Shown one piece after another: positions 1-64,000 of a stretch of 64,000 bases of DNA. The translations under genes and the position numbers were made by a program. The number at the start of each line of letters is the position of its first letter. The stretch's first letter is position 1. This DNA comes from Streptomyces sp. 71268 (lineage in GTDB: Bacteria; Actinomycetota; Actinomycetes; Streptomycetales; Streptomycetaceae): assembly GCF_029392895.1 (NCBI RefSeq), contig NZ_CP114200.1, positions 5,053,001 through 5,117,000 of the forward strand. The letters run 5' to 3'. Below the pieces are notes generated by a model that was given only the letters and a program-made list of their open reading frames with translations, was not told the origin of the DNA and did not search any database.

Positions 1-100
1 AGTTGGCCGGCAAGTCCCTGACGCGCGCCTTGTACGCCCGCCAGCGCTTCTTGGGCCCGATCACCCTGGAGAGGAAGCCGCTCTTCTCGGCGTCAGACAT
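1..100 (-). CDS. DUF1048-like protein, N-terminal fragment cut by window edge
   Basis: An open minus-strand frame starts at ATG 98-100 and runs off the left edge, so only about 33 residues are visible, beginning MSDAEKSGF and rich in Lys and Arg. It starts 2 bp after the stop of the PadR gene, so the two are almost certainly co-transcribed. A short DUF1048 protein directly downstream of a PadR regulator is a familiar actinobacterial and firmicute pair, and that context drives the call. The visible part alone does not prove the family. Confidence 0.5.
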   Translation of the reverse strand, partial: MSDAEKSGFLSRVIGPKKRWRAYKARVRDLPAN

Positions 101-102
101 GA

Positions 103-432
103 TCACTTTCCCCCTTCGCGGAGCTGTTCCAGTCGTTCCGTGAGGAAGCTCCACGTCCTCCAGAACTCTTCGAGGTACTCCACTCCCTCGGCGTTGAGGG
201 AGTGCACCTTACGCGGCGGCCCCTTCTCGGACGGCACCTTCTTCACGTCGACGAGCCCGCGCTTCTCCATCCGGATGAGCAGCGCGTAGATGGTCCCCTC
301 GGCGATGTCGGAGAACCCCTGCTCACGCAGCCGCGCCGTGATCTCGTAGCCATACGCGGGCCGGCCGGACAGAGAGGCCAGGATGATGCCCTCCAACGTG
401 CCCTTGAGCATCTCGGTCAGCAGCTTGGCCAT
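103..432 (-). CDS. PadR family transcriptional regulator
   Basis: This is a 109-aa winged-helix repressor of the PadR class. The frame is open further upstream, but I chose the ATG at 430-432 (MAKLLTEML) because a GGGAGG ribosome site sits just before it and PadR proteins start there. The family-typical YGYEI motif is at about residues 27-31, followed by the wing-proximal segment EGTIYALLIRMEKRGL at about 45-60 and a basic GPPRK turn near 70. PadR proteins usually repress their own operon and a linked gene in response to stress or a small ligand. The linked gene here is the DUF1048 protein, which starts 2 bp downstream. The upstream region holds symmetric repeats that could be the autoregulatory operator. 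Confidence 0.9.
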   Translation of the reverse strand: MAKLLTEMLKGTLEGIILASLSGRPAYGYEITARLREQGFSDIAEGTIYALLIRMEKRGLVDVKKVPSEKGPPRKVHSLNAEGVEYLEEFWRTWSFLTERLEQLREGGK

Positions 433-452
433 GAAGCACCTCCCCTCTGCGC

Positions 453-501
453 TAGTCAGCGCTGTTGAGTACTGGTACACCGTAACGCTGACTACTGGTA
501 C
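453..501 (-). promoter_or_regulatory. Probable PadR operator/promoter region
   Basis: A perfect 9-bp inverted repeat, TAGTCAGCG at 453-461 and CGCTGACTA at 486-494, encloses a TACTGGTAC element. The TACTGGTAC element recurs as a direct repeat at 470-478 and 493-501, a 23-bp shift. The block lies 20-70 bp upstream of the padR start, where an autoregulatory operator would be expected. Binding by this PadR is inferred. Confidence 0.5.
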
Positions 502-675
502 TTAGCAAGACGGAATAGCGGGTCGATGCTTCTCCGTCCTGGGGCGGCATTCGGCCGCTCTCGGGGAGGAGGCGGTGGGGGCCAGTGGCATTCGCGCTGG
601 CCGAGGCGGCCATACTCGGGCTGACGACCGGGAGTTCGGCCCAGCCCACGGGCCTTCGCGGCAGGGGGAGTACCC

Positions 676-1320
676 ATGACGCAAGACGACATCCGCGACC
701 GCGTCCCGTCCGGTGCCATGCCTCGGCGATCGGCCCTGACCTGGACGATGACCATGCTGCGCGATCTCGCCGCCTGGTTGGCACGCAAGCCGGTCGCGCA
801 CCCTGGCGTGCACCGAGCGATACGGCACTCCGCCGATTCCCGCACCATCATCTGGTCGATCACCGCGGCCGACCTGGTGGCCAGTGTCGTCGTGGACGCG
901 ATGGTTCCCGCCGCCTACCGGCCACTGCACCTGGCCTGGGTCGTGGTCTCGGTGGTGATGACGGTGGGGTTCTGCGCGATGACCGTGCGCACTCCCCACC
1001 TGATCGATGACCACACGCTGTACCTGCGCACCGGCCCGTTCCGCGCCCTGGCGATTCCGCTCCACCAGATCCAGACCGTACGGGCCGCCCACGGCATGAC
1101 GCCCAGCCACGGCCTGCGCCGCCCGTTGGACGAGGACGACGCCGTGGCCTGCTCGGTCAGCAGCGCCACCACCATGGCCCTCGAACTCGCCGAGCCTCTT
1201 CCCGTCCAGTTCCGCAAGGGCGGCCCGACCTTGGCCCGGCGGGTGTACTTCACCGCCGATCGACCGGCCGAGGCCGCCGAAGTCATCCGGGGCGCGAGGC
1301 GCGGGGAGGCGCGGCCGTGA
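676..1320 (+). CDS. Two-TM membrane protein with PH-like domain
   Basis: This is a 214-aa protein of unknown function. The ATG at 676 follows a strong AGGGGGAG ribosome site. A basic N-terminus (1-50) is followed by two hydrophobic helices at about 57-80 and 83-103. A cytosolic part from about 109 to the C-terminus contains DDHTLYLRTGPFRALAIPL, the pattern seen in bacterial PH-like domains behind paired membrane helices. The protein probably sits in the cytoplasmic membrane. It stands alone, facing the divergent PadR gene on one side and converging on the gene at 1346-1780 on the other. No specific role can be assigned. Confidence 0.75.
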   Translation: MTQDDIRDRVPSGAMPRRSALTWTMTMLRDLAAWLARKPVAHPGVHRAIRHSADSRTIIWSITAADLVASVVVDAMVPAAYRPLHLAWVVVSVVMTVGFCAMTVRTPHLIDDHTLYLRTGPFRALAIPLHQIQTVRAAHGMTPSHGLRRPLDEDDAVACSVSSATTMALELAEPLPVQFRKGGPTLARRVYFTADRPAEAAEVIRGARRGEARP

Positions 1321-1345
1321 GGTGGTGGCACGGCCTCGGGCTGCC

Positions 1346-1780
1346 TTACTGGTCGACAGGTGCCAGCAGTGCGCGGGCGCGGGCCATGGATTGCGGGTCG
1401 TCGAAGGTGAGGCGGCCAACATGCACCCCGACGGAGTTGTAGGCGGGAGCTTTCAGGCGCGCGGTCTTCATCACGTCCATGGTCCACGGCTCATCGGAGG
1501 TGAACAGGGCGCGCTTGGGCGGCATGACGCTCATTCCCCAGCCGACATTCATGATCCAGCGCCCATAGGACTCGTTCTGATCAACCACGTTGGTGGGTAA
1601 GTGTCGTGCGGCCACATCCCAGAGGCTGGACTCTCCATGAGGCACCTCCGGCGCCGGGACGGTCGCCACGATCGCCATGTCACCCTCACGGGCATAGGCG
1701 ACCAGGCACTGCCCAGTCCTCCACTGCACGGTGATGGGGGCGACGATGACCCGCCCAGTTCCGGTAAAGCGTTGCGCCAT
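1346..1780 (-). CDS. Hypothetical protein, 144 aa
   Basis: I do not recognise this protein. It begins MAQRFTGTG, is mixed alpha/beta in character, has no signal peptide or membrane helix, and ends RALLAPVDQ. The coding frame has the high third-position GC expected of a real gene. It converges with the membrane protein ending at 1320, and only 25 bp separate the two stops. The 439 bp upstream hold no other convincing gene, so it is probably monocistronic. Nothing in the sequence points to an enzymatic motif. Confidence 0.6.
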   Translation of the reverse strand: MAQRFTGTGRVIVAPITVQWRTGQCLVAYAREGDMAIVATVPAPEVPHGESSLWDVAARHLPTNVVDQNESYGRWIMNVGWGMSVMPPKRALFTSDEPWTMDVMKTARLKAPAYNSVGVHVGRLTFDDPQSMARARALLAPVDQ

Positions 1781-2164
1781 GCCCCGTACTCTCCAAGGTA
1801 GTTGCCTCCGGTGGGCACCTTAGAGTCGAGGGGGCGCCCGCCTGACCAACGAGCGACCACGGGGCTGCGGTTCATCTGGTTAGGTCAATTCGGGGGACTG
1901 CGGGAGATTGGAGCCGCCGCCGTCGCCATCCTCAATGTCGGTGTTGTCTGGGTCCCCCGATAGCGCTGCCCAGCGCTGTCCGCGCATGTCCGTACCCTTC
2001 TCTCGATGGGGGGCGCATGGCGTCCTGCACTCAGGTCCGCGAGCCGCAACAACTGCGAAACGCCGGACGGTTCGAGGCTAGAGCGGGGGTCGGGGGCGCA
2101 CGGAAGGCGTGCCGGCGGCGCGAATGCGTAGCGTTCACGGGTAGCCGTGCGCCCGGGCATGCGA
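1781..2164. other. Intergenic region
   Basis: This stretch holds the presumed promoter of the minus-strand gene at 1346-1780. Short open frames occur on both strands, but they have no ribosome site and no family resemblance. I see no other feature until the terminator hairpin at 2165. Confidence 0.5.
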
Positions 2165-2203
2165 AGGCCCCCGTTGCTCTTGCTCGAAGAGCTGCGGGGG
2201 CCT
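2165..2203 (-). terminator. Hairpin terminator for the XRE-DUF397 operon
   Basis: AGGCCCCCG at 2165-2173 pairs perfectly with CGGGGGCCT at 2195-2203, with extra GCTC/GAGC pairing inside. The hairpin lies 16 bp past the stop of the DUF397 gene on the minus strand. There is no long T tract, as is usual for GC-rich actinobacterial terminators. Confidence 0.7.
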
Positions 2204-2219
2204 GTTGCGTCGTACGTGG

Positions 2220-2423
2220 TTACGCGTCGAAGTCGCCGGCCTTGACGCCTGCCACGAAGGCCGACCAGGCCGACGTGTCGAAGGTGAGGGCCGGGCCGTG
2301 CGGGTTCTTGCTGTCCCGGACGGGGACGGTGCCATGCGCGGCGAGGTTGGCGGCGACCTCAACGCAGTTGCCACCGTTGGAGCTGTAGGAGGACTTGTAC
2401 CAGCGGGGGGTCTCGGTCGTCAC
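2220..2423 (-). CDS. DUF397 domain-containing protein
   Basis: This 67-aa protein is a complete DUF397 domain. It has the opening WYKSSYSSNGGNCVEVA (W, SSYS, GGNCVEVA), the central VPVRDSKNP and the closing FDTSAWSAFV. DUF397 proteins are small partners encoded beside XRE/DUF5753 regulators in Streptomyces, where such pairs include the WhiJ/BldB-associated systems. Here the start codon overlaps the regulator stop by 4 bp, so the two are translationally coupled and probably act together. The biochemical role of DUF397 is not settled; some pairs have been discussed as toxin-antitoxin-like. Confidence 0.93.
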   Translation of the reverse strand: MTTETPRWYKSSYSSNGGNCVEVAANLAAHGTVPVRDSKNPHGPALTFDTSAWSAFVAGVKAGDFDA

Positions 2424-3259
2424 GGGGCGCCCTTTCGTACCTCTTCAATCATGGCCACAGTCTCGGCCTGCGACAGGGATTCAGCCTGTAGTTGATGGTA
2501 GTCCGCCAGCGCAGACAGCACGAAGCCGCTTTCGCGCTCCAAGTGACCCTGCGCGTGTGACTCCGCATACGTGACCACGGACCGGTCCGTCATGGTCAGC
2601 AGGTTGATTGGCAGATCGAACGGCCTCCGCTCGCCAATGTCGAATGGGGCAACCTGGAGCATGGTGTTCGGCCGCTCGGCGAACTCCTCCAGGTACGCAA
2701 GCTGCTCGCGCATCACTTCTTCGCCCCCGACGAGGCGACGGATGCAGCTCTCATCCATGACCGCCATCATCGTGGGCGGACGAGGCCGCACGAGTGCCCT
2801 CTGACGCTCGGCCAGCAGCGTGACGCGCTCGTTGGCCAGTTCCGGCGTGATGCGGCCCCGTCGCACGTCACCTTCCGCGATGGCACGCGCGTACGCGGGC
2901 GTCTGGAGCAAGCCCGGGATGATCCCGATCTCGAACAGCCGGATCTCAACCGCCCGTCCCTCGATCAGCACGTACTCCGGAAACCCCTCCAGCAAGTTCC
3001 CGTGCCGGATGTCGCGCCACTGGCGCTCGAACGACTCGGCGGAGTTGGCCACGCCGAAGGCATCATCTGCCTTGCGCGAGAACGGAAGGGTTGGCGGTTT
3101 CCGTGCGGTTTCCACGGCCGAAACGTGTTGGCTGGACAGGCCCAGGCGGTCGGCCAGTTGCTCCTGGGTCCAGCCGCGGTTCTCGCGGTGCCTCCGTAAA
3201 CGTGCACCGTAGGCGGCGCGCGGGCTGCTGTCGGGGTTCAGGTCCTTGCGGTTGACCAT
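2420..3259 (-). CDS. XRE family regulator with DUF5753 domain
   Basis: A cytosolic DNA-binding protein of 279 aa from the chosen ATG at 3259 (MVNRKDL); a TTG four codons upstream is also possible. The N-terminal helix-turn-helix spans about residues 17-70 and includes GWTQEQLADRLGLSSQHVS. The rest matches the DUF5753 ligand-like domain, with EYVLIEGRAVEIRLFE and IPGLLQTPAYARA. It belongs to the WhiJ-like class of Streptomyces regulators that pair with a DUF397 gene, and the two genes overlap by ATGA. The divergent operon starting at 3369 shares the 109-bp promoter region and is a plausible target. Confidence 0.92.
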   Translation of the reverse strand: MVNRKDLNPDSSPRAAYGARLRRHRENRGWTQEQLADRLGLSSQHVSAVETARKPPTLPFSRKADDAFGVANSAESFERQWRDIRHGNLLEGFPEYVLIEGRAVEIRLFEIGIIPGLLQTPAYARAIAEGDVRRGRITPELANERVTLLAERQRALVRPRPPTMMAVMDESCIRRLVGGEEVMREQLAYLEEFAERPNTMLQVAPFDIGERRPFDLPINLLTMTDRSVVTYAESHAQGHLERESGFVLSALADYHQLQAESLSQAETVAMIEEVRKGAP

Positions 3260-3368
3260 GGTCGACTCCAACTCTTCCTTCGGCTTGGATTATTTGAAGG
3301 GTTACGCGCTGTGGGTCACGCTGAATCCCCCCGGTAGTGATGTCGCTACGGAGAGGAGCGGTATCGCC

Positions 3369-3698
3369 ATGTCCTCCACCCCTGCCCCCACGCCGTCCGA
3401 TGAGAAGTTGACCGCGCCCGTCGCCTCGTACGAGGGCGCGGCGCGAGCGGATCAGCAGGCAGCCGTGTTGGTGGCCCAAGAGATCAACTCGCTTGCGGAA
3501 AGCCGGCGTGCAGGTGGCAATTGCCAGGCCGTCCGCATGGTTGGCGAGCGGGTCAAGACGTTCCGCGCCGCCATTCAGCACCGTAAGGCCATCGAGCTTT
3601 CGCGTGTCCAGCGTCTTCGCGAACATCCCCTCGAACGGGTACCCGAGCGGTCCGGATCGGGACTGCGTGGCGCCGAGCGAGGTGACTCAGCGTGCTGA
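3369..3698 (+). CDS. Hypothetical protein, first gene of a coupled operon
   Basis: A 109-aa protein of unknown function. The ATG at 3369 follows GAGAGGAG; open sequence further upstream has no good start. The N-terminus is Pro/Thr-rich (STPAPTPSDEK). The middle is helical and charged, with regularly spaced Ala, Gln and Arg, and the C-terminus is basic. No membrane segment is visible. The stop overlaps the start of the next gene by 7 bp, so the three genes at 3369-4476 are very probably one transcript. Divergent orientation from the XRE-DUF397 pair suggests a regulatory link. Confidence 0.6.
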   Translation: MSSTPAPTPSDEKLTAPVASYEGAARADQQAAVLVAQEINSLAESRRAGGNCQAVRMVGERVKTFRAAIQHRKAIELSRVQRLREHPLERVPERSGSGLRGAERGDSAC

Positions 3699-4012
3699 GC
3701 CGTCGCGTCTTCGAGGGCACGCACCGCGTCGTCGTACGCGGCGTGGCGCTCCGCTTCTTCCTGCGGACCGACGACACGTGGTCGCCGGTCACCGACACCG
3801 ACTTCCAGCACGCCTACGAACTCGCGCTCTTCGACCCCGACGCGCTGCGCAAGGACGTGCTCTGTCCCAACGCGCGCCGGGTCGAACACAGCACGGTCGA
3901 GGGCTGGTTCTGGTCCAACGGCAGGGACACGTGCGGGCTGTGCACCTTCGACGACAGGAGCCCGGAGGAGTGCGCCGGCATGGCCCAGATCGCGGGCGGG
4001 ACGGGGCCGTGA
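3692..4012 (+). CDS. Hypothetical protein, second gene of the operon
   Basis: A 106-aa protein starting at GTG 3692, overlapping the previous stop by 7 bp. It begins MLSRRVFEG, contains several aromatic residues (WFWSNGRDTCGLCTF) and has three Cys, two of them in a CGLC pair at about residues 83-86. The CGLC pair could be a redox or metal site, but only two such Cys are near each other. Its stop overlaps the GTG of the third gene in a GTGA. I do not recognise the family. Confidence 0.6.
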   Translation: MLSRRVFEGTHRVVVRGVALRFFLRTDDTWSPVTDTDFQHAYELALFDPDALRKDVLCPNARRVEHSTVEGWFWSNGRDTCGLCTFDDRSPEECAGMAQIAGGTGP

Positions 4013-4476
4013 CGCGGCCCCGTCAGACGTGGGTCCACCTGCTGGTGTGGCGCCCCGCCGACCCGTCCAACCCGCTCGACGTCAGCCGGTCCTGGCCGCA
4101 CGTGCTCCAGGTCGTCCAGGACGAGCGGCCCGCGCCGCCGGGCGTCATCCTGCGGCCCGGCGAACCCATCCCGTACGCCGTGGGGCGGGTGGCGACCGCG
4201 TTGGGGCTTCGCGTGCCGGAGCCGTTGCGGCTGCTGGCCGTCGACCAGCAGCCGGCCGAACCGGGCCACGACGAGCAGGTGGGCCTGGTCTTCGACGGCG
4301 GCTGGCTGGCCGCCGACGGGCCGCCGCCCTGCGACGAGTGCGGGCGCTCCCACACGGTGTGGACGCCGATGCGCGACGTCGGCCGCGTCGCCCTGGCCCA
4401 CGCCTTCCGCGCGCTGCTCACCGGCCGGCACACGTCGGCGGTGCTGTGGCGCGGCGGCCTGCCCGACGAGGGTTGA
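4009..4476 (+). CDS. Degenerate Nudix-like protein
   Basis: A 155-aa protein starting at GTG 4009 with a 4-bp overlap onto the preceding stop. Its order of blocks recalls Streptomyces Nudix hydrolases: WVHLLVWRP at the start, a helical block RPGEPIPYAVGRVATALGL where the Nudix box should lie, LLAVDQQPAEPG, then DEQVGLVFDGGWL. The canonical box GX5EX7REUXEEXGU is not intact: the REXXEE metal-binding glutamates are absent. Hydrolase activity is therefore unlikely, and a binding role is more plausible. Residues CDECGRSH near the C-terminal third could bind a metal. The fold assignment is by pattern only. Confidence 0.55.
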   Translation: MTRPRQTWVHLLVWRPADPSNPLDVSRSWPHVLQVVQDERPAPPGVILRPGEPIPYAVGRVATALGLRVPEPLRLLAVDQQPAEPGHDEQVGLVFDGGWLAADGPPPCDECGRSHTVWTPMRDVGRVALAHAFRALLTGRHTSAVLWRGGLPDEG

Positions 4477-4481
4477 CCCGT

Positions 4482-4508
4482 CCCTGCCGGGCCGACCGCC
4501 CGGCAGGG
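4482..4508. terminator. Bidirectional hairpin terminator
   Basis: CCCTGCCGGGC at 4482-4492 pairs perfectly with GCCCGGCAGGG at 4498-4508 around a 5-nt loop. It lies between the convergent operon ending at 4476 and the tetR gene ending at 4567, so it can serve both strands. Confidence 0.75.
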
Positions 4509-4566
4509 CCCCGACCAGCGCGAACACCACCCACGCCACACAGTGATGCCCGGGTCAGGCCCGTGC

Positions 4567-5145
4567 TCACAGCCCCGCCAGCGTGAGGTCCACCGTGCTC
4601 AGCAACGCGTCCCGGTCGTCACTGGCCCGCGCCAGCACGCGCAGCCCGTAGTACGCGGTCTGCACCTGGCGGGCCAGGGCGCGGGCGTCGCGGTCGGCGC
4701 GGATCTCGCCGGTGCTCTGGCCGAAGGCCAGCACCGCGCACAACTCGTCCTCCACCCGCCCGAAGTTGCCCCGCACGGCCTCCCTGACCTCCGGGTCGCT
4801 GCCGGCGGCCTCGATGGCCGAGTTGACGGCGAAGCAGCCGCGCGGGCTCTCGCCGTCCAGGTCGGCGTCGATGGCCTCCACCATCAGCGCGCGCAGCCGC
4901 TCGCGCACCGGGCCCGGCCGCTGGAGCACCTCCACCTGGCGGGCGGTGGCGGTCTCGCAGTACCGGCGCAGGGCCCGTACGAAGAGTTGCCGCTTGCCGC
5001 CGAAGGTGTTGTAGAGGCTCGACGGGCCGAGCCCCGTGCTCTGGCTCAGCTCGCGGGTCGAGGTCGCCTCGTACCCGTGCCGCCAGAACGTCTCCATCGC
5101 CGCGTCCACGACGCGGCCCTCCTCAAACGCGCGTGGCCTGGCCAT
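4567..5145 (-). CDS. TetR/AcrR family repressor
   Basis: A 192-aa one-component repressor. The N-terminal TetR helix-turn-helix spans about residues 8-55, with FWRHGYEATSTRELSQSTGL then SSLYNTFGGKRQLF. The C-terminal part is helical and ligand-binding, with the RGCFAVNSAIEAA segment seen in TetR_C_16-like regulators of stress and efflux genes. The ATG at 5145 lies 13 bp after a perfect 10-bp inverted repeat. It is the third gene of a minus-strand unit with the MFS pump and RidA protein. Two related palindromes precede the pump gene, so this protein probably represses both the pump and itself. Confidence 0.92.
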   Translation of the reverse strand: MARPRAFEEGRVVDAAMETFWRHGYEATSTRELSQSTGLGPSSLYNTFGGKRQLFVRALRRYCETATARQVEVLQRPGPVRERLRALMVEAIDADLDGESPRGCFAVNSAIEAAGSDPEVREAVRGNFGRVEDELCAVLAFGQSTGEIRADRDARALARQVQTAYYGLRVLARASDDRDALLSTVDLTLAGL

Positions 5146-5158
5146 GACGTCACGGTAA

Positions 5159-5185
5159 GGGTTTTGTAGCGCCCGTACAAAACCC
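5159..5185. promoter_or_regulatory. TetR operator upstream of tetR
   Basis: GGGTTTTGTA at 5159-5168 and TACAAAACCC at 5176-5185 form a perfect 10-bp inverted repeat with a 7-nt spacer. It lies between the ridA stop and the tetR start. The core TTTTGNAGCGNNCG is shared with the two palindromes in front of the MFS gene. Confidence 0.75.
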
Positions 5186-5196
5186 TGTGGTCGCGG

Positions 5197-5637
5197 TCAC
5201 CGGACGGGGCCGGCCCCGGCCAGCGCCACCGCCTCGATCTCGATCAGCCACCGGGGGTCGGCGAGCGCGGCGACCTGGACGAAGGACTCGGCGGGGAAGG
5301 GTGCGGTCGGGTAGTGCTGGGCGCGCAGGGCGCCGAAGGCGTCCTGGTGGGCGACATCGGTGACGAAGACCGTGACCTTGACGAGCTGGTCGAGCCCGGA
5401 GCCCGCGTTGGCCAGCACGGTGGCCAGGTTGGCGAACGCCTGCTGGGCCTGCGCCGTGAAGTCGCCGACGCCGACGGTCGCGCCGTGCGCGTCGACGGGC
5501 GCCTGGCCCGAGGTGAAGACCAGCTCCCCGACCCGGACGGCCAGCGATATCCCGGCCGACTCGTACCAGTCGGGATCGGCGGTGACGCGGGTGCGGACGG
5601 TGGGGGTGGTGTGGGGGATGGGGGAAGACGAAGACAT
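5197..5637 (-). CDS. RidA family protein (enamine/imine deaminase type)
   Basis: A 146-aa protein from the ATG at 5637. RidA (YjgF/YER057c/UK114) proteins are trimeric cytosolic enzymes that hydrolyse reactive enamines and imines; some subgroups lack the activity. Visible family features are GELVFTSGQAPVDA, the block AQQAFANLATVLANAGSGLDQLVKVTVFVTD split over residues 80-115, and the C-terminal PAESFVQVAALADPRWLIEIEAVA. The key Arg of the classic R-X-V-V motif is not obvious: the equivalent position reads ESFVQVAAL. It may belong to a Rid subgroup other than RidA itself. It lies 62 bp after the MFS gene and 51 bp before tetR, consistent with one operon. Confidence 0.88.
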   Translation of the reverse strand: MSSSSPIPHTTPTVRTRVTADPDWYESAGISLAVRVGELVFTSGQAPVDAHGATVGVGDFTAQAQQAFANLATVLANAGSGLDQLVKVTVFVTDVAHQDAFGALRAQHYPTAPFPAESFVQVAALADPRWLIEIEAVALAGAGPVR

Positions 5638-5699
5638 GGTGTGACTCCTCGGTTCGGTGCTGGTGGTTGAGGCCGTGGTCGAGGCCGTGGCCCGTACGG

Positions 5700-6932
5700 T
5701 CAGGCGTCGGAGCCGAGCAGCGGGGCGGGGGTGCGGTCCTGCGCGGCGAGGGTGTCGGCGGGACGTACGGGTGAAGGGTTGGCGGTACGGGCGGCGAGGC
5801 GGGCCGCCCACAGGGTGCCGGCGCAGCCGGCGGCGGCCAGCGCGACGCCCACCCAGGCGACCGAGGTGAAGCCGTACCCCGCGTCGATGACCACGCCGCC
5901 GAGCATCGGGGCCAGCGTGTTGCCGACGTTGAAGGCGGCCGTGTTGGTGGCGCCGGCCAGCGTCGGCGCCTCCGGCGCGAGGGCGAAAACGCGTGACTGG
6001 AGCGCCGGGTTGGTCACCCAGGCGACGAAACCGAGGACGAGGACCAGCCCGACCGCGACCGCCGCGTGCCGCGCCGTGAGGGCCAGCGCCCCGGAGACGA
6101 GGACCAGCCCGCCGAGCCCCCAACCGAGCGTGCGCAGCGGGTACGCCTCGGCCAGCCGGCCGCCGACCGCGATGCCCAGCAACCCGCCGACCCCGAACAG
6201 CGCCAACACGGCCGGCACCCACCCCTCGGCGAGCCCGCTCACCTCCGTCAGCAGCGACGCCAGATAGCTGAAGGTGACGATGACCGCGCCGAAGGTGAAC
6301 GCCGTGATCGCGTACGAGAGCCACAGGTGCGGCCTGGCCATGCCGCGCAGCTCGGCGCGGGCGGAGACGGCGGGAACGTTCGTGCCGCGCCCGGCGGGGA
6401 CGGCGAACACCGTGCAGACCAGGCTGACCAGCGTCGCGACGGCCACCGCCCAGAACGCGGCCCGCCACCCCGCGTGCTGGCTGAGCAGCGTGCCGGCCGG
6501 GACGCCCACGATGGTCGCGAGCGTGAGCCCGCCGGCCACCGTGGCGACGGCCCGGCCGGTGGCGCCGGCCGGCGCGAGGCTCACCGCCGCGGCCAGGGCC
6601 ACGCCCCAGCAGCCGGCGTAGACGAGCGCGCTGATGACGCGGGTCGCGAACAGCACCCCGTAACCGGGCGCGAGCGCGCCCACCACGTGCGCGGCGATGA
6701 AGACGGCCTGGAGCGCGACGAGCGCGGTGCGGCGCGGCCAGCGCAGCGTGGTGAGGGCGAGCAGCGGCGCGCCGAGGACCATGCCGATGGCGAAGGCGGA
6801 GATCAGCAACCCCGCGTCGGGGATGGAGACGCCCAGGTCGTCGGCCATGCCCGGGAGCAGCCCGGAGAGCATGAACTCGGAGGTCCCCTGGGTGAAGATC
6901 ACGAAGCCGAGGACGTAGACCGGCAGCGGCAC
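5700..6932 (-). CDS. Cmx/CmlR-type MFS drug efflux transporter
   Basis: A 410-aa integral membrane antiporter with about 12 hydrophobic helices. It starts at GTG 6932, six bp behind a GGAGGAA ribosome site. The N-terminus TQGTSEFMLSGLLPGMADDLG and the SAFAIGMVLGAPLLALTTLR block match the Cmx/CmrA/CmlR chloramphenicol exporters of actinobacteria. The actual substrate may be chloramphenicol or another small drug; sequence alone does not decide it. The C-terminus is a long hydrophilic tail (TPAPLLGSDA). It heads an operon with ridA and tetR. Two palindromes resembling the tetR operator sit 57-139 bp upstream. Confidence 0.9.
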   Translation of the reverse strand: MPLPVYVLGFVIFTQGTSEFMLSGLLPGMADDLGVSIPDAGLLISAFAIGMVLGAPLLALTTLRWPRRTALVALQAVFIAAHVVGALAPGYGVLFATRVISALVYAGCWGVALAAAVSLAPAGATGRAVATVAGGLTLATIVGVPAGTLLSQHAGWRAAFWAVAVATLVSLVCTVFAVPAGRGTNVPAVSARAELRGMARPHLWLSYAITAFTFGAVIVTFSYLASLLTEVSGLAEGWVPAVLALFGVGGLLGIAVGGRLAEAYPLRTLGWGLGGLVLVSGALALTARHAAVAVGLVLVLGFVAWVTNPALQSRVFALAPEAPTLAGATNTAAFNVGNTLAPMLGGVVIDAGYGFTSVAWVGVALAAAGCAGTLWAARLAARTANPSPVRPADTLAAQDRTPAPLLGSDA

Positions 6933-6988
6933 GATGTTCCTCCGGGTGGGGTTGGTGCGGTGGGGGCGGGGGAGTGGCGGGCGTGTTG

Positions 6989-7004
6989 TGGAGCGTCCGC
7001 TTCA
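6989..7004. promoter_or_regulatory. Operator copy 1 upstream of the MFS gene
   Basis: TGGAGCG-TC-CGCTTCA is an imperfect palindrome with one mismatch between its 7-bp arms. It is embedded in the longer repeat TTGTGGAGCGTCCGCTTCAAAA, which recurs 67 bp further upstream. It lies 57 bp in front of the GTG start and is probably bound by the TetR protein encoded in the same operon. Confidence 0.65.
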
Positions 7005-7055
7005 AAAGAGGGGCGCGAGGTGCCCGTTCTCGCCGCTCCGGACCCTAGCATGTTG

Positions 7056-7071
7056 TGAAGCGGTCGCTTCA
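7056..7071. promoter_or_regulatory. Operator copy 2 upstream of the MFS gene
   Basis: TGAAGCG-GT-CGCTTCA is a palindrome with perfect 7-bp arms. Flanking T and A residues extend the symmetry to TTTTGAAGCG on one strand. It is the second copy of the element at 6989-7004, a spacing typical of two TetR dimers on one promoter. Confidence 0.7.
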
Positions 7072-7194
7072 AAACAGCGGCGCACCGTGATCGGGCGGGG
7101 ACGCGCGAACGCCCCGCGGTCCCGGCGCGTGGCCGGGACGACGGGGCGAGGAGGCGGGGAGGGCGGGCCCGTGGGCCCACGGGGGCGGGCTGGG

Positions 7195-8295
7195 TCAGCG
7201 GGCGATGTCGGCGTACCCGACGATGTCCTTCGGGTCGCGCGAGCCCGGCCCTGTGTACCGCGCGGACGGGCGGACCAGGCGCCCGGTGCGCTTCTGCTCC
7301 AGGATGTGCGCGCTCCAGCCGGCCGTGCGGGCGCAGGTGAACATCGAGGTGAACATGTGCGCCGGGACCTCCGCGAAGTCCAGCACGATCGCGGCCCAGA
7401 ACTCCACGTTGGTGGCCAGCACCCGGTCGGGCCGGCGCGCGTGCAGCTCCTCGAGGGCGGCCTTCTCCAGCGCCTCGGCCACCTCGAAGCGCGGCGCGCC
7501 CAACTCGCGGGCGGTGCGACGCAGGACGCGGGCGCGCGGGTCCTCGGCCCGGTAGACCCGGTGCCCGAAGCCCATCAGCCGCTCGCCGCGGTCCAGGGCG
7601 CCCTTCACGTACGCGCTCGCGTCGCCGGTGCGCTCGATCTCCTCGATCATGCCGAGGACGCGGGACGGGGCACCGCCGTGCAACGGGCCCGACATCGCGC
7701 CCACCGCGCCCGAGAGCGCGGCGGCCACGTCGGAGCCGGTGGAGGCGATGACCCGGGCGGTGAACGTGGAGGCGTTCATGCCGTGCTCGGCCGCCGAGGT
7801 CCAGTACGCGTCCACGGCCGCCACGTGCTTCGGGTCGGGCTCGCCGCGCCAGCGCCGCATGAAGCGCTCCACGACGGTCTCGGCCTTGTCGATCTCACGC
7901 TGCGGCACCATCGGTAGCCCCTGGCCGCGCGCCGACTGCGCCACGTACGACAGCGCCATCACGGCCGCGCGTGCCAGGTCCTCGCGGGCCTGCTCCTCGT
8001 CGATGTCGAGCAGCGGTTTCAGGCCCCACACGGGCGCGAGCATGGCCAGCGCGGACTGCACGTCCACCCGGATGTCGCCGGAGTGCACGGGGATCGGGAA
8101 CGGCTCGGCGGGCGGCAGCCCGGGGTTGAACGCCCCGTCCACCAGCAGGCCCCACACGTTCCCGAACGAGACGTGGCCCACCAGATCCTCGATGTCCACG
8201 CCGCGATAACGGAGGGCGCCGCCTTCCTTGTCGGGTTCGGCGATCTCCGTTTCGAACGCGACGACTCCTTCAAGTCCGGGTACGAAGTCGGACAT
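7195..8295 (-). CDS. citA: Citrate synthase 2
   Basis: A 366-aa enzyme that condenses oxaloacetate and acetyl-CoA to citrate at the entry of the TCA cycle. It is shorter than the hexameric GltA type and matches the actinobacterial CitA type. Catalytic His206 lies in GPLHGGAPS and His245 in MGFGHRVYRA. The position of the third catalytic residue, normally Asp in NVDF, reads NVEF with Glu298. The C-terminal block FTSMFTCARTAGWSAHILEQ is intact. The start ATG at 8295 follows AGAGGAG. It is divergent from pdxH, and a TTGACA box lies at 8343-8348 on its strand. Confidence 0.92.
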   Translation of the reverse strand: MSDFVPGLEGVVAFETEIAEPDKEGGALRYRGVDIEDLVGHVSFGNVWGLLVDGAFNPGLPPAEPFPIPVHSGDIRVDVQSALAMLAPVWGLKPLLDIDEEQAREDLARAAVMALSYVAQSARGQGLPMVPQREIDKAETVVERFMRRWRGEPDPKHVAAVDAYWTSAAEHGMNASTFTARVIASTGSDVAAALSGAVGAMSGPLHGGAPSRVLGMIEEIERTGDASAYVKGALDRGERLMGFGHRVYRAEDPRARVLRRTARELGAPRFEVAEALEKAALEELHARRPDRVLATNVEFWAAIVLDFAEVPAHMFTSMFTCARTAGWSAHILEQKRTGRLVRPSARYTGPGSRDPKDIVGYADIAR

Positions 8296-8319
8296 CAGGC
8301 GGCTCCTCTGAGAGTGGTC

Positions 8320-8348
8320 GACAAAGCGGCTTGTGACCAAGTTGTCAA
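8320..8348 (-). promoter_or_regulatory. Possible promoter of the citrate synthase gene
   Basis: On the minus strand a perfect TTGACA at 8343-8348 is followed 17 bp later by TTTGTC at 8320-8325, a poor -10. The pair lies about 25 bp upstream of the start codon. Confidence 0.35.
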
Positions 8349-8499
8349 GGAATGGGGGAGTCGGTGCGGTTTCACGGCCGCTGGTGCGGCTCGCGATCCG
8401 CGACGACCGCCCCTCGGCGCCGGCCCCGCGCGACCTGGCGGTCATCCAGTCGCGTGCGGAGCCGGCCCGGACGGTGAAGTGGTGCGGCTCGGTCCAGGA

Positions 8500-8526
8500 C
8501 CGGACACGATAGTTGGTGGTGTCCGG
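8500..8526. promoter_or_regulatory. Inverted repeat in the citA-pdxH divergent region
   Basis: CCGGACAC at 8500-8507 and GTGTCCGG at 8519-8526 are perfect 8-bp arms around an 11-nt spacer, with a smaller palindrome GGTCCAGGACC at 8491-8501. It could be an operator or an RNA hairpin. Apart from the TTGACA box, it is the only structure seen in the 379-bp divergent region. Confidence 0.35.
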
Positions 8527-8674
8527 AGGCCACAGTGGGCCAGTCGATGATTTTGGTGGGTTCGCCACCTGCGGGGAAGCGTGAGAAGAGGCACACTGCC
8601 CCCTTCCACCCGAGAGGGTTACGGCGGCCCGCCCCGGGGCAGCGTGCGGGGGTCCGTCCCGCATGCTGCAAGAT

Positions 8675-9367
8675 ATGCGCGTGTCCCATGCCGACCCGCA
8701 GCAGCCGCGCGTCCATGACCCCGCCGCCATGCGTGAGCACTACCGCGGCGCCGGGCTCCTCGAATCCGACCTCGCCGCCACGCCCTTCGCCCAGTTCACC
8801 CGCTGGTTCGAAGAGGCCGTCACCAGCGGCCTGCACGAGCCGAACGCGATGGTCGTCAGCACCGTCGACGAGGCGGGCCGCCCCCACTCCCGTACCGTCC
8901 TGCTCAAGGGCTACGACGAGCGTGGCTTCGTCTTCTTCACCAACTACGGCTCCCGCAAGGGCCGTCACCTCGCCGCCAACCCCGCGGTCTCCCTCCTCTT
9001 CCCCTGGCACCCGGTCGATCGCCAGGTCATCATCACCGGCACCGTGCGGCGCACCGGGCGGGACGAGACGGCGGCGTACTTCCGCACCCGCCCACACGGC
9101 TCCCAACTGGGCGCCTGGGCAAGCCACCAGTCCGAGGTGATCGGCTCCCGCGCCGAACTCGACCGCATGTACGCCGAACTCGCCGACCGCTACCCGCCGA
9201 ACGAGCAGGTCCCGGTGCCCCCGGAGTGGGGCGGCTTCCGCGTCACCCCCGACGCGGTGGAGTTCTGGCAGGGCCGCGCCAACCGTCTCCACGACCGCCT
9301 GCGCTACGTCCGTACGTCCGAGTCCGACCCCGCGCACTCCTGGCGCGTCGAACGCCTCTGCCCGTGA
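8675..9367 (+). CDS. pdxH: Pyridoxamine 5'-phosphate oxidase
   Basis: A cytosolic FMN-dependent enzyme that oxidises pyridoxine or pyridoxamine 5'-phosphate to pyridoxal 5'-phosphate, in the vitamin B6 salvage pathway. From the ATG at 8675 it has 230 aa; an ATG 12 bp upstream is equally possible and neither has a clear ribosome site. FMN-binding blocks [19 protein letters not shown] and [11 protein letters not shown] are present. The C-terminal family signature reads [17 protein letters not shown]. It faces citrate synthase across a 379-bp divergent region, an arrangement I recall from the S. coelicolor chromosome (SCO4387/SCO4388). Confidence 0.95.
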
Positions 9368-9470
9368 CGGGTCGGCGCTCGCCACTCACCGGGCCGCACC
9401 GGGCCACATCGGGTCGGCCGGCCTCACTGGTTCCACCGGCCGCACTGGCCGCACCGGTCCCACCGGCTCC

Positions 9471-10007
9471 TCAGACTTCCGGGGCCGGGGGCGGGGGCGC
9501 CGGCGGGCGGTCGATGGTGAACACGCGGGTGATCGGGTTGACCCGGGCCGGCAGCACCGTCCCCGGCGTGGCCCCGCCGAACTGGTACCGCGGAACCTCG
9601 GCGCCGCACTCGAAGGGCGTGAACCCGGGGCCGCTGACGCGCATCAACAGCCGGACCTGGAAGTGGTGGTCGTTGGTCGGCGGGGCGGAGGCGACCGCCA
9701 GGACCAGGGCTGAGGCGTCGACGCCGAGCGCGGCGAGCTGGAGCGTGGCGCGCCGCTCCGCGCGGGCGGAGACGGCCGTGGACCACCCGACACTGGCGAC
9801 GAACGCCGCGAGCAGGGCGAGACCGGCGCCGGCCCACGTCCACCCGCCGCCGGTCTCACCGAACTCGGCGACCGTGCGGGCGACGACGTAACCGCAGGCC
9901 CCTCCCGCGCCCAGGAACAGGGCGGCGCCGACGGCGCACGCGATGGCCGTGATCGCGGGGCCCTTGGGGTCGAGCAGGACCGGTTCGTCGGCGTGGGCGG
10001 TGGCCAT
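9471..10007 (-). CDS. Two-TM membrane protein, DUF3592-like
   Basis: A 178-aa protein with two hydrophobic helices, at about residues 17-42 and 56-78. A soluble C-terminal part of beta character follows (RLLMRVSGPGFTPFECGAEVP, then GTVLPARVNPITRVFTIDR). This layout of paired helices and an SH3-like segment mentioning a velocity-type GTVLPARVNP is common in small actinobacterial DUF3592-type envelope proteins. It converges with pdxH, with about 100 bp between the stops. No partner gene is visible, and the function is unknown. Confidence 0.65.
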   Translation of the reverse strand: MATAHADEPVLLDPKGPAITAIACAVGAALFLGAGGACGYVVARTVAEFGETGGGWTWAGAGLALLAAFVASVGWSTAVSARAERRATLQLAALGVDASALVLAVASAPPTNDHHFQVRLLMRVSGPGFTPFECGAEVPRYQFGGATPGTVLPARVNPITRVFTIDRPPAPPPPAPEV

Positions 10008-10070
10008 GGCCGCACCCTAACCAGGACGACGCGGCGGGCGTCAGGGCCTGGCCCCGATCGCGTGCGAGCG

Positions 10071-10139
10071 GGGGACGGGTCATGGGGAACCGGGGACGGT
10101 CATGGGAACGGGGACGGTCACGGGGAACGGGGACGGGGG
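10071..10139 (+). repeat. Short tandem repeat, about 18-21 bp unit
   Basis: Four imperfect copies of GGGGACGGTCATGGGGAAC start at 10071, 10092, 10110 and 10129; the last is partial. They sit in the promoter region of the minus-strand membrane protein. Copy-number slippage is possible and no function is apparent. Confidence 0.7.
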
Positions 10140-10166
10140 TCTGCTGGGGAGCCCCTGGAAAACAGA

Positions 10167-10241
10167 CGACCCGCGAGTCGCTTCCCGGAGCGCCTGGCGG
10201 CGCGTCGGGGCCGGTCGGACGTACCGGCGACTCGCGGGTCG
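10167..10241. repeat. 15-bp perfect inverted repeat in a 740-bp gap
   Basis: CGACCCGCGAGTCGC at 10167-10181 is exactly complementary to GCGACTCGCGGGTCG at 10227-10241, with 45 nt between. The arms are too far apart for a simple terminator. The structure could form a branched RNA or DNA hairpin. Confidence 0.7.
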
Positions 10242-10747
10242 GGTGACTGCTTGGGATTGGCCAGCCGCACACAGCTTGCGTGTGCGCGTCCGGCGTTACG
10301 CGGCCTGTTCCCGCCGGGCTCCGCGTCGCGGAGTCGGGGGAAGGCGAGATGCGACGTCGGGCGCTAGCCCGCAGTCACCTCACGCGTCCGGATTTCGTAC
10401 ATCGGCCGAACCACCTCCCTTCTCGTGTACCTCAAGCCTAAGAACCCCTCCGCGGCCTCACAACCGAATTTCCGGCAGGCAACGATTTCGCGGAAGGTGG
10501 TGTGGTGCGCGTCACGTTCGAGTTGAATATCTCGGCGTGTGGCTGTCGCGCGCGCACGGCCTGCCGCACCCGCCCCACCCGTCGTTGGGCCGCTTCCGGC
10601 CCGCACGGCACGCCTCGGATACTCGAACACCCAGATCCTCGGTTCTTCCAGTTCCTCAGTTCCTTACAGACCTCCACGGATCCCTACGGATCTTTCCGAC
10701 CGAGAGCCACGTCCCGCCCGTTCAGCACGACCAGCAGGGGGTGACCG
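10242..10747. other. Intergenic region before the PAS protein
   Basis: This stretch is locally AT-richer than its neighbours around 10430-10530. It presumably carries the promoter of the PAS gene. A minus-strand frame preceded by AGAAGGGAGG encodes only about 12 residues, MYEIRTREVTAG, at about 10364-10402; it is too short to call. Nothing else is evident. Confidence 0.4.
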
Positions 10748-12322
10748 GTGACCGCTTCGCCACGCTCCGAGCCCGCCCGTTCCTCGGGTTCCCCACCCGC
10801 GCCCGACGCCGTCGACCCCGCCGGCCACCCGGCACCCGACCCGTCCGGCGCCGACCCACGGGGCGTCGGCCCCGACTGCCCGGCCGACCGGGACGACTCC
10901 GACCTGCTCGCCGCTCTGCTCGACGGCATGGACGCCGCGCTGTGCGCGTTCGACGCCGACGGCACCGTCACCCACTGGAACCGGGAGGCGGAACGCATGC
11001 TCGGCTGGTCCGCCGACGAGGCGGTCGGCCGGCGCGGCCTGGCCGGCTGGGCGGTACGCGCGGCCGACGCGGCCGAGGTCGAGGCGCTGCTCCTGGGCGC
11101 GATGCGGGCACAGGGCCGCCAGGTGCACGAGTTCGCGCTGCTGACCAAGGACGGCGGCCGGGTCCTGGTCCGCACCCAGTCCGCCGCCGTGCCCGGCGCG
11201 GACGGCGAGGCCGCCGGCGTGTACTGCGCCTTCAGCGAGGTGCACACCCAGATCGACCTGGAGCGCTCCATCGCGCTGAGCGAGGCGCTGTTCGAGGACG
11301 CGTCCTGGGGCGTGGTCATGGTCGACGCCGACCTGCGCCCCGCGGTCGTCAACGGCCACGCGGCGCGCTCGCTGGGCGCGGGCCGCGCCACGCTGCTCGG
11401 CCGCCCGCTCGGGGAACTCCTCGACCAGGGCGTGGAAGAGGTGGAGAGCGCCTTCCAGCACGTGCTCGCGGAGGGCGCGCCGCCCGAGCCGACCGAGATC
11501 TGGGTGACCGTCCGTGGCGAGGGCGCCGACCTCGGCCAGCCGCCCCCGCGCCGCTGTTGGCGCAGCGGCTTCCTACGGCTGGCCTCGCCGCTCACGGAGG
11601 AGGCGGTCCCACTCGGCGTGGCCTGGATCTTCCGCGACGTGACGGAGGCCAAGCGGGCCGAGCAGGAGGGGGCCAGGACGCGCTTCCGGAGCAACCAACT
11701 GCACCGCGCCGCGCGGGCCGCCGCCGAGTGCGAGGACCCGTTCGAGGCGGCCACCGTCTACCTCGACTTCGCTCTCGCCGGCTTCGCCGACCACGCCCTG
11801 ATCGACCTCGTCCGCGAGCCGTCACCGGGCCGGCCGGGGCAGCCGGGCGCGGGCGCGGACGGGACGGGGGCCGGCCGGTCGTCGGCCGGGGACCCCGAGG
11901 CCGCCGGCTCGGCGTTGCCGGAGCGGTCGCCGATCGTGCTCGTCCGCGCGGTGGCCGCCCCCGCCGGAGCCGCCACCGGCATCGGCCCCAACGCCCCCGC
12001 CGGCACCACCGACGGCATCCCGGTGGCGTACGCGGCGGGCCACCCCGCGCTCCAGGCCGCCGACCGCGGCGGCTCCGTGCGCGCCAGCGCGAGCCGCGCC
12101 GACGAGGAGATCAGCACCCAGTGGGCGGCGGCGCGCAAGTGGCCGAGCGGCACGGTGCACGGCCTGTGCGCGGTACTCCGCAGCCGGGGCCGCACCCTGG
12201 GCGTGGCCTCCTTCCTGCGCGGCGCCAGCCGCCGCGCCTTCGACCGCGCCGACGCGGCGTACGCGGAGGACGTGGCGGTCCGCGTCGCCGCGGCGATCGA
12301 CCTGGCCCAGCGGTTGCGCTGA
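10748..12322 (+). CDS. PAS-PAS-GAF sensor protein
   Basis: A 524-aa cytosolic signalling protein from GTG 10748. Residues 1-50 are Pro/Asp-rich linker. A first PAS domain covers about 52-165 (LLDGMDAALCAFDADGTVTH, then GWSADEAVGR). A second covers about 175-300 (ASWGVVMVDADLRPAVVNG, WIFRDVTEAKRAE). A GAF-like domain runs from about 330 to the end, with a Gly/Ala-rich insert near 360-420 and LCAVLRSRGRTLGVASFLR. No kinase, phosphatase or output domain follows, so it must act on a partner or has lost its effector. Streptomyces often place such modules before PP2C phosphatases, which is not the case here. Confidence 0.85.
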   Translation: MTASPRSEPARSSGSPPAPDAVDPAGHPAPDPSGADPRGVGPDCPADRDDSDLLAALLDGMDAALCAFDADGTVTHWNREAERMLGWSADEAVGRRGLAGWAVRAADAAEVEALLLGAMRAQGRQVHEFALLTKDGGRVLVRTQSAAVPGADGEAAGVYCAFSEVHTQIDLERSIALSEALFEDASWGVVMVDADLRPAVVNGHAARSLGAGRATLLGRPLGELLDQGVEEVESAFQHVLAEGAPPEPTEIWVTVRGEGADLGQPPPRRCWRSGFLRLASPLTEEAVPLGVAWIFRDVTEAKRAEQEGARTRFRSNQLHRAARAAAECEDPFEAATVYLDFALAGFADHALIDLVREPSPGRPGQPGAGADGTGAGRSSAGDPEAAGSALPERSPIVLVRAVAAPAGAATGIGPNAPAGTTDGIPVAYAAGHPALQAADRGGSVRASASRADEEISTQWAAARKWPSGTVHGLCAVLRSRGRTLGVASFLRGASRRAFDRADAAYAEDVAVRVAAAIDLAQRLR

Positions 12323-12323
12323 C

Positions 12324-12386
12324 GCTGGGTGCTGGGTGCTGGGTGCTGGGTGCTGGGTGCTGGGTGCTGGGTGCTGGGTGCTGGGC
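12324..12386 (+). repeat. Heptanucleotide tandem repeat (GCTGGGT)8
   Basis: Eight perfect head-to-tail copies of GCTGGGT run from 12324 to 12379, followed by one degenerate copy, GCTGGGC. The array begins 1 bp after the TGA of the PAS gene, so it lies in the 3' untranslated region. Such arrays change length by slippage. Confidence 0.95.
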
Positions 12387-12523
12387 GCTTGGCCGGGTCG
12401 GGTCAGGTCGGGGCGGGCTGACCGGGCCCGGTCGGGGCTGCCGTGGCCAGGGTGGATCGGGGTGGGCCGGGGCAAGCGGGCCGGCTGGGCGTACGGGGCG
12501 TGCGGATCGGGGCCGGTGGAACC

Positions 12524-13297
12524 TCAGTGCCGGTAGAAGATCCGGTCCCCGTACTCGGCCATCACGCGCCCGTTCCACTCGTGGCCCCCGTCGACGTTGC
12601 CCGAGCGCAGCAGCGGCGGATTGATGCCGCGCGTGGCCAACTCGCCGGCCGCCGACGCCAGGACCGCCTGCATCACGGCGCTGGTCACCACCGTCGACGC
12701 CGGCGCGAACGGTGCGGCGACGCCGTCGGCGGTCAACTCGGCGTCGCCGACCGCGATCTTGCTGTCGAGGACGAGGTCGCAGTGGTCCTTCAGGAAGGTC
12801 CCCGACGCGTGCCGCGACTTGGTCTCCGACGCGTACGCCACCGACGTCACGCCGATCACCTTCAGGCCGAGCGCCCGGGCGTTCATCGCCATCTCCACGG
12901 GCAGCGAGTTCCGACCGGACAGCGAGATGATCACCAGCAGGTCGCCGGCCACGGCGGGGCTGGTGTCCAGGACCACACCGGCCAGCCCGTTCACCCGCTC
13001 CAGCGCGCTGCCGAGGGTGGCCGGCCGCACGTCGACGCCGATCACGCCGGGCACCTGGAGCAGGTTCATCAGCGCGAGCCCACCCGCGCGGTACACGACG
13101 TCCTGGGCGGGCAGCGAGGAGTGCCCGGCGCCGAAGGCGAAGAGCCGCCCGCCCGCCTGTACGGTGTCCGCGATCATCGTGCCCGCCTCGGCGATGGGCC
13201 CGGCTTCCTCGTCCCGTACGGCGCGTAGCAGCGCGATGGCCGCGTCGAGGTACCGCTCGGCCAGGGGGGCAGGGACTGACCGCGTGCTCTCGCTCAT
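12524..13297 (-). CDS. SIS domain sugar-phosphate binding protein (UPF0309 type)
   Basis: A 257-aa protein of the SIS fold, which binds phosphosugars in isomerases and regulators. Visible parts are the sugar-phosphate loop FAFGAGHSSLPAQD at about 53-66, the second loop LLVIISLSGRNSLPVE at about 119-134, and a C-terminal LLRSGNVDGGHEWN with candidate catalytic Glu and His. It resembles the UPF0309 group rather than GmhA or MurQ, and its substrate is unknown. The start ATG at 13297 follows an A-rich GAAGGAAAGG. It is divergent from dmdR1, as I recall for SCO4393/SCO4394. Confidence 0.88.
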   Translation of the reverse strand: MSESTRSVPAPLAERYLDAAIALLRAVRDEEAGPIAEAGTMIADTVQAGGRLFAFGAGHSSLPAQDVVYRAGGLALMNLLQVPGVIGVDVRPATLGSALERVNGLAGVVLDTSPAVAGDLLVIISLSGRNSLPVEMAMNARALGLKVIGVTSVAYASETKSRHASGTFLKDHCDLVLDSKIAVGDAELTADGVAAPFAPASTVVTSAVMQAVLASAAGELATRGINPPLLRSGNVDGGHEWNGRVMAEYGDRIFYRH

Positions 13298-13562
13298 CGA
13301 CGAGGGGCCCTTTCCTTCGTTTTTCTTTCGTTATTCGGGTGTTTTCGCTCCGGAGCGCGCACGGCTGCGCCCGCTTCTCCGGCCTGTGCTGTCGTGTCCG
13401 TGGTGTGCGTGGCGCGGATCACGTTGCGGTCTGGACCAGTGCCCTGTCAATACGCCGTACTCGGTCGAACACCAGCCGATCACGCGCGCGAGTCCCGGTT
13501 GTCAGTGGGATGCGTCAGAATTGAGTCCAGGGCCACCGCACGACACATCGAGGGGCACGCAC

Positions 13563-14255
13563 ATGTCCGGTTTGATCGATACGACGGAGATGTATCTCCG
13601 CACCATCTTGGAGCTCGAAGAAGAAGGCGTGGTCCCGATGCGCGCTCGGATCGCGGAGCGGCTCGACCAGAGCGGCCCCACGGTCAGCCAGACGGTGGCG
13701 CGAATGGAGCGCGACGGCCTGGTGACCGTGGCCGGCGACCGGCACCTGGAGCTGACCGACGAGGGGCGCCGGCTGGCGACGCGCGTCATGCGCAAGCACC
13801 GGCTCGCCGAGTGCCTGCTCGTCGACGTCATCGGCTTGGAGTGGGAGCAGGTGCACGCCGAGGCGTGCCGCTGGGAGCACGTGATGAGCGAGGCGGTGGA
13901 GCGGCGTGTGCTTGAGCTGCTGCGGCACCCCACCGAGTCGCCGTACGGCAACCCCATCCCCGGCCTGGAGGAGCTGGGCGAGCCGGCCGAGGCCGATCCG
14001 TTCCTGGACTCCAGCATGGTGAGCCTGCTGGAGCTGGAGCCGGGCGCGGAGGGCAAGACCGTCGTGGTGCGTCGCATCGGCGAGCCCATCCAGACGGACG
14101 CCCAGCTCATGTACACGCTGCGGCGGGCTGGAGTGCAGCCCGGCGCGGTGGTCAGCGTGACCGAGTCGGCCGGGGGCGTCATGATCGGCAGCAGCGGTGA
14201 GGCGGCGGAGCTGGAGTCCGCCATCGCGTCGCACGTCTTCGTGGCCAAGCGCTAG
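13563..14255 (+). CDS. dmdR1: Iron-dependent repressor DmdR1 (DtxR family)
   Basis: A 230-aa Fe(II)-dependent repressor that controls siderophore and iron-uptake genes in Streptomyces. The N-terminal winged helix is nearly identical to DtxR (RARIAERLDQSGPTVSQTVA at 27-46). The metal ligands are all present at DtxR numbering: Met10 and Cys102-Glu105-His106 for one site, His79 and His98 for the other. A C-terminal SH3-like FeoA-type domain spans about 155-228. The start ATG at 13563 opens MSGLIDTTEMYLRTI as in all DtxR proteins. Open frames cover the gene on the opposite strand, the arrangement reported as adm in S. coelicolor. Confidence 0.96.
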   Translation: MSGLIDTTEMYLRTILELEEEGVVPMRARIAERLDQSGPTVSQTVARMERDGLVTVAGDRHLELTDEGRRLATRVMRKHRLAECLLVDVIGLEWEQVHAEACRWEHVMSEAVERRVLELLRHPTESPYGNPIPGLEELGEPAEADPFLDSSMVSLLELEPGAEGKTVVVRRIGEPIQTDAQLMYTLRRAGVQPGAVVSVTESAGGVMIGSSGEAAELESAIASHVFVAKR

Positions 14256-15150
14256 CACTCGCTGGCACCGCCCTCCGGAACAACCGCCTTCCGGGCCCTT
14301 CTCCCGGACTCTTCGGCCCGCTTTCGCGCGACCGTCCTCGGACCGCGTTCTCGTGCGTGTTCCGGATCGTCCGTGGACCGTCGTCGGTCCGTCTTCTGAT
14401 CGCTCCTGGCTCGCTTTCGGATCGCGTCTGGATCGCTTTCGGACGGCTTCCGGGTGGCTTTTCGGATCACCGTGGCGCCGTCCCCCACAGTGGGGGACGG
14501 CGCCACGCCCGTGTGGTCGGTCTCGGGGGCGCTGGCGGGCGGGGTCGCCGACGGTGTGATTTCCGGCCGTGTGGTCGCCGCCCTGGCTGTATCGCCCTGT
14601 GAGGTTGGGGGAGCGAGGGCGGGCGCGACGAGTCGGCGCGCGGGGCGCGGCGCGCGTGGCCCGCGCCGGGGGCGCGTCGTACGCTTCCGGCCCCGTGCGC
14701 CGGCCGTGACGACCTCCTGCGGCAACGCGGTTTTTCCGCGCCGGAGTTGGGGGAAACCGCGCGCCCGGGCGCCCGGCGTGCAACGCTGTCGCTGACGCAT
14801 ATGCGCGGAGTTGCGTTGAGAACCGGGGATGCGGGCACACGGGCCCCGGTATCTACCGGGGCTGAGGAGGGGGGCCGATGGGCCCGTCAAGGTCGTGGGT
14901 GGCGCGCCCGTACGCCATGGGCCGCGCGCCGCGAGCTGCGCGACACAAGGGCCCCGGCTGCCGTGGCCGCCGGGGCCCTGCCTCCCCGTTCCCCAGTGGC
15001 GACCTGGAGCCCCGAGCTCCCAAGGTGCGCCGCGGCGGACTCCCTTCCCCGAGCAGTCCGCCCCCGTGTAGCTGTCTCCCCTCGGGGACGGCGAACAATC
15101 CCCGAGGCCGGTCACTCGAACGAGGGGTATTGCCGTTGACCCCCGCTTGT
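14256..15150. other. Intergenic region between dmdR1 and the hydrolase
   Basis: About 900 bp without a convincing gene. From 14330 to 14470 it has repeated TTTCGGATCG/CTGGATCG-like words. A long perfect hairpin follows at 14471-14507. The remainder is GC-rich low-complexity sequence, and the last 50 bp before 15150 presumably carry the hydrolase promoter (TTGACC at 15136-15141). Confidence 0.5.
14471..14507. terminator. Perfect 18-bp hairpin downstream of dmdR1
   Basis: CGTGGCGCCGTCCCCCAC at 14471-14488 is exactly complementary to the sequence at 14490-14507, leaving a single unpaired centre base. It lies 215 bp past the dmdR1 stop and has no T tract. It is a likely terminator or transcript-stabilising hairpin. 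Confidence 0.65.
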
Positions 15151-15166
15151 TCGAATACGAGTTCGA
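15151..15166. promoter_or_regulatory. LexA (SOS box)-like palindrome
   Basis: TCGAATACGAGTTCGA differs at one position from the actinobacterial LexA consensus TCGAAC-N4-GTTCGA. It lies 44 bp upstream of the hydrolase start, within the probable promoter, where LexA binding would block transcription. Confidence 0.5.
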
Positions 15167-15209
15167 TACTGTGGAGCTGGTCTAGGGAGGGATGGAGGTG
15201 CCAGGACAC

Positions 15210-16079
15210 ATGGTGCGGCGCACGGACGTGACCGGAGCTGGCGGGGTGCGGCTCGCCGCCTGGGAGTATGCCGATCCGCCCAAGGCGGTCAGCGGCAGGG
15301 CCGGCGAGCAGGTCCCCGGGGTGTTGTTGCTGCACGGGCTGATGGGCCGCGGTGCGCACTGGGCGGAGACCGCACGCTGGCTCTCCACCCGGTACCGCGC
15401 GGTCGCGCTCGACCAGCGGGGCCACGGCCGCAGCGAGAAGCCCTCCGGCGGCCCGTTCACGCGCGAGGCGTACGTGGCGGACGCGGAGGCCGCCGTCGAG
15501 CAGCTCGGCCTCGCCCCGGTCACCCTGATCGGGCACTCCATGGGCGCCCTGACGGCGTGGCAGCTCGCCGCCCGCCGCCCCGACCTCGTGCGCGCCCTGG
15601 TCATCTGCGACATGCGGGCATCCGCACTGGGCGCGGCCTCGCAGCGCGAGTGGTCGGAGTGGTTCAAGTCCTGGCCGGTTCCCTTCGCCACGCTGGCCGA
15701 CGTCCGCAAGTGGTTCGGCGAGGGCGACCCCTGGCTGGAGCGCCCGCGCCCGACCCGGGGCGAGTTCTTCGCCGAGGTGATGGCCGAGCGCACCGACGGC
15801 TGGCGCCCGGTCTTCTCCCGCCGCCAGATGCTGACGGCCCGCGAGACCTGGGTGCACGACGCCCACTGGGAGGACCTCGCCCACGTCCAGTGCCCGACCC
15901 TGGTCGTGCGCGGCCTGGACGGCGACCTGGGCCGGGCGGAGGCCCAGGAAATGGTGCGCGTACTGCCCCGCGGCATATACGCGGAGGTGGCGGACGCCGG
16001 CCACCTCGTCCACTACGACCAGCCCGAGGGCTGGCGGCGCGCGGTCGAACCCTTCCTGGAGACAGCCCTCCCGGCCTGA
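15210..16079 (+). CDS. Alpha/beta hydrolase
   Basis: A cytosolic alpha/beta hydrolase-fold protein of 289 aa from the ATG at 15210, nine bp behind GGAGGTG; an ATG at 15192 lies too close to its purine-rich leader. The oxyanion block VLLLHGLMGRGAHW, the DQRGHGRS turn and the nucleophile elbow GHSMGA (Ser110) are present. The acid and base are plausibly the Asp in VVRGLDGDLG and the His in DAGHLVHYDQPEG. The substrate cannot be read from sequence; esterase, lactonase or lipase-like activity is possible. A LexA-like box in its promoter hints at DNA-damage control. Confidence 0.88.
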   Translation: MVRRTDVTGAGGVRLAAWEYADPPKAVSGRAGEQVPGVLLLHGLMGRGAHWAETARWLSTRYRAVALDQRGHGRSEKPSGGPFTREAYVADAEAAVEQLGLAPVTLIGHSMGALTAWQLAARRPDLVRALVICDMRASALGAASQREWSEWFKSWPVPFATLADVRKWFGEGDPWLERPRPTRGEFFAEVMAERTDGWRPVFSRRQMLTARETWVHDAHWEDLAHVQCPTLVVRGLDGDLGRAEAQEMVRVLPRGIYAEVADAGHLVHYDQPEGWRRAVEPFLETALPA

Positions 16080-16433
16080 CGGCGTTCAGCCGGGGCGGAC
16101 GGTTCTCGGCCGACCCCCCCACCGTCCAGCCGCGCCTTCGCTCTTCCCCGTCGTACGCGCCGCCCGGCGCGCGCGGTCACCGCCAGGTGCGGTAACTGCC
16201 GTACGCGGCACCGCCGTCAGCAGGCCGTGCGCGCGGGCGCGCGGGGCGTACGAGGTGGGCGGGGCGTACGAGGTGGCAGGTGCGCCGCGCGGGTACGCCG
16301 GGCCGTGCGGCGCGAGGCCGGGGCGGTCCCGGGGCCGTACGGGCCGGTGGGGCGGCCGGTGTGGTTCGACTCATCGCGCCGGCGGTGGGCGAGCGCTTGC
16401 CAGACGCGGAACCCGTCTCGGATGATCAACGCC
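16080..16433. other. Intergenic region with 18-bp tandem duplication
   Basis: This stretch holds two perfect adjacent copies of GCGGGGCGTACGAGGTGG at 16241-16258 and 16259-16276, plus scattered CCGTACG words. The promoter of the DUF3093 gene presumably lies near its right end. No gene is seen. Confidence 0.6.
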
Positions 16434-16937
16434 ATGTATCGCGAGCGCCCTTCGAAGGTCTGGTCCCTGATCTGCGTCACCCTCTACGTCGCGGGTGTCG
16501 CCTGGATGGGCGTGGACTCGCTCCCGGAGGACCTGGGGCCATGGCTCGCGGTCTCGGCGCTTTTCCTGCTCCTGCTCCTCGCGTTCACCAGCGTCCCGGT
16601 CTCCAAGTACTTCTACAACCGCATCGACCTGGACCACACCACCCTGCGGGTCGGCCGCGAACGCCTCGCCCTCACCGACCTCGACCCGGCCTCCGTCACC
16701 GCCGCCCTGCACCGCGCCCAGCAGCCCCCGGGGCGCCCGTTCGCCGCGGCCAACACGGCCCACCGGGCGGGCCAACGCCCGCCCCGACTGGTGGGCGGCG
16801 GCTGGGCCGTACCGATGGGCATGGACAGCGTCACCATCGCCACTCGGCGCGGCGAGGGCCTGAACATCCCCACCCGCGCCCCCGAGGCGTTCCTGACGGC
16901 CCTGGCCAGCGCACTCGCCCTGCAACACCAGGCGTAG
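16434..16937 (+). CDS. DUF3093 domain membrane protein
   Basis: A 167-aa protein starting MYRERPSKVW at 16434; an ATG 12 bp upstream is an alternative. Two hydrophobic helices (about 11-27 and 34-53) precede a soluble C-terminal domain with RIDLDHTTLRVGRERLALTD, VGGGWAVPMGMDSV and a final IPTRAPEAFLTAL. These are the conserved pieces of DUF3093, a small actinobacterial membrane family of unknown function. It is usually found near dut and other housekeeping genes. It stands alone here between the hydrolase and the secretion ATPase. Confidence 0.88.
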   Translation: MYRERPSKVWSLICVTLYVAGVAWMGVDSLPEDLGPWLAVSALFLLLLLAFTSVPVSKYFYNRIDLDHTTLRVGRERLALTDLDPASVTAALHRAQQPPGRPFAAANTAHRAGQRPPRLVGGGWAVPMGMDSVTIATRRGEGLNIPTRAPEAFLTALASALALQHQA

Positions 16938-17292
16938 CCCCGAGACCGAGCCCCCGCACCCAGCGCCCCGCGCACCCCACCCGCCTCCCGCCCGGCCCAC
17001 ATCACACGCCGTACGGGCCTCCGCCGTACGCAACCACGCGGTACGGGACCCCGCCGTACGCACCCACGAGGTGCGGAACCGTGCCGTACGGAACCACGGG
17101 CCGCCCGCCCGCCGTGGAGACCCATGACGTCCACGCGCCGCGAAGTCCCCTGGCAATCAAGGGCATACCGCGCACATCGCACGCGGCGCCGAGTTATCCA
17201 CAGGCCATCCGTTCGATGAGACACCCAACAGATAGCCTCGGGACGAACGACTTGAGAGCCACGCAACGCCGCGGGCGGGGAGGAAGGCAGCC
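16938..17292. other. Intergenic region upstream of the secretion ATPase
   Basis: From 17000 to 17110 the motif GCCGTACG or CGGTACGG recurs about every 20-25 bp. The right part is AT-richer (GTTATCCACAGG at about 17192-17203, then CCAACAGATAGCC). It ends in the strong ribosome site GGAGGAAGG of the next gene. No gene is seen. Confidence 0.5.
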
Positions 17293-20200
17293 ATGCGTGT
17301 CCTGGTGACGGCTGTGCGGGCGGGGGCCGAACCCCAGGACGTGCTGGTCACGGCCGACGACTCGGCCACGGTGGCCGACATCGCCGCGGTACTGGCGAAC
17401 ACGACCGATACCCCCCGCCCGCCCGGCCCGCGGACACCTCCCGGCGCGGTCGTCCCCCTCACCTGGAGCGCCAAGGACCGCCCGGACGCACAGTCCACCG
17501 GCCCGACCCTGTGGGCGGACGGCCGCGCGTGCCACCCCACCGAGAGCGCCAAGTCCGTCCTCCGCGACGGCATGCGGGTCTCCGTCGACGACACGGTCGG
17601 GCCGCTGATGCGGGCGGGGGAGCCGAGTGGGCGCTATGAACTGCGAGTGGCAGGGGGACCCGGGGCGGGCCGCGTGGTGCGGCTGGGAGCGGGTGTGGCG
17701 ACCATCGGTACGCACGCGTCCTGCACACTGCCGGTGGCCGATCCCGAACTGCCACCGACGGCGGTCAGGGTCACGGTCCACGCCGACGGCACAGTGCTCG
17801 TCGCCCCACACCCCGACGTGCCCGTGCTCCTGGACGATGAGCCGGTAGAGCGCGAGACGGAGTGGCCCCGCGGCGGCATGCTGCGAACCGGCGATTCGCT
17901 CTTCGTGCTCGACGAGCCGGCCGAGCCCGACGCTCACCTGGCCGCGACCGGCGAAGGGGGCCTCGCGTACAACCGCCCGCCCCGACTGTCACCGTTGCGG
18001 CCGCGTGCCCGCCTGGTGGTGCCCGCGCTGCCGGGCAAGGGAGAGACCACCCGCTTCCAGATCCTTTCCTCGCTCGTACCGCTGGCCTTCGGGCTGATCA
18101 TGTATTTCGTCACCAAGCAGATCTACATGCTCCTGTTCTGCCTGATGAGCCCCCTGATGATGATCAGCCAGTGGGTGAGTGACGCGCGGTACGGGCGCAA
18201 GCAGCACCGCAAGTCGATGAAGCAGTACAAGGCCGAGATGGCCGAGCACGCCGTGCGACTCCGCGAGGTGGGCAAGCAAGACCAGCGCAACCGGCGCATC
18301 GCGCACCCCGACCCCGCTGAGGTACTCCTCTTCGCCACAGGTCCGCGGCGCAGACTGTGGGAGCGCCGGATCACAGATCCCGACGTCATGCAGTTGCGAC
18401 TTGGTGTCGCGGACCAGCCCGCCGACATCGAGTTGGTGATGGCACGCGGCGGTGGCTACGACGACGAGAGGCCGGAGCCTCCTGTCATCACCGACGTGCC
18501 CGTCCCCCTGGCCTACACCGAACTCGGTGTCGTCGGCATAGCCGGTGACCGGGCGCGGGCGTTGAGTACGGCGCGGTGGCTCGCCGTCCAGGCCACTTCC
18601 CTGCACAGCCCGCGCGACCTGTCCCTCGTGGTGCTCTGCGACAGCCCGACTGCCGGGGCGGACTGGAGCTGGGCGCACTGGCTCCCCCACACCGCGCCGC
18701 AACAGGGTCAGGACTGCGTCGCCCTGCTCGGCTCGGACTCGGAGACGGTGGCCCGCCGTGTGGGTGAGCTGCTCAACGAACTGGAGCGACGCAAGGCCGC
18801 CAGCCAGCACCACAGCGCCACCGGCGCCCTGCGCCCCGACCCGTACGTACTCGTCCTCCTTGACGGCGCCCGCCTGTTGCGCCGCATGCCTGGCGTGCCT
18901 CAGCTCCTCCAGGAGGGGCCGCGCCACGGGATCTTCGCGTTGTGTCTCGATGCTGATGAGCGACTGCTCCCCGAGGAGTGCAGCACGGCGCTGTCCTGGT
19001 CAGCGGAGTCCGCCACCCGTGCCTACCTGCGCGGGTCAGGACTCGAGTCCCTCGGCCCGGTGCTCGTCGACCAGGTGACGCTGGAGTGGTGCGAACTGAT
19101 GGCTCGCTCCCTCGCCCCCGTACGTGACGTGAGCCGCGACGACGCCGACAGTTCGTTGCCCACCGCCGCCCGGTTGCTGGCCCTGCTCGGCATGCCGGAC
19201 CCCACCGGCGCGGACATCGAACGCGTCTGGCGCTCCGGAGGCGCGACCACACAGGCCCCCATCGGCATCGCCGCCGACGGGCCCTTCGTGCTGGACATCC
19301 GTCGCGACGGACCACACGCACTGGTCGCTGGCACCACCGGCGCCGGAAAGTCCGAACTCCTCCAGACGATCATCGCCTCCCTCGCCGTGGCCAACCGGCC
19401 GGACGCCCTCAACTACGTCCTGATCGACTACAAGGGCGGCAGTGCGTTCATGGACTGCGCCCGGCTGCCGCACACCGTCGGCATGGTCAGCGACCTCGAC
19501 GCCCACCTCACCGAGCGTGCGCTGGCGTCCCTGGCCGCCGAACTGCACCGACGCGAGGAGATCCTGTTCAACACAGGGACCAAGGACATCGAGGACTACA
19601 ACGACACCCGCAAGCTCCAGCCGGAACTGGAGCCGATGCCCCGACTCGTCCTCGTGATCGACGAGTTCGCCTCGCTGGTCGCCGAACTTCCGGACTTCAT
19701 CGCGGGCCTGGTGGACATCGCCCGTCGAGGCCGCTCGCTGGGCGTGCACCTGGTCCTCGCCACCCAACGGCCCGCCGGCGTGGTCAGCGCCGACATCCGC
19801 GCCAACACCAACCTGCGGATCGCGCTGCGCGTCACCGACGGCTCCGAGTCCTCGGACGTCATCGACGCTCCGGACGCGGGCGCCATATCCAAGTCCACAC
19901 CAGGCCGCGCCTACGTGCGGTCCGGGGCCCAGTCGCTGGTCGGCGTGCAGTCCGCACGCATCGGCGGTCGGCGCCCCAGCACGGGCCAGGTCGGCCCCAA
20001 AGCCACGCTGCACGCTCTCGCGTGGACAGCGTACGGACGTCCGATGCCAAAACCCGTGGAGGCGGACGACGACGGCACCATGGTCACCGACCTCGCCGTG
20101 CTGGTCGACGCCGTACGGGCCGGGGCCGAATCCATGGGTTTCGCACCCCCACGAAGCCCGTGGCTGCCGCCGCTGCCCGACCTCGTCACCTTGGACGAAC

Positions 20201-21750
20201 TGCCCGGCACCGCTACGGGAGAGGCAGGTGCCGATGTCAGCCCCGCCCCCTTCGGCCTCACAGACCTGCCGGCAGCACAGGCCCGGGCGGCGTTCGCGCT
20301 GGACCTGGTGGACGGAGACCACACGCTGCTGGTGGGCGGCCCCCGCTCCGGCCGCTCCACCGCGTTGCGAACCCTCGCCGGGTCGCTGGCCCGCAGCACA
20401 TCACCGGCAGACGTGCACGTCTACGCGGTGGACTGTGGCTCCAACGCCCTCCTCCCGCTCGTGGGACTGCCTCACGTGGGTGCCGTCGTCACCCGCGACC
20501 AACCAGACCGGGTCCGCCGCCTGATCGACCGCCTGCTTGCCGAGATCTCCAAGCGTCAGCAGATGCTCGCCCTGCAAGGCGCCTCCAGCGCTGCAGAGCA
20601 GCGGGCCACAGCCGACCCAGCAGAGCGACTGCCCTGGATGGTCCTGCTGTTGGACGCGTGGGAGGGGTTCGTTTCGACGTTCGAAAGCTACAACTACGGG
20701 CAGCTCATCGAAGCCATGCAGCGCATCTTCCGCGAGGGTGCCGCTGTCGGCCTACGGGTCGTCATGACCGCCGACCGCAGCGGTCTGACGGGCCAGGTGG
20801 CATCGGTGTTCGGAGAGCGCCTCGTGCTCCGCCTCGCTGACCCGAGCGACTACTCCACCGCCGGATTCCGTGCCAAGGACGTCCCCAAGCACATGCCGTC
20901 GGGACGCGCCCTGCGACTCGCCGACAACGGCGTGGAGGAGACGCAGTTGGGACTGCTCGATCCGGACCCGTCCGGACAGGCACAGGTCGCCGCGCTGCGT
21001 CGGATCGGCGCCGAGGCCACCGCGCGCCAGCCTCGTCTCCCCAGGTCGCTGCGGCCGATGCGGGTCGATGCTCTTCCGACCCGCATCACCGCACGGGAGG
21101 CGTTCGCGCTCGATCCCGAGTTCGCCGCACCATCCCCGTTGTGGACGCTGCTGGGTGTGGGGGGTGACGAGCTCCAGCCAGTCGGCGTCGACCTGCGTGA
21201 GACGGGCCCCGGCATCGTCATCGCCGGGCCACCGAAGTCGGGTCGCTCGGCCATGCTCCTCGGAGCGGCCCGCTCTCTCCTACATCAGCGCACCCCCATC
21301 ATCCTGATCACGCCCCGTCGCTCGCCGCTACGCGAACTGGAAGGCCAACCCGGCGTCTTGGGCCTGCTCGGCTCGGATGCCAAGGCCGAGGACCTGGAGG
21401 AACTCACCGGCAGGGCCAACGGTCCCTATGTCGTGCTGATCGATGACGCCGAGCTGTTGTACGACGAGCCCTTGGACGATGCGCTGGAGGCAGTCCTCCG
21501 CAGCGGAATGGACGGAGACCACGGCCTGGTGGCGGCGGGCACGACTGACACCCTGTCATCGCAGTACCGCGGCTTTGTGACGGAGGCCCGGAAGACACGC
21601 AACGGTGTCCTTCTGACGCCGCAGAGCTCCTCCGACGGTGAATTGTTCAATATTCGGTTGCCGGCCAATAGCAACACCGGTGCCCCCGGCAGCGGCCTGC
21701 TGATACGAGGCGGCGGAATGATGCCCATACAGGGGGTTGTGGACGAGTAG
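17293..21750 (+). CDS. eccC: EssC/EccC-type FtsK/SpoIIIE ATPase of type VII secretion, with FHA domain
   Basis: A 1485-aa membrane ATPase, the motor of type VII (ESX-like) secretion. The N-terminal 100 residues look ubiquitin-like. An FHA-like domain spans about 114-208 but lacks the usual SxxH phosphothreonine-binding pair. Two TM helices lie at about 258-274 and 277-295. Three FtsK/SpoIIIE domains follow: the first has an intact Walker A GTTGAGKSE at about 680 and Walker B LVLVIDEF near 788. The second (GGPRSGRST near 1015) and third (GPPKSGRSA near 1310) have Arg in place of the P-loop Lys. An N-terminal FHA is typical of firmicute EssC rather than mycobacterial EccC. WXG100 genes follow directly. 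Confidence 0.93.
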   Translation: MRVLVTAVRAGAEPQDVLVTADDSATVADIAAVLANTTDTPRPPGPRTPPGAVVPLTWSAKDRPDAQSTGPTLWADGRACHPTESAKSVLRDGMRVSVDDTVGPLMRAGEPSGRYELRVAGGPGAGRVVRLGAGVATIGTHASCTLPVADPELPPTAVRVTVHADGTVLVAPHPDVPVLLDDEPVERETEWPRGGMLRTGDSLFVLDEPAEPDAHLAATGEGGLAYNRPPRLSPLRPRARLVVPALPGKGETTRFQILSSLVPLAFGLIMYFVTKQIYMLLFCLMSPLMMISQWVSDARYGRKQHRKSMKQYKAEMAEHAVRLREVGKQDQRNRRIAHPDPAEVLLFATGPRRRLWERRITDPDVMQLRLGVADQPADIELVMARGGGYDDERPEPPVITDVPVPLAYTELGVVGIAGDRARALSTARWLAVQATSLHSPRDLSLVVLCDSPTAGADWSWAHWLPHTAPQQGQDCVALLGSDSETVARRVGELLNELERRKAASQHHSATGALRPDPYVLVLLDGARLLRRMPGVPQLLQEGPRHGIFALCLDADERLLPEECSTALSWSAESATRAYLRGSGLESLGPVLVDQVTLEWCELMARSLAPVRDVSRDDADSSLPTAARLLALLGMPDPTGADIERVWRSGGATTQAPIGIAADGPFVLDIRRDGPHALVAGTTGAGKSELLQTIIASLAVANRPDALNYVLIDYKGGSAFMDCARLPHTVGMVSDLDAHLTERALASLAAELHRREEILFNTGTKDIEDYNDTRKLQPELEPMPRLVLVIDEFASLVAELPDFIAGLVDIARRGRSLGVHLVLATQRPAGVVSADIRANTNLRIALRVTDGSESSDVIDAPDAGAISKSTPGRAYVRSGAQSLVGVQSARIGGRRPSTGQVGPKATLHALAWTAYGRPMPKPVEADDDGTMVTDLAVLVDAVRAGAESMGFAPPRSPWLPPLPDLVTLDELPGTATGEAGADVSPAPFGLTDLPAAQARAAFALDLVDGDHTLLVGGPRSGRSTALRTLAGSLARSTSPADVHVYAVDCGSNALLPLVGLPHVGAVVTRDQPDRVRRLIDRLLAEISKRQQMLALQGASSAAEQRATADPAERLPWMVLLLDAWEGFVSTFESYNYGQLIEAMQRIFREGAAVGLRVVMTADRSGLTGQVASVFGERLVLRLADPSDYSTAGFRAKDVPKHMPSGRALRLADNGVEETQLGLLDPDPSGQAQVAALRRIGAEATARQPRLPRSLRPMRVDALPTRITAREAFALDPEFAAPSPLWTLLGVGGDELQPVGVDLRETGPGIVIAGPPKSGRSAMLLGAARSLLHQRTPIILITPRRSPLRELEGQPGVLGLLGSDAKAEDLEELTGRANGPYVVLIDDAELLYDEPLDDALEAVLRSGMDGDHGLVAAGTTDTLSSQYRGFVTEARKTRNGVLLTPQSSSDGELFNIRLPANSNTGAPGSGLLIRGGGMMPIQGVVDE

Positions 21751-21800
21751 CCGCTCGTCACCACGCAGCCAAATACGCTGTGATTACGTGGACATGCGAC

Positions 21801-21831
21801 TGGGGCGTCCACCCGTGAGGTGAACGCCCCA
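21801..21831. terminator. Bidirectional hairpin terminator
   Basis: TGGGGCGT at 21801-21808 pairs with ACGCCCCA at 21824-21831, with extra CACC/GGTG pairing inside. It lies between the convergent ATPase (stop 21750) and WXG100 gene (stop 21869). Confidence 0.7.
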
Positions 21832-21868
21832 GACACTCTGGCCATAGCGCCGTCCAGCAGCGCGCGGC

Positions 21869-22141
21869 TCAGGTAGCGCGCTCGATGTTGTCGTGGCTCG
21901 TCTTGGCCGACTTGCTGGCACTGTGAAGCGTTTCCACGAACTTGTCGAACGTCGGCTTCACGTTGGCCCACTCGTCACGGAAGCTGTTCGCCTTCGGACC
22001 CTTCCAGTAGCTCTCGCTACCGGTCGTCTTGGTGTTCAGTGCCTTGACGAGGGCGGCGAGCTCGCCCGCCTTCTTGTCGAAGTCTTCGTAGAGCGACTTG
22101 AGCTTCTCAAGACTTGCACCGCGGTCCATGTCACCGGACAT
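21869..22141 (-). CDS. WXG100 family secreted protein (EsxA-like)
   Basis: A 90-aa WXG100 protein, the helical-hairpin substrate class of type VII secretion. The central turn motif W-K-G is at residues 46-48 (SYWKGPKANSF), flanked by two amphipathic helices at about 8-43 and 52-87. The start ATG at 22141 follows GGGGAGGAT. The C-terminal YxxxD/E export motif is not obvious: the tail reads SHDNIERAT. It is convergent with the ATPase and divergent from a second WXG100 gene 201 bp away, so the pair probably forms a co-secreted heterodimer. Confidence 0.93.
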   Translation of the reverse strand: MSGDMDRGASLEKLKSLYEDFDKKAGELAALVKALNTKTTGSESYWKGPKANSFRDEWANVKPTFDKFVETLHSASKSAKTSHDNIERAT

Positions 22142-22170
22142 AGCGATCCTCCCCGTATGACAGAAGCAGA

Positions 22171-22185
22171 CGGACGTTCCGTCCG
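22171..22185. promoter_or_regulatory. Palindrome in the divergent esx promoter region
   Basis: CGGACG-TTC-CGTCCG is a perfect 6-bp inverted repeat, 30 bp upstream of the minus-strand WXG100 start. It may be an operator shared by the two divergent esx genes. A TATGCT -10-like hexamer for the plus-strand gene lies at 22307-22312. Confidence 0.35.
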
Positions 22186-22342
22186 CACGCCTGGACGCTA
22201 TCGCACCGCCTGACCATGGTGTAACCGGCATCGTCCCTTGTAACGGACCTGATGCAATGTCCACTCAGAGCTATGTGGCCCTGATCCGAGCGACAAGGTG
22301 TGAGGCTATGCTGAAGAGGTCGTGTGATAGGGGGAGAGCAGC

Positions 22343-22606
22343 ATGGCCGACCCGGAAATCGAGAACCTGACCAAGCGGGCGACGCAACTCCGGTCGCTGG
22401 CCGACCACATTGATTCACTGGTCAAGAGGCCGAAGACACACAGCACCGACCAGATGAAGAAGTGGGCGGGCCCCAATGCCGACAAGGTGCGCGGTGACCT
22501 GAAGACGTGGCACACGAAATGCGGGACAGTTGCCACCAAATTGCGCGAAATGGCGACTGAGTGCGACAAGAGCGCTGAAGAAGCAAGGAAGCCCAAGGAC
22601 AAGTGA
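22343..22606 (+). CDS. WXG100-like protein (EsxB-like partner)
   Basis: An 87-aa helical protein with W-A-G at residues 41-43 (KKWAGPNADKVRGDL) between two predicted helices, the WXG100 layout. It differs from its neighbour by being strongly basic and by having two Cys (60 and 74) in the second helix. The tail EEARKPKDK is lysine-rich. The ATG at 22343 follows GGGGGAGAG. It is divergent from the other esx gene and 40 bp upstream of the gene at 22647, with which it is probably co-transcribed. Confidence 0.82.
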   Translation: MADPEIENLTKRATQLRSLADHIDSLVKRPKTHSTDQMKKWAGPNADKVRGDLKTWHTKCGTVATKLREMATECDKSAEEARKPKDK

Positions 22607-22646
22607 GTCGGCCAGCTTGCCGAGTTCACCGGGAGAAGTGAGAGAA

Positions 22647-23474
22647 ATGCCTTCCTACGACAGCTCCAGGGCGCGCTTCCGGCTGGCGGACCGACACATG
22701 GCCGTCTTCGCGCACCTCGTCGACGGCGAAACGCCGGTCGAGGAACTGTGGGACTCCCTGACCGAGTTGCAGGGCATCGGCCTGGTGGGGGAGGAGGGCG
22801 AACTCGCCCCGGCGCTCGCGCCCTTGCTCACCGCCATGGCCAACCCCACGGTGCTCATCACAGCGGAGGTCACCGGCGAACACGGCACGTTGAACCACGG
22901 CATCATCGTGGGCCAGGACGACGTCTTCGTGCACGACGGCTGGCCCGGCGAAGAGGAGTCCGAGTACGTGCCGATCGACGGCACCACGATCGTCTGGGAA
23001 CTCGCCCGCATGGTGAACCTCATGCGTGGCGACGCGGAGGACTTCAAGGTCGCCAGCGTCGAAACCACCATGGGCGCGCTTGACGCGGCGTTCAGCGCGC
23101 TGGAGGAGGCCGAGGGGGACGAGGCCAAGGCGGGTGAGTTGACGCGTGAAGCCCTGACGAGGGTTGGGGGTTTGCCGGCCGTCGAGTCCGAGGCGCTGAG
23201 CGAACTCATCCTGAGTATGAACTCCATGTGGCGCATCACCTCCGTGTGGGACGGTGAGCACGAGGGTGAGCGGTCGGCGATGGTGCGCGCACTCGCCGTA
23301 TGGGACTGCGGTCCCCGCGGATACTGGGTGCGCGAGAAGCCCGAGGAACCCATTCTGGAGGGACAGGTGGGACCGGACAGCGCGCTGAAGCTCGTGCGTG
23401 TGTCACCTGGCCGGGTATGGGAACGCATCACCGACCTCCTGCCCGACAAGCACGAGCTGGCCGCGGCGCCGTAA
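22647..23474 (+). CDS. Type VII-linked cytosolic protein, possibly EspG-like
   Basis: A 275-aa acidic soluble protein starting at ATG 22647, with no signal peptide or membrane helix. It begins MPSYDSSRARFRLADRH, has long helical stretches and an acidic middle (EEAEGDEAKAGE). Its last part has several Trp and Arg (RGYWVREKPEEP, GRVWERITDLLP). Size, composition and position beside WXG100 genes recall EspG-type chaperones that keep secretion substrates soluble, but I see no decisive motif. Immunity or regulatory functions are other options. It ends 71 bp before a hairpin terminator. Confidence 0.6.
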   Translation: MPSYDSSRARFRLADRHMAVFAHLVDGETPVEELWDSLTELQGIGLVGEEGELAPALAPLLTAMANPTVLITAEVTGEHGTLNHGIIVGQDDVFVHDGWPGEEESEYVPIDGTTIVWELARMVNLMRGDAEDFKVASVETTMGALDAAFSALEEAEGDEAKAGELTREALTRVGGLPAVESEALSELILSMNSMWRITSVWDGEHEGERSAMVRALAVWDCGPRGYWVREKPEEPILEGQVGPDSALKLVRVSPGRVWERITDLLPDKHELAAAP

Positions 23475-23544
23475 CGGGGGTTACGACCTCTTCCAAGCGC
23501 CCCGAGAAGGGTTCCCCCGCGTATCGTTGGCCGCCGACGACGGG

Positions 23545-23572
23545 CGCGACTCCGCTGGTCAGAGGAGTCGCG
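23545..23572 (+). terminator. Hairpin terminator
   Basis: CGCGACTCC at 23545-23553 pairs perfectly with GGAGTCGCG at 23564-23572 around a 10-nt loop, 70 bp after the stop at 23474. Confidence 0.75.
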
Positions 23573-23651
23573 TCGGTCATGGGCCGGGTGGGCTCGCACC
23601 TGAAGTGCCGCGGTGGGTGCGGCGGCGGGGTCGGCGTGGGCCAAGCCGAGA

Positions 23652-23680
23652 CGGGCCCTACTTCCTACGGGTAGGGCCCG
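23652..23680 (-). terminator. Hairpin terminator
   Basis: CGGGCCCTAC at 23652-23661 pairs perfectly with GTAGGGCCCG at 23671-23680, 14 bp beyond the minus-strand stop at 23695. Confidence 0.8.
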
Positions 23681-23694
23681 CGATGGCCAGGGCG

Positions 23695-25122
23695 TCAGAA
23701 CCAGTTCTTCGGATTGAGTTTCTTGGCGACGCTCTTCCCCTTGTTGACGGCGGCCGAGCCTAGTTCCTTGGCCTTGTTGCCTGTCCACGCCACTGCCTTG
23801 GTCGCCCCGCTTTTGATGTCGTCCCAGTGCTCGACGACCTTCGCACCGACGTAGATTCCGCCGAAGACGACGGCTGCTCCGATCGTGTACGGGTTGGGTG
23901 CCACCATGGACGCTGTCAACGAGGCATGGAAACCAACTTCTGCGACATCCGCGACGTAACCGGCGCCGTTTCTCTGGAACGCCTTGACCGGGTTTCCCTG
24001 CGAAATGACGTTCGCCGCGCTGAAGCCCGTGGAGGCGACACCGCCGACCAGGCCGAGGCCGCGGAGCGCGCCCGACACCTTCCCGGCCCCGGCCAGCCCC
24101 TTGAGTAGGGCGGTACTGCGCGACCATCCAACGGCCCGACCTCGAGTGGCGATGTTCTTCGTGACCTTGTACAGGCTCGCGTTGGCAGCTCGCGCGACGG
24201 GCTGCCCAGAATGCGTGAGCCCGCCGAACCGGGCCGCCAACGTGTCGGAGCCGACGATGGCGTTGATGGCCTTGTTGGCGGTGAGTCCGCGCCATATCGG
24301 CGACCTCATGAACGGCAACCGCCGCGCCGCGTCGAAAGCCTGACCTGTGCGGTCAGCGATCATTCCGGACGTTCCTGGAACACGGTTCGCGAACTGTGTC
24401 AGCTTGCTCGGCAGCCAACTTCCCGGTGCGCTCAGCGAACGCATCGGGAGTTTCATCCGGATCAGGTTGCCGCCCCACTGCTGGATGCGGGCATTGCCGC
24501 TGCCACGCATCGCGACGCCAATGCGGGTCTTCCAGGTCCGCAAGGGTCCCTTGGCCAAGGAGTTACCCACCAACACCTTGGTGAGGGCCGCCGACTGAAT
24601 GGTGACCACGGCGGTGGTGCCACTCACCGACATCCAGTCGCCATACAGGCCGATCATGGTCTGGATCGTGGCCTCGTGTGGGGCGAGTCCGGGAATCTTG
24701 CCCACGGCGTGTGCCTTGATACGGTCCAGCCAGTCAGCCAGCGACTCGTTGGACTGTCGCTCGAAAACCTTGGCCTGAGGATCCTGACTGGACGCGACGG
24801 AGTTGGCGAGCAGCAGGACATCGGGCGTAAGACCCTCGCCCTTGTATTTCTTGAGATCCTCGTCAGTGAAGCCGGCCCACCGCAGGCCGGCCTCGGGGTC
24901 GCCGTCTTCCAAGCGGGCGATCGCAGCGCGTTTGCGGAGATCCGTTCCCGCATGGTTGACCCACGACGTCATGGGCTTGAGAGCGGTCAGCCTGTCGGTC
25001 ACTCCCAGTGTGGAAGCTCGGGTAAAGGCTTCGCGGAGTCGATCACCGACGCCGCCTTTACCGTCGATGAGCTTGGCCAGTTGTTCCAGATCTCCCGGAT
25101 TGACATTGCGCACGATGCGCAC
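23695..25122 (-). CDS. Unknown 475-aa protein, candidate type VII substrate
   Basis: A 475-aa protein I cannot assign to a family. The N-terminal 150 residues are charged and helical (GDLEQLAKLIDGKGGVGDRL). From about 170 to 430 it is Ala/Gly/Val-rich with weakly hydrophobic stretches, one of which (PNPYTIGAAVVFGGIYVGAK, near 415-435) could insert in a membrane. The C-terminus is basic and ends KKLNPKNWF. Size, low hydrophobicity and location beside WXG100 genes and their ATPase fit a large secreted or membrane-targeted effector. Two unknown genes upstream on the same strand may be accessory. It has no Cys in its long Gly-rich part and no enzymatic motif that I can see. Confidence 0.6.
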   Translation of the reverse strand: MRIVRNVNPGDLEQLAKLIDGKGGVGDRLREAFTRASTLGVTDRLTALKPMTSWVNHAGTDLRKRAAIARLEDGDPEAGLRWAGFTDEDLKKYKGEGLTPDVLLLANSVASSQDPQAKVFERQSNESLADWLDRIKAHAVGKIPGLAPHEATIQTMIGLYGDWMSVSGTTAVVTIQSAALTKVLVGNSLAKGPLRTWKTRIGVAMRGSGNARIQQWGGNLIRMKLPMRSLSAPGSWLPSKLTQFANRVPGTSGMIADRTGQAFDAARRLPFMRSPIWRGLTANKAINAIVGSDTLAARFGGLTHSGQPVARAANASLYKVTKNIATRGRAVGWSRSTALLKGLAGAGKVSGALRGLGLVGGVASTGFSAANVISQGNPVKAFQRNGAGYVADVAEVGFHASLTASMVAPNPYTIGAAVVFGGIYVGAKVVEHWDDIKSGATKAVAWTGNKAKELGSAAVNKGKSVAKKLNPKNWF

Positions 25123-25218
25123 CCCCGTGTTCGTTCCTGCACGTGCTCAAGGAGTCAGCGAGTGCCCTCCGCGCCGGGAAGCCCCGACCTCGCCGAGGGC
25201 GTCGCGTCGGCGGCAGCG

Positions 25219-25917
25219 CTAACGGTCGCCCAGTAGAGCGAACGCGAACGCCAGTCGACGGTCGACCCAGCCGGCCTTGACGGTCACCCACTTACTGCCC
25301 TGCGAGACCATGACCACGTTTCCCTCTGCTCGCCATTCGAGCGTCCGCTCACGGGAATCGTGGTGGTCGCTTTCCTCTGCGCCCAAGGACGTCACGGCCG
25401 ATTTGAGAGCGCCGAAGACGACCTTGCTGACGCCGTTCTCCACGATGTTCTTGGTGTCACCGCTGGCCCACTGATTGCGACCGACGATCTCGGGTTGGCC
25501 GACCTGCTCAATGCGCCAGGTGTGTTTGAACATGCGCTTTGACGGAGGAATGCGGGTGATGGAGCCGATAAGCTCACCGTGGCCATCCCTGACCTGGTGC
25601 CGCCGCTCTCCGTCCGACTCCCCGACGTCGTTCAGGGAGCAGAGCAGCCGCTCGGCCGCCTCGTCCTCGTACAGACAGGGGCCGGTGACGCCGGGCGGAG
25701 TGGACACCGAAGGCGGTGCGCAGTAGGCACACGGCGCGTACACGCGGTAGTTCTTCCCGCCGGAGGGCACGCGGATGGCGCGTGGGCCACGCACGGCACG
25801 CTTACGGTGTGGCGTAATGGGCCGTTCTACCCCGCCAATGGTGAATTCGCCGACATTCGCCCAGTCGACGGCGGGCAACGCGGGTTCCTGCCCGGCTGCG
25901 CCCTTGCCGTACGCCAC
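25219..25917 (-). CDS. Unknown protein, C-terminal half possibly LURP-one/Tubby-like
   Basis: A 232-aa protein. I chose GTG 25917 because AAGGAG lies 6 bp before it; an ATG 24 bp further upstream is inferior. Residues 1-100 include a Cys-rich stretch (APCAYCAPP). The C-terminal half has the rhythm of a Tubby C-like/LURP-one barrel: DGHGELIGSITRI, then HTWRIEQVGQPEIVGRNQW. No catalytic motif is seen. It lies between the 475-aa gene (96 bp downstream) and the gene at 26275-26853, all on one strand, and so probably belongs to the type VII island. Confidence 0.6.
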   Translation of the reverse strand: MAYGKGAAGQEPALPAVDWANVGEFTIGGVERPITPHRKRAVRGPRAIRVPSGGKNYRVYAPCAYCAPPSVSTPPGVTGPCLYEDEAAERLLCSLNDVGESDGERRHQVRDGHGELIGSITRIPPSKRMFKHTWRIEQVGQPEIVGRNQWASGDTKNIVENGVSKVVFGALKSAVTSLGAEESDHHDSRERTLEWRAEGNVVMVSQGSKWVTVKAGWVDRRLAFAFALLGDR

Positions 25918-26274
25918 CGCGATCTCCTTCCGTTCTCGCACCCCATACTTTGTTCAGCGCAACCGTTCCGGTCGGATGACTGGATGTGTAGGCCACGCTC
26001 ATGACCAGCATGCTGTCACAGGCGAACGGAGAGAGGGCCGTCGAGTCTGGGCTTGTGCCCATCTGGTGACGCGGAACTACGGCAGGTCACGCGCTAGTTG
26101 GCGTCGGTGACGAGCGGCCTGGCAGTAGACGATTGGCTCCGGGCGAGAGTCGCCCGAAGCTGAAACGGAACCGCGCCTCGGCGGACGCGCCCTCGTGACC
26201 GCACGCTGACTCTTTGTCGCGAACGGGGCGGGCCACTTCTCCGCCGTGATTCACGTCTGGTCGCGCTCGTCTCG
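25918..26274. other. Intergenic region
   Basis: About 357 bp between two minus-strand genes, locally AT-richer than the chromosomal core. No terminator, repeat or convincing small gene was seen. It presumably contains the promoter of the gene at 25219. Confidence 0.4.
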
Positions 26275-26853
26275 CTACACGACTCCGCCGTCGGGGCGAC
26301 GCTGCAGGAAGTTGAGCGGCGCGGAAACCAGCGCCCCACCGAGCGTCAGGGAAGCGGTGTCCACGGCCTCAAAGAGGAGCGCGAAGGCCAGATCTGTGGC
26401 GTCGGCTGGGCCACTCACCTCTCCGGCGCACACGAATCCACTGGTTGGCTCCTCGACGCGCCGCCCCGGGCCGACGGAAACGCGTACATCGGCCCTACGC
26501 AACTCCGCTGACTTCCCGAAGCCGAGAGAGGTGTACGTGTACCCGCGCTCGCCCTGCGTCAGCCGCAGGGCTCGGTCTCTGGGGCGTAGCCCTCTGGCGT
26601 TGTAGGTGACCTCGACCCGCTCGCCCCCTATGAACATGTAGGGCTCGTCCAGCGAAGGCTTGCCGGGGCCCAGCCCACGGAAGAGCCCGTCAGGAAAACC
26701 GTCCCCGTAAAGGCGCGCTTGACCAGTCCTCTCCTTGCGGGACTTGGTCAGCTCATGGTGCACAGTGACAATTCCGTAGCCGCCGATCTGCCCTGTCCAA
26801 CCTTCGCGGTCCGGATGCGCGAACGGCAGAAGCTCGAAAGAAAATGACGACAC
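26275..26853 (-). CDS. Unknown protein of the type VII island
   Basis: A 192-aa protein. GTG 26853 is chosen because AGAGG lies 6 bp upstream; a TTG two codons earlier is possible. It is rich in beta-type segments (VEVTYNARGLRPRDRALRL, RGYTYTSLGFGKSAELRR) and ends with an Ala/Leu-rich helix and LNFLQRRPDGGVV. The pattern of short strands and Arg-rich turns resembles the protein at 25219, and both may be scramblase-like barrel proteins. There is no signal peptide. The function is unknown. Confidence 0.6.
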   Translation of the reverse strand: MSSFSFELLPFAHPDREGWTGQIGGYGIVTVHHELTKSRKERTGQARLYGDGFPDGLFRGLGPGKPSLDEPYMFIGGERVEVTYNARGLRPRDRALRLTQGERGYTYTSLGFGKSAELRRADVRVSVGPGRRVEEPTSGFVCAGEVSGPADATDLAFALLFEAVDTASLTLGGALVSAPLNFLQRRPDGGVV

Positions 26854-27005
26854 GTCCAACCTCTTATTCGTAGCCGATCAGTGTGCGTAGGGGCGTCGCC
26901 CCCTCAGAACGTTTGTGCCGTGATGTCTGGGCAGGTAGATGGGTGACCCCTCTGTCGCGACGAGGCCGCCGCGCCGGGAAGCCTGTCACCGCGGGCTTTT
27001 GGGGA

Positions 27006-27590
27006 TCACGAGGTGCTGTCGATGAGGCGCAGTAGGGTGCGTCGCCGTAGCGTCAGGGCGATGGCGCCTGCCAGGAAGAGTGGGCACAGGACGAGACACA
27101 CGACCATGGGCAGCGTGAGCGTCGGGGGACTGTCGACCCATTTCTGGGTCAGCACGCGACTCGGGTCGTGGGGATCGTAGACGACGCGTACAACGGAGCC
27201 TTGGGGCAGGCCTTCGGGGCGTTTGCCACCCCACTCGCTCAGGGCTTCGCGCAGGGGGCCGTCGGGCCCCTCGAAGCGCACCATGACATTGCCCGCGCTC
27301 CCGAACCGGTCCTTGGGGGAGTCGGTGACCTCAGCCGCCGCGACAATGCCCCGCGATCGCAGGTCATCGACCAGTGACTGCGAGGGAATCCAGAAGAAGA
27401 ACAGGAACACCGAGCACGTCAGCACCGCCAAGGCGAGGAGGCAGAGGATCAGCCTGCGCTGGGGCAGCTTCCGGCGTATACGCAGGGCGTGCAGTTCGCG
27501 TCGTCTCGTTTCTTCGATCGCCATCAGGTGGCTCGACCGGGGAGGCCGCTGCCAGTCAGGCCCGCCCCGCTTCGGTCTTTTCCGTCCCAT
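27006..27590 (-). CDS. DUF3592 domain membrane protein
   Basis: A 194-aa protein from ATG 27590 (MGRKRPKRGG). Alternative starts are at 27659 and at 27524 (MAIEETRRRE), and none has a strong ribosome site. A basic N-terminus precedes TM helix 1 (RLILCLLALAVLTCSVFLFF). A soluble DUF3592 core follows, with SRGIVAAAEVTDSPKDRFG, GKRPEGLPQGSVVRVVYDP and DPSRV. TM helix 2 is LPMVVCLVLCPLFLAGAIAL. DUF3592 proteins are small envelope proteins of unknown role. It is the first gene of the minus-strand series in the island. Confidence 0.82.
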   Translation of the reverse strand: MGRKRPKRGGPDWQRPPRSSHLMAIEETRRRELHALRIRRKLPQRRLILCLLALAVLTCSVFLFFFWIPSQSLVDDLRSRGIVAAAEVTDSPKDRFGSAGNVMVRFEGPDGPLREALSEWGGKRPEGLPQGSVVRVVYDPHDPSRVLTQKWVDSPPTLTLPMVVCLVLCPLFLAGAIALTLRRRTLLRLIDSTS

Positions 27591-28062
27591 TGGTTCCGTT
27601 TCAACGTCGACGCCCACCCGGTCGTGGTTCGCTTGGCCTCCACAGTACGGTTCAGCCAATCACCGGCCTCCCCGCTGCTCCGGATACTTCCTCTTCGGGG
27701 CGATCGCGGAGGCGGTTCGCGCCTGTGCGCGGGATCGCCGTGTCTTAGGAGCGTGACCATCTCGCGCTCCGGTTTGCGAAATGTGTCCGGTGGGTTTCCG
27801 GTCTCCGTATGACGAACCTCTGTCGGTTTGCTATGTGCCCCGCTGTTTCCCTTCGGGGGGTTCTACGAGCTCTGTCGCGTCCTAACTCTCGAGCGTTGTT
27901 GGCGTGGTATAGATGTGCGGATTGAGTGCGCAGAGTCTGGTACGCCCGGTCGTCCGGGACGCGAGGTGGGGTCCGTACCCGCGAGTCGGGTCGAAGATGG
28001 CGAGGCCAGTCCGTGAGCGCGGTGGCATGCGCACATGCGGTAGGAGCAGCGAAGGGGGACCC
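27591..28062. other. Divergent promoter region between type VII island genes
   Basis: About 470 bp between divergent genes, AT-richer than average at 27770-27930. An AAGGGGGA ribosome site marks the right gene. No further gene or repeat was recognised; open frames here lack start signals. Confidence 0.45.
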
Positions 28063-28899
28063 GTGGGGGTACGGGATCGCATACGAGGCGTGGGTGAGGC
28101 GGTGACCTCGGCCGCGGCCAACGTCGGCCGGGAGGTCGTCAATCGGGGGAGTGACGCGCGACGGACCGGAGCGAACGCCTCCGGTGAGTGGGTGCTCGGT
28201 GTGCTCGGCGCGCTGCCGCCGCCGGCCGCGCCGGCCGAGCGGGAGTGGGAGTTCTCGCTGGGTACCCTCATCTGCCAGCACCCGCGCGTGCCCGCCATCA
28301 CCGCCAAGGCGCTGCGCGCCCTGGACAGCCTCGGCGCGCTGCGCTTCGGGCCGGAGTCGGTCGGCTTCGAGGGTGAGGACATCCCGTGGAAGAAGGTCAC
28401 GGGGCTGCGGCTGCACAACGCGTTCGACGCCATGACCACCGAGGGCCTCGACGCGGAGGTGGACCGCATCCGTGAGGTGCTGCCGCCGCTGCCGGGGCGC
28501 AAGTGGGCGGTGACGAAGGTGGTCGAGGGCCTGGCCACGGTCGTGCTCGCGGCCCTGGAGCAGGCCAGCGAGCAGCGGCTGGACAGCGTCAACGTCGCCT
28601 GCGAGGTGACGTACAAGGGCGCGTTGGGCCGTGAGAAGACGCTGCGGGCCAACCTGTTCACGACCGCGCTCCTGGCGCACCAGACGGACGTCGCCTACAG
28701 CCTGGTGGTCACGGCGCAGGCGGCCGGCGTGCCGGTGATCCCGGCCGACCCCGCGGCGCTGGACGACAAGGCGCTGGAGCGGGTCCGCGCGCTGCGGGAG
28801 CGTACGGACGCGATGGCCGCCGAGTTGCGCGCGCAGGGCGACGATGACGCGTCCGCCGACGCGGACGGGCCATCGCCGTCGCGGCCGGTCGCCTCGTAG
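28063..28899 (+). CDS. Unknown cytosolic protein, 278 aa
   Basis: From GTG 28063 (GVRDRIRGVGEAV) behind AAGGGGGAC; open sequence upstream lacks good starts. The protein is Ala/Val/Leu-rich and helical, without signal or membrane segments. Recognisable stretches are KALRALDSLGALRFGPESVG, KVVEGLATVVLAALEQASEQ and a tail rich in Asp and Ser (GDDDASADADGPS). I do not know the family. It converges with the secreted-protein gene at 28996 and is flanked by two terminator hairpins. It may belong either to the type VII island or to the Tad-adjacent genes. Confidence 0.6.
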   Translation: MGVRDRIRGVGEAVTSAAANVGREVVNRGSDARRTGANASGEWVLGVLGALPPPAAPAEREWEFSLGTLICQHPRVPAITAKALRALDSLGALRFGPESVGFEGEDIPWKKVTGLRLHNAFDAMTTEGLDAEVDRIREVLPPLPGRKWAVTKVVEGLATVVLAALEQASEQRLDSVNVACEVTYKGALGREKTLRANLFTTALLAHQTDVAYSLVVTAQAAGVPVIPADPAALDDKALERVRALRERTDAMAAELRAQGDDDASADADGPSPSRPVAS

Positions 28900-28912
28900 C
28901 GGCGAGGGCGCG

Positions 28913-28937
28913 GGGTGAGCGCGTCGGGCGCTCACCC
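28913..28937 (+). terminator. Hairpin terminator
   Basis: GGGTGAGCGC at 28913-28922 pairs perfectly with GCGCTCACCC at 28928-28937 around a 5-nt loop, 14 bp after the stop at 28899. Confidence 0.75.
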
Positions 28938-28952
28938 GCTGGACGTTCGCGG

Positions 28953-28981
28953 CCGGTTGCCGCCCTGTGGGCGGTAGCCGG
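28953..28981 (-). terminator. Hairpin terminator
   Basis: A 13-bp stem including two G-U pairs (CCGGTTGCCGCCC against GGGCGGTAGCCGG) closes on a 3-nt loop, 15 bp beyond the minus-strand stop at 28996. Together with the hairpin at 28913 it separates convergent genes. Confidence 0.7.
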
Positions 28982-28995
28982 CTCGCGGCGCGGCG

Positions 28996-30057
28996 TCACC
29001 GGTTGATGGACTGCACTTCGCCGACGGTCACGTCAGTGGTGTCCCCGTAGGTGCCGGTGGGCAGGGCGCCGCCGTCGCCGTCGGAGCTGGTCCAGTAGAT
29101 CTCCCAGGTGACGGTCGCCTTGAGCGGGTGCGGGCCGGTCTGGTTGGTGGCCCGGAGGTAGGTCACGCCGCACGGCGGAGCCTGGTTCTTCCTGTCGTCG
29201 CTGTACGGGGTGCCGATGCTGCCGTCGGCGGCGATGCGGCATTCGCCCGAGGCGGGGTGGACCTTGGCGTCCTGGGTGCCGGGCTCGATGGTGAGGGAGA
29301 CCGGCTTGGCCGTGGTGGTGGCCGAGAGGCCGATGCTGGGCAGGCTGGCGGTCGCGGAGACGGGCTTGAACCTTGACTTGTCGAGCCAGATCCAGGTGTC
29401 CAGGTTGACCGTCTGCTTGCCGGACGGGTTCATGGTGATGTCCGTGTCCGGCACGGGGAGTTCGTCGTAGGCGTACTCGGCGAGGATCTTTGTCGAGATG
29501 GCGAGTGGTTCGTCCGGCGTGTCGCCCTCGTCGACCCAGAAGGGCAGTCGGTTACAGGACTGCGCCTCGGGTTCGTCCTTACGGTTCTCGTTGACGACCG
29601 CTACCCAGAATTGGCCCTTGCCCTGCTTCTTCATGTTGTAGTCGTCGTACTTGTGGGTCTGGAAGATGGTCTTGTAGACCTGAGCGAACGTGGGCCCGAT
29701 ACCGAAGAAGCCGGGCATCTTCTCCAGGCCCTCGATCGTGCCCTTGAGCTCCTTGGGCGTGATCCTCGGCTCGTACCAGCAGGCCGGCGGCTTCCAATTG
29801 GAATTCCGCGGGGTCAGCGTACCCTTTTTTCCCTGCCCGTTGCTGCCGTTGACATTAACTTCCACGCCCGACGACTCGACGCCCACGGCGACCTTCTGGT
29901 TGGTGCCGGAGGGATTGACGCTTCCGACTCGGCCGGCTGGCCTACGCCCACCCTGCTCATCCTCCGCATGGGCTGCCGTGGGCAACGTGACTGCCAAGGC
30001 GGCGATAGCTATGACACCGGTACCGCTAACCCTTATCTGATGCGTCAGGCTGGGCAC
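28996..30057 (-). CDS. Secreted protein with Sec signal peptide
   Basis: A 353-aa exported protein. GTG 30057 (MPSLTHQIRV) is chosen because it gives a normal signal peptide: a basic start, the hydrophobic core GVIAIAALAVTLPTA and a cleavage site AHA-ED near residue 31. The mature part contains NWKPPACWYEPRITPKELKG and several Trp-rich segments (DTWIWLDKSRFKP, WEIYWTSSDGDGG), suggesting a beta-rich surface or secreted protein. The start overlaps the upstream lipoprotein stop by 13 bp, so the two are coupled and probably work together. The family is not recognised. Confidence 0.72.
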   Translation of the reverse strand: MPSLTHQIRVSGTGVIAIAALAVTLPTAAHAEDEQGGRRPAGRVGSVNPSGTNQKVAVGVESSGVEVNVNGSNGQGKKGTLTPRNSNWKPPACWYEPRITPKELKGTIEGLEKMPGFFGIGPTFAQVYKTIFQTHKYDDYNMKKQGKGQFWVAVVNENRKDEPEAQSCNRLPFWVDEGDTPDEPLAISTKILAEYAYDELPVPDTDITMNPSGKQTVNLDTWIWLDKSRFKPVSATASLPSIGLSATTTAKPVSLTIEPGTQDAKVHPASGECRIAADGSIGTPYSDDRKNQAPPCGVTYLRATNQTGPHPLKATVTWEIYWTSSDGDGGALPTGTYGDTTDVTVGEVQSINR

Positions 30058-30716
30058 TTCTTCCCCCCGTCCGTCGACATGATCTTGGTCGTCTGCCAAA
30101 CTCCCAGGTCGTTCTTCTTGAGGTTCTCTGTGTAATAGCCGAAGTTTCCTGGGCCAGGCACGTTCTTCTTGACCTTGCCGGTCTTCTTGTTGACGCTGTG
30201 AGAATTAGTCTCGTCTGAGCAGTAGTTGACAACCGCGGAGCCATCCTTCATGAAGGTGACCTTGCGGTTGTAGTAGCGAGTGGTTCCGGTGAAGGTGACC
30301 CCGGCGTCATAGTAGGACTTGATGTATTCAAGGGCCGACAGTAGGCCCATGTCCTTGAAGTAGAACTTCAACGCAGGCCGCTTCGTGTTACCGCTGGTGA
30401 TGGCTTCGTCCATCGCATTGAGCCCGCGCTCGCTGTCCGCCAGCACCGCGTCCTTCTTCGGATCGCCCGTCTTGCCGTCCTCGAAGACGTTCTTCACATC
30501 CGCCGGCAGCTTGATCTCCGGCCGGTCGATTCCGTCGTCCATGGGGGTTGAGCTTGGGCTGGCCGTGTCGGGCGCGGGTGCTGAGGAGCTCTCGGCGCCC
30601 TTGATCTTGTCCTTGCTGTCGGAGCCTGAGTCGGAGTCACCTCCGCATGCCGTGAGCGTCATCGAGGCGGCCACGAGCAGCACGATGCCTGCGCCGAAGC
30701 GTGTCTGTGTGTTCAA
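30045..30716 (-). CDS. Lipoprotein, 223 aa
   Basis: A membrane-anchored lipoprotein starting at TTG 30716, with GGGAG 9 bp upstream. The signal peptide ends in the lipobox LTAC followed by GGDSDSGSD, a typical flexible spacer. The mature domain includes LKFYFKDMGLLSALEYIKSY and TRYYNRKVTFMKDGSAVVNY, a compact alpha/beta arrangement. That arrangement recalls small NTF2-like extracellular domains, but this is a guess. It is transcribed away from the Tad operon across a 259-bp divergent region and overlaps the exported protein downstream by 13 bp. It could support pilus assembly at the cell surface. Confidence 0.75.
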   Translation of the reverse strand: MNTQTRFGAGIVLLVAASMTLTACGGDSDSGSDSKDKIKGAESSSAPAPDTASPSSTPMDDGIDRPEIKLPADVKNVFEDGKTGDPKKDAVLADSERGLNAMDEAITSGNTKRPALKFYFKDMGLLSALEYIKSYYDAGVTFTGTTRYYNRKVTFMKDGSAVVNYCSDETNSHSVNKKTGKVKKNVPGPGNFGYYTENLKKNDLGVWQTTKIMSTDGGKKCPA

Positions 30717-30975
30717 CGTACGTAACTCCCGTGGGTGTTCGATGAGAAACGCCACCGATGATGACATGGATGCGCGCGGCAATGGCGACGGTTCCCTTGC
30801 GTGTGGATAACGGTGAGACCAGGGAGTGGCGAGTGCCGCTGCCGCGCCTTGAGGCCGCTATAGGCTGCTGATACGGTGCGATGACTTGACAGCTTCTTAG
30901 TCTGCGGTTTAAGCGTGCGACAGTGGCTGTAGCGGGCAAATGCCTGAATACGGACATAACTTCGGGGGCAGTGGC

Positions 30976-31698
30976 GTGAAGATTCAGGAGCGCACGGGCG
31001 CGGGCAGTGGCCGGGGTACCGCACCCGGTCAGCCAGCGGGGGAGAGGCTCCCTTCCGCGCCTCGTGAACGGAAACCGGCGCTCGCCGCGCTCGCCGTACT
31101 CCTCATCCTGGTGGGCGCGTTGGGCGCGACCGTCCTGGTGTTGCGCGCCGGTGATCGTATTGAAGTGGTGAAGATTACGGAGAAGGTGAGTGCGGGCAAG
31201 CCGATCCCGGACTCCGCTATTGAATCCGTGATGGTTGCCGAGGATTCCGGTATCGATTACGTGAAGTGGGAACAGCGGAATGCGCTGTCCAATTACCGGG
31301 CCGCCGCCGACCTGACGAAAGGCTCGCTTCTCGTCGGTTCGATGCTGACCGACAAGAAGGGCCTGCCCGAGGGCAAGGTCGTGGTCGGGCTCTCGCTCAA
31401 GGACGGGCAGTACCCGCGCGGCCTCAAGGCCGGCGACGTGGTCGCCGCGTACCGGGTGGGAGACGCCAAGGGCGGCTCCGGCGGTTCCTCGGGGGACGGC
31501 GGCGAGTCGGGCGGCGGTGACGCCCTGCTGGTCCGCAGCGCGACCGTGGACACGGTGACCGGCACCAACGACGGGATCGGCGGCGGGGACCTGCCGGTCG
31601 CGGTCGTGGTGAACCAGGACGAGGCGCCCGCGCTCACCCAGGCGGCGGCCAACGGCGCGGTCTCCGTCGTGCGGCTGTCCACCAACAGCGGCAACTGA
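30976..31698 (+). CDS. CpaB-like SAF domain protein of the Tad pilus operon
   Basis: A 240-aa membrane-anchored protein from GTG 30976 behind GGGGGCAG; an ATG at 30940 is the alternative. One TM helix (ALAALAVLLILVGALGATVL) is followed by an extracytoplasmic SAF domain: VVKITEKVSAGKPIPDSAIE, then LTKGSLLVGSMLTD. CpaB/RcpC-type SAF proteins assist Flp pilus assembly. It lacks the long C-terminal domain of gram-negative CpaB, as expected without an outer membrane. It is the first gene of the Tad operon. A Gly/Ser-rich loop (GGSGGSSGDGGESGGG) interrupts the C-terminal half. Confidence 0.82.
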   Translation: MKIQERTGAGSGRGTAPGQPAGERLPSAPRERKPALAALAVLLILVGALGATVLVLRAGDRIEVVKITEKVSAGKPIPDSAIESVMVAEDSGIDYVKWEQRNALSNYRAAADLTKGSLLVGSMLTDKKGLPEGKVVVGLSLKDGQYPRGLKAGDVVAAYRVGDAKGGSGGSSGDGGESGGGDALLVRSATVDTVTGTNDGIGGGDLPVAVVVNQDEAPALTQAAANGAVSVVRLSTNSGN

Positions 31699-31731
31699 AC
31701 CGCGGGGCCAGGGGACAGGGAACGTAGAAAT

Positions 31732-33228
31732 ATGGCGCTCATCGCTCTCGCCGCGGACAAGGGCTCGCCGGGGGTCACCACGGCCGCCGTCGCGATAGCG
31801 GCCGTCTGGCCCCGGCGCGTGCTCCTGGCCGAGGTCGACCCGGCCGGCGGGGACCTCGTCTACCGGGGTTCGGCGGCGCACGGCGGGCCGCTGGACCCGA
31901 ACACCGGCATGCTCTCGATCGGTGCCACCGCCCGCCGTGGCCTGGTGCCCGATCAGTTGTGGGACCACGCGCAGCCCATGCTGGGCGGCCTCGACGTGCT
32001 CGTGGGGCTCGGCAGCTCCGAGCAGTCGGCCGGACTGGCCGGGCTGTGGCCGATGTTGGGACGCGCGTTCGCCGGGCTCGGCGACTCGCCCGACGGGCCC
32101 GCCGACGTCATAGCCGACTGCGGCCGGGTCGGGGCGGACGCGGTGGCCGTGGAGATGTTCCCGTACGCGTCGATCGTGCTGTTGGTCGCCGGTACGGAGC
32201 CGGAGCAGCTCGCGCGGGTCAGGGACCGGGCCGCGGCGCTGTCGGCCCGGCTGCACGGCGGGCAGCGCGGCGCGGCGCAGTTGGGAACGCCGCTGATCGG
32301 CGTGCTCCTGGTGGCCGACGTGGGGAGCGCGAGCCGGCTCGTCGGACAGGTCAACGACATGCTCGTGGCGGCGCAGGCCGGGGCGCGCGTGGTGGGCGTC
32401 GTGGCGCGGGACACCTCTGGCGCGGACCAGTTGGCCGGGCGCAAGCGCGGGCGGTTGGACAAGTCGCTGCTCATCCGCTCGGCGCGGAAGGTCGTCGGCG
32501 ACCTGCACCAGCAGTTCGGCGCGGCGTTCGCCGGCGCGCCCGCCGGCGCGTCCACCCCCGGCGGGGCGCGCGGTGGCGTCGGCGGCGCGGGGCGGGTCAC
32601 CGGACCGCGGGCGGGCGCCCAGCCCGCCCCGTCGCAACCCGGCCAGGCCGGCCGTCCGGCCCAGCCGCTCCCGGGCCAGTCGGGCCAGTCGGGCCACGCC
32701 CCGCACCCCGGCCCCGGTGCCCAGCCCCCGCAGGGTGCCCAGCCCCCGCACCACGGGCACGGCAACCCCTCGGGCACCGGCGAGCAGCCCTCGGGACGGC
32801 ACGCCCAGCCACCGCACGAGCAGCGGGACCAGCGCGCGGGGTCGGCACAGCCGCGCCCGCCGCGCGACCAGACCCGCGAGAACGAGCGCACCCAGCAGAT
32901 CCACCAGATGCCGCGCCCCGGGCGGGCCCAGCCACAGCCAGAGCCCCAGCCGCCCGCCACGTACGACGGCGGCAGCCCGTACGACGGCGCGAGCCCGTAT
33001 GACGGCGGCGCGTACGAACGCCAGGCCGCGCCTGACGGCAGTGGCCCGTACGACCCACAGACCTCGTCCTCGTACGACCCACAGACCTCGTACGGCGCCA
33101 ACGCCCCGCTCGGTGCCAACGCCCCGTACGACGGCGGCAGCCCGTACGACGGTGGTGCGGCTCAGCCCGAGCAGCGGCCCGGTGCGGCCGGTGGTGCGGG
33201 TGGGGCCGGAGGGGGAGCGGGCTGGTGA
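31732..33228 (+). CDS. CpaE-like ParA/MinD-type protein with disordered tail
   Basis: A 498-aa protein with an N-terminal SIMIBI NTPase-like domain (about 1-260) and a Pro/Gln/Gly-rich disordered tail (about 270-498). CpaE/TadZ proteins place the Tad machine at its site in the cell. The start of the P-loop reads DKGSPGVTT, so the signature Lys is present but the second, nucleotide-binding Lys of KGGXGK[ST] is Val. AEVDPAGGDLVYR matches the switch region. The tail contains several PYDGG/PYDPQ repeats. It shares GTGA with cpaF, so the two are translationally coupled. It may bind nucleotide weakly or not at all. Confidence 0.8.
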   Translation: MALIALAADKGSPGVTTAAVAIAAVWPRRVLLAEVDPAGGDLVYRGSAAHGGPLDPNTGMLSIGATARRGLVPDQLWDHAQPMLGGLDVLVGLGSSEQSAGLAGLWPMLGRAFAGLGDSPDGPADVIADCGRVGADAVAVEMFPYASIVLLVAGTEPEQLARVRDRAAALSARLHGGQRGAAQLGTPLIGVLLVADVGSASRLVGQVNDMLVAAQAGARVVGVVARDTSGADQLAGRKRGRLDKSLLIRSARKVVGDLHQQFGAAFAGAPAGASTPGGARGGVGGAGRVTGPRAGAQPAPSQPGQAGRPAQPLPGQSGQSGHAPHPGPGAQPPQGAQPPHHGHGNPSGTGEQPSGRHAQPPHEQRDQRAGSAQPRPPRDQTRENERTQQIHQMPRPGRAQPQPEPQPPATYDGGSPYDGASPYDGGAYERQAAPDGSGPYDPQTSSSYDPQTSYGANAPLGANAPYDGGSPYDGGAAQPEQRPGAAGGAGGAGGGAGW

Positions 33229-34532
33229 GCACCGTCGACCACCAGCTCGTCAAGCGCTTCCGGCAGGAGGCCGGCGACCGGATCGCCGAGCAGCGCCGGA
33301 TCGACCAGGTCGCCGGCGCCACGCCGATGACCCCCGAGGACGAGCGGCAGTACGCGCGCGCCGTCATCGCGCAGATCCTGGAGGACTACGCGCGCGCCGA
33401 GATCAACCTCGGGCGCACCCCGCTGGACGCGGAGAGCGAGGAGAGCTACGCGGCGGCCGTACACGCCGCGCTGTTCGGCGTCGGCCGGCTGCAACCGCTG
33501 CTCGACGACCCCGAGGTCGAGAACATCGACATCAACGGCTGCGACCGGGTCTTCATCGGCTACGCGGACGGCCGCGAGGAGCAGGGCGAGCCGGTCGCCG
33601 AGAGCGACGAGGAACTGATCGAGCTGATCCAGGTGCTCGGCGCGTACTCGGGCCTGTCGTCGCGGCCGTTCGACACCGCCAACCCCCAGCTCGACCTGCG
33701 GCTGCCCGACGGCTCCCGGCTCTCCGCCGTCATGGACGTCACCCGGCGGCCCGCGCTGTCCATCCGCCGGGCGCGGCTCGGCAAGGTCTTCATGGCCGAC
33801 CTGGTGGGCAACGGCACGCTCACCCCGGAGCTGGGCAACTTCCTGGCCTGCGCGGTGCGGGCGCGGAAGAACATCATGATCGCCGGGGCCACCAACGCCG
33901 GGAAGACCACGCTGTTGCGGGCGCTGGCCAACGAGATCCCGCCCAGCGAGCGGCTGATCACCGTGGAACGGGCGCTTGAGCTGGGCCTCGACCAGTTCCC
34001 CGACCTGCACCCCAACGTCGTGGCGTTCGAGGAGCGGCTGCCCAACTCCGAGGGGCAGGGCACGATCAGCATGGCCGAGCTGGTGCGCCGCTCGCTGCGC
34101 ATGAACCCCTCCCGGGTCATCGTCGGCGAGGTGCTCGGTGACGAGATCGTCACCATGCTCAACGCGATGTCGCAGGGCAACGACGGCTCGCTCTCCACCA
34201 TCCACGCCAACAGTTCCAGCGAGGTGTTCAACCGCATCGCCACCTACGCGCTCCAGGCGAACGAACGACTGCCCATCGAGGCCAGCCACATGCTGGTCGC
34301 CGGCGCGGTCAACTTCGTCGTCTTCGTCGAGCGCCGCAACGACTACGCCAGCGGCGGCTCGCTCAGCCGCCGCGTCACATCCGTGCGCGAGGTCAACGGG
34401 GTCGACGGGCGGGTGCTCTCCAGCGAGGTGTTCATCGAGACGGCCGACGGCCGCGTCGTGCCGCACGCGCCGGTCACCTGCCTGGACGAGTTGGCCGCGT
34501 TCGGTTACCGCCCGTCCGGGGCCTGGGGGTAG
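33225..34532 (+). CDS. cpaF: CpaF/TadA secretion ATPase
   Basis: A 435-aa hexameric ATPase of the type II/IV secretion superfamily that powers Flp pilus assembly. It starts at GTG 33225, overlapping the preceding stop. Domains in order are a helical N-terminal domain (about 1-130), then the CpaF core. Walker A is GATNAGKTT at 221-229, the Walker B-type block reads PSRVIVGEVLGDE, and the His box is STIHANSS. The start of TadB is 6 bp downstream. All catalytic motifs look intact, unlike those of the CpaE-like partner. Confidence 0.95.
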   Translation: MSTVDHQLVKRFRQEAGDRIAEQRRIDQVAGATPMTPEDERQYARAVIAQILEDYARAEINLGRTPLDAESEESYAAAVHAALFGVGRLQPLLDDPEVENIDINGCDRVFIGYADGREEQGEPVAESDEELIELIQVLGAYSGLSSRPFDTANPQLDLRLPDGSRLSAVMDVTRRPALSIRRARLGKVFMADLVGNGTLTPELGNFLACAVRARKNIMIAGATNAGKTTLLRALANEIPPSERLITVERALELGLDQFPDLHPNVVAFEERLPNSEGQGTISMAELVRRSLRMNPSRVIVGEVLGDEIVTMLNAMSQGNDGSLSTIHANSSSEVFNRIATYALQANERLPIEASHMLVAGAVNFVVFVERRNDYASGGSLSRRVTSVREVNGVDGRVLSSEVFIETADGRVVPHAPVTCLDELAAFGYRPSGAWG

Positions 34533-34538
34533 GGCCGT

Positions 34539-35531
34539 ATGAATCAAGTCACGTCGATGGGCGGGTTCTTCTCGCTGCCCACGTTGTTCGCGCTGTTGTC
34601 CGGCGTGGTCGTCGGGGGCGGCGTCGCGCTGCTGATCATCGCCGTCCGGGGGCTGCCGCCCAAGCCGGAACACGAGAAGGCCAAGGCCGGGCAGCGCGCC
34701 GCGGAACTGGCCCGGTTCGCCAGCCGGCGCGGCTCGCTCGCGATCGGCGTCGGCCTGGCCGTCCTACTGCTGACCCGCTGGATCGTGGCGGGCCTGGCGG
34801 CCGGCGTGCTGGTCTTCGTCTGGGACCGGCTGTTCGGTGGCGCGGCCGAGGAGCGCTCGGCGATGCGCCGGGTCGAGGCGCTGGCCGCGTGGACCGAGTC
34901 GCTGCGCGACACCATCGCCGGCGCGGTCGGCCTGGAGCAGGCCATTCCGTCCTCCGCGCGGGCCGCCGCGCCGGCACTGCGCCCGCACCTGGACGCGCTG
35001 GTGGACCGGTTGCGGGCGCGCACGCCGCTGCCGGACGCGCTGCAACAACTCGCCGACGAGATCGACGACGCGTCGGCCGACATCATCATCGCCGCCCTCA
35101 TCCTCAACTCCCGGCTGCGCGGCCCCGGCCTGCGCGAGGTGCTGGGCGCGCTGGCCAAGTCGGCGCGCGAGGAGGTCGACATGCGGCAGCGGGTCATGGC
35201 GCAGCGCGCCAGCACCCGGCGCAGCGTGCAGATCGTGGTCGGCGTCTCGATCGCGTTCGTGCTCGGCCTGTCGATCTTCAACCGGGACTTCGTCGAGCCG
35301 TACGGGACGCCGGTCGGGCAGCTCGTGCTGGCCTGTGTGTGCGCGCTGTTCGCGATGGGCTTCTGGTGGCTGCGGAAGCTGTCCAGCATCGACACGCCGG
35401 ACCGGTTCCTGACCCGCGACGCCACGCCGGAGCGGTCCGTACCGGCGCGCGCCGGCGCGCACGCGGTGCGGCAGCCCGGCGCGGGCACCGTGCAGTCCCC
35501 CGTCTACGGCGATGAGGTGACCCCCCGATGA
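34539..35531 (+). CDS. tadB: TadB, inner-membrane platform protein of the Tad pilus
   Basis: A 330-aa type II secretion F-domain membrane protein. TM helices are visible near residues 8-32, 68-85, 230-250 and 258-285. The cytoplasmic F-domain part reads LRDTIAGAVGLEQAIPSSAR and ALQQLADEIDDASADIIIAAL. TadB pairs with TadC to form the platform on which the ATPase acts. It lies 6 bp after cpaF and overlaps tadC by ATGA. Confidence 0.92.
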   Translation: MNQVTSMGGFFSLPTLFALLSGVVVGGGVALLIIAVRGLPPKPEHEKAKAGQRAAELARFASRRGSLAIGVGLAVLLLTRWIVAGLAAGVLVFVWDRLFGGAAEERSAMRRVEALAAWTESLRDTIAGAVGLEQAIPSSARAAAPALRPHLDALVDRLRARTPLPDALQQLADEIDDASADIIIAALILNSRLRGPGLREVLGALAKSAREEVDMRQRVMAQRASTRRSVQIVVGVSIAFVLGLSIFNRDFVEPYGTPVGQLVLACVCALFAMGFWWLRKLSSIDTPDRFLTRDATPERSVPARAGAHAVRQPGAGTVQSPVYGDEVTPR

Positions 35532-36478
35532 ACAGCGCTATCACGATGCCGGTCCTGGTCGGTGCCGTCTTCGGGCTCGGCGTCTACACCCTGGTCCGCG
35601 CGCTGATGCCGGGCCGGCGCGGGGCGGTGGCGCGGGTCGCGCAGATCGACGCGCTGCGGGCGCGCGGCTCGGCGCACGCCGGCCGGTACGAGGCCGACCG
35701 GGGCCAGGCCGGCGGCGCGGCCCGGGAGAGCCGACTGGAGGCCGCCCGCGGCCGGATCGGCCAGCGGGTCGCCGACCTCTACCTGCAACAGGGCTGGGAA
35801 CAGCGGTCGCTGCGGGCCGACCTGGCGGTGCTGGAGCGGAGCTGGGAGTCGTTCCTCGCGACGAAGGTGCTGCTGGGCGCGGCCGGACTGGTCTTCGGCC
35901 CGTTCGTCTTCGTCATCGTCTGGACGCTCGGCTTCGGCAGCAGCCCGATCATCCCGGTGTGGATGGCGCTGCTGTTCGGCGCGGTCTTCTTCATGCTGCC
36001 GGACCTGGAGGTACGCCGGGACGCCGCGGACAAGCGGCGCGACCTGCGCCGGGTGATCGGCGCGTACCTGGACCTGGTGGCGATGAACCTCGCCGGCGGG
36101 CGCGGCCTGCCCGAGTCGCTGATGGCCGCGGCCGACGTCAGCGACGGCTGGGCGCTGCGGCGGATCAGGAACGCGCTCGCTGACGCCCGGATCACCGGGA
36201 CCAGCCAGTGGCAGGCGCTCGGGAACCTCGGCGAGGAACTCGGCGTCGATGAACTCAAGGACCTCTCGTCGTCCCTCGCGCTCGTCGCGGACGACGGAGC
36301 GAAGGTACGTGAATCACTCGGGTCGCGCGCGGAAACGATGCGGCATCGAGAGCTGGCGGAGATCGAAGGGAGCGCTGGAGAAAAGTCGCAGTCGATGCTG
36401 GTGGCGCAACTGCTGCTGTGTGCGGGGTTCCTGGTCTTCCTCATCTTTCCGGCCGCGATGCGCGTCTTCGAGGTCTGA
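35528..36478 (+). CDS. tadC: TadC, inner-membrane platform protein of the Tad pilus
   Basis: A 316-aa type II secretion F-domain protein partnering TadB. It opens with a TM helix (MPVLVGAVFGLGVYTLVRAL) and has two central TM segments (LLGAAGLVFGPFVFVIVWTL and IPVWMALLFGAVFFMLPDL). The F-domain (IGAYLDLVAMNLAGGRGLPE) and a last helix (LLLCAGFLVFLIFPAAMRVF) follow. The start overlaps tadB by 4 bp. The pilin gene starts 88 bp downstream. Confidence 0.92.
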   Translation: MNSAITMPVLVGAVFGLGVYTLVRALMPGRRGAVARVAQIDALRARGSAHAGRYEADRGQAGGAARESRLEAARGRIGQRVADLYLQQGWEQRSLRADLAVLERSWESFLATKVLLGAAGLVFGPFVFVIVWTLGFGSSPIIPVWMALLFGAVFFMLPDLEVRRDAADKRRDLRRVIGAYLDLVAMNLAGGRGLPESLMAAADVSDGWALRRIRNALADARITGTSQWQALGNLGEELGVDELKDLSSSLALVADDGAKVRESLGSRAETMRHRELAEIEGSAGEKSQSMLVAQLLLCAGFLVFLIFPAAMRVFEV

Positions 36479-36565
36479 CCGTGCCGACACCGCCGACACA
36501 GCCCTTCTCCAACGGTCACCGTTCCCTCGCTACTCCCCCCACCACCTGAGAGGACACTCATCACC

Positions 36566-36814
36566 ATGAACACAGGCCCTCGCATCAGCCACCCGGCGCT
36601 CGACTTCCTGCTCGCCTTCGTACGCGGCCGAGTGGAGCGCGCCCGCTCCGGCGAACTCGACCGCGGCGCCTCCGCGGTGGAGTGGGTCATCATCTCGGCC
36701 GTCGTGGTCGCGATAGTCGGCGTGGTCGCCGCGATCATCAACGCCGCCCTGAGTGACGGCGCGGACAAGGTCGGCGACTGCATCAAGGGCGCGGACGCCA
36801 GCAAGACCTGCTGA
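36566..36814 (+). CDS. Flp-type major pilin
   Basis: An 82-aa pilin precursor. A basic leader ends in RGASAVEWVII, where Glu lies five residues into the hydrophobic helix, the class III/Flp arrangement; cleavage is expected just before SAVEW or ASAVEW. The helix VIISAVVVAIVGVVAAIINAAL is followed by a short polar C-terminus with two Cys (DCIKGADASKTC). The ATG at 36566 follows GAGAGGA. It lies downstream of tadC and upstream of two TadE-like genes, the expected position for the structural subunit. Confidence 0.88.
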   Translation: MNTGPRISHPALDFLLAFVRGRVERARSGELDRGASAVEWVIISAVVVAIVGVVAAIINAALSDGADKVGDCIKGADASKTC

Positions 36815-37140
36815 CGCGTGGCACGACCCGCGGACGCCCGCGAGACCCGCTGACGCCAGCGGAACCGGTGACGCCACCACGCGCTGACGCGCCGCCACCC
36901 GGGCCACGGGCCGAGCGCCCCGGAGCCGACCCGGGGCGAGCGGTCCACCGCGCGCGCCGGGCCCGCCGGGTGACCGGCGGGCGGGCGACCGGTCGGCTCA
37001 CGTGGCCGGCGGGCGACCGGCCGGGGGAGTGTGCCGGGGCGGAGCCCGTACGGGGTGACGATCGCCGCGGCGCCGGCCCCACCGGGTCGCCCCGTGGGGG
37101 CGGCGGCGCCAGGGACCGAGGAGACAACGGGGATGACGGC
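36815..37140. other. Gap between pilin and TadE gene
   Basis: About 326 bp rich in GC with an open frame but no strong start. It may contain an attenuator or processing site that lets the pilin be made in excess. No hairpin was confirmed by eye. Confidence 0.35.
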
Positions 37141-37656
37141 ATGAGACGAACCGGGGGCGGTGCGCTGCACCGCGCGGCGCGGCGCAGGGTGGACGCCATG
37201 CGCGGCGACGGCCGCGACCGGGCGGGCGCGGCACCGGGCCGGGCACGCGGCAGCGGCGGCCGGACGAGCGACAGCGGGATGACCGCCATCGAGTTCGTGC
37301 TGCTCACGCCGGTGCTGTTCTTCCTGATCTTCGCGACCGTGCAGTTCGCGCTGTACTTCTTCGCCGACCACGTCGCCCAGGCGGCGGCGCAGGCCGGCGC
37401 GCGCAAGGCGCGCGCCGAGGCGGACGAGAACCCCGGCGGCTGGGGCGGCAAGGCGCGCTCCACGGCCGACAGCTACATCCGGCAACTGGGCCCGAACCTG
37501 CTCATCAAGCCGGAGGTGACGCTGCTCACGCCGCGCGCCGACACGGTGGGGGTGCAGGTCGAGGCCGACGTGCCCACCGTGTTCCCCGGCATGCGGTTCA
37601 CCGTGCACGCGCGGTCGCAGGGGCCCATCGAGCGGTTCGTCGTGGACAGGGGCTGA
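37141..37656 (+). CDS. TadE-like pseudopilin
   Basis: A 171-aa pilin-like protein from ATG 37141 (MRRTGGGAL). The basic leader of about 45 residues ends in SGMTAIEFVLLTPVLFFLIF, with the conserved Glu of the TadE motif (TAIEF) at the start of the helix. The C-terminal part is soluble (VTLLTPRADTVGVQVEADVP). TadE proteins are minor pseudopilins that prime or tip Flp pili. It is followed 5 bp later by a second TadE-like gene. Confidence 0.85.
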   Translation: MRRTGGGALHRAARRRVDAMRGDGRDRAGAAPGRARGSGGRTSDSGMTAIEFVLLTPVLFFLIFATVQFALYFFADHVAQAAAQAGARKARAEADENPGGWGGKARSTADSYIRQLGPNLLIKPEVTLLTPRADTVGVQVEADVPTVFPGMRFTVHARSQGPIERFVVDRG

Positions 37657-37661
37657 GCGCG

Positions 37662-38174
37662 GTGTGGCGTGCTGAGCGACGTACGACGGTCCGGGAGGCC
37701 CGGGCCCGCGCCGGGCGTGCGCCCGAGGCGTCCGGGAGCGCGGCCGACGGCGTTACCGGCGCGCCCGGTGGCGAGGCCCGCGCCGGCGACGCCGGGCTCT
37801 CGACCATCGAGGTGGTCATCCTCGCGCCGGTGATGATCCTGTTCATCCTGGTGCTGGTCGGCTTCGGGCAACTCGTGGAGGGCCGGGGCGCGGTGGACGG
37901 CGCCGCCCGCGACGCCGCGCGCGCCGGCTCCATCCAGCACGACTACGGCGTCGCCATGCGCGAGGCCCGCAAGGCCGCGGCAGCGGACCTGAAGGACGTG
38001 TGCGTGGGCTCGGTGAACGTCCGGATGACCGGCTCCCGCTTCGAACCCGGTGGCTTCTTCAAGGTCGAGGTGAGCTGCGAGGTGCGCGGCCTGCGCATGA
38101 TCGGCCTCGACATCGGCAGCACGGTCAAGGCCACCGGCAGCTCGCCCATCGACCCCTACCGGAGGGCCTCATGA
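37662..38174 (+). CDS. TadE-like pseudopilin, second copy
   Basis: A 170-aa protein from GTG 37662. The leader is basic, and LSTIEVVILAPVMILFILVL carries the conserved Glu at the helix start, as in TadE. The extracytoplasmic part includes GRGAVDGAARDAARAGSIQ and two Cys (DVCVGS, VSCEVRG) that could form a disulphide. It differs from the upstream TadE copy outside the helix. The stop overlaps the next start by ATGA. Confidence 0.85.
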   Translation: MWRAERRTTVREARARAGRAPEASGSAADGVTGAPGGEARAGDAGLSTIEVVILAPVMILFILVLVGFGQLVEGRGAVDGAARDAARAGSIQHDYGVAMREARKAAAADLKDVCVGSVNVRMTGSRFEPGGFFKVEVSCEVRGLRMIGLDIGSTVKATGSSPIDPYRRAS

Positions 38175-38695
38175 GCGCCCCGCCCACCCGGCCGGCCGAG
38201 CGCGTGAGGCGACAGCCGGCGCGCGCCCGGCTCGCGGCGCGCTGGGCACGGGCCGTCGAGCGCCGGTACGCCGGGCGCCTGGACGACCGGGGCGCGGGCG
38301 CGGCGGCCGTCATCCTCTTCGCGTTCCTCTTCCTGGCGCTGGCCGCGTTCGTCGTGGACGGCGGCATGTCCATCTCGCAGCGCGAGCGGGCCGCCGACAT
38401 CGCCGAGCAGGCCGCCCGGTACGCCGCGCAGGACATCGACGAGGCGGCGCTACGCGCCAGCGGCGGCACGAGCGCGCCCATCAACTACGAGAACTGCGGC
38501 GCCCGGGTGCGGCAGTTCGCCCGCGAGGCCGGACTCTCCGGACCGGACGTCGCCGCGTCGCGCTGCGTGTCGGCCAACGCCGAACAGGTCGAGGTCGAGA
38601 TCCAACTCACCTACGAACCCGTGCTGACCGGCCTGTTCTACAACGGCTCCTTCACGGTGCGGGGCTCGTCGAAGGCGGAGTCCCATGTCGGCTGA
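38171..38695 (+). CDS. TadG-like pilus assembly protein
   Basis: A 174-aa protein starting at ATG 38171, overlapping the previous stop by 4 bp. The basic N-terminus is followed by GAGAAAVILFAFLFLALAAF, the hydrophobic segment of TadG/Flp-associated proteins, then VDGGMSISQRERAADIAEQA. The C-terminal part has NYENCGARVRQF and a Cys-containing SRCVSANAEQ, suggesting a disulphide outside the cell. It is the last pseudopilin-like gene of the series and precedes an 18-bp repeat tract. Confidence 0.82.
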   Translation: MSAPPTRPAERVRRQPARARLAARWARAVERRYAGRLDDRGAGAAAVILFAFLFLALAAFVVDGGMSISQRERAADIAEQAARYAAQDIDEAALRASGGTSAPINYENCGARVRQFAREAGLSGPDVAASRCVSANAEQVEVEIQLTYEPVLTGLFYNGSFTVRGSSKAESHVG

Positions 38696-39052
38696 CCCCT
38701 GCCCGCCGCGGCCCGTACGACTGGCGGGGCGCGTACGACCAGCGGAGCCCGTACGTCCGGCGGAGCCCGTCCCACGAGCGGAGTCCGCACGACGAGCGGA
38801 GCCCGTACGACGAGCGGAGCCCGTACGCCCGGCGCGCGCCGTACGGCCGCCGGGACGCGTACGCCCCCGGGCGTCAGCCGGGCCCCCGGGGGCCCCGGGG
38901 CTCCCGCGACCGACCGGACGTCGCAGACGGCGTCCGCCGCCGGGGCCGCCCCGGCGCTGAACCCCCGTCCGCACCCGTCGTCCCGCGTCGCTCGCCGCAC
39001 GCGCCACGCCGACCCGTCCGACGACCCCACCCGAGGCTGAGGAATCCCGCCC
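38696..39052. other. Gap containing an 18-bp repeat tract
   Basis: About 357 bp with no established gene. A frame from ATG 38685, overlapping the TadG stop, stays open to 38960 and encodes 91 Arg/Pro/Ala-rich residues. The repeat tract at 38721-38846 falls inside it. The frame has no ribosome site that I can see, so I leave it uncalled. Confidence 0.4.
38721..38846 (+). repeat. 18-bp tandem repeat, seven units
   Basis: Seven consecutive 18-bp units with consensus CGAGCGGAGCCCGTACGA start at 38721, 38739, 38757, 38775, 38793, 38811 and 38829. The 18-bp period is six codons. In one frame each unit would read as RPAEPV or RRAEPV, so a coding origin is possible. Confidence 0.85.
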
Positions 39053-42000
39053 ATGGCGCGCACCGCCCGCCCCACCCCAGGCCCGTCCGGCTCGCAGCCG
39101 CGACGGCAGCCGCAGCCGCTGCCCGTGCGTACCCGTACGGTGGGCGACTTCGTCAAGGCGTTCTTCGCGTTCATCGCGCTGTCCGCGCTGCTCATCGGCG
39201 TACCCGGCGCGCTCGCGTACTTCGTCGGCTGGCCGCTGCCCCACGAGGCGCCCACGCTGGAGACGGTGCGGCAGCCGATCACCGCGAGCGTCTTCGTCGA
39301 CGTGCTGACCGTCGTGGTGTGGCTGGCCTGGGCGCAGTTCGCCGCGTGCGTGATCGTCGAGGGCAAGGCGGAGATCTCCGGCGTCGGCATGCCGTCGCGG
39401 GTGCCGGGCGCCGGGCCGAGCCAGTTGTTGGCGCGGCAACTGGTGGCCGCGCTGCTGCTGGTCGGCGCGTCGGCGGCGAGCCTGACCCCCGGGCTGTCCC
39501 AGATCGGCAACGCGTACGAGGACAACGCGCGCGGCACCGTGGCCTCCGCCCAGCAGACCCCGGGCCAGGCGGGCGAGAAGGTCGGTGACGGCCAGCGCCA
39601 CCTGGAGCCGCACCAGCAGCGGATGGTGGACCCCACACGGCCCGGCACGGGCAGCGCGCACGTGGGCGAGGAGCGGCGGCAGACGAAGTTCTACCGCATC
39701 CAGCCGCCCGAGGGCCGCCACCACGACTCGCTGTGGGAGATCGCCGAACGGCACCTGGACGACGGCCGCCGCTACAAGGAGATCTACCAGCTCAACAAGG
39801 ACCGGGTGCAGCCCGACGGCTCCAAACTCTCCCAGGCCAGCCTGATCCGCCCCGGCTGGATCATGGAGATGCCCGCCGACGCGCACGGCGGCGAACTGGT
39901 CGAGATGCCCGAGGACTCGCCGGAGATCACCAAGGACCTGCGGGAGCAGATCCGCGAGTACGACAGGTCCAGCCGCACCCCGCACCGCGACGTCGACCCC
40001 GGCCGCGCCGACCAGGCACGGGACGTCTCCGTCGACCAGCCGGCCCGCCCCAGCGTCCCCGAGCCGGCCCCGGCCACCCCGGACGACAGGCGTTCCGCCG
40101 ACTCCGCCACGTCCGCCGACGAGTCGGCGTTCGGCCTCTCCGAGGCGCTGATCGGCGCGCCGCTGCTGGCCGCCGGGCTGCTGGCCGCGCTGGGCCGGCG
40201 GCGCAGGGCGGCGCTGTGGCAGTCGGCCATGTCGGCGCTCGGCCTCGGCATCGACCTCACGCCGACCGGCCCGGCCGCCCGCGTCGAGGAGGCGCTGCTG
40301 GTCGGCGCCGACCCCGTGGCCGTAAGCGACCTGGACCGGGCGCTGCGCGGCCTGTCGGCGGCGCTGGCCGCCGACGGGCGCGAGCTGCCCGTCGTCTACG
40401 CCGCGTGGCTGACCGGCACCGAGCTGCACCTCCAACTCTCCGCGGCCGCCGGAGAGCCGCCACGGCCGTGGCAGCCCGGCCAGGACGAGACGTTCTGGCG
40501 GCTGCGCCGCTCGGCCATCACCGAGCAGGCGGACGACGGAACCGCCGCCCCCTATCCGGGCCTGGTCAGCCTCGGCACGCTGGACGAGGCGCGACTGCTG
40601 CTCAACCTGGAGGCCGTGCCCGGCATCGTCTCGCTGACCGGCGCGGAGGCGGACCGCACCGCGGTCTTCGCCTCGATCGCCGCCGAACTGGCCACCAGCG
40701 GCTGGTCCGACCGGCTGACGCTGACCCTGGTCGGCTTCGGCGCCGAACTCGGCGCGCTGGCCCCCACCCGCATCCGGCACCTGGACGACGTGGCCGCGCT
40801 GGTGGAGACCATGACGGCCGAGACCGAACAGCGGCGCGCCGCGCTCAGCGTCGCCGGCCACGACTCGGTACTCACCGGCCGCACCGGCCAGGCCCAGCAC
40901 ACCCAACGCGCCCCGCACCTGGTCCTGCTCGCGGCCGAGCCGGACGGCGAGCAGGCGACACGGCTGGCCGAACTCGCCGCCGACTCCGGCCGGCTCGGCA
41001 TCGGCTACCTCATCGGCACCACCCAGCAGCAGTTCCCGGGCGCGACCTGGGAACTGGACATCACCCCCGACGGCACGCTGCGCGCCCCGCTGCTCGGCCT
41101 CGAACTGACCGCCCAGCGACTGCCGGCCGAGCAACACCGGGCCGTGGTCGAACTCTTCGCCGCCGCCGACCCGGACGGCGTCGCCACGACCGGCCGCGCC
41201 GACGGACAGCGGGCCCCGTTCCTGGTCGACATCAGCGAGGCGGGCCGGCCGGCGGTGTACGCGAGGCTGCTCGGCGACTACGAGATCATGGGCCTGGAGA
41301 CCCCGGAGGACGAGCGCGGCGCGCTGCTGCACGAGGCGCTGGCCCTGCTGTTGTTGCACCGCGAGGGCGTCCACCCGCGCGTCCTGGCCTCCGCGCTGTG
41401 GCCGCGCGGCGCCACCGAGGACGTACGCGACGCGCTGATCGAGCGGCTACGGGAGTGGCTCGGCGAGGACCAGGGCCCCGAGCCGGGCCCCGGCGGCGGC
41501 GCGGCCGGCGCGAGCGCGCCCCGACTGCGGAGCGACGCCACCGGCCGGCTCACCCTCGCCACGTCGGTCGTCTCCGACCTCGACGTACTCCGCACCCTGC
41601 ACCACGAGGCCACCCAGGGCCGGGGCGCGAACGACCTCCGCACCCGCGAACGCCTCCTCACCGACGCCCTCGCCCTGGCCCGCGGTCCCCTCCTGGCGGG
41701 CCGCCCGCAGGGCCGCTACGGCTGGCTGGCCCACGAGATCATCGAGGCCCAACTGCCGCTCCTGGTCGCCGACGTGGCCCTCGCCCTGGCCGCCCACCAC
41801 GGCGCGGCGGATCGGCCGCGCCAGGCCATGGCCGCCCTGGAGGCGGCGCTGGCCTCGGCCCCGGCTGACGAGCGCCTGTGGAACGAACTGCTCCGCGCCG
41901 CCCACGCCACCGGCGACACGGCCCAGCTCACCACGACTGCCACCGCCCTCCTGGACCGCAACGCCACCCTCAGCGGCGGCGCCCGCGGCCTCCCGCCGCG

Positions 42001-42070
42001 CACGGAGGCCTTGTTGGACGAACTGTTGCCGACGTGGCGGGGGGACGTGGGGCGGGCTACGGCGAACTGA
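39053..42070 (+). CDS. Membrane LysM/BTAD-domain protein of the Tad operon
   Basis: A 1005-aa protein. TM helices lie at about residues 33-60, 80-105 and 125-145, and another at about 355-385. A LysM-like domain spans about 222-284 (FYRIQPPEGRHHDSLWEIAE). The C-terminus has an OmpR-like winged helix near 760-820 (ALLLLHREGVHPRVLASALW) and a bacterial transcriptional activator (BTAD) TPR-type domain at about 840-990. Such large LysM-BTAD membrane proteins are known beside actinobacterial Tad operons, but their role is unproven. A membrane-tethered regulator or a peptidoglycan-linked assembly factor are both possible. Confidence 0.82.
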   Translation: MARTARPTPGPSGSQPRRQPQPLPVRTRTVGDFVKAFFAFIALSALLIGVPGALAYFVGWPLPHEAPTLETVRQPITASVFVDVLTVVVWLAWAQFAACVIVEGKAEISGVGMPSRVPGAGPSQLLARQLVAALLLVGASAASLTPGLSQIGNAYEDNARGTVASAQQTPGQAGEKVGDGQRHLEPHQQRMVDPTRPGTGSAHVGEERRQTKFYRIQPPEGRHHDSLWEIAERHLDDGRRYKEIYQLNKDRVQPDGSKLSQASLIRPGWIMEMPADAHGGELVEMPEDSPEITKDLREQIREYDRSSRTPHRDVDPGRADQARDVSVDQPARPSVPEPAPATPDDRRSADSATSADESAFGLSEALIGAPLLAAGLLAALGRRRRAALWQSAMSALGLGIDLTPTGPAARVEEALLVGADPVAVSDLDRALRGLSAALAADGRELPVVYAAWLTGTELHLQLSAAAGEPPRPWQPGQDETFWRLRRSAITEQADDGTAAPYPGLVSLGTLDEARLLLNLEAVPGIVSLTGAEADRTAVFASIAAELATSGWSDRLTLTLVGFGAELGALAPTRIRHLDDVAALVETMTAETEQRRAALSVAGHDSVLTGRTGQAQHTQRAPHLVLLAAEPDGEQATRLAELAADSGRLGIGYLIGTTQQQFPGATWELDITPDGTLRAPLLGLELTAQRLPAEQHRAVVELFAAADPDGVATTGRADGQRAPFLVDISEAGRPAVYARLLGDYEIMGLETPEDERGALLHEALALLLLHREGVHPRVLASALWPRGATEDVRDALIERLREWLGEDQGPEPGPGGGAAGASAPRLRSDATGRLTLATSVVSDLDVLRTLHHEATQGRGANDLRTRERLLTDALALARGPLLAGRPQGRYGWLAHEIIEAQLPLLVADVALALAAHHGAADRPRQAMAALEAALASAPADERLWNELLRAAHATGDTAQLTTTATALLDRNATLSGGARGLPPRTEALLDELLPTWRGDVGRATAN

Positions 42071-42098
42071 CGACTTCGACGGACAGGCTGGACGAGAC

Positions 42099-42854
42099 AT
42101 GTTGAAGTTCGAGGACGAGCAGCACCTGTCCGGGCTCATCGGCGGCGGGTTGGCAGCCGCCGACTGGTGCGAGATCGGCTCGCTGCCCAAGCCGCCGCCC
42201 GACGTTCACGCGGCGGCCGGTAACGGGCCCCTGCGGCCGGCCTTCGTGCGCCCACTCGGCATCGCGGGATACGTACTGGCCGCCCCGGTCTGGCTCGTCG
42301 TCGCAGCCTGGGGCGCCATAGAGGTGCTCTTCGAATTGGTCTTCGGGGTCTTCACCATCAAGAAGAACAGAAGGCTGAACAGGGAGGCCGAACAGCGGAA
42401 GGCCGAGATCGCGGCCCACGGGCTGAACGAGGTGTTCGACGGCGACTGGAACGCCGCGGCGGGCCAGCTGCTCCTGCGCTGGTACAGCCAGTCGTCGCAC
42501 CCGAAGCGCCTGGTGCTGATCGCCCCGGGGCGCATCGTACTGGCGGGCCCGCCCAAGCGCGTGACGCTGGGAGCGCTCGACGAGTCGGACGTCCTGTACG
42601 AGATTCCGGGCGATCAGGCCGTCATCGAGGACCCGTTGATCGGCCGGTTGGAAACCGACAGGTTCCGCATCCGGTTCTTTGACGGCTCGTGGATCGTGCT
42701 GAAGGTGACAGGCAAGCCGAGCGACATTCACGCCCAACTCGAAGTCATGGCAACGAAAGGCGGGTCCAACCCCGACGGCTTGCCGGTCGCGGTCGGACCT
42801 CCGCTCCCGCTGCCCGAACGGCGCCCCATCGAACCCCCGCCCCAGGTGGACTGA
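42099..42854 (+). CDS. Unknown membrane-associated protein, 251 aa
   Basis: A protein starting at ATG 42099, 28 bp after the LysM/BTAD gene. A hydrophobic stretch IAGYVLAAPVWLVVAAWGAI is near residues 54-80. The rest looks soluble and beta-rich (HPKRLVLIAPGRIVLAGPPK), with a Pro-rich tail ending PPPQVD. I do not recognise the family. It converges with the ABC permease gene, and a hairpin lies between them. Confidence 0.6.
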   Translation: MLKFEDEQHLSGLIGGGLAAADWCEIGSLPKPPPDVHAAAGNGPLRPAFVRPLGIAGYVLAAPVWLVVAAWGAIEVLFELVFGVFTIKKNRRLNREAEQRKAEIAAHGLNEVFDGDWNAAAGQLLLRWYSQSSHPKRLVLIAPGRIVLAGPPKRVTLGALDESDVLYEIPGDQAVIEDPLIGRLETDRFRIRFFDGSWIVLKVTGKPSDIHAQLEVMATKGGSNPDGLPVAVGPPLPLPERRPIEPPPQVD

Positions 42855-42862
42855 GCCCACCC

Positions 42863-42882
42863 GAGGGCGGGGGCCCGCCCTC
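42863..42882. terminator. Bidirectional hairpin terminator
   Basis: GAGGGCGGG at 42863-42871 pairs with CCCGCCCTC at 42874-42882. The right arm overlaps the stop codon of the minus-strand ABC permease by two bases. The hairpin separates two convergent genes. Confidence 0.6.
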
Positions 42883-44647
42883 ACCCCTTGCTCACCGCCG
42901 CCAGGATCTCCGGCAGCCGGTCGGCCGTCCGGGGGGCGGCCAGGCGGAGGCCGGCGTGGGTGATGGCGTAGGCGTAGGCCGCGCCGACGGGGAGGATGAG
43001 CCACAGGAGGCCGTGGTGGTCGGCGACGTGGAGCCAGATGGTCAGGCCCAGGACCGGGGCGCAGAGCAGGGCGCCGACCAGCATGCCGCCGAGGATGGAG
43101 ATCCAGGCCAGGCCCACCTGGCCGGGGACGACGTTCTTGTAGCCGCTGTCCTGGGGGATGGAGTACGGGTAGCGGGCCGAGACGAGGGCGCCCGTGGCCA
43201 GCAGCGCGCCGAGCAGGGCCAGCGAGAGGCCGAGGGTCTCCGGGAAGGCCGCCCAGTCGCCGAGCAGGGCCGCCGCGCCGATGACCACCAGCGTGACGTA
43301 CGGCAGTGCCACCAGGACCAGGGCCAGGGCCCGGCCGCGGAGTTCGAGGTAGGCGTCGCGCGGGGTGCCGATGGTCTGGGCGACCATCCAGAAGGCCGAG
43401 GAGTCCTGCCCGAACTGGTTGTACATCTGCATGCCGAGCAGCCCGGCCGCCCAGCACGCCGAGTACACGCTGCCGCCCCCCTGCGCCACCATGACCACCG
43501 GCAGCAGCAGGCCGATGCCCAGGGCGGTGGCCCAGCCGGCCTTGGTCTTGGGGTCGCGCCAGGCGTAGCGCAGCGTCCGCAGCATGACGGTGCCGGTGCG
43601 GCCGGCGGGCAGCCAGCGGGCCGGGCCGCGTGCGTCCGTGGGTCGCGCGCGCTCCCGGGCGGCCTGGATCGTGGAGGAGTCGGGCGAGGTCATCAGCGTG
43701 CTCAGGGAGCGCTGCCAGAACCACAGGACGCCGGCCAGGGCCGCGACGGTGAGGCCGAGTTGCGCGGCGGCCGTCCCGTACGAGCCGTCGCCGACCGACC
43801 ACACCGCGTCCACGGCGGCGGCCGGCGGCACCCAGCGCAGCACGTCCGCCGCCGGCTCCAGGGTGGCGAGGCCGCCCGCGTCGGAGAGCTTCTGCGTGCC
43901 GAGGTTGACGGCCTGGGCGCCCACCGCGATGAACAGGCCGCTCAGCAGCGCCAGGTCGCGGCCCTTGCGGCTGGTCAGCAGCCGGATGTTGGCGGTCGCG
44001 ACCATACGCGCCAGCGCCACGCACACCAGCATCGTCAGCAGCACCGCGAGTACGGCGACGGCCGTCGCCGCGGCGCCGTGCGCCACGGCCACCACCGAGC
44101 CGACCGCCAGCGCCAGGGTGAACAGCGGGCCGATGCCGATCAGCGAGGACGTCAGCAGCGCCACGGTCAGCGTGCGGGGCCGCAGCGGCAGCATCACCAG
44201 CCGGGTGGCGTCCAGCGTCTCGTCGCCGCCGGGGAAGAACAGCGGCATCACGGCCCAGCCGAGGGCGAGCACCCCGGTGAGCGTGACGACGAGGGCCGCG
44301 GCGTGCTCGTGGCCGCGCAGCGCGATGAGGCCGAGGAGTTGGAGGACGGCGAACAGGCCGACGAGGACGACCGAGGCGATGTACGCGGCGCGCCGGCCGC
44401 TGGACTGCCGTAGCCCGTTGCGCAGCAGCGACAGCTTCAGCGCGGCGAAGACCTGGACGAGCACGGCGACCGAGGCCGGCGCGGGGGCCGCGAAACCAGC
44501 CCCGGCCAGGCGGCCCGCCGTCCCTTCACCGTCCGCCGGAGGGATGGAGGGTCGCGGGGCGGCAGGCTGTGGCACAGCGGGCCGCGCCACGGAGGGGCTC
44601 CCGGCTTCCAGCGGGCGCCGCGGCTGCCCCGGCGATGGGTAGATCAT
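42881..44647 (-). CDS. ABC transporter permease
   Basis: A 588-aa membrane subunit of an ABC exporter with about 12 hydrophobic helices. The start ATG at 44647 overlaps the stop of the ATPase gene by ATGA, which fixes the start and shows coupling. Residues 1-55 are Pro/Ala-rich and probably cytoplasmic. The many segments such as VVLVGLFAVLQLLGLIAL place it with ABC-2-type exporters. The substrate is unknown; lipids, drugs or peptides are all possible. Confidence 0.86.
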   Translation of the reverse strand: MIYPSPGQPRRPLEAGSPSVARPAVPQPAAPRPSIPPADGEGTAGRLAGAGFAAPAPASVAVLVQVFAALKLSLLRNGLRQSSGRRAAYIASVVLVGLFAVLQLLGLIALRGHEHAAALVVTLTGVLALGWAVMPLFFPGGDETLDATRLVMLPLRPRTLTVALLTSSLIGIGPLFTLALAVGSVVAVAHGAAATAVAVLAVLLTMLVCVALARMVATANIRLLTSRKGRDLALLSGLFIAVGAQAVNLGTQKLSDAGGLATLEPAADVLRWVPPAAAVDAVWSVGDGSYGTAAAQLGLTVAALAGVLWFWQRSLSTLMTSPDSSTIQAARERARPTDARGPARWLPAGRTGTVMLRTLRYAWRDPKTKAGWATALGIGLLLPVVMVAQGGGSVYSACWAAGLLGMQMYNQFGQDSSAFWMVAQTIGTPRDAYLELRGRALALVLVALPYVTLVVIGAAALLGDWAAFPETLGLSLALLGALLATGALVSARYPYSIPQDSGYKNVVPGQVGLAWISILGGMLVGALLCAPVLGLTIWLHVADHHGLLWLILPVGAAYAYAITHAGLRLAAPRTADRLPEILAAVSKG

Positions 44648-45567
44648 CGGGCGCCGCCCAACCAGTCGAGGTCGTGGCCCTGCTGACGGTCGTTCGCGCC
44701 CACCAGCTCCAGGAACGCGTCCTGCAACGTGGGCGCGGCGCCCCGTACCTCGGCCAGCGGGCCGTGGGCGCGGATGGTCGCGCCGGCCATCACCGCCACC
44801 CAGTCGCACAGCGACTCCACCAGCTCCATCACGTGGCTGGAGAAGACGACGGTGGCGCCCGAGGCCGTGTAACGCTCCAGGACGCCCCGGATGGTCTGCG
44901 CGGAGACCGGGTCCACGCCCTCGAACGGCTCGTCCAGGAAGAGCACCTCGGGGTTGTGCAGCAGCGCCGCCGCGAGCCCGATCTTCTTGCGCATGCCGGT
45001 CGAGTAGTCGACCACCAGCTTGTGCTGCGCCCCGGCCAGGTCGAGCACGCCCAGGAGCTGGGTGGCGCGGCTGTCGACCTCGTCGCCGTCCAGGCCGCGC
45101 AGCCGGCCGGTGTACGCGAGGAGTTCGCGCCCCGACAGCCGCTCGAACAGCCGCAGCCCCTCGGGCAACACCCCGATCCGGGCCTTGACGGCGACCGGGT
45201 CACGCCACACGTCGTGCCCGGCGATCTCCACCTGGCCGAGGTCGGGCCGGAGCAGGCCGGTGATCATCGACAGGGTGGTGGTCTTGCCGGCGCCGTTCGG
45301 GCCGACGAGGCCGACGAACTGCCCGGCGGGGAGTTCGAGGTCGATGCCGGCGACGGCCACCTGCTCCCCGAACCGCTTCCAGAGCCCGGACACGCGCACC
45401 GCGGGCGGCCGCTCGGCGCCCGCGCCCCCGGGAACCCGCTGCCCGGCGCCGACCGCCGCGGCCCCGGCCGTGTTCCCGGCCCCCGCCGCGGCCGTCGCCG
45501 CCGCCGTCGTGTCGTCAAGCGGCTGCTTCGCCGCCCCCGAGCTGGTGTGCGCTGCCTCCGATGCCAC
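44644..45567 (-). CDS. ABC transporter ATP-binding protein
   Basis: A 307-aa ATPase of an ABC exporter. GTG 45567 is chosen because GGAGGG lies 8 bp upstream. Residues 1-60 are an Ala/Gly-rich extension. The nucleotide-binding domain follows, with Walker A GLVGPNGAGKTTT, an ABC signature reading YSTGMRKKIGLA (in place of LSGGQ) and Walker B VLFLDEPFEGVD. SHVMELVE is the H-loop. Its own permease is the overlapping next gene. The pair has no accessory subunit in view. Confidence 0.9.
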   Translation of the reverse strand: MASEAAHTSSGAAKQPLDDTTAAATAAAGAGNTAGAAAVGAGQRVPGGAGAERPPAVRVSGLWKRFGEQVAVAGIDLELPAGQFVGLVGPNGAGKTTTLSMITGLLRPDLGQVEIAGHDVWRDPVAVKARIGVLPEGLRLFERLSGRELLAYTGRLRGLDGDEVDSRATQLLGVLDLAGAQHKLVVDYSTGMRKKIGLAAALLHNPEVLFLDEPFEGVDPVSAQTIRGVLERYTASGATVVFSSHVMELVESLCDWVAVMAGATIRAHGPLAEVRGAAPTLQDAFLELVGANDRQQGHDLDWLGGAR

Positions 45568-45725
45568 CGATCTCGCCCTCCGCTGTCGCACGGAGGTCCG
45601 AATCGCCCCCGCGTGACGTCCACCCTACGACCGCGCGCCCGGGGCGAGACCGCACCCGAGCGCGCTGACGGTGGCCCTGACCTGCTGATCGGTCGGCGGG
45701 CCGGCGGAATTCGGCCGCGCGTCGA

Positions 45726-46403
45726 CTAGCCGCGCCGGGCCACGCTGGCCTCGCGCCCGCACGCGTACGCCAGGGCGCTCGCCAACTCCTCGACCTCCGG
45801 CAGCCAGCGGTTGGCCGACGTGGGTTGCCGCGCCCACAGCACCGGGCCCCGCGAGCCGACCCGCGAGGGCGGCGCCACCACGTAGTCCCCCTCGCCGCGC
45901 GGGACCAGGTCGAGCGCCGCGGGCGGCCAGCCGACCCTGCGGACCAGGTCGAGGACCTTGAGCGCGCCGCCGGGCAGCACCCAGAACAGCATCCGGCGCC
46001 CCGGCGTGCAGGCGATGGGGCCGAGCGGCACGCCCATCCGCTCCATCCGGGCCAGCGCCAGGCAGCCCGCCGACTCGGACACGTCGAGCACGTCGAAGGT
46101 GCGCCCGGTGGGCAGCAGGATCGACGCCCGCGGGGTCTTCTCCCACATCCGACGCGCGGCGACGGGGCTGCCGCTGGCCGCGCCCGCCCAGTCCGCCCGC
46201 GCCGGGTGCGCCCCGGGCGCCGGGCAGTCGGCCCGCTGGCACGAGCACCGTTCGCCGCCCTCGACCACCTGGAGCCAGGTGCCGGGGTGGACATCCCAAT
46301 GCCGCTCTTCCGCGTACCGCACCGCCGCGTCGAGCAGCGACTCACCGCGCTGCTGGGGGATCTGCGCACTTGCTGTGACGTCCAAGGTCTTCTCCACGCT
46401 CAC
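45726..46403 (-). CDS. Bifunctional DNA primase/polymerase-like (PrimPol) protein
   Basis: A 225-aa protein from GTG 46403. It carries the compact PrimPol-type fold of actinobacterial proteins annotated as bifunctional DNA primase/polymerase N-terminal: LLDAAVRYAEERHWDVHPG, a Cys pair in GGERCSCQRADCPAPGAHP, and FDVLDVSESAGCLALARMER. The canonical catalytic acidic pair is hard to place; the DVLDVSE segment may supply it. It is short compared with full PrimPols and lacks a helicase. It is divergent from the NsdA-like regulator, sharing a 313-bp region. Many such Streptomyces proteins may be regulatory relics. Confidence 0.75.
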   Translation of the reverse strand: MSVEKTLDVTASAQIPQQRGESLLDAAVRYAEERHWDVHPGTWLQVVEGGERCSCQRADCPAPGAHPARADWAGAASGSPVAARRMWEKTPRASILLPTGRTFDVLDVSESAGCLALARMERMGVPLGPIACTPGRRMLFWVLPGGALKVLDLVRRVGWPPAALDLVPRGEGDYVVAPPSRVGSRGPVLWARQPTSANRWLPEVEELASALAYACGREASVARRG

Positions 46404-46716
46404 TCAACTACCGCTGTCACCAAGGGTTACGGCTGGGCCGAAGCCGGGGAGGGGAGCATCACTACGGCACGCGGGGCGCATGGATGCATGGGTGGGGGCG
46501 CGTACGAGGACTCAGCCCGTGTGCGGGTAACCACCATCCGTGACGGGACACGGTTCGGACCCCGAAGGCCGCGCGGCCGACGGGCTCGTACGGGCCGGTG
46601 GCCGTCGTGCGTGCGCCACGCGGGCACGTACTGGGCCTCCCGCCCCGTGGGCGGGCGGCGATCGCGAAAGACCGGCGTTCACGAGGTGAACGCACCGCAG
46701 TAACAGGGGGTACACC
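46404..46716. other. Divergent region between PrimPol and NsdA-like genes
   Basis: About 313 bp. It holds no clear repeat; GTAACAGGGGG before 46717 may serve as a ribosome site. Both promoters should lie here. Confidence 0.45.
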
Positions 46717-48105
46717 ATGGCCGCTAGGCCACTCGTGGCGCGGCAGCCGAACGAACGGTTGCAGGCGCTCATCCAGGAAGCGGCCTGCTCCAACGCGGGC
46801 CTGGCGCGCCGCGTCAACATGTGCGGCGCCGAGCACGGCCTCGACCTGCGCTACGACAAGACGTCCGTGGCCCGCTGGCTCCGGGGCCAGCAGCCGCGCG
46901 GGCGCGCGCCCGCCGTCATCGCTGAGGCGCTGGGGCGCAAGCTGGGGCGGACGGTCACCATCGACGAGATCGGCATGGCGGGCGGCAAAAACCTCGCCTC
47001 CGGCGTCGGCCTCCAGTTCTCGCCCACCGTGGTCGGCGCGATCGAGCAGGTCTGCGAGCTGTGGCGGAGTGACGTGGGCCGGCGCGACTTCCTGAGCGGC
47101 TCGACGGTCGCCGCCTCCGCGCTGGTCGAACCCAGCCGGGACTGGCTCATCACCAGCGCCGACCCGCAGGTGGCGCGCACGGCGGGGGCCCGGGTCGGCA
47201 AAGCCGACGTGGCGGCCGTCCGGGCCACCACGGAGGCGCTCGTCACCCTCGACCACCAGTACGGCAGCGGCCACGTGCGGCCGGTCGTCGTCCACTATCT
47301 GAACAGCGTGGTCTCCGGGTTGCTGGCCGGCTCGTACCGGGAGTCGGTGGGCCGCGACCTGTTCGCCGCCGTCGCCCGGCTCACCGAACTCGCCGGCTAC
47401 ATGGCCGTGGACACCGGCCAACCCGGGCTCGCCCAGCGCTACTACATCCAGGCGCTACGGCTGGCCCAGGCCGCGGGCGACCGGGCGTACGGCGGGTACG
47501 TGCTGGCCGCGAGCATGAGCCATCTCGCCGCGGCGCTGGGCAACCCGCGCGAGATCGCCCAGTTGGCGCGGGCCGCGCAGGAGGGGGCGCGGGGGCAGGT
47601 CACGCCGCGGGCCCGGGCCATGTTCCACGCGGCGGAGGCCCGCGGGCACGCGCTGCTCGGCGACGCAAGGGCCTGCCAGACCTCCGCCCACCAGGCCAGC
47701 ACCGCCCTGGAACAGGCCGACGCCGCCCCGGACTCCGGGGATGACCCACCCTGGATCCAGTACTTCGACCACGCCTACCTCGCCGACGAACTCGCCCACT
47801 GCCACCGCGACCTGGGGCAGGGCGAGGCGGCCGGGCAGCGCGCCAGGGAGGCGGTCGAGGGCCACCCCGACACGCGCGCCAGGCGGCGCGCGATCGGCCT
47901 GCTGCTGATGGCCGCGGCGCACGTGCAGCAGCGCGAGGTCGAGGAGGCGTGCCAGACCGGGACCCGCGCCCTGGAACTCCTCGGCCAACTGCGCTCACAC
48001 CGTGGCGCGGAGTACCTGGACGACCTCCAGCAGCGGCTCGAGCCCTTCCGGGAGGAGCCCGTGGTCCGCGAGTTCGGCGCCCGGCTTGAGGTGGCGGCGG
48101 CGTAG
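46717..48105 (+). CDS. NsdA-like transcriptional regulator with TPR-like repeats
   Basis: A 462-aa cytosolic regulator. The N-terminus has a helix-turn-helix-like region (NERLQALIQEAACSNAGLAR, then DKTSVARWLRGQQPRGRAP). Helical TPR-type repeats fill the rest, with GQPGLAQRYYIQALRLAQAA and DELAHCHRDLGQGEAAGQ. The final EPVVREFGARLEVAAA is characteristic of this family. NsdA represses morphological differentiation and antibiotic production in Streptomyces. I recall the resemblance but cannot confirm orthology; paralogues exist, so no symbol is given. Confidence 0.82.
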   Translation: MAARPLVARQPNERLQALIQEAACSNAGLARRVNMCGAEHGLDLRYDKTSVARWLRGQQPRGRAPAVIAEALGRKLGRTVTIDEIGMAGGKNLASGVGLQFSPTVVGAIEQVCELWRSDVGRRDFLSGSTVAASALVEPSRDWLITSADPQVARTAGARVGKADVAAVRATTEALVTLDHQYGSGHVRPVVVHYLNSVVSGLLAGSYRESVGRDLFAAVARLTELAGYMAVDTGQPGLAQRYYIQALRLAQAAGDRAYGGYVLAASMSHLAAALGNPREIAQLARAAQEGARGQVTPRARAMFHAAEARGHALLGDARACQTSAHQASTALEQADAAPDSGDDPPWIQYFDHAYLADELAHCHRDLGQGEAAGQRAREAVEGHPDTRARRRAIGLLLMAAAHVQQREVEEACQTGTRALELLGQLRSHRGAEYLDDLQQRLEPFREEPVVREFGARLEVAAA

Positions 48106-48689
48106 CGGACCCGGCGGCCGGCCGCCGCCCCCGCGCCCCGGCGCGCGCCCGGGAGCGACCGGACAGGGGGAGCGGGGGGAGCAGCGGGCGCGGCCCCCGG
48201 CGGGCGGCGCGACACGACCAGGAACAGCGGAGGCGGCGGTAACAGCGGGACCAGCGGCCGCGTGAGCGGTGGACGGGGGGTGATGAGCCGGGGCGGAGGG
48301 GCCCGGACCCGTGCGGGGAGGGCGCGGCGCCGCACCGGGGGGAGGCGGGGGATGGCGCTGCCGGCACGGGGCCGGCGGGGGCCCGGCACCGCGCGCGTGC
48401 GGGCCCCCGCCGACGCCCTCCGGTGCCCACCGGGAGGTCCGTGACCTCGGCGACCCCGCCTCGTCGCGGCGCTCGCCGGGGGCGCGGTCACCCCTGGCGC
48501 CATGGGCGTTGTGCGGGATCTTGTGGCGTGCTGCGTGGGCTGTCGGGGCCCGCCCCCATCCGTACCGGTCCGCGCCCCCAGCGGCCCCCACGGGGCGGGC
48601 CCTGGAGCGCTGCCCGCGGCCCGTGAGGCGCGGGGACCCGGTAGCGTGACGGGCGGTTCCGTACTTCCGCATAACGCATAGGAGTCCCG
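48106..48689. other. Long GC-rich intergenic region
   Basis: About 584 bp with no convincing gene. It contains an 11-bp inverted repeat, GGGCCCGCCCC at 48546-48556 and GGGGCGGGCCC at 48592-48602, with a 35-nt spacer. The right end carries AGGAG, the ribosome site of the next gene. Low-complexity GGGGCGG tracts fill the rest. Confidence 0.5.
48546..48602. repeat. 11-bp inverted repeat
   Basis: GGGCCCGCCCC at 48546-48556 and GGGGCGGGCCC at 48592-48602 are perfect complements, with 35 nt between them. It may act as a terminator for the NsdA-like gene or as a hairpin in the leader of the next gene. Confidence 0.5.
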
Positions 48690-50900
48690 GTGACGCAGAG
48701 CGGACAGGGAAACGAGCCGCAGCCTCCTGCGGCCCCGCCCGCGCACGAGGGCGTGGTCCTGCCCTCCGCTGGCCTCCGCCACGGTGGAGGGCAGGGCGCT
48801 CCGTACAACTGGCCCTCGCCCGAGCAGGCGGCCCCGGCCGAAGGCCAGCCGTGGGGTGACCCCTGGGGCCCCGACGCGCAGCGCCCGCCGCAGGGCCCGC
48901 CGCCCGGCGGCGCCCCCGCCGGGCAGGCCGGGACGCTGATGCCCCGGGAGCCGGAGGCGGGGCAGCCGCTGCCGCCCGCCGCACCCGTGGGGCACGGGCA
49001 GGCCCCCGGTCACGACTCCGACGCGACCCAGCTCATCCCGCCGGTCGGCGGCTCCATACCGGGCGGACCCCCGCCCGGCGCGCTGCCCGGGCCGATGCCG
49101 GGCGCCCCGCTGCCCGGTGGCGCGCTGCCGCTGCCCGCCGAGAGCGCGTCCGGCGCCGCGCCGGAGGCCGCGCCTGCGCAGGGTTACGGCGGCTCCAGGA
49201 CCCCGCTGCCGGCCGAGGGCGAGGCGTTCCCCGCGCTCCCGCCGCAGCAGGCCCACCAGCCGGGCCAGCCGCAACAGGGCTACGGCTACCCGCAGCCGCA
49301 GCCGCAGCAGGGCTACGGCTACCCGCAGTCCGGCCAGGCCCCCGGCTACCCGGCCCAACAACAGGGCTACGGCTACCCCCAGCAGGGCTACGGCTACCCG
49401 CAGCCGTCCGGCCAGCCCACCGGCCACACCCAGCAGCCCGGCCACCCGGGCCCGTACCCCGACCAGCCCCAGCAACCCGGCCAGGCCCCCGGCTACCCAG
49501 CCCAGTCGGGACAGTTCAGCCCGTACGGCGGCCAGCCGGGCCAGTCGGGCGAGAACGGCCAGGGCGGGCACGGTGGCCAGCCCGGCCAGAACGGCCCGGG
49601 GGGCCCAAGCGCGCCGTACCAGCAGCCCGAGGCGCAGCCGCAGACCCAGATCCTGCGCGCGCAGCAGCCGGCCCCCGTGGCGGAGCAGGGCGGCCACACC
49701 CAGATTCTGCGCCCGCAGCCGCCGGCCCCCGCGGCCGAGCAGGGCGGCCACACCCAGATCCTGCGCCCGCAGCCGCCGGCCCCGGGGGAGCAGCCGCGGT
49801 CGGGCCACCGGCAGCCGCAGCCCGAGCTGCGCAAGCCCCCCGAGTCGCCTGCCGAGTCCACCACGATGCTGCGCCGGCCGAACTTCGACGCCGGCCCGCC
49901 GCGTCCGGGCGCGGGCGAGGAGACGCAGGTGCTGCCGGGCCCGATCCCGGCCGCCGGCCAGCCGCCGCACCCGGGCGGCGCGCCGTACGGGGTGCGCCCG
50001 GGGGCGCCCGGCGACCGCCAGCCGCCCGCGGAGTTCGACGGGCTGTTCCGGGCGGACGGGGCGGCCGACGGCCCGGACTCCACCCAGCAGATGCCGCTCT
50101 ACCAGCAGGACCCGGGCCCGCACCTCCCGCAACAGGCCCCGTCGCACGGCTCGTACGGGCACGGCCCGGGCCACGACGGGTCGGCCGGCTACGACGGGCC
50201 CGGTGCCGTCGGCTACGCCGGTGACGACGGGGGGCGGCGGCGCTCCCGGCGCGGCGTGGTGATCGGCGCCGTGGTCGCGGCCTGTGCCGTGGCCGGGCTC
50301 GCGGCGGGTGCCGCGATGAGCATGGGCGACGACGACAAGAAGGACAAGGGCGACAAGTCCACCGACCCCGGCAAGGAGGTCGTGGCCAGCGAGTCGGCGG
50401 CGCCCTCGGCGTCCCCGTCCCCGACGCCGACCAAGACGACGGACCCCGCCGAGCCGCAGGCCAAGGCGCTCGACGCGCTGCTCAAGGACAGCGGCAACAG
50501 CCGCGCCAGCGTGATCGCCTCGGTCAACAACATCAAGACCTGCAAGGCGCTCCCCAAGGCCGCCGCCGACCTGCGGTCGGCGGCACAGCAGCGCAACGCC
50601 CTGGTGACCCGGCTCGGCGAGCTGAAGCTGGACAAGATCCCGCAACACACCGAACTCATCCGGGCGTTGACCAAGGCGTGGCGCTCCTCCGCGTCGGCGG
50701 ACAACCACTACGCGGCATGGGCCGACCAGGCGGCCAAGAAGAAGGGCTGCGTCAAGGGCAAGGCCCGCGCCACCGGCCACACGGCCTCCGGCAACCGGGC
50801 CAGCGGCGAGGCGAGCGCGGCCAAGAAGCAGGCGGCCGACCTGTGGAACCCGGTCGCGCGCAAGTTCAGGCTGACGGAGCGCCAGGCCGCGCAGCTCTGA
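48690..50900 (+). CDS. Pro/Gln-rich one-TM membrane protein
   Basis: A 736-aa protein from GTG 48690 with AGGAG 5 bp upstream. Residues 1-510 are Pro/Gln/Gly-rich and disordered, with GYGYPQ-type repeats at about 195-240 and three copies of a [11 protein letters not shown] unit near 315-370. One TM helix ([20 protein letters not shown], about 520-540) separates this cytoplasmic part from a helical extracytoplasmic domain (about 585-736, with [20 protein letters not shown]). Several T-Q-hydrophobic motifs (TQLI, TQIL, TQVL) recur in the tail and could be kinase or FHA target sites. Its function is unknown. Confidence 0.75.
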
Positions 50901-50910
50901 CCGGCCCGCA

Positions 50911-50950
50911 CCCGGTCGGCCGGCGCCCGCGCGGGCACCGGCCGACCGGG
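50911..50950. terminator. Long bidirectional hairpin terminator
   Basis: CCCGGTCGGCCGG at 50911-50923 pairs perfectly with CCGGCCGACCGGG at 50938-50950, and an inner palindrome GCCCGCGCGGGC extends the stem. It lies between the convergent genes ending at 50900 and 50965. Confidence 0.85.
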
Positions 50951-50964
50951 GGAGCCGGGGAGCG

Positions 50965-52314
50965 CTAGGCCGCCTTGCGGTTGACCAGCGTCTGGCCCAC
51001 GTCGACGAAGCCCTGGCGGACCGCCACCAACTTGCCCTCCTTCACCACCTGGTAGGTCACGTTGGCGTTGACGATGCGCGGGTAGTCGCGGATCGGCAGC
51101 AGGTCCTGGAAGCGCCAGCGGAGCTTGGGGGTCAGGCCGCCGGTGTCCGTGGCGTGGCCGCGGTCGAGCGTGGTGCGGACCGCGTGGGCGCTGATCTTGC
51201 CCGGGTCGAGCGAGGTGAGCACCGACCTGAGCACGGTGTACGCGATCCACGTGGTCTGCACGCCGGGGTCGGCGATGTCGATGCGGTTGTCGTCGAAGGC
51301 GTAGTCGTGAACGATCTTCTGCATCGGCTTCCAGCGCGGATCCTCGGCGACCGGGTACCAGCCGGTGGCGTACGTCCCCTCCAGGGCGCTGTCGCGCCCG
51401 CCGGTGCTGTCCACCAGCGACTGCCGCACGCTGCCCAGGATCGAGGCGATGCGCACCCGCGAGTCGTCCTCCTGCACGCGGCGGAAGGAGTCGAAGAAGG
51501 TGTTGGTGCGCTTGCCGAGGGCCGCGGTCACGCATCCCGGGCCGCCGCCCGTCGTGTCCGCCACCGTGCCGTCGCTCACGCCCGTGCCGGTGCTGGCGTC
51601 GGAGGACGTGCCCCCGCCGCTGCCGGCGCCGGACAGCGCCTGCTGGGCCTGGCGCGTGTAGTCGCTCGCGTCCTCCGGGGCGCGGATGTCGGCGGCCGGG
51701 CTGCGGTTGCCCTCGGCGAGGCCGGCGTCGAGGAGTTCGGGCAGTTCGTCGCCGGCGATGGTGTCGGGGCGTACCAGCGACACCGCGCCGCACACGCTCG
51801 CCAACTGGCGGCCGTTGCCCGCGAGGAGGGCGGCCTGGCCGCCGTTGACCGGGTACGAGAAGGGGCTGGTGAACTCCTCCTCGGAGAGGCCGTAACCACC
51901 GATGTAGGGGATGCCGGCCGCTTCCAGGGGGGACATGAAGGAGCGACCGTGCTGACTGTAGGAGCCGACGACGGCCACGGCCTTCTCGTCGGCGGCGCGC
52001 CGCGCGCACTGGGCGGCGGCGATGGCGTCGTTGCGTTCGTTGCAGGTGAGGACGCGGAGCTCGCGGCCGTGGATGCCGCCCTTGTCGTTGACCCAGCGGG
52101 CGTACGCCTGCGCCATGGCCGGCATGCCCGGCATGTTGGTGGCGTTGGTGTCGTCGGGGGCCCAGGTCATGATGGTGATGGGTTCGTCGCGGGAGCCGTT
52201 CGAGGACCCGGAGAGGATGCCGCAGCCGCTGATCAGCAGCGTGCCGGCCGCCGCACAAGCCGCCACTCGCGCGGTAGGGGTAGGACGGAGGAAGGGACGT
52301 CGCCGACCGTTCAT
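50965..52314 (-). CDS. ABC transporter substrate-binding lipoprotein (branched-chain amino acid type)
   Basis: A 449-aa periplasmic-binding-type lipoprotein. The ATG at 52314 gives a basic start, hydrophobic core and lipobox LISGC near residue 30. The mature part resembles type I solute-binding proteins of the Leu/Ile/Val class: PGMPAMAQAYARWVNDKGGI, ELRVLTCNERNDAIAAAQCA and VAVVGSYSQHGRSF. A Gly/Ser/Thr-rich insert (SGAGSGGGTSSDASTGTGVS) interrupts the middle near residues 225-260. No permease or ATPase gene is nearby, so it may be an orphan or a sensor subunit. The ligand is unknown. Confidence 0.85.
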   Translation of the reverse strand: MNGRRRPFLRPTPTARVAACAAAGTLLISGCGILSGSSNGSRDEPITIMTWAPDDTNATNMPGMPAMAQAYARWVNDKGGIHGRELRVLTCNERNDAIAAAQCARRAADEKAVAVVGSYSQHGRSFMSPLEAAGIPYIGGYGLSEEEFTSPFSYPVNGGQAALLAGNGRQLASVCGAVSLVRPDTIAGDELPELLDAGLAEGNRSPAADIRAPEDASDYTRQAQQALSGAGSGGGTSSDASTGTGVSDGTVADTTGGGPGCVTAALGKRTNTFFDSFRRVQEDDSRVRIASILGSVRQSLVDSTGGRDSALEGTYATGWYPVAEDPRWKPMQKIVHDYAFDDNRIDIADPGVQTTWIAYTVLRSVLTSLDPGKISAHAVRTTLDRGHATDTGGLTPKLRWRFQDLLPIRDYPRIVNANVTYQVVKEGKLVAVRQGFVDVGQTLVNRKAA

Positions 52315-52423
52315 AGGCACAGACCCTTGCGTCCCGCCCGGAACGCCTGAGAGTTGTCTGCGTAACGAAAGGTGTATTGGAGGTGAATTACGGGGGTGTG
52401 GGGAGGGCCTGATGTGCGGAACG

Positions 52424-52429
52424 TATGAT
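52424..52429 (+). promoter_or_regulatory. -10 element, possibly for a leaderless mRNA
   Basis: TATGAT at 52424-52429 ends 8 bp before GTG 52438. The expected transcription start therefore falls at or next to the start codon. No -35 TTGACA is visible upstream. Confidence 0.5.
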
Positions 52430-52437
52430 CGATTACT

Positions 52438-52932
52438 GTGCAAGGTTCGGAGAAGACTTCCCGTCGCGGTCGCCGCTCGACCACCATGGGCGCTATGCCG
52501 CTCACTGACATGCCGTGGTGGCGCTGGCGCAGCAACGTGCGCTCGGCGCTGCACATGCTTTCCGACCCCGCCTTCCAGCGGGACTGCTGGCTCGCGGGCC
52601 AGGACGGTTACGGGGACGTGACCGACGCCGTCTACCGGCTGGTCGAGGACACCTGGCTGGACAACTGGTCGGCCGAGAAGTACGTCGGGACGATCTTCCG
52701 GGACGCGCAGGAGGCGGCGCTCGTGGACGCGGCCGTGCTCCGGGTGCTGCGGATCATGCACGAGGTCGGGGCGGACGCGCCGGTCTCCACGTACATGGGC
52801 CACCCCGGCTGGCCAGAGGCGGTGCACGCGGCGCGCGAGGCCCACGTCCACCTGGCCGCGGCCGACGGCGAGGACCCGGACGTGCCGCCCCACTCGCTCC
52901 AGGCGCTGGCGCGGCTCACGCAGACGGCCTGA
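52438..52932 (+). CDS. SCO4402 family protein
   Basis: A 164-aa protein from GTG 52438; the conserved part starts at an internal ATG, 52486 (MGAMPLTDMPWWRW). It matches the actinobacterial SCO4402 family across SNVRSALHMLSDPAFQRDCW and DNWSAEKYVGTIFRDAQEAA, continuing to a variable C-terminus. Its biochemical role is unknown. GTG 52438 lacks a ribosome site but has a -10 element 8 bp upstream, so a leaderless transcript is possible. It precedes purU by 35 bp. Confidence 0.85.
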   Translation: MQGSEKTSRRGRRSTTMGAMPLTDMPWWRWRSNVRSALHMLSDPAFQRDCWLAGQDGYGDVTDAVYRLVEDTWLDNWSAEKYVGTIFRDAQEAALVDAAVLRVLRIMHEVGADAPVSTYMGHPGWPEAVHAAREAHVHLAAADGEDPDVPPHSLQALARLTQTA

Positions 52933-52967
52933 GCCGCCGCGCTCACGGTGTGCGAGGCTATTGGGTT

Positions 52968-53912
52968 ATGAACGCCTCGCAGCCCGCGCCGCCGCCCGCC
53001 CCCGAGCACGCCGCGGGGCACGCCCCCGAGCAGTTCGTGCTCACGCTCTCGTGCCCCGACAAACAGGGCATCGTGCACGCCGTCTCCAGCTTCCTCTTCA
53101 TGACCGGTTGCAACATCGAGGACAGCCAGCAGTTCGGCGACCGCGACACGGGCCTGTTCTTCATGCGGGTGCACTTCACCGGCGGCCGCCGCGGCGAGGG
53201 CGCCGACGGGTCCGCGCCGGCGCAGCCGCCGGTCACGGTGGAGAAGCTGCGGGCGAGCTTCGCCGCGGTGGGCGACTCGTTCGCGATGGACTGGCAGATC
53301 CACCGGGCCGACGAGAAGATGCGCGTCGTGCTGATGGTGAGCCGCTTCGGGCACTGCCTGAACGACCTGCTCTTCCGCTCCAGCATCGGCGCCCTGCCGA
53401 TCGAGGTCGCGGCCGTCGTCTCCAACCACCCCACCTTCGCCGAACTCGCCGCCTCGTACGGCGTCCCCCTCCACCACATCCCGGTCACCGCCGACACCAA
53501 GGCCGAGGCGGAGGCGCGACTCCTGGAACTCGTACGGGACGAGGAGGTCGAACTCGTGGTGCTCGCTCGGTACATGCAGGTGCTCTCGGACGACCTGTGC
53601 AAGCGGCTCTCCGGGCGGATCATCAACATCCACCACTCCTTCCTGCCGAGCTTCAAGGGCGCCAAGCCCTACCACCAGGCGCACGCGCGCGGCGTGAAGC
53701 TGATCGGCGCGACGGCGCACTACGTCACGGCCGACCTCGACGAGGGCCCGATCATCGAGCAGGAGGTCGAGCGGGTCGGCCACGAGGTCACCCCGGACCA
53801 GTTGGTGGCGGTGGGCCGGGACGTGGAGTGCCAGGCGCTGGCCCGCGCCGTGAAGTGGCACAGCGAGCACCGCGTCCTGCTCAACGGGCGGCGCACGGTC
53901 GTCTTCGCGTAG
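52968..53912 (+). CDS. purU: Formyltetrahydrofolate deformylase
   Basis: A 314-aa enzyme that releases formate from 10-formyltetrahydrofolate and so balances one-carbon pools for purine synthesis. An ACT-like N-terminal domain (LTLSCPDKQGIVHAVSSFLF at about 25-45) is followed by a formyltransferase fold. The catalytic pattern includes the Asn/His/Asp triad in VVSNHPTF, NIHHSFLPSFKG and DEGPIIEQ. The C-terminal RTVVFA is typical of PurU. ATG 52968 is the likely start, although its ribosome site is weak. Confidence 0.94.
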   Translation: MNASQPAPPPAPEHAAGHAPEQFVLTLSCPDKQGIVHAVSSFLFMTGCNIEDSQQFGDRDTGLFFMRVHFTGGRRGEGADGSAPAQPPVTVEKLRASFAAVGDSFAMDWQIHRADEKMRVVLMVSRFGHCLNDLLFRSSIGALPIEVAAVVSNHPTFAELAASYGVPLHHIPVTADTKAEAEARLLELVRDEEVELVVLARYMQVLSDDLCKRLSGRIINIHHSFLPSFKGAKPYHQAHARGVKLIGATAHYVTADLDEGPIIEQEVERVGHEVTPDQLVAVGRDVECQALARAVKWHSEHRVLLNGRRTVVFA

Positions 53913-54004
53913 CCGGGGCCGGTAGCCGGGGGCCGTTGGCCGGGGGCCGGGGGCCGGTCGCGGCTCGCGGCGCCCCGCATGCGGGCGGCCCGGGCGCCGG
54001 CCGG

Positions 54005-55252
54005 TCACAGCCGGGAGAGCGAGGCGGTCGCGTAGAGCACGTCGCGGATGGCCTCGGGGTCGCCGAGCTGCCCGGCCACCACGTCCAGCGGCGGTACGTG
54101 TCCGGCCACCAACCGGCAGAACTCCTCCCGGTCCAGCGCGAGGTGCGCCACCTGCTCGTCGGGGGACGCCGTCGCGGTCGGCGAGTCGAGCGCGATGTAC
54201 CAGTGGCCGCCGCCGTGCCCCTCGACCTCCAGGTGCAGCGCGCGGCTCGGCACTCCGGTCCGCCCGAGGTGGCGCGGCGGGCTCGCGAGCCCGGCCTGCC
54301 GCCGCTCGGCGAGCGCCCGGGGCAGCAGCCGCGCGCACAGGTCGATCATCAGGTTGAGGTGCGCGGCGGCGGGCGGCCGGTACGGGTAGCTGACCGCCTC
54401 CGCGATGTCCACGCCGTGCACCCAGCACTCGAAGGCGCGGTCGAGCAGCGCGTCCCGCAGCGGCAGCGCGAACTCGCCGTACGGTACGGAGAGTTGGCTG
54501 ATGCCGCGGCCGGCGAACGACACGGTCCGCAGCAGCGCGTGCCCTTGGTCGCGCCACGGGCCACGGATCGCTTCCGGCCCCGGCCCGGCCCGCGGGGACT
54601 CCGGCGGCCGTGGGGCGGCCGACCGGGAGGCGGCGCGTGGCGGCCGGACGCCGTGCGGGCGCTCGCCGTACCGGGTGAGCTGGGCGACGTGGGCGGGCTC
54701 GGCGCGCCAGTACGCCTCGGTGCGCGCCAGCGGCCCGGTGGGCGCGCCGGGGCCGAGCGGGTCGGGCAGCCCGACGGCGGTGGCGACGACGCCGTCCACG
54801 GTCAGCAGGTGGCCGATGACGCCGGCCACGGTGGTGTCACGCAGCCGGGCCCGCTCGCCGTCGAACCAGCGCAGCGCCACCGGGGCGCGCCACTCGGCCT
54901 CGCCCATGTCGCCGATCAGCGCGTCGAGTCGGGCGGCCTCCGCGTCGTACGGCGCGGCCCACTCGGGCACCGGGATGCGGGCCGGGCGGCGGCCGAGGCA
55001 GCCGGCCAGGACCCGGGATCTGAGCTGCGGGTTGAGGTCGAGGTTCTCCTCGACGTGCAGCAACCCGACCGCCCTGCGCAGCCGGACGGCCTCCTCGGCG
55101 CAGGTCGGGCACTGGCCCAGGTGGTGGTCGACGACCGCGATCTCCTCGGCCGAGCAGGCGGCCAGCGCCCAGGCGCCGAGCATCGACTTGAGTACGTGGT
55201 GCGACGGGGCGGGCGCGTCGGGCGCGCCGATCACGTCGGAGTCCGCGCTCAC
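54005..55252 (-). CDS. Zinc-finger anti-sigma protein fused to a maleylpyruvate-isomerase-like domain
   Basis: A 415-aa protein. The start is set at GTG 55252 behind GAGGGGAGGG; an in-frame GTG at 55558 overlaps the sigma stop by 4 bp and would add about 102 low-complexity residues. The N-terminus contains an HxxxCxxC zinc anti-sigma motif (HHLGQCPTC) near residues 43-51. The middle and C-terminal parts resemble the DinB/maleylpyruvate isomerase-like mycothiol fold (IGHLLTVDGVVATA, RAFECWVHGVDIAEAVSY). It is encoded directly downstream of the ECF sigma gene and is the likely antagonist of that sigma. Confidence 0.85.
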   Translation of the reverse strand: MSADSDVIGAPDAPAPSHHVLKSMLGAWALAACSAEEIAVVDHHLGQCPTCAEEAVRLRRAVGLLHVEENLDLNPQLRSRVLAGCLGRRPARIPVPEWAAPYDAEAARLDALIGDMGEAEWRAPVALRWFDGERARLRDTTVAGVIGHLLTVDGVVATAVGLPDPLGPGAPTGPLARTEAYWRAEPAHVAQLTRYGERPHGVRPPRAASRSAAPRPPESPRAGPGPEAIRGPWRDQGHALLRTVSFAGRGISQLSVPYGEFALPLRDALLDRAFECWVHGVDIAEAVSYPYRPPAAAHLNLMIDLCARLLPRALAERRQAGLASPPRHLGRTGVPSRALHLEVEGHGGGHWYIALDSPTATASPDEQVAHLALDREEFCRLVAGHVPPLDVVAGQLGDPEAIRDVLYATASLSRL

Positions 55253-55554
55253 GCCGCCGCCCTCCCCTCGCGCGCCGGGTTCGGGAGGGGCGTCGGCCGC
55301 CGCCGGCTCCTCGTCTGGTCGCGCTGTCGTGGGGTTAAGTGCATCGGTCTCGGACTCCGTGTGTCGTTTCTCGGCCTCCGCGGCCTCGGGCGACCGGCCC
55401 TGCGCCGGCACCCCGCGCGGCCGGGTCGGGGCCGGCCCGGGCCAGTGCCCGCCGTCCTCGGCGGGCGGGCGCGGCGCGGGTATGCGCGGCCGCCCGGCGG
55501 GGCCGGGGGCGTCGCTGTCGTCGGGGCCGGTACGGCCCGGTTCACCGGGCCCGC
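55253..55554 (-). other. Open-frame gap between sigma and anti-sigma genes
   Basis: This stretch is continuously open in the anti-sigma frame and encodes Pro/Glu/Ala-rich sequence if translation starts at GTG 55558. If the start is GTG 55252 the gap is untranslated. A GTGA overlap at 55555-55558 supports the longer version; the strong ribosome site before 55252 supports the shorter. Confidence 0.5.
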
Positions 55555-56139
55555 TCACCGGGCGCGCCTGGGTTTCGGGGGCGCACTGACCCGCGGCGCG
55601 GCGTCGTGCGCCGTGGAGAGCAGTTGCAGGCCGAGCCGGAGTCGCCGTCTGGCCTCGTCCTCGGTGACCCCGAGCGCGGCGGCGGCCTCCCGGTAGTCCC
55701 GCCGCTCGCGGTAGGCGAGTTCGAGGGCGTCGCGCAGCGGCGCGGGCATGGCGGTCACGATGTAGTCCGCGCGGGCGGCGGCGGAGGCGTGTCGGATCTT
55801 CGACTCGACGTCCGCCGGGCTGACCTCGCCGGCGCCCTCGTCCACGCCGGCCTCCGTGGACTGGCGCAGCCGGTGCACCGCCTGCCGGTGGGTGAGGGCG
55901 GCGATCCAGGACCGCAGCGAACTCTGCTTCGGGTTGAAGGAGTCCGGGTTCTCCCAGACGTGGGCGAAGACGTCGCGGGTGACGCGGTCGGCGGCCTCCT
56001 CCTCGCCGAGCACCCGGTAGGCGAGGTGGTGCACCAGGGACGCGAAGCGGTCGTACAGCTCGCCGAGCGCCGCCGCCTCTCCACGGGCCAGCCGCTGTTG
56101 CATCTTGCGGTCCCAGCGAAGCGGTGCTTGCTGCGTCAT
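55555..56139 (-). CDS. ECF-type RNA polymerase sigma factor
   Basis: A 194-aa sigma-70 family protein of the extracytoplasmic-function type, probably the orthologue of SCO4409. The ATG at 56139 opens MTQQAPLRWDRKMQQRL. Region 2 reads RFASLVHHLAYRVLGEEEAA and then VFAHVWENPDSFN. Region 4 reads MPAPLRDALELAYRERRDYR followed by EAAAALGVTEDEARRRL. The anti-sigma gene lies downstream and a STAS antagonist is divergent, together forming a partner-switch set. Confidence 0.92.
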   Translation of the reverse strand: MTQQAPLRWDRKMQQRLARGEAAALGELYDRFASLVHHLAYRVLGEEEAADRVTRDVFAHVWENPDSFNPKQSSLRSWIAALTHRQAVHRLRQSTEAGVDEGAGEVSPADVESKIRHASAAARADYIVTAMPAPLRDALELAYRERRDYREAAAALGVTEDEARRRLRLGLQLLSTAHDAAPRVSAPPKPRRAR

Positions 56140-56536
56140 GCGGGCCCCCAACGTTCCCGTTCCCGTGCCGATCTTCCGGTCGTATTGCCACTGCTCCCTC
56201 GAATGTAGTCCGGAGCTTCGGTGGCAACGGGGGTTTGCCGCAAGCTCCGTCGGCGGGATGGTGGCGGATGGTATGGGGACGGTCACTTTGGGCCAACGAA
56301 GGGTGGGGGACTTCGATCGGTGTCGAATGCTCACGTCCGAATGTGTCGATGTGTTATGGGCGTGTGACCGGATCTTTGGGGCTGATGTGCCGTAGCGGGG
56401 CATAGGGTCGAGAGGGTTGGCCGGTTTGGCATGGGTTCCGGGTTTCGTGGCGCGGCGCTCGGGCAGCCGCTTTCAGGAGCAGCTAATTCCGGTTCACGGA
56501 TTTCCGGTGGGCGGACGAGCGAAGGGCTTCGGGCGC
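56140..56536. other. Divergent promoter region of sigma and STAS genes
   Basis: A 397-bp region separates the sigma gene from the STAS gene. It has GC-poor patches at 56170-56240 and 56320-56360 that could carry promoters. I did not find a clear palindrome. Confidence 0.4.
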
Positions 56537-56911
56537 GTGACGTTGAAGGTGTTGGAGGTCGAGCAGGGGGAGTGGGCCGTGCTGCGGGTCGCCGGCGAGA
56601 TGGACCTGGTGACCTCGCCCGCCGTCCGGCAGCACGTGCACGATGCCGTGGCCGAGGGGCGCCGAAGTCTGGTGCTCGACCTGGGCGAGGTGCGGTTCTG
56701 CGACTCCAGCGGCGTGGGCGTGCTCATCGCCGCCCGTCGCCTGATGCGCTCGTGCTCCGGCCGGCTGCGGCTGATCCTCCCCGCCCAGGGCGCCGTCGAC
56801 GGCTCCCACGTGAACCGCGTGCTCGCCGCCCTCGGCGTACGCCGCCTCTTCGAGGTCTACCCCGACCTGCACACCGCGACCGACGAGAGCGCCGAGCCGC
56901 TCTCCGCGTGA
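56537..56911 (+). CDS. STAS anti-sigma factor antagonist
   Basis: A 124-aa STAS protein from GTG 56537 (MTLKVLEVEQGEW). The motif DSSGVGVLIAARR contains the conserved Ser that the partner kinase phosphorylates, in the sequence CDSSGVGV. The C-terminus VNRVLAALGVRRLFEVYPD is typical. Antagonists of this kind release sigma factors by binding the anti-sigma protein. It is divergent from the ECF sigma/anti-sigma pair. Confidence 0.93.
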   Translation: MTLKVLEVEQGEWAVLRVAGEMDLVTSPAVRQHVHDAVAEGRRSLVLDLGEVRFCDSSGVGVLIAARRLMRSCSGRLRLILPAQGAVDGSHVNRVLAALGVRRLFEVYPDLHTATDESAEPLSA

Positions 56912-57180
56912 CGGTTCCGCGCGACGGCTCCCCGCCCGGGGGAGCCCGCCCCGGCCGCGCGGACGCCGGGGCCCGGCCCCCGCTCCCGGCGCCCTGAACG
57001 CCCCGTACGGCCCGTACGCGGCCTGAACGTCTCCCGCGCCTCGTGCGTTTCCCGTGCCCCGTACGTACCGTGTGCCGGCCGTCCGCCCCTGCCGTGCCCG
57101 GCGCGCCTGCCCCTCCCGTGCCCCGCGCCTGCCCCTCCCGCGCCCCGCTCCCCGTCGCCTCCGGCGGCGCTCGTGGTCGG

Positions 57181-58707
57181 TCAGTGGGGGGGTCGGGGGC
57201 CGGCGGGGGCGGGGCCGAGGGTGGTGGTGCCGGGGGCGGCGCGGTGGCCGAGGCCGGTGCGGTAGGCGTCGAGCGCCGCCTCCACCCGGCCCGTGCGGCG
57301 CAGCAGGTCGCCGAGGAGTCGGCACAGGTCGGCCAGGTCGCCGGCCGCGCCGGAGCGCTCAAGCAGGGACAGGGCGGCGCAGTAGTGCTCCTCGGCCGCC
57401 TCCAGGTCGCCGCGCTCCTCCGCGATCAGCCCGAGCAGCCGGTGCGCGCCGCCCGCGTGCACGGCGCCCCGCTCCGCGGTCAGCCCGCCGGTGGCCTCGG
57501 TCGCCGGGCCGGTCGCCGCGCCGTCCGGTTCGGCCGCCGGGCCGCCCGGGCCGGTCGCCGGTGCGGTGTCGGTCGGGCCCGGGGTGGCGAGCAGGGGGCG
57601 CAGCAGGTCCCGGGCCTCGTCCGTCTTGCCCCGCCGCCGCAGCACGTCCGCCAGCTCCACCTCCACCTGCACGGTGTACAGCGCGGCGCGCTTGGACGCC
57701 AGCATCGAGCGCGCGGTGCGCAACTCCTCCTCGGCGCGCGGCAGGTCGCCGTCCTGGGCGTGTACGTAGCCGCGCATCCAGTGGCAGTGCGCGAGGTCGG
57801 TGTGGATGCGCAACTGCTGGTACAGCTCCTGCGCCTTGGCGAGCGAGGCGTCCGCCTCGGCCGTGCGCCCCTCCGCGATGAGGGTGCGGGCCACGCCCCG
57901 GTGCATGCCGGCGACCAGCACCGGGTCGGCGACGCGCGGGGCCAGCGCGAGCGCCAGCTCGGCGGCCTGCGCGGCCCGCGCGTGCGCGCCCATGTCCATG
58001 TACGGGGCGATGGCGGCGGTGTACAGGAGGAGCAGCGCGTCCGGGTCGTGCAGCCCGGCGGCGTTCAGCTCGTCCAGCGCGCTCTCCAACAGGTAGCAGG
58101 AGTAGCGCAGTTCGCCCGCGAGCAGGTGCGCGGTGGCCCGGCCCCGGATGGCCGGCACCCGGCGCGGCAGCGGCTCGTCCGCCAACAGCCGCTCGGCCTC
58201 CTCGAACCGCTGTCGCGCGGTGGCGAGTTCACCGCTCTCCAGGGCGCAGTCGCCGAGCCCGAGCAGGGCCGTGGCCTGCTCGGCGGGGAGAACGAGGTCT
58301 CTGGCCCGGTCGAGCAGAGACGCGAACGCGTCGGCCGCGTCGCGGGCGGCGCCGGTCGCCAGCGTGCGGCGGGCGTCGGTCAGCCCCATCCGCAGCTCGG
58401 TGGCGGCCCGTGGGGAGCGGCCGGTGGCCAGCTCGTCGGGGCTGGTGCCGAGCCGCTCGGCGAGGTGCCGCAGCGCGGCGTCCGACGGGCGCACCCGGCC
58501 CGCCTCCAGGGTCGAGACGTAGGCGGCGGTGTACGCGGGCTCGGCGAGCTGGCGCTGGGTGAGCCCGCGCTCGGTGCGCAGCCGCAGCACGCGGCGCCCG
58601 ATGGCGCGCGGCCCCGTCGGGTCGTCCGGCGCCGGGCCGCTCGCGTCCCCGGTCGTCCCCGTCGCGTCGTCCGCTCGGGCCGCCGCCCGGGTGCCCTTGT
58701 CAGCCAC
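57181..58707 (-). CDS. XRE-TPR transcriptional regulator
   Basis: A 508-aa cytosolic regulator from GTG 58707, behind a GGGAGACGAGGG leader. An N-terminal HTH (LRTERGLTQRQLAEPAYTAA, then VSTLEAGRVRPS) is followed by about nine helical TPR-type repeats, with ATALLGLGDCALESGELATA and AHCHWMRGYVHAQDGDLPRA as examples. Gly/Pro/Thr-rich linkers interrupt the last repeats. It resembles Streptomyces XRE-TPR regulators that sense peptides or small molecules. It is divergent from an alpha/beta hydrolase, and an AT-rich palindrome between them is a candidate operator. Confidence 0.87.
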   Translation of the reverse strand: MADKGTRAAARADDATGTTGDASGPAPDDPTGPRAIGRRVLRLRTERGLTQRQLAEPAYTAAYVSTLEAGRVRPSDAALRHLAERLGTSPDELATGRSPRAATELRMGLTDARRTLATGAARDAADAFASLLDRARDLVLPAEQATALLGLGDCALESGELATARQRFEEAERLLADEPLPRRVPAIRGRATAHLLAGELRYSCYLLESALDELNAAGLHDPDALLLLYTAAIAPYMDMGAHARAAQAAELALALAPRVADPVLVAGMHRGVARTLIAEGRTAEADASLAKAQELYQQLRIHTDLAHCHWMRGYVHAQDGDLPRAEEELRTARSMLASKRAALYTVQVEVELADVLRRRGKTDEARDLLRPLLATPGPTDTAPATGPGGPAAEPDGAATGPATEATGGLTAERGAVHAGGAHRLLGLIAEERGDLEAAEEHYCAALSLLERSGAAGDLADLCRLLGDLLRRTGRVEAALDAYRTGLGHRAAPGTTTLGPAPAGPRPPH

Positions 58708-58745
58708 CGTGCCCTCGTCTCCCGCAGGTAGGTTTGTCGCGGAGA

Positions 58746-58766
58746 AATTTATCTCGGCGATAAATT
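58746..58766. promoter_or_regulatory. AT-rich operator palindrome
   Basis: AATTTATC at 58746-58753 and GATAAATT at 58759-58766 are perfect 8-bp arms around a 5-nt spacer. It is one of the most AT-rich points of the window. It lies between the XRE-TPR start (58707) and the hydrolase start (58801) and probably controls both. Confidence 0.7.
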
Positions 58767-58800
58767 CACTTAACTAGTCGATTTACTGGAGGATGGACAG

Positions 58801-60120
58801 ATGTCGAACGTGGTCGACCCCCCTGCGACCGTACGCCAGCCCGGTCTCGTCCTGACCGATCACGCCTTCGACGTCCCCCTGGACCACGCGGCGCCGGAGG
58901 GTGAGCGGATCCGCCTCTACGCCCGCGAGGTCGTCGCCGCCGACCGGCACGCCGACCGGGACGGGCTGCCCTGGCTGCTGTACCTGCAAGGGGGCCCCGG
59001 CTTCGGCGCCGACCGGCCGGTCGGGCGCGGCGGCTGGCTCGGCCGGGCCCTGGACGAGTTCCGGGTGCTCCTCCTCGACCAGCGCGGCACCGGGCGCTCC
59101 ACGCCCGCCACCCGGCAGACGCTCCCGCTCCGCGGCACCCCCGCCGAGCAGGCCGCGTACCTCAGCCACTTCCGGGCCGACGCGATCGTGCGCGACTGCG
59201 AGCTGGTCCGCGCCCGGTTGACCGGCGGCCGGCCGTGGACCGTGCTCGGCCAGAGCTTCGGCGGCTTCTGCGTCGTCAGCTACCTCTCGTACGCGCCCGA
59301 GGGGCTCGCCACCGCCCTGATCACCGGCGGGCTGCCGGGCCTGGACGCGGACGCCGACGCGGTCTACCGCGCCGCCTACCCGCGCATGGAGCGCAAGACG
59401 CTGGCCCACTACGCCCGTTACCCCGGTGACGCCGAGATCGCCGCGCGCGTCGTGGCCCACCTGGGCGCGCACGAGGAGGTGCTGCCGGACGGCTCCACGC
59501 TCACTCCCGCCGCCTTCCAGCAGCTCGGCATCCTGCTCGGCTCCGGCGACGGCTCACACCGGCTGCACTACCTGCTGGAGGACGCCTTCGTGGACACCGT
59601 CGACGGGCCCCGGCTCAGCGACGCGTTCGGCGAGCGCGTCGCCGCCGTGCTCAGCCGCGCCGGCAGCCCGCTCTACACGCTGCTGCACGAGTCCATCTAC
59701 GCGCAGGACGGCCGCGCCACCAACTGGTCGGCGCACCGGGTGCGGGAGGAGTTCCCCGGCTTCGACGCGCCGGCCGCGGTCGCCGCCGGCGCGCCCGTGC
59801 TGCTCACCGGCGAGAGCGTGCACCCGTGGATGCTGGAGACCCAACCCGCGCTGCGCCCGCTGCGCGAGACGGCCAACGCCCTGGCCGCGCGCACCGGTTG
59901 GGGCCCGCTGTACGACGCGGAGCGGTTGGCCCGCAACACGGTGCCGGTGGCCGCCGCGATCTACCACGACGACCTGTTCGTGGACACCGACCACTCGCTG
60001 GCCACCGCCCGCGCGATCCGGGGCCTGCGCACCTGGGTCACCAACGAGTACGAGCACGACGGGGTGCGCGCGGGCGGCGTGGTGTTCGACCGTCTGCTGC
60101 GGCTCGCCCGCGACGCCTGA
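58801..60120 (+). CDS. Alpha/beta hydrolase of the S33 proline iminopeptidase family
   Basis: A 439-aa cytosolic hydrolase. ATG 58801 follows GGAGGATGG. The oxyanion loop reads YLQGGPGFGA (normally HGGPG), and the nucleophile elbow is GQSFGGF with Ser152. DQRGTGRS at 97-104 is conserved. The acid and base are probably the Asp and His in YHDDLFVDTDHSLA. The family cleaves N-terminal proline from peptides or hydrolyses related amides. It is divergent from an XRE-TPR regulator and followed by a terminator hairpin. Confidence 0.9.
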   Translation: MSNVVDPPATVRQPGLVLTDHAFDVPLDHAAPEGERIRLYAREVVAADRHADRDGLPWLLYLQGGPGFGADRPVGRGGWLGRALDEFRVLLLDQRGTGRSTPATRQTLPLRGTPAEQAAYLSHFRADAIVRDCELVRARLTGGRPWTVLGQSFGGFCVVSYLSYAPEGLATALITGGLPGLDADADAVYRAAYPRMERKTLAHYARYPGDAEIAARVVAHLGAHEEVLPDGSTLTPAAFQQLGILLGSGDGSHRLHYLLEDAFVDTVDGPRLSDAFGERVAAVLSRAGSPLYTLLHESIYAQDGRATNWSAHRVREEFPGFDAPAAVAAGAPVLLTGESVHPWMLETQPALRPLRETANALAARTGWGPLYDAERLARNTVPVAAAIYHDDLFVDTDHSLATARAIRGLRTWVTNEYEHDGVRAGGVVFDRLLRLARDA

Positions 60121-60160
60121 CCGAACCGGCCCCCGCCCCAGCGGCAGTGGCGGGGTAGAG

Positions 60161-60190
60161 ACGGGGCGGGCCCGTGGCGGCCCGCCCCGT
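60161..60190 (+). terminator. Hairpin terminator
   Basis: ACGGGGCGGGCC at 60161-60172 pairs perfectly with GGCCCGCCCCGT at 60179-60190 around a 6-nt loop, followed by TTT. It ends the hydrolase transcript. Confidence 0.8.
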
Positions 60191-60348
60191 TTCGGCCGTC
60201 CCGGCCCGTTTCGTACGCCCCGCCGAACCGCGGACTTGTACGAACCCGCGTCCGACCCATTGCCCGGCGCCTCCCGCGCCCCTACGTTGAGCGGCAACTT
60301 AACTCGGCTTAACCAGCCACTTACGTAACCGGCCCCGGGAGAGTTGCC

Positions 60349-61689
60349 ATGCTCAGACGCGCACGAGCCCGCATCCGCACCACCGCGATAGCCGCGGGGG
60401 TCACCGCCGTCGCGGTGCTGACCGGCACCGCGAGCGCGGCCGGTGGCGCCGGGGGTCAGCGGCCGAGCGTCGCGAACGGCGAGCGGACGCACGAGGTCGA
60501 GTACTTCTCCGGTCCTGGCGGCCACGGCCGGCACGTGCGGGTGGCGGCCGAGCCGCCCGAGCGCGTCGCGCGCGCCCAGCGGCCGCTGGACGCGGCCGAA
60601 CGGGCCGGGGACGGCGACGTCACGCCGATCGTGGGGAACGGGTCGACCGCCGACAAGCTCGACGTGGTCGTCATCGGCGACGGCTACACCGCGGCCGAGC
60701 AGGCGGACTTCCACGCCGACGCCCGCGCCAAGTGGCGGCAGGTCTCGGCGGTCGCCCCGTACGACGCGTACCGAGGGCTGTTCAACGTGTGGGCCGTGGA
60801 CGCCGTCTCGAACGACTCCGGCGTCTCCGGCGACCCCACGCGGTCCGTCGTCAAGGACACCGCGCTCGGCTCGTACTTCTGGTGCGACGGCCTGGAGCGG
60901 CTGCTGTGCGTGGACACCGACAAGGTCGAGTCGTACGCCGCCAAGGCGCCCGCCGCCGACCTGGTCATCGTCGTCAGCAACACCGCCAAGTACGGCGGCG
61001 CCGGCTACAACGACGTCTCCTCCGGGCCCGGTTACGACGGCATCGCCACCGTCTCGTCCGACCACCCCGACTCCGCGCAGGTCGCCGTGCACGAGACGGG
61101 CCACTCGCTGGGCAAGCTCGCCGACGAGTACGTCTACGACGAGTACGGCACCTACACCGGGCCCGAGCCGGCCGACGTCAACATCAGCACGCTCGGCGCG
61201 TCCGCCATGGCCGCGCAGCGCGCCAAGTGGTACCGCTGGCTGGGTCAGCAGTCCCCGGACGGCGGCACGGTCGGCGCGTACGAGGGCGGCGGCTACTACC
61301 CGCGCGGCCTGAACCGCCCCACCGAGAACTCGATCATGCGCACCCTCGGCCGCGAGTTCAACCTGCCCGGGCGCGAGGCGATGATCGCGGGCTTCTACCG
61401 CCACGCGAGCGTGCTGGCCAGTGACGTCCCCACGGACCGGCCGCTGACCCGTGGTCAGCGGGTGAGCGTGCGGGTGCCGGAGTCGGCGTCGGTGCGTTGG
61501 TACGTGGACGGGCGCGAGGTGCGCCGGGCGCGCGACAAGCAGGCGGTCACGCCCGCCTCGCTCGGCGTCCGGCCGGGCGGCCACGGCCAGCGGATCACGG
61601 TGCGGGCCACCGACGCCACGGCCTCGGTGCGCGACCCGGAACTGCGGAAGCTGCTGACGGACAGCCGTAGTTGGCGCGTGCGCGGCTGA
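60349..61689 (+). CDS. Secreted M64 family metallopeptidase
   Basis: A 446-aa exported protein. A basic start and hydrophobic core (TTAIAAGVTAVAVLTGTASA) form a signal peptide cleaved near residue 34. The zinc motif HETGHSLGKLADE lies at 248-260 and matches the M64 HEXXH family. Other landmarks are GDGYTAAEQADFHADARAKW and NSIMRTLGREFNLPGREAMI. M64 enzymes include IgA-cleaving peptidases in other bacteria; in a soil actinomycete a general extracellular protease is more likely. The C-terminal 80 residues form a beta-rich add-on. Confidence 0.9.
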   Translation: MLRRARARIRTTAIAAGVTAVAVLTGTASAAGGAGGQRPSVANGERTHEVEYFSGPGGHGRHVRVAAEPPERVARAQRPLDAAERAGDGDVTPIVGNGSTADKLDVVVIGDGYTAAEQADFHADARAKWRQVSAVAPYDAYRGLFNVWAVDAVSNDSGVSGDPTRSVVKDTALGSYFWCDGLERLLCVDTDKVESYAAKAPAADLVIVVSNTAKYGGAGYNDVSSGPGYDGIATVSSDHPDSAQVAVHETGHSLGKLADEYVYDEYGTYTGPEPADVNISTLGASAMAAQRAKWYRWLGQQSPDGGTVGAYEGGGYYPRGLNRPTENSIMRTLGREFNLPGREAMIAGFYRHASVLASDVPTDRPLTRGQRVSVRVPESASVRWYVDGREVRRARDKQAVTPASLGVRPGGHGQRITVRATDATASVRDPELRKLLTDSRSWRVRG

Positions 61690-62131
61690 CGCGCGCCCCG
61701 GGGGGCGATTCCCCTGCGTTCGGTAGCCGGGGATGGCCTCGAGTAGGCGGTTCGGTAAGTGAGTTGAGGCGATCGCGGCGGCGGTCGGCGCGCGTCGGGT
61801 GAGGGCCCGGTGGCGCCGGCCGCCGCTGGCGTGTCGGGGGGCGGGTCGCGGGCGCGGGTGGGTCGGGGGTCGGTGGGGGTGTCGGTGGTCCGTTCCGTGG
61901 GGTCGGTTGGGGGCTCTTTCGCGCGGCCTATTTCTTACGACGTTCTGTTTAAGGGTCAGTAATTGACGGCTCATCTCTTGCGGGTGGCGCTGGCGTTGGG
62001 CTGATTGTGTGGATGGATGCCTGGCGTGAGCGGGCTGATCGCCCAGCTCTACAGATGGGATGAAGAGGTGTAAATTAGGACATCGTGAACAGCCGTCGAG
62101 AGCGATGGCCACGTCTATTGAGGAGGCATCG
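61690..62131. other. Intergenic region upstream of the peptide operon
   Basis: About 442 bp. It has an AT-rich patch at 61920-61980 (CTATTTCTTACGACGTTCTG) and a TAAATTAG near 62073, either of which may belong to the promoter. GAGGAGG lies 5 bp before the peptide start. No gene is confidently seen before 62132. Confidence 0.45.
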
Positions 62132-62308
62132 ATGCTTGCTCAGCACACCGCATCCCTACTCGCCACTCCCACCGACCAAGCAGCCGTCGGTCACCTGATG
62201 ACCGAGCCTGAGGCGCCGCTGAGCGACGCTCCGATGTACACGCCGCAGGCCGCGGGCGTGCTGCTGCTCCTGCTGCTCCTGTCGCCGAAGGAGCCGAAGG
62301 ACAAGTGA
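62132..62308 (+). CDS. 58-aa leader-type peptide with Leu-7 run
   Basis: A small peptide gene from ATG 62132 with an excellent GAGGAGG ribosome site. The peptide has a polar N-terminus (MLAQHTASLLATPTDQ), then an acidic segment (HLMTEPEAPLSDAP), then MYTPQAAGVLLLLLLL and a charged tail SPKEPKDK. It could be a RiPP-type precursor or a small membrane peptide. It overlaps the next gene by GTGA, and the following gene overlaps the third by ATGA, so the three are tightly coupled. No family was recognised. The weight of this call is the coupling and the start signal. Confidence 0.7.
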   Translation: MLAQHTASLLATPTDQAAVGHLMTEPEAPLSDAPMYTPQAAGVLLLLLLLSPKEPKDK

Positions 62309-63261
62309 GCCCCGATCGGTCGCAGACGGCCTACGCCGAATCGGCGGCCGACCTGGCTCGTCGTGTCCTCGGCGCCCTCCGGGGCGCCGGGGGCACGGCC
62401 CTGGTCGCCGAACACGTGGAACGGGCGGGCGACCCCAAGGCCGCGCTGGCCGCCCTGCGGGTCGTGGGAGCGGACACCTTCGCCCCGTTCCTGCTGGGCG
62501 ACAGCGTCTTCCACCCCCAGGACGCGGCGGCTTTCGCCACCTCCTTCACGATCTTCCCGCCCCCCGTCACCTCGCCCACCCCGCCCCCGGCGGGCCCCGC
62601 CGAACCCTGGGTCGTGGCCTGGCGCGACTGGGCGATGGCCGAGTTGCTCGGCCGGTTCACCGCGCCCACGGGACCGCCGGCGGCCGGCTCCGCCGCGGCC
62701 GGCCTCGCGGAGCTGACCGGCATCGACACCGCCGAGGTGACCGGGGTGCGGGCACCGCAGCCGCAGGGCGCGCCGCTGCTGGTCGACGACCGGTTGCGGG
62801 CCGCGTACGGCGCGGGCGGCCCCCGCGCGCGCGAGGCGGTCCGCGTCCCCGAGGGGTCGTACGCCGCCGACCGGCTGCACGCCACCGACGCCGCGTACAC
62901 GGCCGACGCCCCCGCGTCCGCCACCGAGGCCGCGGGTCTCGACTGGCAGCGCTGGTCGGTGCGGATGGGGCAGCTCTCGCCGCTGGCCCTGCCCGGCCTC
63001 GACGGACCCGTGCACCGCGCGGCGCGCGCCGCCCCGCTGGCCCTGGCCCGTGGTGCCAGCCGCGCCCTGCTGCGCCGCGACCACCCCACCGCCGCCCGCA
63101 TCGTGCGCTGGCTCGCCCTCCTCGGCTCCGACGGGGTGCCGCTGCCGCTGGAGCTGCCCCCGCTGATCGAGCACCTGGAACTGCTCGGTGGCGGCGGCCC
63201 CCGGATCGCCCTCGACCTGACCATCTCCCGCCGACTGCTCGCACTGGAGCCCTCCGCATGA
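62305..63261 (+). CDS. Unknown 318-aa protein coupled to the peptide gene
   Basis: A 318-aa protein starting at GTG 62305, overlapping the peptide stop. It is Ala/Pro/Leu-rich with no signal peptide. It contains DSVFHPQDAAAFATSFTIFP early, a Pro-rich linker (PPPVTSPTPPPAGPAEP) near 93-110, and an Arg/Ala-rich C-terminus with HPTAARIVRWLALLGSDGVP. I do not recognise the fold, and no catalytic motif is visible. Its stop overlaps the start of the third gene. A partner protein for the peptide, such as a recognition or maturation factor, is a reasonable hypothesis. Confidence 0.7.
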   Translation: MSPDRSQTAYAESAADLARRVLGALRGAGGTALVAEHVERAGDPKAALAALRVVGADTFAPFLLGDSVFHPQDAAAFATSFTIFPPPVTSPTPPPAGPAEPWVVAWRDWAMAELLGRFTAPTGPPAAGSAAAGLAELTGIDTAEVTGVRAPQPQGAPLLVDDRLRAAYGAGGPRAREAVRVPEGSYAADRLHATDAAYTADAPASATEAAGLDWQRWSVRMGQLSPLALPGLDGPVHRAARAAPLALARGASRALLRRDHPTAARIVRWLALLGSDGVPLPLELPPLIEHLELLGGGGPRIALDLTISRRLLALEPSA

Positions 63262-64000
63262 CGGCGTCCGTCACCCAGACCGCCCACCAGGTCAGCTCCA
63301 AGGCGCTGGCCTGGCTGCACGCCCACCACCAGCGCGGAGCGCTGCCCGACGACACCACGGCCGACCTCGGCGACCCGAACAGCGTGTACAAACCGCTGGG
63401 CGAGACCGCCCTGGCGGGCACGCTCGTGCTGCGCGAGGCCGCGGCCGGCACCACCGAACTGCGCGTCGCCCGCGAGCTGATCGACTACTGCTGGCGGCAG
63501 TTCCGCGAGGGCGACATGCTCTACGAGCGGCTGCTGCGCTACCCGATGATGAGCGACCCGCTGGAGACGTACTCCCACTTCACCCGGGTCGGCTACCGGC
63601 ACGAGCCGCTGGAGCGGCTGCTCGCGCACACCACGCGACTGCGCACGGTGCGTGGCGTGGAGCAGGTGCCCAACCGCAAGCTCGCGGTCGCCAACGCCAC
63701 CCGCGTCGTCGGCCTCGACGCGGGGCCGCACGCCTACGACTGGGACGCGCTCGCCCGCGCCACCTGGCTCGGCGGCACCCCCGAGCCCTGGCTCATCGAC
63801 TGGATGACCGGCTACTCGCTGACCCACGCGGTCTTCCACCTCACCGACTGGGGCGCCCGCCCCACCGGGCTCTCGCTCGAGCTGACCGAGTACGTCTCGA
63901 CCTGGCTGCCGGTGTGGATCGACATCTGGGCCGAGATCGAGCAGTGGGACCTGGTCGCCGAGTTGATGATCGTCGGGTGCTGCCTGGAGCGGCCGTACTG
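63258..64000 (+). CDS. Unknown protein, DUF6895-like, C-terminus beyond window
   Basis: A partial protein of at least 247 aa from ATG 63258, overlapping the previous stop by 4 bp. It contains LAWLHAHHQRGALPDDTTAD, LGDPNSVYKPLGETALAGTL, and a Trp/Asp-rich part (YDWDALARATWLGGTPEPW). Repeated His/Trp/Asp positions, including THAVFHLTDWG, hint at a helical enzyme or receptor domain. The resemblance to the DUF6895 type is by memory and weak. The gene continues past 64000. Confidence 0.65.
   Translation, partial: MTASVTQTAHQVSSKALAWLHAHHQRGALPDDTTADLGDPNSVYKPLGETALAGTLVLREAAAGTTELRVARELIDYCWRQFREGDMLYERLLRYPMMSDPLETYSHFTRVGYRHEPLERLLAHTTRLRTVRGVEQVPNRKLAVANATRVVGLDAGPHAYDWDALARATWLGGTPEPWLIDWMTGYSLTHAVFHLTDWGARPTGLSLELTEYVSTWLPVWIDIWAEIEQWDLVAELMIVGCCLERPY

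Follow-up and report, generated by a model that had tools for sequence, protein, structure and literature searches.

A compact four-gene operon of Streptomyces sp. 71268 as a candidate RiPP system built around a DUF6895 protein and an S12 hydrolase

The locus holds four overlapping genes

The window analysed here, a 64,000-nt stretch of Streptomyces sp. 71268 that is part of a single 8.38-Mb contig, contains the beginning of an operon of four overlapping genes, which extends beyond the window and encodes a 58-aa peptide, a 318-aa helical protein, a DUF6895 protein and an S12 hydrolase. Within the window all parts of the operon lie on the forward strand. The peptide gene (62132–62308, from the ATG at 62132 to a TGA ending at 62308) encodes a candidate precursor of the type we term class A. 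It is preceded, after a 5-nt spacer, by the ribosome site AGGAGG at 62121–62126, and its product carries a run of seven leucines (residues 44–50) and an SPKEPKDK tail; the excellent ribosome site and every detail of the 58-codon peptide reported in the first-pass annotation are thus borne out by the sequence. A GTGA overlap (62305–62308) joins the peptide stop to the start of the 318-aa partner (62305–63261), a protein without a named family that we propose as a peptide-binding component, and an ATGA overlap (63258–63261) joins the partner stop to the start of the DUF6895 gene (63258–64000 in the window), a proposed peptide epimerase, which confirms the coupling of the peptide to two larger ORFs.

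Beyond the window edge the operon was followed on L002, whose positions equal the window positions minus 61499. Extending the sequence past 64000, as had been advised at first pass, completed the DUF6895 gene (L002:1759–2700, 313 aa, ending outside the window at the equivalent of 64199) and revealed a fourth gene in a 4-base overlap with it, encoding an S12 or class C beta-lactamase-type hydrolase of ~402 aa (L002:2697–3905, the equivalent of window positions 64196–65404, likewise outside the window). An alternative ATG in the same frame as the peptide, at 62060, would give 82 aa and was dropped because the relatives begin at the ATG of 62132; an SD-like word of 4–6 bases stands ahead of the chosen start in 75 of 76 relatives. 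The 4-base overlap of peptide and partner genes recurs in 51 of these 76 (GTGA in 50), with the partner start no more than 60 bases from the peptide stop in 8 and farther away in 17. Upstream of the operon, at 60349–61689, lies a gene for an IgA peptidase M64 family protein (Pfam, 227.7 bits), which by neighbour clustering is not common to many of the 79 loci described below.

The cassette is conserved as a unit

A scan of genome contigs, with aligned members of the 318-aa family as the query, gave 155 matches, and the 80 that were kept represent 79 distinct loci. The partner is present in all 79, the peptide in 76, DUF6895 in 77 and the S12 hydrolase in 76, and 74 loci have all four. The first-pass annotation had staked its proposal on the peptide being kept along with the proteins and on homologous operons of the same peptide-protein-protein order, and both are seen: the peptide accompanies the partner in 76 of 79 loci, and the order peptide, partner, DUF6895, S12 holds in 74/74 four-gene loci, in a check whose distances are approximate, since the gene caller misplaced partner starts in at least L031, L053 and L073. 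At least one part is absent from five of the 79 loci, two of which are at contig ends: the peptide homologue from L069, L071 and L080 (L080 lying at the edge of its contig), DUF6895 from L071 and L077 (where L077 ends), and the S12 gene from L023, L071 and L077. The partner and S12 genes of Streptomyces philanthi (L004) are in pieces and its peptide ORF is whole, as in a decaying operon; this locus is counted among the 74 despite its fragmented partner and hydrolase.

Because a peptide homologue occurs in 76 of 79 partner loci, and on the same strand as the partner in 76/76, the small ORF is not a chance frame. The homologues span several genera, including Kitasatospora, Embleya, Thermomonospora, Streptacidiphilus and Saccharothrix records, and with this conservation we regard the chance reading as refuted and its probability as practically nil.

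Clustering the called neighbours of the 79 loci identified no fifth conserved neighbour and no transporter or regulator belonging to the cassette. One cluster of 41 loci proved to be the peptide ORF itself, and the next large neighbour family reaches 25 of 79 loci at scattered positions. In one group of loci (L041, L045, L049, L057, L067, L069, L070 and L072) a divergent P450 and a polyketide-synthase-like gene, the latter type III by our reading of the sequence, adjoin the cassette ~2–3 kb upstream.

Of 295 same-genus genomes sampled, 117 have the partner family and 129 have DUF6895; both occur in 116, the partner alone in 1 (a broken locus, L181), DUF6895 alone in 13 and neither in 165. The two share contig and strand in 20/20 genomes compared out of the 116. 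The figure of 117/295 takes class A together with the sister class B described below; 29 of the 117 partners score above 160 bits and the rest 133.6 bits or less, and we read these 29 scores as class A-like.

A small peptide coupled to a larger partner is also what a toxin-antitoxin or phage-defence cassette would look like, a reading that sits poorly with the enzyme-rich four-gene layout. The four cassette proteins match no PADLOC family of known anti-phage defence systems, and we consider this explanation very improbable.

The peptide changes between classes and the enzymes stay

Sequence searches of Pfam and NCBIfam models with the 58-aa and 318-aa products returned no model over its cut-off for either. 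Among the class A peptides (n = 77, the window peptide plus 76) the N-terminal 24 residues are variable and the C-terminal half is the conserved one: E27 and P55 are invariant in 77/77, and conservation is almost complete at S31 (75), P34 (76), P38 (74), S51 (73) and P52 (76). Within the Leu run, Leu can be replaced by Ala, Gly, Ile or Val, and the number of Lys-Glu-Pro repeats in the tail differs among the 77 sequences. The peptide set for pN/pS leaves out L024 and L033.

A sister class, B, has another peptide (…LLLSPPTPRPKKG), with PPTPRPK plus a short end at its C-terminus, and two DUF6895 copies: of the 20 loci where a class B peptide was called, 19 have DUF6895 as two ORFs and the other, L086, has it in three pieces. 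The peptides of L121, L124 and L135 have a Leu run of the class A kind and a tail resembling that of class B, those of L124 and L135 matching the class A profile weakly, and a class D peptide (L145, L146) has an Ala/Leu run and an acidic tail. That the enzymes are kept while the peptide differs between classes A, B and D fits a peptide that is a substrate. As the peptides of the sister class, from operons of this type, have no long Leu run, the surfactant-like reading given at first pass is unsupported.

The same data bear on the idea that the peptide is itself a working microprotein, regulating the partner and DUF6895, or an exported signal, with the S12 enzyme an ordinary esterase or peptidase. 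The conservation of its C-terminal half, a low-complexity KEP tail, its wide spread, with one copy in most genomes, and the 15 of 77 class A peptides that exceed a transmembrane-like hydrophobicity threshold would all suit such a role. The exchange of peptide class beside constant enzymes argues against it, as do the absence of an N-terminal signal-like stretch from 77/77 class A peptides and of any hydrophobic stretch over threshold from the 4 class B peptides tested, making a regulatory or signalling peptide rather improbable.

The partner is helical and has no named family

Searching with the 318-aa protein (7994 candidates scored) gave 162 matches, and among the best 120 of these the nearest named relatives are Streptomyces proteins, with 97% identity to a protein of S. 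youssoufiensis; the contig scan adds an S. buecherae protein at 96%. One homologue among the matches listed, P0121 (510 aa), is fused to DUF6895. An alignment of the window protein with 22 of the best 120 matches (A1) and one with 60 of 67 non-redundant partners, drawn from 75 callable ones (A3), were built, and in A3 the invariant residues are mainly Arg, Asp, Trp and Leu. The structure model advised at first pass is helical (pLDDT 85.7) and gave no informative match in structure comparison. RiPP enzymes commonly carry a winged-helix leader-binding domain, which the partner, being helical, would seem not to resemble; we infer that the partner is a peptide-binding component.

The third gene belongs to DUF6895

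Both larger proteins had at first been taken as of unknown family, which stands for the 318-aa protein and falls for the other: its in-window part matches DUF6895 (PF21836) with 230.8 bits against a cut-off of 23.8 (E = 2.8e-68), and the whole gene with 275 bits. The remark that no modifying enzyme was recognised is likewise superseded, since this family has a published peptide-epimerase member, judging by the title of Shi et al. (ACS Catal. 2026, cited in PMC13352647), which names a DUF6895 family epimerase of a lasso peptide. That enzyme is linked to ours by Pfam name and may differ from it. Genomic context and this title suggest that DUF6895 may modify peptides.

The modelled structure is an all-helical (alpha/alpha)6 barrel whose fold matches are cyclases, glycosidases and epimerases alike. 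H190 and D231 are present in 19/19 diverse DUF6895 members and H286 in 18/19; the family alignment (A2) takes 57 of 73 callable sequences. One alternative keeps a RiPP-type operon and assigns DUF6895 to cyclisation or other proton-transfer chemistry, with the S12 enzyme only removing a leader or tail. The published title speaks for epimerisation instead, and the His/acid set conserved in 18–19 of 19 members also weighs against another reaction, which we judge unlikely.

In a wider draw of the class DUF6895 occurs in 32 of 394 genomes and 12 of 137 genera, with 0 of 14 control genomes. It is not specific to the cassette, since 13 of 129 DUF6895-bearing genomes have no partner; its other settings include a radical-SAM peptide cluster and the neighbourhood of LanB/LanC-type lanthipeptide genes.

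Several such loci are worth recording. In a separate RiPP-like cluster (L112:6183–15983, also in L113 and L180), an acidic 39-aa peptide that ends in CIVNNSSDIS is accompanied by DUF6895 genes and radical SAM enzymes, two of each, and by a glycosyltransferase-like gene and a prolyl oligopeptidase. At L149:5503–16001 DUF6895 adjoins genes for a lantibiotic dehydratase, a LanC-like protein, an ABC transporter, a P450 and a methyltransferase, and this lanthipeptide-type cluster may carry DUF6895 as an enzyme of its own. Longer DUF6895 proteins of 382–596 aa (L175:8889–10819, L176:8360–10272, L177:8944–10988, L020:5727–7230, L150:7641–9206 and L151:6538–8846) each lie 3′ of a 65–86-codon ORF unlike the class A–D peptides, possibly another peptide class.

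The S12 hydrolase has intact motifs and is probably cytosolic

The S. buecherae copy of the fourth protein matches PF00144 with 194.6 bits against a cut-off of 27 (E = 3.3e-57), and SxxK, YSN and HxG are invariant in 45/45 copies aligned (A4, built from 45 of the 67 non-redundant hydrolases among 73 callable ones), which together place it in family S12. For the same copy the best NCBIfam model is the AmpH D,D-carboxypeptidase, at 121.3 bits below its cut-off of 266. A class C beta-lactamase resistance enzyme was rejected as an identity (NF033085, 100.6 bits against a cut-off of 415). As 39 of 45 copies lack a strongly hydrophobic N-terminal stretch, the hydrolase is probably cytosolic.

Comparison with known systems

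The operon is not a lasso peptide cluster, because the lasso leader peptidase (PF13471) has 0 matches in the whole Streptomyces sp. 71268 genome, and the Asn-synthase-like macrolactam synthetase family (PF00733) has none in the operon, the nearest of its 6 genome matches being more than 1.4 Mb away. Going by its title, the DUF6895 enzyme of Shi et al. shares the Pfam name and a peptide substrate, a likeness by name only; our operon differs in its dedicated partner and S12 hydrolase and its lack of a lasso peptidase. MslH, the epimerase of lasso peptide MS-271, is described as having two His/Asp dyads on opposite sides of the alpha carbon (PMC10406935). The proposed DUF6895 action would be alike in inverting a residue of a ribosomal peptide, whereas MslH has a calcineurin-like fold with metal and the DUF6895 model shows an all-helical barrel.

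For the S12 enzyme, the closest likenesses come from two further enzyme groups. PBP-type thioesterases such as SurE, penicillin-binding-protein-type enzymes in natural-product routes, form a link between an L-residue at the N-terminus and a D-residue at the C-terminus (PMC11735501); they act on non-ribosomal peptides, whereas end-joining by the S12 enzyme here is a proposal. ClbP, an S12 prodrug peptidase with the Ser/Lys/Tyr triad, matures a natural product by cleaving after N-acyl-D-Asn, next to a D-residue (PMC9889270); it is periplasmic, in contrast to the suggested cytosolic location of the present hydrolase.

A proposed mechanism

The locus has a short precursor-peptide gene linked to genes for candidate modifying enzymes, the arrangement of a RiPP operon, and the RiPP-like reading appears well supported by comparison. 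The RiPP-like organisation proposed at first pass is supported in that the peptide is conserved with its partners and DUF6895 recurs in unrelated RiPP-type clusters. We are fairly confident of a RiPP in general, whichever reaction DUF6895 performs.

For the full mechanism, a compact RiPP operon with partner presentation, DUF6895 epimerisation and S12 cutting or joining, our estimate is about 0.55. The four genes and their linkage, the depth of their co-conservation, the intact S12 motifs, the barrel prediction and the occurrence of DUF6895 in further RiPP-type clusters are what the analysis shows; the chemistry of DUF6895, which residue it alters, how the steps follow one another, export and the role in the cell are what we infer. 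The 58-aa product would be the precursor of a ribosomally made, post-translationally modified peptide, which the helical partner would bind and present to the DUF6895 enzyme. By a two-base mechanism, with H190 and H286 as candidate bases, the latter would turn at least one L-residue into its D-form, and the D-residue would be a natural mark for the S12 hydrolase, which would cut, or cut and join, near the junction of the Leu run and Ser-Pro, leaving the KEP-rich tail as a follower.

Four-gene co-conservation in fixed order with no fifth neighbour, the company of partner and DUF6895 in 116 of 117 genomes, the predicted barrel with its kept H190/D231/H286 and the invariant S12 motifs count in favour, as does the analogy with S12-type enzymes that work on D-residues during natural-product biosynthesis (PBP-type thioesterases, ClbP). 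Against it count a modelled fold that would fit cyclases and glycosidases too, a conserved C-terminal peptide half unlike the usual hypervariable core, the lack of a cassette transporter or regulator, and the five incomplete loci. More tentative is the broader idea of a common, undescribed RiPP class of Streptomyces and relatives: its alpha/alpha-barrel epimerase would introduce D-residues into a Leu-rich peptide, and a PBP-like enzyme of the cytosol would recognise them and release or cyclise the product.

The first-pass view of an undescribed system agrees with the literature searched, where we found no description of the operon; most subscription journals lie outside that search, so this is not proof. 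We present the operon as a candidate new RiPP class, and it offers a minimal four-gene setting for testing DUF6895 function. If our reading is true, about 4 in 10 of the sampled same-genus genomes (117/295) would hold a small, unnamed D-residue-peptide system that could escape ordinary RiPP searches because no part of it is a classic RiPP enzyme, and class B, with its two copies of the putative epimerase, would yield a doubly inverted peptide. The cassette would then do for ribosomal peptides what the D-residue-gated PBP-type thioesterases do in non-ribosomal synthesis, and D-residue-gated release by PBP-like enzymes would extend from non-ribosomal to ribosomal peptides.
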